From positions 1 through 24,198 of the IMG/VR virus record IMGVR_UViG_3300030328_003459: a DNA stretch of 24,198 nt, one strand, 5' to 3'. The DNA comes from a virus. A model generated the notes under the pieces. The model made no database searches. It was not told where the DNA came from and saw nothing but the letters and a program-made list of their open reading frames with translations. Below are positions 1-24,198 of this stretch, piece by piece (positions within the stretch are counted from its first letter, which is position 1; each line of letters begins with the position of its first letter). The translations under genes were made by a program, and so were the position numbers.

Positions 1-4
1 AAAA

Positions 5-778
5 ATGTCTATAGTAGCAATGGAGGAAACGCTGTTTCCAGTAAAGGAGGTTCCAGCAGTTCTCGCAGATGATGTAATGAGAACAGAAGGAACAGGTCAT
101 AAATTCATCATAAGAGAAGATACAGGAGATGTATTATCTTGTATGACTGATGAATACAAAGTAGTTGACAACAAATCAGTTGTTAATAAAGTTCAAAAAG
201 TATTAAAAGGTTCTGGTGCTGAGTTATCAGAAGCTAGAACATTCTCAAATGGTCAAAGAGCTATTTGGAAATGGAATTTCCCTAAGACTGAAGTTAAGAT
301 TGAAAAAGGAGATTTAATAAATCCACAATTAATAGTAGCAAATAGTTACGATGGTACTACATCTGTTAATATTATGGGTGGTGCATTTAGGCTTGTATGC
401 TTAAATGGATTGACAATTGGTAATGTCTTAACAAAAAAGAAAGCTGTACATAAGAATAATAATACTAGTATTGGTGAAATAGATAGTACTATTACTGATA
501 CAGTTGCTATGTTAGTTCAGATGTTTGAAACAGAATTTCCAAGACTAACAAAGACTAAGTTAAGAAGTAAGCATTTAGTTGATATGGCTAAATTGATTCC
601 ACAACAATATATGGAAGACTTTACAAGGTATTGTTTAAATAATAATATGAATACATATTGGGATTTATTGAATGCTTGTACTTATGTTGCGACACACGTT
701 GCACATAGAGATAGAGAGTCTATTCACATTATGGAGAATCAGATTTATCCTACAATAACAAGATTAGCAAGAGCTTAG
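5..778 (+). CDS. DUF932 (phage/plasmid-like) protein
   Basis: This is a 257-residue protein of the DUF932 type found in phages and plasmids. The diagnostic part is the central segment at residues 109-140, with N-S-Y-D-G-T followed by G-G-A-F-R-L-V-C-L-N-G (Arg129, Cys132, Asn134, Gly135). The biochemical role of the family is not established; members often sit near replication or recombination genes, as here. No signal peptide or membrane segment is visible. The start is uncertain, because the window begins four bases upstream and shows no ribosome binding site; the ATG at position 20 (residue 6) is an alternative. It lies upstream of the structured non-coding stretch, and its TAG stop overlaps the first base-paired arm there. 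The family call is firm; function is unknown. Confidence 0.8.
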   Translation: MSIVAMEETLFPVKEVPAVLADDVMRTEGTGHKFIIREDTGDVLSCMTDEYKVVDNKSVVNKVQKVLKGSGAELSEARTFSNGQRAIWKWNFPKTEVKIEKGDLINPQLIVANSYDGTTSVNIMGGAFRLVCLNGLTIGNVLTKKKAVHKNNNTSIGEIDSTITDTVAMLVQMFETEFPRLTKTKLRSKHLVDMAKLIPQQYMEDFTRYCLNNNMNTYWDLLNACTYVATHVAHRDRESIHIMENQIYPTITRLARA

Positions 779-817
779 TCACATTACAGGTCCCTGTACT
801 TAGGTTCCTGAGTGACT
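777..817 (+). promoter_or_regulatory. Compact three-way-junction RNA fold after the DUF932 gene
   Basis: Bases 777-781 (AGTCA) pair with 813-817 (TGACT). Between them lie two back-to-back hairpins: TACAG 785-789 with CTGTA 794-798 around a GTCC tetraloop, and CTTAG 799-803 with CTGAG 808-812 around a GTTC tetraloop, with one G-U pair. The two hairpins and the closing stem abut directly. The fold overlaps the TAG stop of the upstream gene. No U-run follows, so it is not a standard terminator. It may stabilise or process the mRNA, which is inference. Confidence 0.45.
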
Positions 818-821
818 TAAA

Positions 822-891
822 TCAGAATAGAGGTAGGTGATGTAGGAAATAATTAGTTCTATTAATTTAGGACATCCTATCTCAGTTCTGA
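822..891 (+). promoter_or_regulatory. Upstream member of a tandem pair of homologous hairpins
   Basis: TCAGAAT (822-828) pairs with GTTCTGA (885-891), ending in a U-G wobble. After a single A-A mismatch, GAGGTAGG (830-837) pairs with CCTATCTC (876-883) with one G-U. A short ATGT (840-843)/ACAT (872-875) stem continues beyond a two-base bulge. The 3' arm is a 15-base sequence repeated in the next hairpin. Length and irregular pairing resemble RNase III processing sites between phage early genes, but that role is inferred. Confidence 0.5.
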
Positions 892-892
892 A
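878..892 (+). repeat. 15-bp direct repeat, copy 1
   Basis: The sequence TATCTCAGTTCTGAA occurs here and again at 999-1013. In both places it forms the 3' arm of a hairpin whose 5' arm starts with ATCAGAA (821-827 and 931-937). Confidence 0.9.
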
Positions 893-931
893 CAATTGAG
901 TACGTAAGACGACTATAGTTGCAGTACATAA

Positions 932-1012
932 TCAGAACAACACGGTATTTATACTAGATGGTGAGATAACGATTAACAATAAAACTAATAATTAGTGTTA
1001 TCTCAGTTCTGA
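932..1012 (+). promoter_or_regulatory. Downstream member of the tandem hairpin pair, in the leader of the small-gene run
   Basis: TCAGAAC (932-938) pairs fully with GTTCTGA (1006-1012), and TGAGATAAC (962-970) pairs with GTTATCTCA (997-1005). The two stems are continuous on the 3' side. The 5' side carries an extra segment (939-961) that contains a small GTAT/ATAC hairpin. The structure ends about ten bases before the Shine-Dalgarno of the gene at 1033. It could therefore affect translation or processing of the following messenger, which is inference from position. Confidence 0.5.
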
Positions 1013-1013
1013 A
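999..1013 (+). repeat. 15-bp direct repeat, copy 2
   Basis: This is an exact second copy of the TATCTCAGTTCTGAA element at 878-892. It lies just upstream of the AAAGGAG ribosome binding site of the next gene. Confidence 0.9.
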
Positions 1014-1032
1014 AACTTAAAAAGGAGAAAAT

Positions 1033-1182
1033 ATGAAAGTAAATGAAGATAAACATATAGAAACATTAATAAACGAACTTGAATTAAAAATTAAAAATCA
1101 AGGTATGATTACAAATGCAAGAGATGAAAATTTATTAGAGAATTTAAAATCTATAAGAGAAACAACTAGGAGAAAAATATGA
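1033..1182 (+). CDS. Small hypothetical protein, 49 aa
   Basis: A 49-residue reading frame starts with ATG 6 bases after an AAAGGAG ribosome binding site (1021-1027). It ends in TGA overlapping the ATG of the next gene (ATGA at 1179-1182). The product begins MKVNEDKHIETLINELELK and is charged and probably helical throughout, with no Cys or membrane segment. I do not recognise a family. The good ribosome binding site, codon use like its neighbours and coupled stop/start support it as real. It is the first gene after the structured leader and opens the small-gene run. Confidence 0.7.
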   Translation: MKVNEDKHIETLINELELKIKNQGMITNARDENLLENLKSIRETTRRKI

Positions 1183-1412
1183 GTTTAAGTTTACATGATA
1201 AAAACAACAATCCCTTAAAATGTGAAAGCAGTTTTGAAGAAAGACTTAAAAGTTATAAAACAGTTTATGCTTATACAAAAGAGCATAATGAAATATCTGA
1301 AAAACTTGCAAAAGAAAATGGTAGAGGTTGGTGGATATTTTCAGGTCTATCATCTCCTAAAAAATATCAAAATACATGGATAGAGCAATTTAGAAAGAAG
1401 GATGAAAGATGA
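1179..1412 (+). CDS. Small hypothetical protein, 77 aa
   Basis: A 77-residue basic protein beginning MSLSLHDKNNNPLKC. The first two-thirds is charged and probably helical, and it is followed by a distinctive G-R-G-W-W-I-F-S-G-L segment at residues 48-57. No known domain is recognised and there is no clear membrane helix. The start overlaps the previous TGA, and its own TGA overlaps the next ATG (1409-1412), so translation is likely coupled across three genes. Such short genes in phage early regions often act on the host, but nothing in the sequence shows a specific role. Confidence 0.7.
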   Translation: MSLSLHDKNNNPLKCESSFEERLKSYKTVYAYTKEHNEISEKLAKENGRGWWIFSGLSSPKKYQNTWIEQFRKKDER

Positions 1413-1633
1413 GCAAGAAAAATAGAATAGATGAACATGGTATTGAATGGGTTTGTAGTGAATGTTATAGGTCAGATGTAAGCCAAAGTGCTTGGGCAAA
1501 TGTAAATTACCCTTATGCATTAATTGATTTTGTAGATGATAGTACATTTTGGTGTGAAGACTGTAATGAAGAATGTAATATTGAAGAATATGAGGAGGAG
1601 AAACATGGGAAATTTCAAGAAGATATTGCTTGA
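1409..1633 (+). CDS. Small zinc-ribbon-like protein, 74 aa
   Basis: A 74-residue acidic protein with two C-x2-C knuckles: Cys16/Cys19 (C-S-E-C) and Cys49/Cys52 (C-E-D-C), plus Cys56. The spacing of about 30 residues between pairs fits a four-cysteine zinc ribbon, a small fold used for nucleic-acid or protein contacts. The C-terminal 20 residues are Glu-rich. It starts inside the previous stop (ATGA) and its last 29 bases overlap the next gene. Binding of zinc is inferred from the cysteine pattern only; no specific family is recognised. Confidence 0.72.
   Translation: MSKKNRIDEHGIEWVCSECYRSDVSQSAWANVNYPYALIDFVDDSTFWCEDCNEECNIEEYEEEKHGKFQEDIA
1593..1600 (+). promoter_or_regulatory. Strong ribosome binding site fixing the start at 1605
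   Basis: AGGAGGAG lies four bases before ATG 1605, inside the upstream coding region. It selects this start over the in-frame ATG at 1536, which would give a longer protein but has no comparable site. Confidence 0.8.
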
Positions 1634-1877
1634 CCTTACTGAGTTAGGTTATACAGAAGAAGAGGTTGAAGGTCTTATGGAAAATTATAGGTATCCTATG
1701 CCCCATATACCTACAGAAGAGGAAATAGAAGATACTAAAGAAGATACTACTTGGAGTATTAAACACGAGGGACACTTGAATAAAAATAATATTATCTTCC
1801 ATGATAATAAATATCAAGAACTTTACCAAAAGATGAAAAAAGTTGATGATAAATTGAAGGAGCATAGAGATGAGTGA
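1605..1877 (+). CDS. Small hypothetical protein, 90 aa
   Basis: A 90-residue protein starting MGNFKKILLDLTELGYTEE. The start at 1605 is chosen because an AGGAGGAG site sits four bases upstream; the reading frame is open further upstream, but a start at 1536 would run deep into the previous gene. The product is acidic in the first half (E-E-E-V-E, E-E-E-I-E-D) and ends in a Lys/Glu-rich, probably coiled-coil helix. No known domain is recognised. It overlaps the upstream gene by 29 bases and the next gene by 8, which is typical of the compact early region. Confidence 0.72.
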   Translation: MGNFKKILLDLTELGYTEEEVEGLMENYRYPMPHIPTEEEIEDTKEDTTWSIKHEGHLNKNNIIFHDNKYQELYQKMKKVDDKLKEHRDE

Positions 1878-2001
1878 CGCTGAAAAAGCATTTGATTTGC
1901 AAGAAAGAATTGCAAAGTTAATAGATAAACTAAATGAGCTTGGATTTGAATATATGTATTATAACAATATAAGCTCAATAAGAAGAAAGAGAGAAAAATA
2001 A
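1870..2001 (+). CDS. Very small hypothetical protein, 43 aa
   Basis: A 43-residue frame, MSDAEKAFDLQERIAKLIDK onward, that fills the space between its neighbours. Its ATG overlaps the end of the upstream gene, and its TAA overlaps the next ATG (TAATG at 1999-2003). An AAGGAG motif (1857-1862) lies seven bases before the ATG. The first 25 residues look like an amphipathic helix, and the tail is basic (R-R-K-R-E-K). No family is recognised. Context and the ribosome binding site support it as a real gene. Confidence 0.65.
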   Translation: MSDAEKAFDLQERIAKLIDKLNELGFEYMYYNNISSIRRKREK

Positions 2002-2369
2002 TGGGTAGATATTATCACGGAGACATAGAAGGAAAATTCTGGTTTGCTGTACAATCTTCAGATGATGGAGAACACTTTGGAGCAACAGAATGTGAACCTT
2101 CTTATATACAATACCATGCAGCTGATTTAGAAGCAGCAGAAGAAGGTATTAGAGAGTGTAAGAAAAATTTACGTGGATTTCTAACAAAGATGAATAAATT
2201 CTTTAAAAGACCAGGTGGATATAACGATAATATGTTAGCAGAATATCTTAAGATAGATGAAAGACATGTTAGTATATTATTAGTTAATTATGCAAGATTA
2301 CAATTAGGAATACAAATTAGAGATTGCATTAAAGAAAATGGTGACTGTTGGTTTGAGGCTGAGTTATGA
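2001..2369 (+). CDS. Conserved-looking hypothetical phage protein, 122 aa
   Basis: A 122-residue soluble protein beginning MGRYYHGDIEGKFWFAVQSS. Residues 1-30 are rich in aromatic residues and Gly and look like a small beta unit. Residues 45-110 look mainly helical and include a charged stretch, and the end is C-W-F-E-A-E-L. I have an impression that proteins opening with G-R-Y-Y-x-G-D-I-E-G-K-F-W-F recur in AT-rich phages without assigned function, but this needs a search. The start overlaps the upstream stop (TAATG), and the TGA stop lies within the next start (ATGA at 2366-2369). Confidence 0.72.
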   Translation: MGRYYHGDIEGKFWFAVQSSDDGEHFGATECEPSYIQYHAADLEAAEEGIRECKKNLRGFLTKMNKFFKRPGGYNDNMLAEYLKIDERHVSILLVNYARLQLGIQIRDCIKENGDCWFEAEL

Positions 2370-2611
2370 TGAAAAATGTAATCAAAAAAAACAAAGACGG
2401 TTCTGTAAGCTCAGAAATAAAAAAAGCTAAGATAGATGCAGAAATATGTTTAAGCATATATTATTATATTGATGAAGAAATAGGATATAAATTAGATACA
2501 GATTCCATAAGAGAAGAGTTTGAAGAACAGTTGAGTGAACTAGAAGAATTTATATCTGAAATGAATTATGATAGAAATGAACATTTAAGAACTAAAAATA
2601 CGGAGGGTTAA
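2366..2611 (+). CDS. Small hypothetical protein, 81 aa
   Basis: An 81-residue acidic protein (MMKNVIKKNKDGSVSSEIKK onward). It has a short N-terminal basic segment followed by two probable helices; residues 50-70 are very Glu-rich (E-E-F-E-E-Q-L-S-E-L-E-E). There is no Cys pair or membrane segment, and no family is recognised. The ATG overlaps the upstream TGA, and its TAA is immediately followed by the next ATG, so it is part of the coupled small-gene run. The second Met is an equally possible start. Confidence 0.7.
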   Translation: MMKNVIKKNKDGSVSSEIKKAKIDAEICLSIYYYIDEEIGYKLDTDSIREEFEEQLSELEEFISEMNYDRNEHLRTKNTEG

Positions 2612-2965
2612 ATGGAAAGTTTACAAAAAAAATACGATAGAACTAAAATGTGGTATCAATCAGCACAAACGCTATTAAAAAGAAGAACAATAACAGATGT
2701 TTGGTGGCAAGAATGGGATAAAGATTATCCAGAAGAAGGTACTGGGCTTTGTTTTAAAACAGATAAAGGTGATGTTTTCTTTGTTGGAATGGATGACGAA
2801 GGAAATGGTCCAGGTGCTTTACACGTTGGTATGAGTGATGAACGTAGAAAAGGATTTCAGAAGGCTGGACTTTTTTCTGATTGTTTACCAGTTGGTGTAG
2901 AAAGCAATGATTCATTTATTAATTTATATAATGAATTAAAAGGAGACAAAAATGAAGAGATATAA
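2612..2965 (+). CDS. Hypothetical protein, 117 aa
   Basis: A 117-residue protein starting one base after the previous stop, with GGAGGG (2602-2607) correctly spaced upstream. The N-terminal 25 residues are helical and basic. A Trp-rich turn follows (V-W-W-Q-E-W, residues 30-35), then a likely beta-rich part with G-T-G-L-C-F-K-T-D-K-G-D-V-F-F-V-G. The repeated alternation of Gly and hydrophobic residues suggests a small globular fold, but I do not recognise it. Its end overlaps the next gene by 14 bases. Confidence 0.72.
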   Translation: MESLQKKYDRTKMWYQSAQTLLKRRTITDVWWQEWDKDYPEEGTGLCFKTDKGDVFFVGMDDEGNGPGALHVGMSDERRKGFQKAGLFSDCLPVGVESNDSFINLYNELKGDKNEEI

Positions 2966-3212
2966 AATTGAAGAACTATATGATATATATGATAAGGCAG
3001 ATATTCCTTGGTGGATGGTAGGTGACAATCATTCTTCAACAATGTTTTATACAGCTGTATATCATCAAATGATGGCTAATATGTGCTTAAATAACGAATA
3101 TCATCCAGATTACGCTGGTGGCGTTGTAGATAAATGGATGTTTAAATATTATGAAAATGCACACGATTTAATATTTTGGAAAACATATGGTAGAGGAAGG
3201 ACCAAAAAATGA
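2952..3212 (+). CDS. Small hypothetical protein, 86 aa
   Basis: An 86-residue protein rich in Tyr, Trp and Met: MKRYKIEELYDIYDKADIPW onward, with W-W-M at residues 20-22 and F-Y-T-A-V-Y-H-Q-M-M in the middle. An AGGAG site (2941-2945) precedes the start. It ends in a basic G-R-G-R-T-K-K tail, and its TGA overlaps the methyltransferase start (ATGA at 3209-3212). Expression is therefore likely coupled to the methyltransferase. No family is recognised, and the aromatic content alone does not indicate a function. Confidence 0.7.
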   Translation: MKRYKIEELYDIYDKADIPWWMVGDNHSSTMFYTAVYHQMMANMCLNNEYHPDYAGGVVDKWMFKYYENAHDLIFWKTYGRGRTKK

Positions 3213-4030
3213 AGAATGATTGTCCTACAGTATTTCCATATTACGGAGGTAAGTTCACACTAAGTAAACAGCTAGTGAAAATGTTACCTAGACACGATAG
3301 ATATATTGAAGTGTTCTTTGGGGGAGGAAGTATGTTCTTTCGTAAAGATAAAGCTAAGATAAATATATTAAATGACTTGCATAATGATGTAATAAATTTG
3401 TATATTTCAATAGCGGAGGATTTCGATAAATTTAAACACTATGCTAAACACATATTGTTATCAAGAACACTTCACGAGACTTATAGAAAGAAGATACACA
3501 CCGAAGACAAGATAGATATTCCAGATGTTAAGAGAGCAGCAGAATACTTCTTTATCATAAAGACAGCATTCAACAAAACGCCTTTCTTACCATTAAGCAG
3601 CGTTGCTAAATGGAATGATGAGATATTAGAGGACTTAGAACTAAGCAGACAAAAACTAAATGACACATTCATTGAGAATATGGATTTTAGAAAGTTAATT
3701 GACAAGTATGAACCAAAAGAAGGAGATGTCTGGTATTTAGACCCTCCTTATGTTGCAGCAACTAAACGAAATGATTACTATATACATTCGTTTAATTGGA
3801 ATGACCATATTGATTTATGTGCTATGTGCCATGAAATTGATGATAGCGGGGGAAAGTTTATGCTATCATATGATAATAGTCCTGCAATTTGGGATATGTA
3901 CAAACATTGGAGAATAGTTGAAATACCTATTAAGTATACTGGTCAATTACATAGCGAAGAAAAGAAGATAGAACTGGTCATTACAAATTATTTACCAGAA
4001 GAAAAGCAAATTAGTCTATTTAAAGAATAG
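3209..4030 (+). CDS. dam: DNA adenine-N6 methyltransferase, D12 (Dam) class
   Basis: A 273-residue enzyme that transfers a methyl group from S-adenosylmethionine to the N6 of adenine in duplex DNA. The family signature is clear: F-P-Y-Y-G-G-K (residues 9-15), the SAM-binding motif E-V-F-F-G-G-G-S at 34-41, N-D-L-H-N-D-V-I-N-L-Y at 55-65, and the catalytic D-P-P-Y at 178-181. Length is normal for the family. The best-known members methylate GATC (T4 Dam, DpnM), but the class also includes other specificities such as EcoRV. No GATC was found anywhere in this window, so the target here is open. No restriction partner is encoded beside it, which fits an orphan protective or regulatory methylase. 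It is followed eight bases later by the helicase. Confidence 0.92.
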   Translation: MKNDCPTVFPYYGGKFTLSKQLVKMLPRHDRYIEVFFGGGSMFFRKDKAKINILNDLHNDVINLYISIAEDFDKFKHYAKHILLSRTLHETYRKKIHTEDKIDIPDVKRAAEYFFIIKTAFNKTPFLPLSSVAKWNDEILEDLELSRQKLNDTFIENMDFRKLIDKYEPKEGDVWYLDPPYVAATKRNDYYIHSFNWNDHIDLCAMCHEIDDSGGKFMLSYDNSPAIWDMYKHWRIVEIPIKYTGQLHSEEKKIELVITNYLPEEKQISLFKE

Positions 4031-4038
4031 GAGGTATT

Positions 4039-5391
4039 ATGAAACCATTAACAGACAATAAAGAGCTTAAACAGACAAATGGACTGGAACCTATGCCCAA
4101 GAATGAAGAAGCAGAGATAGCCTTATTGGGTAGTATTTTATTAGAAGGCGATGAAATCTTTGAAAAAGCTAAATCAGTTATTAAAGATGCTGATGCATTT
4201 TATACAAGTAAACATCAAGAACTATGGAACTCATTTAACAGATTATATAAGAACAATGTTCCTATTGATACAGTTACTGTATTCGGAGATATTAAAGATA
4301 ATGTTACAGACCATACACTAACTACTTATTATTTAACTGGATTAGCTAATGGAGTTCCTACTACTGCAAACGCTGAGACTTACGCTAAGAATATTTGGTA
4401 TAAGTTTATACAACGTAAAGCAGTAAAGAGTTCCCAAATACTTTATAACTTAACTTTACAAAATACGGATGATATTGTTGAAATATTACATCAACATGAA
4501 AAAATAGTTCAAGAGTTAAAAGATATTGCTCCAAGTAAAATAGTTGAAACTAAAGATATATTAGAGAATACAGTAGAGGCATTAAAAGAAGGTAGTAACT
4601 TAATACCCTTTGGCATTGAACAGCTAGATAAAGCAGCTGGTGGTATGACTAGAGGTGAGATAACAGTTATTGGTGGTAGACCAGGACATGGTAAAACTAC
4701 TATGGTTATCAATATTGTTAAACGATTACTAGAACAAGGTAAGAAAGTTATGTTGTTTAATCGTGAAATGACTAATGTTGAAATGATGAAGAAGATTTTA
4801 GTAATGGAATTTCAAGAGTTTAGTTATGAAAAGATTAGAAAAGCTAGTAATATAGATAAAGAGATAACTCAAATTAATCTTAAAAGAGAAGCTTTGGGTG
4901 AAAAGTATAAGAATCTAATAATGTTAGATGATTGTAAAACTCTTGCAGATGCAATGAAAGAGATAGGAAAGGAAAAACCAGATGTAGTCCTCGATGATTA
5001 TATCCAACTTATTCGTACAGACGGAAAGAATAAGGACAGAAGGTTTGAAATAGAAGATATAATGCTTGACTATAAGTGGATTTGTAAGAAAATTAAGTGT
5101 AGTGCTATATTAGTATCGCAGCTTAATAGAGAAATTGAAAGACGATTAGACCCTAGACCAAAACTATCAGACTTTGCAGAAAGTGGTGTAATTGAACAAA
5201 CTGCTGAAGCAGCGTTCTTTGTATACTATCCTTATGCAGTAGATGATAGAGATAATGACAGATATGAGGTTGAAATCATATGTCAAAAAGCTAGATATGG
5301 TCAATTGGGTTCATATAATATGGGCTTCAATGGAGATAAGTGTAGTATATACTTTGACAGAACAGAAGCTATACAAATGATGAATAAATGA
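4039..5391 (+). CDS. dnaB: Replicative DNA helicase, DnaB type
   Basis: A 450-residue hexameric-type helicase that unwinds DNA at the phage fork. The N-terminal DnaB domain spans about residues 20-125 (E-A-E-I-A-L-L-G-S-I-L at 24-34). The RecA-like motor follows, with Walker A G-R-P-G-H-G-K-T-T (213-221), the Walker B region D-V-V-L-D-D (315-320), the S-Q-L-N-R motif (360-364), and R-P-K-L-S-D-F-A-E-S-G-V-I-E-Q (373-387), typical of DnaB motif H4. Length matches bacterial DnaB (about 450-470). No primase domain is fused to it. An AGGAGG site (4029-4034) sets the start, and the end overlaps the resolvase gene by four bases. No DNA polymerase or primase lies in this window, so those would be encoded further left or supplied by the host. 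Confidence 0.94.
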   Translation: MKPLTDNKELKQTNGLEPMPKNEEAEIALLGSILLEGDEIFEKAKSVIKDADAFYTSKHQELWNSFNRLYKNNVPIDTVTVFGDIKDNVTDHTLTTYYLTGLANGVPTTANAETYAKNIWYKFIQRKAVKSSQILYNLTLQNTDDIVEILHQHEKIVQELKDIAPSKIVETKDILENTVEALKEGSNLIPFGIEQLDKAAGGMTRGEITVIGGRPGHGKTTMVINIVKRLLEQGKKVMLFNREMTNVEMMKKILVMEFQEFSYEKIRKASNIDKEITQINLKREALGEKYKNLIMLDDCKTLADAMKEIGKEKPDVVLDDYIQLIRTDGKNKDRRFEIEDIMLDYKWICKKIKCSAILVSQLNREIERRLDPRPKLSDFAESGVIEQTAEAAFFVYYPYAVDDRDNDRYEVEIICQKARYGQLGSYNMGFNGDKCSIYFDRTEAIQMMNK

Positions 5392-5828
5392 AAATTATAA
5401 CTATAGACCCTGGATGGAGTGGGGCAGTTGCTTTCTTCGACTCGATGAACCTCCAATTCACTACCAATTGTCCTACCTCCAGGGAACCTGAAGATATGGT
5501 TAAAGTTATAAGAAATGCTATAGGTCGTAAAAAACCTAAAGTATACATAGAAAGAGTGTGGGCTAGACCTTACGAAAGAGGTGCTTTTACTTTTGGAGAA
5601 AATTATGGTGTTTGGTTAGGTATTATAGCATCATTAAAGTTACAGAGAGTAGATGTATTGCCTAAGGTATGGCAACAGTTCATTGGAGGAGATATACCAA
5701 AAGACTATGCAGAACGAAAAAGATATTTTAAGAAAGTTGCTCAAGATTGGGCAGGTAATAATCACAAAATTACATTAAAGAATGCAGACGCAATCTGTAT
5801 CGGAATGTACGCATTAACGGAGGAATAA
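5388..5828 (+). CDS. RuvC-like Holliday junction resolvase
   Basis: A 146-residue RNase H-fold nuclease of the RuvC type, expected to cut four-way DNA junctions before packaging or during recombination. Visible features are the first catalytic Asp in I-I-T-I-D-P-G-W-S-G-A (Asp7), the second acidic strand V-Y-I-E-R-V-W (Glu55), the F-G-E-N-Y-G-V-W-L-G helix start (69-78), and the C-terminal N-A-D-A-I-C-I-G (Asp134). The protein is slightly shorter than E. coli RuvC (173), as in many phage resolvases. It starts within the helicase stop region (ATGA overlap), so the two are co-translated. Only one C-terminal acidic residue is obvious instead of the usual two. The annotation is otherwise secure. 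Confidence 0.88.
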   Translation: MKIITIDPGWSGAVAFFDSMNLQFTTNCPTSREPEDMVKVIRNAIGRKKPKVYIERVWARPYERGAFTFGENYGVWLGIIASLKLQRVDVLPKVWQQFIGGDIPKDYAERKRYFKKVAQDWAGNNHKITLKNADAICIGMYALTEE

Positions 5829-6038
5829 ATGGCTAAAAAAATAATAGAATTATCAAAAGTAGCAAAAACACAAATGTTAGAAGTAAGATTAAAACATGAA
5901 TCTCAAATAATGAAATCTTCAGAAATATTAGACCGATTAGATGAATTAGAAGTTCCTAGCACATATGAATTATTAAAAGAACTAACAATACCTCGTAAAT
6001 ATAAAAACCTATTTATTAGTGATTCTGCTATAAGTTAA
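5829..6038 (+). CDS. Small hypothetical protein at the end of the rightward gene cluster, 69 aa
   Basis: A 69-residue protein (MAKKIIELSKVAKTQMLEVR onward), mainly helical and with mixed charge, no Cys and no membrane segment. A GGAGGA site (5819-5824) precedes its ATG directly after the resolvase stop. It is the last + strand gene. Its TAA stop (6036-6038) overlaps the stop of the opposite-strand 959-aa gene (6035-6037) in the palindrome TTAA. No family is recognised. Close coupling to the resolvase hints at a replication or recombination accessory role, which is inference from position only. Confidence 0.7.
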   Translation: MAKKIIELSKVAKTQMLEVRLKHESQIMKSSEILDRLDELEVPSTYELLKELTIPRKYKNLFISDSAIS

Positions 6039-8914
6039 ACAGTAGTAGGAGAATCTTTGTCTAAATAATCTAAACTTTCTAATACTTTACTACCATAATC
6101 TATATGCTGTAAAGGTTTAATTTTAGGTTTACTATCTTTAAAACTTTCTTTAAGATTTAAAATTCTTTCATTTCTTTCTTCATTTTTTAAATTATATATA
6201 CCTGTTACACCTTTTACAACTGTACCACTAGATTGCTCAACACTATCAGCTTTCAGAATATTAGGTCCTGTCTTAAAGAGAGTTCTATGACCTTGAACAC
6301 TTAATATCTTTGCAATTTTTTCAAAATGAGTCATATCATTGTCTTTTCTAGCAGCTTCTTGCATTCCTAACATAAAAGCAAGTGTATCATTTCTTTGTAT
6401 AATTTTATCCATTCCTACAAGAGTCATAGCATCTAAAATAGTTCCAACAGTAGGTCCTAAGTTACCAGCAATTGGACCTCTTCCAAAAAACAATTCTTGT
6501 GCTTCTTCTTCATCTTCTGCATAAAATAAATCTACCCATCTCTTAAGTTCATCGAAAGCAGCATTTTCAAATAAATTACCTAAAGCGTAGCCACCAAGGT
6601 CTTCTATTAAATCTACCATAGTATAAACAGCACCAAGTCTTACCATTCTTCCAACAGCTGGTGTATTTATTTGACCAGAACGAATATCTCCTAATCCTTG
6701 AGAGACCATATCTTTTTGCATTAAAAAATTACTAAATACATAATGCTTAAACTGTAAAATCAACGCACCTCTTCTAGTTGTTTGTGCAAAAGATTTTTGA
6801 CTAGTACTATAATCGTAATGCAAATATTTTACTATTCTATCAGCAAAATCTTGAGCTCTTTTTTGTCTATATTTATCGAATCTTATATCATATTCGGTTG
6901 ATTCTTTAGATAACAAATCATCATATTGTACTTTATTATGCATATCAGATATTTCTTGCTTTGTATATCTTTTCCCATTTTTCTTTCTAAGACCCATTTC
7001 AAATTTAAGTTTAAGATTAGGTATCCCTATTTTATTTTCCTGTGTAATCCAGTCTTTAGTATATGCGTAATCATAAGTTGAATTTCTATTAAATTCATTT
7101 TCTACTTTTTGCATAAGATAACCAGATTTTTTTGCAATATTATTTACTCCACTGTCTACTCTATCTATAAAAGATTCTCCCATTGAATTTCTATAATTTC
7201 CATCTGGTCCCATCTCAATTGGCATATGCATATCACCGTAAGATTCAGCAATATTTACTTTAAATACACCACTTTTTTCTCTACCTTTAACTATTCTACT
7301 TTGTAAATTTGGTCTTGACTCTTTTACAGCTTTCAAATCTTGAATAGCTAAATGACCAAAATAGATAAAATTAAAAGTTCTTTGAGTCATATTCTTAGCA
7401 GCAGTTCTCAAATTAAAACCTAGCTTAGAAGCAAATTGATAATTGGTTACAATTCTTGTTAACTTATCCCTTAAAGGATTATCTGTTAAACTTGATTCAC
7501 TCTGAAAAAGTCTACCCATATATCCATTTAGCATATCTACAGAAGCATCAAATGAATCATAATCTTTTTGAAAATCAGGATTATATTTTCTACGAGCTCT
7601 TATAACTGAAAGTTCATTTATTGCTTCCATATATGAGCTTGCATTCTCTATTGAGTGTAAAAATTTAACAGAATTTTTATTATAAGATTCTAATAATGGA
7701 AAAATATTATAATCCATATCAACTTTTACATTTAAATCATTCTTTATAACTTTTGATGTATATAAATTTCTTTGCAAAATACCATCTAAAGCTAAAAAAC
7801 CATTCATAGCTTCATCCACTTTATTAGCTTCTCCTGAAAAAACTTTATAAAAGCTAGCTTCTATTTGAGGCAAAATTTCTAATGTTAATATAGGTAATGT
7901 TCCACTTTCTTGTTTATTAATTCTATTTTGAATATCTCTACTAAAATTTTCTAATGATAATATAACTTGATTATATTTTCTATTTTCTTTTATAGATACA
8001 TCTGTACTTCTTTTAAGCAAGCTACTTAACTTATTAATTCCTGATAAGATTTGTTTATCTCTCTTTTTACCTAATTCTCTAAAATCTTTAGAAGCTTTTT
8101 TAACATTCTCATCAATATTTTTATCTTTAATCAATCTCTTATAATCGGAATTATCTGCAATAGATAATATACTAAAATCTCTTAATGCTTTTAATTCGCC
8201 TTTTTTAGTTAAAAAATCTAATGATTCAGAATAGACTTCAATACCATTTTCGTCTATTCCTTTTTCAGAAACCTTTCCCTTTTCATTTCCTCTTAAATAA
8301 AAAGCTTCAGCTGCAGATTCTCCAGTTCTTCCTTCAAATTTTTCTTCTCCTCTTGCTATTTTAGTATACATATTATTTAATCTTTTTAATTTTGAAACTC
8401 CTTCAAGTCCTCTTGCTTCGCTAACTTTTCGTGACAAACTACCTACTTCATATTCATTACTAGCCATTTTTAATCTTTGTATAACTCTTCTAATAGTATT
8501 ATCTCCTACTATAGTTCTACCATTAGCTTTGTCATTAGTTAATAGTATTTTTTGAAAAGCTTTTTTCATTGTAGGATTTATTTTGAAAATTTCTGATTTA
8601 AGATAAATTTCAGAAAGACCAGATTTAGGCATTTTTCTTAAATTCTTTAAAAATTCTTTCTGTAATCTTTTTTGTACTTTTAACTGTTCTACTGTAAGAA
8701 TTCCTTCTTTAGGAATATTTTCTATACCTCTAGCTGAATCTATTTCTAAATTTTCAAACATTTCACTTATTTGATATTCTCCGTATTGAGATATTAAAGG
8801 GTCGTTATAAAAATCTGTTGCTAACTCTTTAGAGGATTGTAACCTTCTTTCTATGTCAGCATTTTCCCTTACATTTTTACTTAACGGTGCACATATTTTT
8901 TCTATAATTCCCAT
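6035..8914 (-). CDS. Large internal virion / polyvalent-type protein, 959 aa
   Basis: A 959-residue, mostly helical late protein. The N-terminal half (1-470) is highly charged with long predicted coiled coils. The C-terminal half contains segments typical of big phage ejection or polyvalent proteins: G-F-N-L-R-T-A-A-K-N-M-T-Q (499-511), S-F-A-Q-T-T-R-R-G-A-L-I-L-Q-F-K (708-723), and a Gly/Pro-rich apolar run G-P-I-A-G-N-L-G-P-T-V-G-T (813-825). These recall the LPD38-like domain at the ends of large polyvalent proteins, an attribution from memory. An AAGG site lies before its ATG, 12 bases after the 2889-aa gene's stop. Role as a protein carried in the capsid and released with the DNA is inferred from position beside the M15 peptidase and giant protein. 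It is the last gene of the leftward late operon. Confidence 0.65.
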   Translation of the reverse strand: MGIIEKICAPLSKNVRENADIERRLQSSKELATDFYNDPLISQYGEYQISEMFENLEIDSARGIENIPKEGILTVEQLKVQKRLQKEFLKNLRKMPKSGLSEIYLKSEIFKINPTMKKAFQKILLTNDKANGRTIVGDNTIRRVIQRLKMASNEYEVGSLSRKVSEARGLEGVSKLKRLNNMYTKIARGEEKFEGRTGESAAEAFYLRGNEKGKVSEKGIDENGIEVYSESLDFLTKKGELKALRDFSILSIADNSDYKRLIKDKNIDENVKKASKDFRELGKKRDKQILSGINKLSSLLKRSTDVSIKENRKYNQVILSLENFSRDIQNRINKQESGTLPILTLEILPQIEASFYKVFSGEANKVDEAMNGFLALDGILQRNLYTSKVIKNDLNVKVDMDYNIFPLLESYNKNSVKFLHSIENASSYMEAINELSVIRARRKYNPDFQKDYDSFDASVDMLNGYMGRLFQSESSLTDNPLRDKLTRIVTNYQFASKLGFNLRTAAKNMTQRTFNFIYFGHLAIQDLKAVKESRPNLQSRIVKGREKSGVFKVNIAESYGDMHMPIEMGPDGNYRNSMGESFIDRVDSGVNNIAKKSGYLMQKVENEFNRNSTYDYAYTKDWITQENKIGIPNLKLKFEMGLRKKNGKRYTKQEISDMHNKVQYDDLLSKESTEYDIRFDKYRQKRAQDFADRIVKYLHYDYSTSQKSFAQTTRRGALILQFKHYVFSNFLMQKDMVSQGLGDIRSGQINTPAVGRMVRLGAVYTMVDLIEDLGGYALGNLFENAAFDELKRWVDLFYAEDEEEAQELFFGRGPIAGNLGPTVGTILDAMTLVGMDKIIQRNDTLAFMLGMQEAARKDNDMTHFEKIAKILSVQGHRTLFKTGPNILKADSVEQSSGTVVKGVTGIYNLKNEERNERILNLKESFKDSKPKIKPLQHIDYGSKVLESLDYLDKDSPTTV

Positions 8915-8926
8915 AATTTACCTTTA

Positions 8927-11900
8927 TTAATTGTTTTTCTTAGCACAGAGCCTAGCTCTTTCACGTCTTTTTCTTTGATTTTCTATAAAGTTTCCTTTAT
9001 GTGCATAGTTCTGTTTTTTTATTGGTTGTTGAATAGTACCATTTCTTACTTGATGGAATAATGAAACTCCTTGTTGCATAGATTTTTCTAATTGGTTAAT
9101 TCCTTCTACTCTATAATCTCCACGACCTTCAAAATGATGCGCTATCAAAGAATCTGGTACAAATCCGCCTTTTCTAACTGTACTTCTATAAATACCAGTA
9201 CCTATTTGTAAATAGAACTGTTCATAAAAACTTAATTGACTTAAACCGCTATTGTTTATTAATGCCTGTACTGGGTCTGAAAGATTTAATAAACTTGTAT
9301 CGTGAGTATTAATTGTTTCTGTAAATGCTTGATAACCTTTTATTGATTTTGTATATGTGTCATCTAATGCACTTTGAATATTCTGTCTATCTCCTTTCAT
9401 GAAAGATACAACATCTCGACTACTTTTTCCAAACTCTAGTGTCAATAAACGAGATGCATTTTCTTGTCCTTCAAATTTTGAAATTCTACTAGTATTATTA
9501 AATTTCATTGCTAAATTAATTCTTCTACTTAATGATTTATCTCCACTAGTAAATGCTAATGTTCCATTAAATTCTACAAAATTAGGTGTTGTCATATCAA
9601 ATTCTGGAGCCATCATTCTAGTTAATATTGCATCTATTTTACTTTCTAATCCATTATCAACTATTAATCTATATATATCTACTTCATAATCAAATTGTAA
9701 TCTATCATAATCTAAAGGAGCATATTTATTTGAGGTTCCTTTAGACACTTCATTGAAATCTTTTTTATATCTATTTATAAGAGCATCAACTTGTCCTTCC
9801 TCTAATCGGTGTAATCTAACCCCTCTTGACGCAATTCTTTGTTCCATTACACCAGCTGTATGTCTAGCAGTTATTTCAGATAAAGTTTCTTGATATTTTT
9901 GAGGCTTAAATAATGCTTTCTTAAATGAATCATCAACCTTACTATTAATTACATCTTTATCAACTGGTTTATCAGATTTAAAAGCTATTTCTTCTTCTTG
10001 TGCTCTAATTCTCTTTTTTAACTCTTTTTTCTTAGCCTCTGACATATTTTTAAACATTTTATCTGAAATTTTTCTTCTTAGGTCTTTAGAATTTTTTTCA
10101 TAACGTTTAGTTCTTTTTTCTAAATAATTTATTAAACCTTGAGATGTTTCTACTCCATCAAGATTTGATTTTAATTCACTCAATTCTCTTAAATCTGACT
10201 TATGTTGTTTTTCAATAAACTTTAACTTTTGACTAGCATCTTCAAAGTTTTTTACCCCCTTTAAAATCTTATTCACAGCCTCTGTTTGATTTTCTAAAAA
10301 ATCATGTGCTATTGTAGTAAATTCACTATCAAAATTAACTCTATCTTCTGGTCTTAAATTTCCATAAGATAGATTTTCTCTATAATTTTTAAATAAAATA
10401 ATATTTTCCCAATCTCTTGGCGACACTCCATCAAGATTTAAACCTTTTACATAAGAACCAGTATCATCAGAATTTGCTAATTTTAAATAGAAATTACTAT
10501 TTATGTTATGTTGTCCAAAGTCTAACACGTTCATTGCGTCTATAAGGTTTTTAGATGATGCTCCCTTTGTTGATGCATTCATTATAGATTGCACCCTACT
10601 TTTTACAATTTTTTCTGCAATTGCTAAGTCTTGAGCATATCTTTCTATATGTCTTGGTCTTTGACTAGGTCTAACAGACCTTTTTCTACCAGTGCTATAA
10701 TCTCCACCAGTATTTCGTAGATATTTTTCAAATATTCCAACATATTCTCTTATAATAACTTTATCTACAGATTCTGGTCTCAATAATGTTCCTCCTTCAG
10801 CATCTGTTATTTCAAAAACTCCATTCTCACCCCAGAATATCTCATCTTGTATTTGTTTTTTACCACTTAATTCTTTTACATTAATAGGATTAGTTTCTGA
10901 ATCTAAAGCTTTTTGATTTAATTCATCTATTTTTCCAACTAAATCATAATTCTCTTTAATATCTTTTCTAACTCGTATATATCTATTATCACCTACTTTA
11001 ACGGCAAGTCCACCTGTTTCAAATTTTTTTGCATTGATTGGTGCAATATGACTTTCAACAGAAGTTAAAAATCTTAATATTTCAGGCATATTCATTACTG
11101 CACCTTTTAATACATTTGATTGTATTTTTTTCTCTAATAATTCAGCAAACGCAGTTTCATCTTTTAAACTAAAACCTTTATGACTATCTGGAATAGTATT
11201 TCCTTCTGGAGTATATATATGTTTTCCTTGAACACTATTAACAGAATCCCAAACTGATTTTGGTTGTGAATAAAGACTTATAACATCATCTATATCATAG
11301 TCTCCTTTTAACTGATGAATTACATCACCACTAGCAACTACTTTTTTATTACCTTGTTTTTCGTTACCTATAGATTTAATTCCTTCAATTATAATGCTAT
11401 TACTTTTTGTTATTGGATTTCTATAAGATAAAGCTGCTACTTGAACTTCATCAATACTATCCAACTCTTTAACCCAATCTTTTAAAGTAGTAAGTTTTTT
11501 CTGATTTTTTTTCTTTGTTAAATCACTTAATTTCTTTTTTCCAGCATTACTTAAATCATTATTCTTTAATTCATTTTTTAAATCTGATATGTGTACTAAT
11601 TTATCTCTACCATTTTTACCGTTTTTAATAATAAATGCCATGTTCTCTGTATCAACAGTTCTTGTTCCAGCAACATAAGATTCAATTGTTTCAGAAAATT
11701 CTATAATTCCATTTTTATCTGCTATCATAGACATTAAATCTCCACTCAAATCTGGATGTATTACAGCATCATTAGAAGATTCTATTTTTCTATCTAAAAT
11801 ATGTTTATCTGCGAACATATCAAAAAATCTATCATATATGACTAATGGGTCAGTTTCTGCTTGAGCTAGATTAAGCAATACGCCAGCTTGCGTATCTTGA

Positions 11901-14900
11901 ACAGCTAATTCTGCGTTTATTTTTCCAGTATTTTCTGAAGCTAAATCTAAAAACTCTTCTCTAGCAAATTTTCTTTGACCTTGAGAACTAAAAATTCTAC
12001 CAAACATAGCTGACTTGCTACGTAATGATGCTCTATAATTATATTCAATAAAATCATCAACAGCTTTCATACCATTATCCATAAATGTAGAAAAGAATCC
12101 AGTAAGATTAGGTGGTAAAGAACCTGTCTTATCTTTTTTAACAGAAAGTAATGAAATATCATCCATTCTAAAATCCATTGATGAAGCTTCTAGTTTATTT
12201 ATGTCTGAGAAATCATCCCATTTATCTGCTCTAAAAATCTTTGAATTTAATTCTGATGACATTGAACTTCCATCATCTGCTTTTATTAAGTCTTTAAAAC
12301 CAGACTTTGCAACAAATATAATTTTTTGATGTTGACTTAATTCTTTTGGAATATTATCTGAAGCAACATTTCTTAATCCAGCTGATTTTATTAAACCTAT
12401 TTCACCATCATCCATTGCTCTATGTCCAACAAATTTAGTACCTGAAACCTTATTAACATCACCTAAAGGAACTCCTAATAACAATGATTGTATTTCTTGA
12501 ATTTCAGGAGGTTGAAATGTAGCAGCATCCATAATACTTACGTCTTTATCGCCCATTGCCTTTAATACAGCTCTTCCTGAATCATGTACTGCTTTTTGTG
12601 TTATAGTTAATCCATTGTAATAGTTTGCATCTAAATTTTCTATATCTACATCATATTTATTTTTTCTATTATCTATTTCTCTTTGTTTTTGACTAAATAA
12701 AGAATTTACTCCATCTACCCCTTCATCTTCTATAACAACAATTTTATATTTTTTATTTATAATATCTTCAGCTGTACTTTTAACTCTTAGTAAATCTTTA
12801 TCTTTTGTACCTATAGAGTCAATATAATGAATCATATCTCTCAATGAATCATTCTTTATACCTCTTGCAGACTTGTTGTCATGTAATTTAAATCTTTTTA
12901 AAGATGAAAATTGTTCTAAGTCAGAACCTTTTCTAAGTTGCATCCAAGTTTTTTTACCAAATCCTAAAGGCGCTGTTTGTCCAAATACTAAATCCCTCAT
13001 CATAGGACTTAAAGTATTAGTTAATTTTTGTCCATCAAATCTACCATCTTTACCTTTAGCTCGTTCCACATCAAATGTATATATTTTATCATTTTCTTTT
13101 TTTCTTATAAGAAATTTATTTTCTAAATCATTTAAAGGTAAATTATTTTCTTTTCTCCAAGTAACATATTTATTAGCAATAACATCTAAGGCATTTTGGT
13201 CCATATTAATAGCAATAACTGTTTTCTCATTTAATCTTACAGGAATTGCATGTAAAGCCTCAACTGAATTAGAAATATCAATCTCAGTATTTATATTTTG
13301 TATTCGACCATCTACCATTTGTAATTCACCAGAAGTTAGACCATCTACTACTTTATCATAAAATAGAACATTATCTAAGGTAGCTGATTGTCTATATACA
13401 TCATTTTGATGTCCAGTATTATTCATAACAAAAATATTTGAATCAAGCTCATCTCTACCTTGAACATCAAATACTTTAGCTATTCCTCTAAAAAGAGGAT
13501 TTTGTTCAAAAGATATTTCTTCAAAACTATTAGTAGCTCTACCTTCATCAAAAGTAATTCTTTTTAATTTAATCTTATTATCTAAATTACCTGAAATACT
13601 TAACAATTCTTGGTCTAAAGCAGATTCATTTACATTTTTATTATTTTTTACAATATCTTCTTTTAATTTTGTCAAGAAAACAGTTTTTTTCATTTCTGGT
13701 TTGATTTTATTATTACTTTTGATTTTAAGATATTCCATCTCTAATTGACCTAGATAATCATTACCATAGTTTTTTACATCATGCTTAAAATTTTTACCTA
13801 ATTTTAAACCAGGATATTTAACAACAAGTTTAGCAACTGTATTAGGAACAATATCTAATTGTCTTGCATCTATAGCATCAAAATCTTGTAAAGTATCATT
13901 TGCTCTTTGATTAATAAAATCATCTTCTTTGAAAGTGTTTTTAGCTTCATTAATCAATTCTTTCATTTTCTCTTGATATAATTTGGTAGTAAGACCCTCG
14001 TCAATCTCTTCTTTTCTTTTAATTCTTTTTTCTTTAGTTAGCCATCCAATAGTATTTAATGCTTTGTAAAAATATTTAGTTTTAGTTTCATCGCCAGACA
14101 TTAATTTGAGTAAATTTTGAATAATTTTTTGGTTTGATTTAGTTTCTCCCGCTATTTGAGCTCTAATAGATTTATCAAACATAGTTAAATTAGTTACATA
14201 TTGTATTGATTTTATCTCATTAATAGATGTAATTAAATTTTCTACGGCTCCAACATCTGAAAAATACTCTTTCCCTTTAGTATCGCTTACTCTTAAATGT
14301 CCAACTTCCATACCATTTTCAGTTCTTAAAATATAAGGAAGTATTTCATTTTGTAAATCTTCAATTAATTGCTGAGATTTTAAAGCTGCTTCATCTGTCG
14401 TAGAAGATGATTTTTCAATTACAGATACAAATTTTCTAATAGTATCATCTGCTCCAGTTTCATATGATTTCAAGAAATCTAAAAATTCTTTTGCAGTATC
14501 AAAATCTTTTAAATTAATATCTCCTAAAATTCCTATGTCTCTTGCAATAGTATTACTATTTCTTCCAGTTAACAATCCAGCTGATTCAAGATTTTGTAAT
14601 ATTATTCTATCTATATTATTATAAGGAACTACATCGCCTTCTGAATCTATTTTTCTTCTACGTAAAAAATCTTCTTTCCAAGCCACATCTGAAACTGCTT
14701 GATTAAATGCAAAGTCTGTATCTGGTCCTTTCCTAGAAAAAATATTCATATTTCCATCTTCAATAAATAGTTGTCTTAATTTTGTAACATTTGTATTTAA
14801 TATTTTTTTCTGCTTAGTAAATTGGACATCATCTCTTTTATAACCTCTCATTAATGGGGCTATAGTTTCCATAAATCTTCTATTTGCATTATTTAAAGCA

Positions 14901-17596
14901 CTTAAATCAAAGTGTTTATCTACGTCATATCTAAATGCACCTTCATCAGCAAATATTTTTTCTATTAATTCTTTCATATCAAAATGAATTTTATTTCCTT
15001 CAACATCACCTCTTTTATTCTCCATTATCTCTCTTAAATATTTAGGAATTTTTTCTGCATGAGTAATCGTTTGCATCATCTTACCAGTATCCCATAGAAA
15101 AGGATTATCTAAAGTTATTTTACCTTTAGGTAAATTACCATCAGAAGTATACAAATCTGCTAAATCATCCAGCAAAGCAGTCATACTATTAACAAGAGTT
15201 TCTTTATCTTTCACATCAATATCATTGATTTTTAATATTTTAGCATTTTCTTGTATTTCTATTCTACCTGTACCAAATTCATTTGCAAAATCTATTGCTT
15301 TCATAAGTTGTGTAAATAATTCTTCATGTTCTACCTTTTCAAAACTTATATCTCCCTTTTCTATTCTTTTTAATTGAAATTTTGATTTATTTAACCACTG
15401 AGTTTTAAGTTCACTAGGAGAAGCATTATCTCCAAGCAATGAATATATATCTAATATTTGTTGAGTCATTGTAGCTATTTTTTGATTATAGTTAGATACA
15501 ACTGGTCTTACATATAGTGGTATTAAATCCTGAGGAACATCCATTCTAACCTGGAATTCTTCCATAGAAGATTTAAAAGAATCAATTTCGCTTTTAGATA
15601 ATTCGTTAAATTTTTTAAAGCTACTGTCTTTATTTACATAATTATAATTATCAAATATATAAGAAAAATTATTATACATTTCTTCCACTAGGTCTTTATC
15701 TTTCATTTTTGCTATAGCAGCTCTATCCTTTTTTGAAACACGAGTTTTTTTACCTGTTTTCTTTAAATATCCCGTATCTAACATACTCTTAATTTGCATA
15801 GTAATTGGGTCTTCTGAGTCAACAGTAGCCATTCTAATAGCCTCTACTGGAGAATTAGGGCTTTGGTTTATTAAAGAATGTCTTATAGCTGCGTATGCAG
15901 GGTGGTCAATACTCAAACCCATAGCATCATTCATTCTAACTTGTTCTTCTAGCTTAAGTTGTCTGTCACCCAACATATCGTTATATCCTGTAGATGTTGT
16001 AGTCCATTGACTTTCTCCATTCTGTAAAGGCTTTCCTTTGTAAGTCATGCGGTGTCCACGTTTAAATAAGAAATATCCCATTGAAGCAGTTACTGCCATT
16101 TGGTCTGGAGATAATGAATGTCCAAATAAGTGATTGTGTGCACCACTCATAGCTAACATTCCTACACCTTGTCTAGCTTTAGTTCCAAACCAGTCTTCTG
16201 CGATAAATTTTGCATACTCTCTTCTTAAACCACCTTTACCAGTCATAGCTTCACCTACTCCATTTAAAGATAATTTCATATATTCAGCAGCAGCTTCTTT
16301 TTGTTCTAAAGTTCCTTTTTCAATTAATTCTTTTAATTTTGTAGGAGATTTTTTGCCACGAAGTATTTCATTATGTTTATTGCTTAATTTTTTAGCTGCT
16401 ACATCCATATTATGATTTAAAGCTGGTTGATTCATTCTTCTATATAAAAGATATGCAGACATTACATCTTTTCTAGGTTCATCGTTAACAGCGCCTTTAA
16501 CATTGGTTTTTTTGTAATAATTTTTAGTTCCTCTAATTAATCCTCTAATTGTATCTCTTGTTTCTTTATTTGTAATATTTAAAGGACCTCTAGGTGCACC
16601 ACCAGGTAGGAATCTTGTTCCTGCTACTACAGGACCAAACATCATCATTTCTAATAAAAATTGTTTTGGAGTTAAATATTGTTCTTCATTTCTATGATGT
16701 CTAGCAGCTACCCAAGCTCCTTCTACCATTGCATATGCCATAGCATCTTCAGCAGCATATCCTAAAAACGTATCTACTGCACCTCTTGGTCTTGAACCTA
16801 TTATTGGTATTCTACTACCAATTCTCGCCTCAGTTATTAAATCAGGTAATGTATTTATTGGTTTACCGCCAATTTCTTTCCAATATTTATTAACACTATT
16901 ATTAATCTTAGTAATAGTTTTATTTTCTCCTTTTACAACTTTACCAAAACTATATCCTAATTTTTTACCTACACCATCTAAATAACTACCAACTCCAGAT
17001 TTCATAATTTTGTCAACTTCGTTGGCTGACATTTTATTTCCTCTAAAAACTTTACCTACATCATCAAAATTATTGATTCCTTTTATTAAATCTGTTTGTT
17101 TTACTACGTCATCAAGAAACTCTTTTCTTGATACTTTTTTACCAGCTCTAGTAATAGGAGTTCCTTTAGGAAGAGCTTTTTTAATAAGACCTATAGTATT
17201 ATCACCAGCATTAATTTGTTTACCTATTTTACTAGCAGCTACAGCGGTTCCTAAAAGTTTAACTCCTTTTGTTCCTGCTGCAACAGCTCCTCCATAAGGA
17301 ACAAAATAACCACCAATAGTACCTAAAGTATACCCTAAAGAATCCTTATCTGCACTCAAACCTAAATGTTTACTTCCATCTCTATATCCAAAAGTTACAC
17401 TTTCTATTGCACCCCCAAGTACATTTTCACCAAATTGCATAGTATTTTCAAGTCCTTTACCAATTCTTCTTCCATCCATAGTATCAAGACTTTCAGATAA
17501 ACTTGTTCCCCAAGAGTCTAATAAGCTTCTTTCTTGCGCTGAATCTGAATCAGGGTTTATAAAGTCATCTAATATTGGTAATTTATCTTGCGGCAT
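8927..17596 (-). CDS. Giant late protein, 2889 aa, probable virion-packaged two-barrel RNA polymerase
   Basis: An 8.7-kb gene in the late operon, between an M15 peptidase and a second large internal-type protein. Residues 50-520 contain Gly/Ala-rich apolar stretches (for example 88-120 and 272-300) typical of proteins ejected with phage DNA. The core resembles a double-psi-beta-barrel RNA polymerase. Residues 2059-2061 read R-N-P, followed about 40 residues later by K-G-D-Y-D-I-D-D (Asp2099, 2101, 2103), matching the beta-prime layout R-x-P ... D-F-D-G-D and the D-x-D-x-D of YonO and crAss-like virion polymerases. About 360 residues earlier, D-A-A-T-F-Q (1690-1695) and G-T-K-F-V-G with Lys1721 and Lys1737 could be the lysine-bearing first barrel. 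No T7-type polymerase motifs were seen. If correct, it is injected with the genome and transcribes early genes. An AAGGAT site precedes its ATG, which overlaps the peptidase stop by one base. Confidence 0.65.
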   Translation of the reverse strand: MPQDKLPILDDFINPDSDSAQERSLLDSWGTSLSESLDTMDGRRIGKGLENTMQFGENVLGGAIESVTFGYRDGSKHLGLSADKDSLGYTLGTIGGYFVPYGGAVAAGTKGVKLLGTAVAASKIGKQINAGDNTIGLIKKALPKGTPITRAGKKVSRKEFLDDVVKQTDLIKGINNFDDVGKVFRGNKMSANEVDKIMKSGVGSYLDGVGKKLGYSFGKVVKGENKTITKINNSVNKYWKEIGGKPINTLPDLITEARIGSRIPIIGSRPRGAVDTFLGYAAEDAMAYAMVEGAWVAARHHRNEEQYLTPKQFLLEMMMFGPVVAGTRFLPGGAPRGPLNITNKETRDTIRGLIRGTKNYYKKTNVKGAVNDEPRKDVMSAYLLYRRMNQPALNHNMDVAAKKLSNKHNEILRGKKSPTKLKELIEKGTLEQKEAAAEYMKLSLNGVGEAMTGKGGLRREYAKFIAEDWFGTKARQGVGMLAMSGAHNHLFGHSLSPDQMAVTASMGYFLFKRGHRMTYKGKPLQNGESQWTTTSTGYNDMLGDRQLKLEEQVRMNDAMGLSIDHPAYAAIRHSLINQSPNSPVEAIRMATVDSEDPITMQIKSMLDTGYLKKTGKKTRVSKKDRAAIAKMKDKDLVEEMYNNFSYIFDNYNYVNKDSSFKKFNELSKSEIDSFKSSMEEFQVRMDVPQDLIPLYVRPVVSNYNQKIATMTQQILDIYSLLGDNASPSELKTQWLNKSKFQLKRIEKGDISFEKVEHEELFTQLMKAIDFANEFGTGRIEIQENAKILKINDIDVKDKETLVNSMTALLDDLADLYTSDGNLPKGKITLDNPFLWDTGKMMQTITHAEKIPKYLREIMENKRGDVEGNKIHFDMKELIEKIFADEGAFRYDVDKHFDLSALNNANRRFMETIAPLMRGYKRDDVQFTKQKKILNTNVTKLRQLFIEDGNMNIFSRKGPDTDFAFNQAVSDVAWKEDFLRRRKIDSEGDVVPYNNIDRIILQNLESAGLLTGRNSNTIARDIGILGDINLKDFDTAKEFLDFLKSYETGADDTIRKFVSVIEKSSSTTDEAALKSQQLIEDLQNEILPYILRTENGMEVGHLRVSDTKGKEYFSDVGAVENLITSINEIKSIQYVTNLTMFDKSIRAQIAGETKSNQKIIQNLLKLMSGDETKTKYFYKALNTIGWLTKEKRIKRKEEIDEGLTTKLYQEKMKELINEAKNTFKEDDFINQRANDTLQDFDAIDARQLDIVPNTVAKLVVKYPGLKLGKNFKHDVKNYGNDYLGQLEMEYLKIKSNNKIKPEMKKTVFLTKLKEDIVKNNKNVNESALDQELLSISGNLDNKIKLKRITFDEGRATNSFEEISFEQNPLFRGIAKVFDVQGRDELDSNIFVMNNTGHQNDVYRQSATLDNVLFYDKVVDGLTSGELQMVDGRIQNINTEIDISNSVEALHAIPVRLNEKTVIAINMDQNALDVIANKYVTWRKENNLPLNDLENKFLIRKKENDKIYTFDVERAKGKDGRFDGQKLTNTLSPMMRDLVFGQTAPLGFGKKTWMQLRKGSDLEQFSSLKRFKLHDNKSARGIKNDSLRDMIHYIDSIGTKDKDLLRVKSTAEDIINKKYKIVVIEDEGVDGVNSLFSQKQREIDNRKNKYDVDIENLDANYYNGLTITQKAVHDSGRAVLKAMGDKDVSIMDAATFQPPEIQEIQSLLLGVPLGDVNKVSGTKFVGHRAMDDGEIGLIKSAGLRNVASDNIPKELSQHQKIIFVAKSGFKDLIKADDGSSMSSELNSKIFRADKWDDFSDINKLEASSMDFRMDDISLLSVKKDKTGSLPPNLTGFFSTFMDNGMKAVDDFIEYNYRASLRSKSAMFGRIFSSQGQRKFAREEFLDLASENTGKINAELAVQDTQAGVLLNLAQAETDPLVIYDRFFDMFADKHILDRKIESSNDAVIHPDLSGDLMSMIADKNGIIEFSETIESYVAGTRTVDTENMAFIIKNGKNGRDKLVHISDLKNELKNNDLSNAGKKKLSDLTKKKNQKKLTTLKDWVKELDSIDEVQVAALSYRNPITKSNSIIIEGIKSIGNEKQGNKKVVASGDVIHQLKGDYDIDDVISLYSQPKSVWDSVNSVQGKHIYTPEGNTIPDSHKGFSLKDETAFAELLEKKIQSNVLKGAVMNMPEILRFLTSVESHIAPINAKKFETGGLAVKVGDNRYIRVRKDIKENYDLVGKIDELNQKALDSETNPINVKELSGKKQIQDEIFWGENGVFEITDAEGGTLLRPESVDKVIIREYVGIFEKYLRNTGGDYSTGRKRSVRPSQRPRHIERYAQDLAIAEKIVKSRVQSIMNASTKGASSKNLIDAMNVLDFGQHNINSNFYLKLANSDDTGSYVKGLNLDGVSPRDWENIILFKNYRENLSYGNLRPEDRVNFDSEFTTIAHDFLENQTEAVNKILKGVKNFEDASQKLKFIEKQHKSDLRELSELKSNLDGVETSQGLINYLEKRTKRYEKNSKDLRRKISDKMFKNMSEAKKKELKKRIRAQEEEIAFKSDKPVDKDVINSKVDDSFKKALFKPQKYQETLSEITARHTAGVMEQRIASRGVRLHRLEEGQVDALINRYKKDFNEVSKGTSNKYAPLDYDRLQFDYEVDIYRLIVDNGLESKIDAILTRMMAPEFDMTTPNFVEFNGTLAFTSGDKSLSRRINLAMKFNNTSRISKFEGQENASRLLTLEFGKSSRDVVSFMKGDRQNIQSALDDTYTKSIKGYQAFTETINTHDTSLLNLSDPVQALINNSGLSQLSFYEQFYLQIGTGIYRSTVRKGGFVPDSLIAHHFEGRGDYRVEGINQLEKSMQQGVSLFHQVRNGTIQQPIKKQNYAHKGNFIENQRKRRERARLCAKKNN

Positions 17597-18006
17597 TAGT
17601 TATCTTCATCCTTTGTAGACCAATGCCACCATTCATCATCAGGTCTAGATTGTATTAATCCTAAAGAATCTAATACTGCTTTTACTCTTGGATTATTTCT
17701 CATTTCTTCTGTTTGAGCTAAATCGAATGCTTTTCCTTTTACATGAAATGATTTATCGGGAGTAGAAACTAAACCTTCTTTAACTGTTCCTATAGACGCA
17801 TCGTATTGTTCTTGCTGTACATTCTCATATCTAAATGTATCTCCTACTTGTAAATCTATTCCTTCTGATGCTAAAATACTTTTTGCTTCATTAAATATAG
17901 GCAATAAATCTTTATGTAGCCTAATTCTATTTCCTTCAATGTTTAGTATTCCTGAATCTACTACACCTTCAGGTAACCAAGGTTGTTTACTAGGTTCTGA
18001 ATTCAT
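17596..18006 (-). CDS. M15-family peptidoglycan peptidase (zinc endopeptidase/carboxypeptidase)
   Basis: A 136-residue zinc peptidase of the M15 (VanY / L-Ala-D-Glu endopeptidase-like) fold that cleaves the stem peptides of peptidoglycan. The zinc site is complete: S-F-H-V-K-G-K-A-F-D-L (His88, Asp95) and D-E-W-W-H-W-S (His128) with the catalytic Glu125; Arg59 sits in the conserved T-F-R region. There is no signal peptide. Position inside the internal-virion cassette, rather than next to the holin, suggests it opens the wall during DNA entry, although an endolysin role is also possible. The ATG has no Shine-Dalgarno: the 25 bases upstream are almost pure A. Six bases separate it from an upstream stop preceded by A11, raising the possibility of synthesis as a fusion. 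Its TAA overlaps the giant gene's ATG. Confidence 0.85.
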   Translation of the reverse strand: MNSEPSKQPWLPEGVVDSGILNIEGNRIRLHKDLLPIFNEAKSILASEGIDLQVGDTFRYENVQQEQYDASIGTVKEGLVSTPDKSFHVKGKAFDLAQTEEMRNNPRVKAVLDSLGLIQSRPDDEWWHWSTKDEDN

Positions 18007-18011
18007 CTTTT

Positions 18012-19325
18012 TTATTTTTTTTTTTCGTTATTATAATTACTAATAAAAAGTTTGTCTCTTTGGATTATTGATTCTAATTTATCTAATGCTTTTATTTCTG
18101 AATCAAATCTATTCGTAGATAATTCTGAATATATTCTCATATCTTCTGGATTCATTTGACTCTGAGTACTATACATATCAGAATACATATTCATTTCATC
18201 CTTTCTTCTCTTTGTTTGTATTTTCTTTTCTTTTTCAAGAGCAGTTCTTTTTTTACTAATAAGTGCTAAAGCATCTGACATTGTACTTTTATTCTTATAA
18301 TAAAATGCTAGGTCATACTTGGCGCTCCCTTTAATACTAGTATTTTGAGAAGATAAACCAAAAGCTTTTAATCCTTTATCCTCATCTTCAAAAAGTGCGT
18401 TCATTAATCTTGTTAACTCTTTTCTTTCGTCATTATCATAATAAATACCAGTAGATTTACCTTCACCTGATTTAATCTTAGCAGCTTCAGGGTCCATGTT
18501 GTCTGCAACAACACTATCAATGCTTTCTAATATTTTATTTCTATCAGAAATCTCACCAGCTACAGCTTCAGCTTCACTTTTTACTTGATTGCTAAAAGCT
18601 TGTTTTAAATCAAAAGATACTTCAGTATCAGGAATACCAGTTTCTCTTTGAATTTTTAAATCACCTGTTTTCTTAAGTTCCTCAATCTCTGTATCAATAT
18701 CTTCACTTACAGTATTTAGTTGCGAAAATCTAGCTAATACACTATTTCCTTTAGCTAAATTATACTGACTTACAACGCCTTCATCAGTAATTTCTGCAAA
18801 TAACCCTATATTTGAAAATCCTTTTGTATAGTCTTTTATATTTCCACTAGATAGTATATCCTTTATATAATTAGTAACAATAGTATGTTGACCAGGATTA
18901 GAAAGATAAGCAGTCACAACTGCATATATTTCTTTTTGTTGAGAACTTGAAAATCCAGCTGTTTCAAGATTTTTATATACTAAGTCCCTATATCCTGTGA
19001 GATTAAAAGTATCTTCATCTAAAGCTCCAGTAGTATCATTATATTGACCATCATCTGTGATAAATAAAGGTTTAAAGTATCTATCAACTAAATTATCAGT
19101 TTCATTTTGTATTTCTAATTCTACATTTCTCTTAGAATCTTTTAAATGCGTTTCAGTTTCGTTTCTTAATTTTAATTCTAATTCTTCTTGTGCTCTATTT
19201 GAAGCTTCTTGTCTAAATTTATTATCTGAGGCTAGAGTTAAAGCTGCTAAAGAAGCTTCTTGTTCTGCTCTAAATTCAGATGTTTCTGAATCCATTATTG
19301 TTTTTATTGTATCTAATATTGACAT
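18012..19325 (-). CDS. Coiled-coil-rich internal virion-type protein, 437 aa
   Basis: A 437-residue acidic, soluble protein with long helical stretches: residues 15-80 are Glu/Gln/Asn-rich with few helix breakers, and 345-437 are Lys/Glu-rich. The middle part (90-330) looks globular, with L-S-N-P-G-Q-H-T-I and G-K-S-T-G-I-Y-Y. No catalytic motif is recognised. Its place between a gp14-like protein and a peptidoglycan peptidase corresponds to T7 gp15 in the ejection cassette, so a role in the trans-envelope channel is a reasonable guess. It starts at a TAATG overlap with the upstream gene. It ends in N-N-E-K-K-K encoded by an A11 run, where slippage would fuse it to the downstream peptidase to make about 576 residues. 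Confidence 0.6.
   Translation of the reverse strand: MSILDTIKTIMDSETSEFRAEQEASLAALTLASDNKFRQEASNRAQEELELKLRNETETHLKDSKRNVELEIQNETDNLVDRYFKPLFITDDGQYNDTTGALDEDTFNLTGYRDLVYKNLETAGFSSSQQKEIYAVVTAYLSNPGQHTIVTNYIKDILSSGNIKDYTKGFSNIGLFAEITDEGVVSQYNLAKGNSVLARFSQLNTVSEDIDTEIEELKKTGDLKIQRETGIPDTEVSFDLKQAFSNQVKSEAEAVAGEISDRNKILESIDSVVADNMDPEAAKIKSGEGKSTGIYYDNDERKELTRLMNALFEDEDKGLKAFGLSSQNTSIKGSAKYDLAFYYKNKSTMSDALALISKKRTALEKEKKIQTKRRKDEMNMYSDMYSTQSQMNPEDMRIYSELSTNRFDSEIKALDKLESIIQRDKLFISNYNNEKKK
18015..18025 (-). other. A11 slippery tract at the end of the 437-aa gene
   Basis: On the coding strand eleven consecutive A residues directly precede the TAA stop. One added A in the transcript, or a -1 ribosomal shift, reads through as I-K-K into the ATG of the M15 peptidase in frame. 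The tract is also a place where sequencing or assembly could miscount by one. Confidence 0.8.
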
Positions 19326-19849
19326 TATGAACTTCCTCCGCTAAATAAAGAGCCAGCTATAGAAAATAAAGAATTTTTCTTCTTTCTCAAAGAACGATTT
19401 GCTCTTCTATACTGGTTCTGCTTTTCTATACTGCTCGCTATATTAGATTTACTAGTAGTAGTAACTCCTGCTATAGATTTTTGTCTTCTATTTTCAAGTG
19501 CTGTTAATACATCTGTATAATCTTCTTGAGTTTTACGCTCTAAATCTTCTGCCATTTCATTTTGTTCTCCAGACAATCTAAATCCTGATGGATTAGCCTC
19601 TAAAGACATATCTAATTTTTTTAATACATCCTGAACATTTTTAGATTGTTCGTCAATTTTCATCCCTGTTTCTTCATTGATAGAATCAATTTGTGCATAC
19701 ATACTATCTTCTTGAGCTTGCTGATATTCGGATTCATTTCTTATTAATTCATTATTTCCTCTTATAGAAATTGCAGCTTGATTAGCCTCTCCTTGTCCTT
19801 TTCGTATTTTGGCTAATGTATCAAGACCCAGTGCTATTGCTTTAAACAT
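19325..19849 (-). CDS. Internal virion protein, T7 gp14-like architecture, 174 aa
   Basis: A 174-residue protein with an N-terminal helix (MFKAIALGLDTLAKIRKGQG), a long Gln/Asn/Glu-rich helical centre (24-70), and a C-terminal basic segment followed by a short apolar Gly/Ser end (S-L-F-S-I-A-G-S-L-F-S-G-G-S-S). T7 gp14 is of similar size and plan: N-terminal apolar helix, charged helical middle with repeated Q and A, and apolar Ser/Gly-rich tail near the end. In T7 that protein is ejected into the outer membrane at infection. The match here is architectural and positional, not a demonstrated sequence match. Its stop overlaps the 437-aa gene start by one base (TAATG), and it lies four bases after the upstream stop. 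Confidence 0.55.
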   Translation of the reverse strand: MFKAIALGLDTLAKIRKGQGEANQAAISIRGNNELIRNESEYQQAQEDSMYAQIDSINEETGMKIDEQSKNVQDVLKKLDMSLEANPSGFRLSGEQNEMAEDLERKTQEDYTDVLTALENRRQKSIAGVTTTSKSNIASSIEKQNQYRRANRSLRKKKNSLFSIAGSLFSGGSS

Positions 19850-19853
19850 ATTA

Positions 19854-20357
19854 TTATCCCTTACCTTCTTCTTCTGTGTTGTATATATCTAAATCTCTCA
19901 AATCTCCACCAAGGCTCTCAACAATCGCTCCGTATTTTTTATCACGTTGAACATAATTACGTATAGCATCTAAATCTCCACCCGTAAATTCAATTCCATC
20001 TTTATTTATTCTATGAGTTTTTGTAACATCAAAAATAGTTTTACCTAAATCTTTATAATTTTTAAATGTTACTTTTGTAGGAGTAATTTGATTGTCAGGA
20101 TTTAATTGATTATAAATTTTTTCTCCAACTTTTATATTTGCTTCTCTTTTTTGAGCAGCTATGACATCTTTACCAAAACCAACAATTTTTAATGTTTCAT
20201 CCATGAAATTAGTAAAACGTTTTATTCTTTTCTCTTCATCCTTAATATCTAAATCCCTATCGTGCTTTATTGTTTTAGATTTATAAGAGGATTCACTTCC
20301 TCTAACTTTTGCATCTGATGCTCTTTGATAAGATGATTTTATACCTGTATCAGCCAT
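19854..20357 (-). CDS. Late structural-type hypothetical protein, 167 aa
   Basis: A 167-residue soluble protein rich in Lys, Asp and Glu (MADTGIKSSYQRASDAKVRG onward). The first 55 residues are charged and probably disordered or helical, and residues 95-160 look like a compact alpha/beta unit with T-G-G-D-L-D-A-I and S-L-G-G-D-L-R-D-L-D. A GAGGA site sits six bases before the ATG. It stands between tail-associated genes and the internal-protein cassette, so it is probably a minor virion or assembly protein. No family is recognised. The 56 bases upstream of it (20358-20413) contain only the ribosome binding site and no terminator. Confidence 0.6.
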   Translation of the reverse strand: MADTGIKSSYQRASDAKVRGSESSYKSKTIKHDRDLDIKDEEKRIKRFTNFMDETLKIVGFGKDVIAAQKREANIKVGEKIYNQLNPDNQITPTKVTFKNYKDLGKTIFDVTKTHRINKDGIEFTGGDLDAIRNYVQRDKKYGAIVESLGGDLRDLDIYNTEEEGKG

Positions 20358-20413
20358 ATTTTTCCTCGGTTTTTAGTAATAATATATTCATTTTATTTGT
20401 TAATTTCAACCTT

Positions 20414-20713
20414 TTATTCTGTTTTAGCTTTAACAAACTTTCTTACTACAGCAGAATCATTAACAGGTCTACCATCAGACATGTTTATCCAAGCATTATT
20501 CAATTTTACATATTGTGATATTTTATTTAAATTTTTAGGGTCTCTATAATATACAACATCCCCATTTTGACCAGATTCTTTATCTGGTAAACTTGTAACA
20601 ATCTTTGATTTATTTTGTGATAAATGTCTAATTGTACGACTAATATTAGAAGCACCACCTCCACCAGCTCCTCCTCTAAATATCTGAAACTTTTTTTCTG
20701 CTTGTTCTGCCAT
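20414..20713 (-). CDS. Small Gly-rich tail-associated protein, 99 aa
   Basis: A 99-residue protein with a short charged start, a glycine-rich linker (F-R-G-G-A-G-G-G-G-A-S-N, residues 12-23), and then a small beta-type module: L-P-D-K-E-S-G-Q-N-G-D-V-V-Y-Y-R-D, then S-Q-Y-V-K-L-N-N-A-W. The 'G-D-hydrophobic ... K-x-x-x-W' pattern resembles short modules in tail fibre and head-fibre proteins. The precise role is unknown. The start overlaps the stop of the 405-aa tail gene by one base, which supports a tail or virion-surface function. Confidence 0.6.
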   Translation of the reverse strand: MAEQAEKKFQIFRGGAGGGGASNISRTIRHLSQNKSKIVTSLPDKESGQNGDVVYYRDPKNLNKISQYVKLNNAWINMSDGRPVNDSAVVRKFVKAKTE

Positions 20714-21930
20714 TACTTTACACTCTTTCTTCTATATATAATTGTTATGTCATTTATTTCAAAATCATGTGGAACACTTTGTCCTGATACATTAGCTAGT
20801 TCTATAGCAAAACTTCTTGCTCCATTAGCATTTGTATTAGTATTTAATTCTATTTCTGACCAATTACTATTACCATTTATATATCTTGTTGTACCATCGC
20901 CAGTAACACCTGTAATAGTAGCCCCATCATTATTAATAAAATGATTTGTAAAAGCTCCACCATCGATAGCATATTTAGGAACAATATTCACATTTGCTCC
21001 ATTACCACCCTTATAAGTTATTCTTACTTTTGCAATTTTCTTTTTGGCTTGTGTTTGAAATACTAATTCTTTTGTTTGTATTTTATAAGTACTTATATCA
21101 CCGCTAGTAGAATCACTATTATCTAATTCTGGTTTAAAAGGAACAACTGTGATTTGATTATTACTATTTTCATATCCATATATTAATTCATTGTCCCAAA
21201 TATTTACCATATTTGTTTTATCTTTAGCTAACAATCTTCCAGTTCCCTTAGTCCAAGCACGCAATATCATATCGTAAATTAATACATCATCTGCATTTGC
21301 TGCTTCAAAACTTTTAACAAACATAACTTGTTTTGTTGAAGGAATATACCCTACCATAGTTTTGCCATCGATATAAAAATCTTCCCAAGTACTTTTTGAT
21401 AATGTCTTAATTCCTTGTTTAACATTTAATTCAACTATTTGTTGTCCATTATACATATAAGCACCTTGATTATTGCACCAAACAACACCGTAATCAGTCT
21501 CTACAACTGCATTATGATGAGTTACTCCTTTAAATTTATGGCTAGTTTCCAAAAATTCTCTAGATTTAGTAGCATTAATAACATGGAGAGTATTTTGCTT
21601 AAATTGTAAAATTCTATCAGCAAAAGAAGCAAGTCTTATAATTTCTTCACCATCACTTACAGCTACATCAATTCTTCTATCCAATGTAAATGAATCATAT
21701 TTATTACTTTTGCTCTTAAATATACTATCGCTTAAAATCTTTGTAGTGCCATCAGACTGAACTATTTGTACATTACCTATATAAACTCTAGTATTTAACA
21801 AAACAGACGTTTTCCACTTAATACTAGAAATGTAATTTCTTTCATCAAAAGGTAAATTTTGTTTAGGAGGAAACTCAAAAGGGTCACCTAAATGATATTT
21901 TCCAGGATTCATTAATGCATAATTAGCCAT
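20713..21930 (-). CDS. Tail hub/tube beta-propeller protein, C-terminal part, 405 aa
   Basis: A 405-residue beta-rich protein with repeats expected of the propeller-like hub or tubular protein of podovirus tails. Landmarks are W-K-T-S-V-L-L-N-T-R-V-Y-I-G-N-V (39-54), D-R-I-L-Q-F-K-Q-N-T-L-H-V-I-N (105-119), and V-V-E-T-D-Y-G-V-V-W-C-N-N-Q-G-A-Y (142-158). The last 130 residues are Asn/Gly/Thr-rich strands with N-W-S-E-I-E-L and F-E-I-N-D-I-T-I-I-Y, a jelly-roll-like end. It starts at a TAATG overlap with the 527-aa gene, which carries the complementary N-terminal part of the same hub architecture. The two probably act together in the tail. Whether they are naturally separate chains is discussed in the findings. 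Confidence 0.7.
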   Translation of the reverse strand: MANYALMNPGKYHLGDPFEFPPKQNLPFDERNYISSIKWKTSVLLNTRVYIGNVQIVQSDGTTKILSDSIFKSKSNKYDSFTLDRRIDVAVSDGEEIIRLASFADRILQFKQNTLHVINATKSREFLETSHKFKGVTHHNAVVETDYGVVWCNNQGAYMYNGQQIVELNVKQGIKTLSKSTWEDFYIDGKTMVGYIPSTKQVMFVKSFEAANADDVLIYDMILRAWTKGTGRLLAKDKTNMVNIWDNELIYGYENSNNQITVVPFKPELDNSDSTSGDISTYKIQTKELVFQTQAKKKIAKVRITYKGGNGANVNIVPKYAIDGGAFTNHFINNDGATITGVTGDGTTRYINGNSNWSEIELNTNTNANGARSFAIELANVSGQSVPHDFEINDITIIYRRKSVK

Positions 21931-23513
21931 TATATTTCTACCTCTTGTTCATAATCATCTGGTTCTACTGCCCCACTATTTGTTATTGTCATTGTATATA
22001 TCCCACTATCTGCTATAGAATTAAAATTTTCATCTAGTACTTCTACTCTAAATTCTCTATCTGTACCTGGTCCAGGAAGTGTCATTGGTACATAATATAC
22101 ATCATCAGCACTACCTAAACTTCCACCACCAGTAGCCAAAGGTATAAGAGAATTATTAACAGAATTTACATATAAAGGAGATACTGCTCCTCCCCATACT
22201 CTTAAAAATCCATATCTAGTAGTTTCATTAGTAGCAGCTCCAAAACCTGTAGCACTATTATTATTATCTAATTTTATTCTTAAATATACTTGAGAATATG
22301 ATTTACCTTGTGTGCTACTATTATAAGCAGTACCACTTTCCATCCAACTAGTTCCACTACCATCAGATTTATCGTGAAAAGATATTGCGCTATTAGATGT
22401 AGTTTCATTATTCCATATAGATATTCCTTCAGTTCTAACATTAAAACCACCTTGAGCAGTTGTATCTCCAGCCCATATACCATAGTTTCCTTCTGATGTA
22501 GCATTAAATACGCCCCAAAAATGTTTTCCACCTTTTTGTAAATCAGTATTTTTTAAAAATATCCACTCATCTTCACCTTGTTCTTTAAAATACCAATTAA
22601 TACCAATAGCTCTATTTTCGCCACCTAATAAATGATTAGCACTACTAGATATTGTACTACTTTCTCCAATTGATATAAATACCTGAAAAGAAAGTCTGTT
22701 ATTATACAAAGATAATACACTATCTGTTTTATTTACAAAATTATCATATATAGTAGCAATTGGACCTTCTTGGTCGTCTTTATAAACTATTGTAGCTCCA
22801 AATATGTAGTTTCCATTCCAATCGCCACCATCATCTTTCATATAACCTAAGAAAACTTTACCAGAAGCGTTTCCTATAGTTCCAGAAGGAGGATTTGCAG
22901 ATGTAACATCTAATAATTTTAATTCACCATTTGTTAATTGATTTAAATCTCTAAATTTTTGATTACCGCTATCAAACTTTTTAATATCATGTTTATTTCC
23001 AGTATTTCCATTTGAAGAAGTCCAATATAAAGTTGAATCTATATATCCAAACCATTTACTATTTTGAGAAAATGTAGAGTCACTAATACGTAACATTCCT
23101 TCACCATAATAATAGTTAGGTTTAATTGGACCTCCAAATACAACTTCATTAGACATTAATCCGCCTTCTTCATTTCCGTCACTATCTGCATCTGGTTTAT
23201 CTCTATAGTAAAATCTAACTTTGTTATTAGACTTATTATATAAAGCTAAATAGTCTTCTGCTCTATTTGCTCCACCAGAATCGTAATCTTGTGAAAAGAA
23301 ATGCAAACCATATCCTGGTTCTATATCCATAGACTGACCAGATAAAGCTGAATTAATAGCAGCTCCCTTATTTCCCATTACCATTACTTTACCTATTTTA
23401 TGTAAAGAAACTCCATCGGCTTCCCTTAATTCTATATCTTGTATATCCTTAGGGTCTGAATTATCATTGATTCCCCCATGAAATCCTAATATTTGATGTT
23501 CTTGTTTAGGCAC
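21930..23513 (-). CDS. Tail hub/stabilisation protein, N-terminal part, 527 aa
   Basis: A 527-residue beta-rich tail protein. The N-terminus reads G-F-H-G-G-I-N-D-N-S-D-P-K-D-I-Q-D-I-E-L (residues 10-29), followed by R-E-A-D-G-V-S-L-H-K-I-G-K-V. This is the hallmark opening of podovirus tail hub or stabilisation proteins, with G-G-I/L-N, P, then 'G-x-hydrophobic' strands. The middle (60-300) has propeller-like repeats, and the C-terminal third contains Ig/FnIII-like strands (E-F-R-V-E-V-L-D-E-N-F). It likely joins the portal to the tail tip. The start overlaps the holin stop by eight bases, and the stop overlaps the 405-aa gene. Assignment to hub versus tubular protein B is uncertain. Confidence 0.7.
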   Translation of the reverse strand: MPKQEHQILGFHGGINDNSDPKDIQDIELREADGVSLHKIGKVMVMGNKGAAINSALSGQSMDIEPGYGLHFFSQDYDSGGANRAEDYLALYNKSNNKVRFYYRDKPDADSDGNEEGGLMSNEVVFGGPIKPNYYYGEGMLRISDSTFSQNSKWFGYIDSTLYWTSSNGNTGNKHDIKKFDSGNQKFRDLNQLTNGELKLLDVTSANPPSGTIGNASGKVFLGYMKDDGGDWNGNYIFGATIVYKDDQEGPIATIYDNFVNKTDSVLSLYNNRLSFQVFISIGESSTISSSANHLLGGENRAIGINWYFKEQGEDEWIFLKNTDLQKGGKHFWGVFNATSEGNYGIWAGDTTAQGGFNVRTEGISIWNNETTSNSAISFHDKSDGSGTSWMESGTAYNSSTQGKSYSQVYLRIKLDNNNSATGFGAATNETTRYGFLRVWGGAVSPLYVNSVNNSLIPLATGGGSLGSADDVYYVPMTLPGPGTDREFRVEVLDENFNSIADSGIYTMTITNSGAVEPDDYEQEVEI

Positions 23514-23877
23514 TACGTTTCACCTTCTCAAAACTGCGCATCCCCCCGAGACCGAGCATTCCAAGAAGTACTGTTGTAAGAGTGCCCATATCAAAGGTTG
23601 GTAATACTATTTCATTTCCAAAACTATACATAATAAATGTAAGTAAAGGTTGCAATAAAAAGTGATACCCTAATGCTGTGGCACATATCCAGCCCGTGAA
23701 GGGCCTCCAGCCCGCAACAAAGATACTTGTATGACCAGCTTCAACTTTATTGACTTCCATTTGTGCTTTATTAATTTCTGCAATTAATTCAGCTTTCTCC
23801 TGTTTGTCTAAAGTAAACTTGTCTACATGACCTGCAACCTTATCAATAATACCAGCAACTATATCTAGTTTAGGCAT
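23506..23877 (-). CDS. Holin, GTA-type three-TM family
   Basis: A 123-residue holin of the type used for release of gene-transfer agents and many phages; holins open the inner membrane so that endolysin and other lysis factors can act. The N-terminal 50 residues form a charged amphipathic helix (D-K-Q-E-K-A-E-L-I-A-E-I-N-K-A-Q). The signature V-A-G-W-R-P-F-T-G-W (54-63) enters membrane segments around 60-85 and 98-112, and L-G-M-L-G-L-G-G-M-R-S-F-E-K closes the protein. The N-terminal helix could be the third membrane-associated segment. Base composition is higher in GC than its neighbours (three of its 60-base blocks reach about 42-52%), which suggests separate origin. It is flanked by a small membrane protein and the tail hub gene; no endolysin lies directly beside it. 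Confidence 0.88.
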   Translation of the reverse strand: MPKLDIVAGIIDKVAGHVDKFTLDKQEKAELIAEINKAQMEVNKVEAGHTSIFVAGWRPFTGWICATALGYHFLLQPLLTFIMYSFGNEIVLPTFDMGTLTTVLLGMLGLGGMRSFEKVKRSA

Positions 23878-24035
23878 TATTTTTTACCTTTCTTTTTCTT
23901 GTTCGCTTTTACAACTTTCTTTTTTAATTTCATAAAATTATAACATTTTACACATCTACCTTTAAGGTCTTCTGAACAAAAGATTGCATAATGCAACCCA
24001 AACCCTAAAACTAATCCTACTATAAATCCTATCAT
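23877..24035 (-). CDS. Small single-TM, Lys-rich protein, 52 aa
   Basis: A 52-residue protein with one N-terminal membrane helix (M-I-G-F-I-V-G-L-V-L-G-F-G-L-H-Y-A-I-F) and a strongly basic tail with more than a dozen lysines. The start at 24035 is chosen over the upstream in-frame ATG at 24065 because an AGGAG site (24041-24045) lies five bases before it and would be inside the longer version. Its TAA overlaps the holin ATG by one base, so it is translated with the holin. The topology would place the basic tail in the cytoplasm. A lysis accessory or holin regulator is plausible from context; no family is recognised. Confidence 0.65.
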   Translation of the reverse strand: MIGFIVGLVLGFGLHYAIFCSEDLKGRCVKCYNFMKLKKKVVKANKKKKGKK

Positions 24036-24040
24036 ATTTT

Positions 24041-24045
24041 CTCCT
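24041..24045 (-). promoter_or_regulatory. Ribosome binding site deciding the 24035 start
   Basis: On the coding strand AGGAG lies five bases before ATG 24035, so the shorter 52-residue version of the membrane protein is preferred over the 62-residue one. Confidence 0.75.
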
Positions 24046-24049
24046 AACA

Positions 24050-24198
24050 TTAATATATTAACCAATTTAATCCAACCTTGGACTCATAACTTTGAACGTC
24101 GTACATATTAAAATAACGACCTTCTAAAAATATTCCAAACTTGTTACTTATTTTCCAACCATAAACCAATCCTAAATCATAGTCCATTCCATTTTCTG
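24050..24198 (-). CDS. Outer-membrane beta-barrel-like protein, C-terminal 48 residues only
   Basis: The 3' end of a leftward gene whose 5' part lies beyond the right edge. The visible 48 residues begin E-N-G-M-D-Y-D-L-G-L-V-Y-G-W-K and end L-N-W-L-I-Y. Three amphipathic strands with alternating hydrophobic and polar residues are separated by short turns (G-W-K-I-S-N-K-F-G), and the chain ends in an aromatic residue. That pattern is typical of the last strands of outer-membrane beta-barrels recognised by the BAM machinery. It lies 14 bases upstream of the small membrane gene in the same operon. A barrel fold is inferred from a short fragment; a tail or capsid beta protein remains possible. 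Confidence 0.45.
   Translation of the reverse strand, partial: ENGMDYDLGLVYGWKISNKFGIFLEGRYFNMYDVQSYESKVGLNWLIY

Follow-up and report, generated by a model that had tools for sequence, protein, structure and literature searches.

The locus raises the question of whether a giant late protein of 2889 residues (P0001), encoded among structural genes, is an RNA polymerase and, if so, whether it would act from the virion or be made for use in the infected cell. The window, i.e., the whole stretch of DNA analyzed here, is a genome fragment of 24,198 bases and comprises the entire IMG/VR record IMGVR_UViG_3300030328_003459. Neither PHROGs, Pfam, PDB sequences nor 50,697 phage records gave a useful match in direct searches with P0001, and scanning bacterial and archaeal genomes revealed no copy of the giant protein. 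With a probability of roughly 85%, we read it as a single-chain DNA-dependent RNA polymerase with two double-psi barrels, housed inside an ejection protein of a short-tailed phage and used in the manner of the virion polymerase gp66 of phage phi14:2. This reading is supported by the motif, its conservation, the predicted two-barrel fold, and the synteny and late structural position of the gene. Catalysis, packaging, ejection and early transcription would follow by analogy with two-barrel enzymes, phi14:2, P23-45 and N4, for which we draw on PMC10770324, PMC12633501, PMC7824862 and PMC7886860.

Predicted catalytic motif and barrels

The features of the giant gene are listed below, where A7 denotes the 46-sequence core alignment that was used for conservation and for the structural model.

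8927–17596, minus strand: giant late protein P0001 of 2889 residues, with the predicted polymerase core (open reading frame; complete copies in IMG/VR relatives span 2,813–3,003 residues)
10100–13342, minus strand: predicted RNA polymerase core, residues 1419–2499, the segment modeled, with approximate limits (A7, AlphaFold2, Foldseek)
12122–12544, minus strand: predicted first barrel, DPBB-B, beta-like, about residues 1685–1825, with D1690, K1721, K1737 and K1768; limits approximate (invariance, hhalign to gp66 'TDAQAWIT', strands of the model)
12386–12388, minus strand: codon of the invariant lysine K1737 (conservation in A7)
12293–12295, minus strand: codon of the invariant lysine K1768, in an S/T-x-x-K motif (conservation in A7; opposite gp66 K1065 when the profiles are aligned globally)
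11252–11794, minus strand: predicted second barrel, DPBB-A, beta-prime-like, about residues 1935–2115; limits approximate (hhalign to the gp66 family, model)
11414–11422, minus strand: R2059-N-P motif (conservation in A7, motif count)
11288–11302, minus strand: D2099-Y-D-I-D, predicted catalytic metal-binding motif (conservation, motif count)
11093–11158, minus strand: long helix following the catalytic motif, residues 2147–2168, with invariant G2165 (A7, model)

The D-Y-D-I-D that the first-pass annotation had read on the coding strand at 11288–11302 is confirmed by the minus-strand bases, and the distance of 40 residues that it gave between R-N-P and D-x-D-x-D is exact from R2059 to D2099 and identical in all 46 aligned sequences. 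The pattern R-x-P-x(28-45)-D[YF]DxD occurs once in P0001. As it also arises in 41 of 20,000 shuffles of the protein (~0.2%), the three-part motif by itself is suggestive, not decisive, and the same rate is what speaks for a motif that arose by chance or survives as a dead remnant within a structural protein.

Relatives from IMG/VR allow the motif to be judged by its conservation. A scan that used a stretch of residues surrounding the motif retrieved full-length proteins closely related to P0001, 52–57% identical over the segment queried: one has 2,893 residues, and an identical protein of 2,925 residues occurs in three contigs. A degenerate search at the DNA level for R-N-P paired with D-x-D-x-D added the close relative L092 and a second clade. 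This clade, for which a profile-based IMG/VR scan yielded 71 loci, reads E-G-D-Y-D-A-D at the catalytic motif and is 14–19% identical to the window core; its profile recognizes the window protein with an E value of 6e-11 (best of 200 shuffled controls, 0.13). Searches with a full-length member of the second clade were likewise negative for the phage collection and PHROGs and gave nothing above cut-off in Pfam.

Positions invariant in A7 include D1690, K1737, K1768, R2059, P2061, G2098, D2099, Y2100, D2101 and D2103. The D-x-D-x-D triad, whose lack of conservation in homologues had been named at the outset as an argument against a polymerase, is kept in 46 of 46 sequences. Since motif patterns served in part to gather the loci, and loci without the motif were then filtered out, some of the constancy of R, P and D reflects how the set was assembled, and for this reason a hypergeometric test of invariance is given no weight here; when the motif filter was omitted, a single second-clade locus of the 71 (L194) departed, with Lys replacing R2059, and the R-to-D spacing of 40 was found in the other 70. 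D1690, K1737 and K1768 were not selected for. That the triad and the lysines are invariant across clades of such low identity contradicts a chance motif or dead remnant, as do the fold match and the profile register with gp66 described below, and we regard that reading as barely credible.

In the second barrel, catalytic magnesium ions would be bound by D2099, D2101 and D2103, upstream of which lies R2059-N-P, and the first barrel would supply K1737 and K1768, with K1721 nearby, these lysines stabilizing the reaction. Judging from the model, the helix at residues 2147–2168 is a possible bridge helix. The first-pass annotation had proposed D-A-A-T-F-Q and the K1721/K1737 region as the first barrel. 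This holds insofar as D1690-A-A aligns with T-D-A-Q of gp66 and K1737 is invariant; the position of K1721 (ungapped, 16 residues before K1737), however, carries Lys in only 39 of 46 sequences, and K1768, which belongs to the first barrel and has S or T three residues before it in 46 of 46, had been overlooked. The matching stretch of gp66 holds lysines K1012, K1027 and K1065, conserved across the crAss set, and by order and spacing these are the likely counterparts of K1721, K1737 and K1768, respectively. The best local hhalign match of the first barrel sets DVSIMDAATFQP on DVNQTDAQAWIT (E value 0.02; 0 of 60 permutations reach the score); taken alone, the profile evidence for this barrel is weak.

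Predicted fold and relationship to phi14:2 gp66

The AlphaFold2 model of the core computed from A7 has a mean pLDDT of 67 and a pTM of 0.65, with much of both barrel regions at 80–92. In the structural comparison that had been suggested for this protein, Foldseek placed the two-barrel phi14:2 virion RNA polymerase (6vr4) at the top of the PDB with an E value of 2.3e-7 and a probability of 1.00, the sole match below 1e-3, and the matches ranked 2–50 are all RNA polymerase subunits. The TM-score to 6vr4 is low (0.23 on query length), as are whole-chain TM-scores to solved structures generally. A poor model built from three sequences (pLDDT 45), taken as a negative control, had no match below 1e-3. 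When the core model was compared with predicted viral structures, 19 matches fell below 1e-3, several crAss phage proteins among them; the top matches are unnamed UniProt A0A516... entries (A0A516L9L2 and A0A516M3R5; E value 8.9e-31, TM-score 0.60), which on this comparison of models appear to be members of the giant-polymerase family.

Profile–profile comparison, likewise envisaged earlier, puts the catalytic motifs in register with the phi14:2 gp66 family. When A7 was compared with aligned gp66 homologues of crAss and Flavobacterium phages, hhalign matched the second barrel with a probability of 92% and an E value of 6.5e-7 over 50 columns, a score reached by 0 of 60 column permutations. In this register DYDID lies on DFDID and RNP on RIP, and the first-barrel motif match is collinear with it. 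Over the whole core the match was weak (E value 0.01). A PDB sequence search with the 46-sequence profile returned nothing real, so that the link to 6vr4 rests on the fold and on the barrel-limited profile comparison. Tblastn with the giant protein and the core against the phage collection, in which 139 records match gp66, recovered no crAss record; two of its matches, the Zobellviridae protein PQ867841 and MT835557, were rejected because the catalytic motif was absent or there was no plausible frame. As a separate observation, a protein of Flavobacterium phage Fpv1 (L225) annotated as 'structural protein' has a two-barrel motif with D-Y-D-I-D, the variant found in the window.

Gene neighborhood and phage group

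The genes flanking the giant gene on the same strand are the following.

6035–8914, minus strand: 959-residue partner protein directly downstream of the giant gene, a probable co-ejected protein (tblastn matches in 56 second-clade loci; synteny)
18012–19849, minus strand: proteins of 437 and 174 residues, upstream, probable internal virion proteins by position (similar-sized genes there in relatives)
20713–21930, minus strand: 405-residue protein upstream of the giant gene, a probable tail component (tblastn matches in 57 second-clade loci)

The order is common to both clades and runs from a tail-like protein through small proteins and proteins of ~170 and ~250–430 residues to the giant protein and a ~950-residue protein, after which both clades have a convergent cluster that contains a gene resembling resolvases, DnaB, a D12 methylase and a ~257-residue gene. 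No convincing family match was obtained for the 959-residue protein.

This arrangement bears on a reading that we consider unlikely, in which the two-barrel RNA polymerase would be made in the infected cell, stay unpackaged and transcribe later genes like P23-45 gp64. Non-virion two-barrel polymerases do exist (PMC10770324); here, however, the gene is in both clades part of the late structural strand, flanked by tail genes on one side and by a conserved large partner on the other, and the core is embedded in a far larger conserved protein, like N4 gp50. Moreover, the closest structural relative, gp66, is virion-packaged, this phi14:2 protein being annotated as a virion protein by mass spectrometry. 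The structural rather than replicative position of the gene, together with RNA polymerases as the best structural matches, also argues against a two-barrel enzyme with another activity, e.g., a PolD-like DNA polymerase or a replication primase, a reading we take to be very improbable even though PolD has the same double-barrel active site (PMC10770324) and the phages carry DnaB, with no DNA polymerase recognized among the proteins searched. As a packaged enzyme, the polymerase would be synthesized late and enter the head along with its neighbors of 437, 174 and 959 residues; ejected together with them and the DNA, it would then transcribe the first phage genes independently of host RNA polymerase. 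Gene position and the precedent of phi14:2 indicate that packaging and ejection probably occur.

P0001 had no Pfam RNA_pol match that would indicate a T7-like RNA polymerase, PF00940 was absent from 14 of 14 records in a search run without a positive control, and intergenic regions yielded no recurring promoter-like motif. The polymerase is present in one copy per record in 14 of 14 tested, and a P22-like portal in 12 of 14. The virus had been described as a small podovirus; the longest related contigs measure 48–54 kb, so it is not especially small. One related contig (G001, IMGVR_UViG_3300037991_003035) has a capsid protein of SU10 type; its terminase belongs to phrog_38, and among the matches listed for it are Vibrio, Lentibacter, Roseobacter and Pseudomonas phages. 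An affiliation with Crassvirales was not found: the portal matches are non-crAss phages, and the terminase matches listed likewise name other phages.

Several further observations were made in these genomes. The window contains a 400-base non-coding stretch in the early cluster (779–1178), a possible promoter or RNA element, which holds two exact copies of ATCTCAGTTCTGAA and a AGGTTCCTGAG element common to G001. Its part from 779 to 1035 outscores dinucleotide shuffles in folding (z −2.7), G001 and L214 have gaps at the corresponding place, and the stretch has no Rfam match. Directly upstream of the giant gene, a 136-residue protein (17596–18006) with weak M15/VanY peptidase similarity, below curated cut-offs, is a possible cell-wall enzyme of the ejection apparatus. 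A 123-residue protein at 23506–23877 shows hydrophobic stretches by eye and is holin-like. The early region of G001 includes 1,720 bases (12062–13781) without an open reading frame of at least 60 residues, and near both ends of that contig (171–1315 and 51703–52856) there is a diverged duplicate of a gene pair (92 and ~290 residues). In the portal genes of three records (G009, G007 and G015), the matches to the P22-like portal family cross in-frame TAA codons.

Comparison with known polymerases and significance

Like the predicted core, phi14:2 gp66 (6vr4; gp077 in KC821624), the top structural match, is a single chain with two double-psi barrels, has R-x-P followed at 39 residues by D-F-D-I-D as well as a T-D-A-Q first-barrel motif, and is encoded by a large late structural gene. 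It is shorter (2180 vs. 2889 residues), is not matched by direct sequence search and belongs to a ~100 kb Crassvirales phage, whereas the window represents an undescribed ~50 kb group with a P22-like portal and an SU10-type capsid protein. YonO-like, QDE-1/RDR and phiKZ/AR9 multisubunit RNA polymerases share the two-barrel superfamily and the D-x-D-x-D active site; to our knowledge YonO and QDE-1 are not virion ejection proteins, and phiKZ-type RNA polymerases are split over several subunits. In Thermus phage P23-45, gp96 is another two-barrel virion polymerase within a giant phage structural protein, and according to PMC10770324 it was found by the same D-x-D-x-D search idea as used here. That polymerase is clamp-less and forms the N-terminal part of the tape measure protein, 5,002 residues in length, of a long-tailed phage, whereas the core in the window lies at about residues 1419–2499, in phages that appear to be short-tailed. 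The Schitoviridae polymerase N4 gp50 is giant, single-chain and ejected, in a short-tailed phage that also has companion proteins for ejection (PMC12633501). Its fold is a T7-like palm, unrelated to the two-barrel fold predicted for the window core, and the likeness would therefore be convergent.

The general arrangement, a giant structural protein that contains a two-barrel virion polymerase, is already known from phi14:2 and P23-45. What is new is a family that has no name in the searched libraries, lies beyond ordinary search and occurs in a different phage group, and the combination of a two-barrel core with a giant ejection protein laid out as in N4. The family was not described in literature searches covering main texts and a minority of subscription journals; it may have been recognized earlier, because the unnamed UniProt entries appear to be members and a survey of two-barrel enzymes has been published (PMC10770324). 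Much more tentatively, and with more doubt than confidence, we suggest that an undescribed podovirus family built a giant ejected two-barrel transcription machine independently of crAss phages, P23-45 and N4, which would set this family apart as a deep lineage among single-chain two-barrel polymerases, with a promoter system of its own.

The main reading would extend virion-packaged two-barrel RNA polymerases beyond crAss-like, jumbo and P23-45 phages to uncultured podoviruses of ~50 kb that are diverse in sequence, a group whose giant polymerase ordinary annotation leaves blank. N4's solution, a giant ejected polymerase, would have been reached with an unrelated catalytic fold. The sequences would provide a deep new family for reconstructing the evolution of two-barrel polymerases, and the early transcription strategy of this podovirus group becomes testable.
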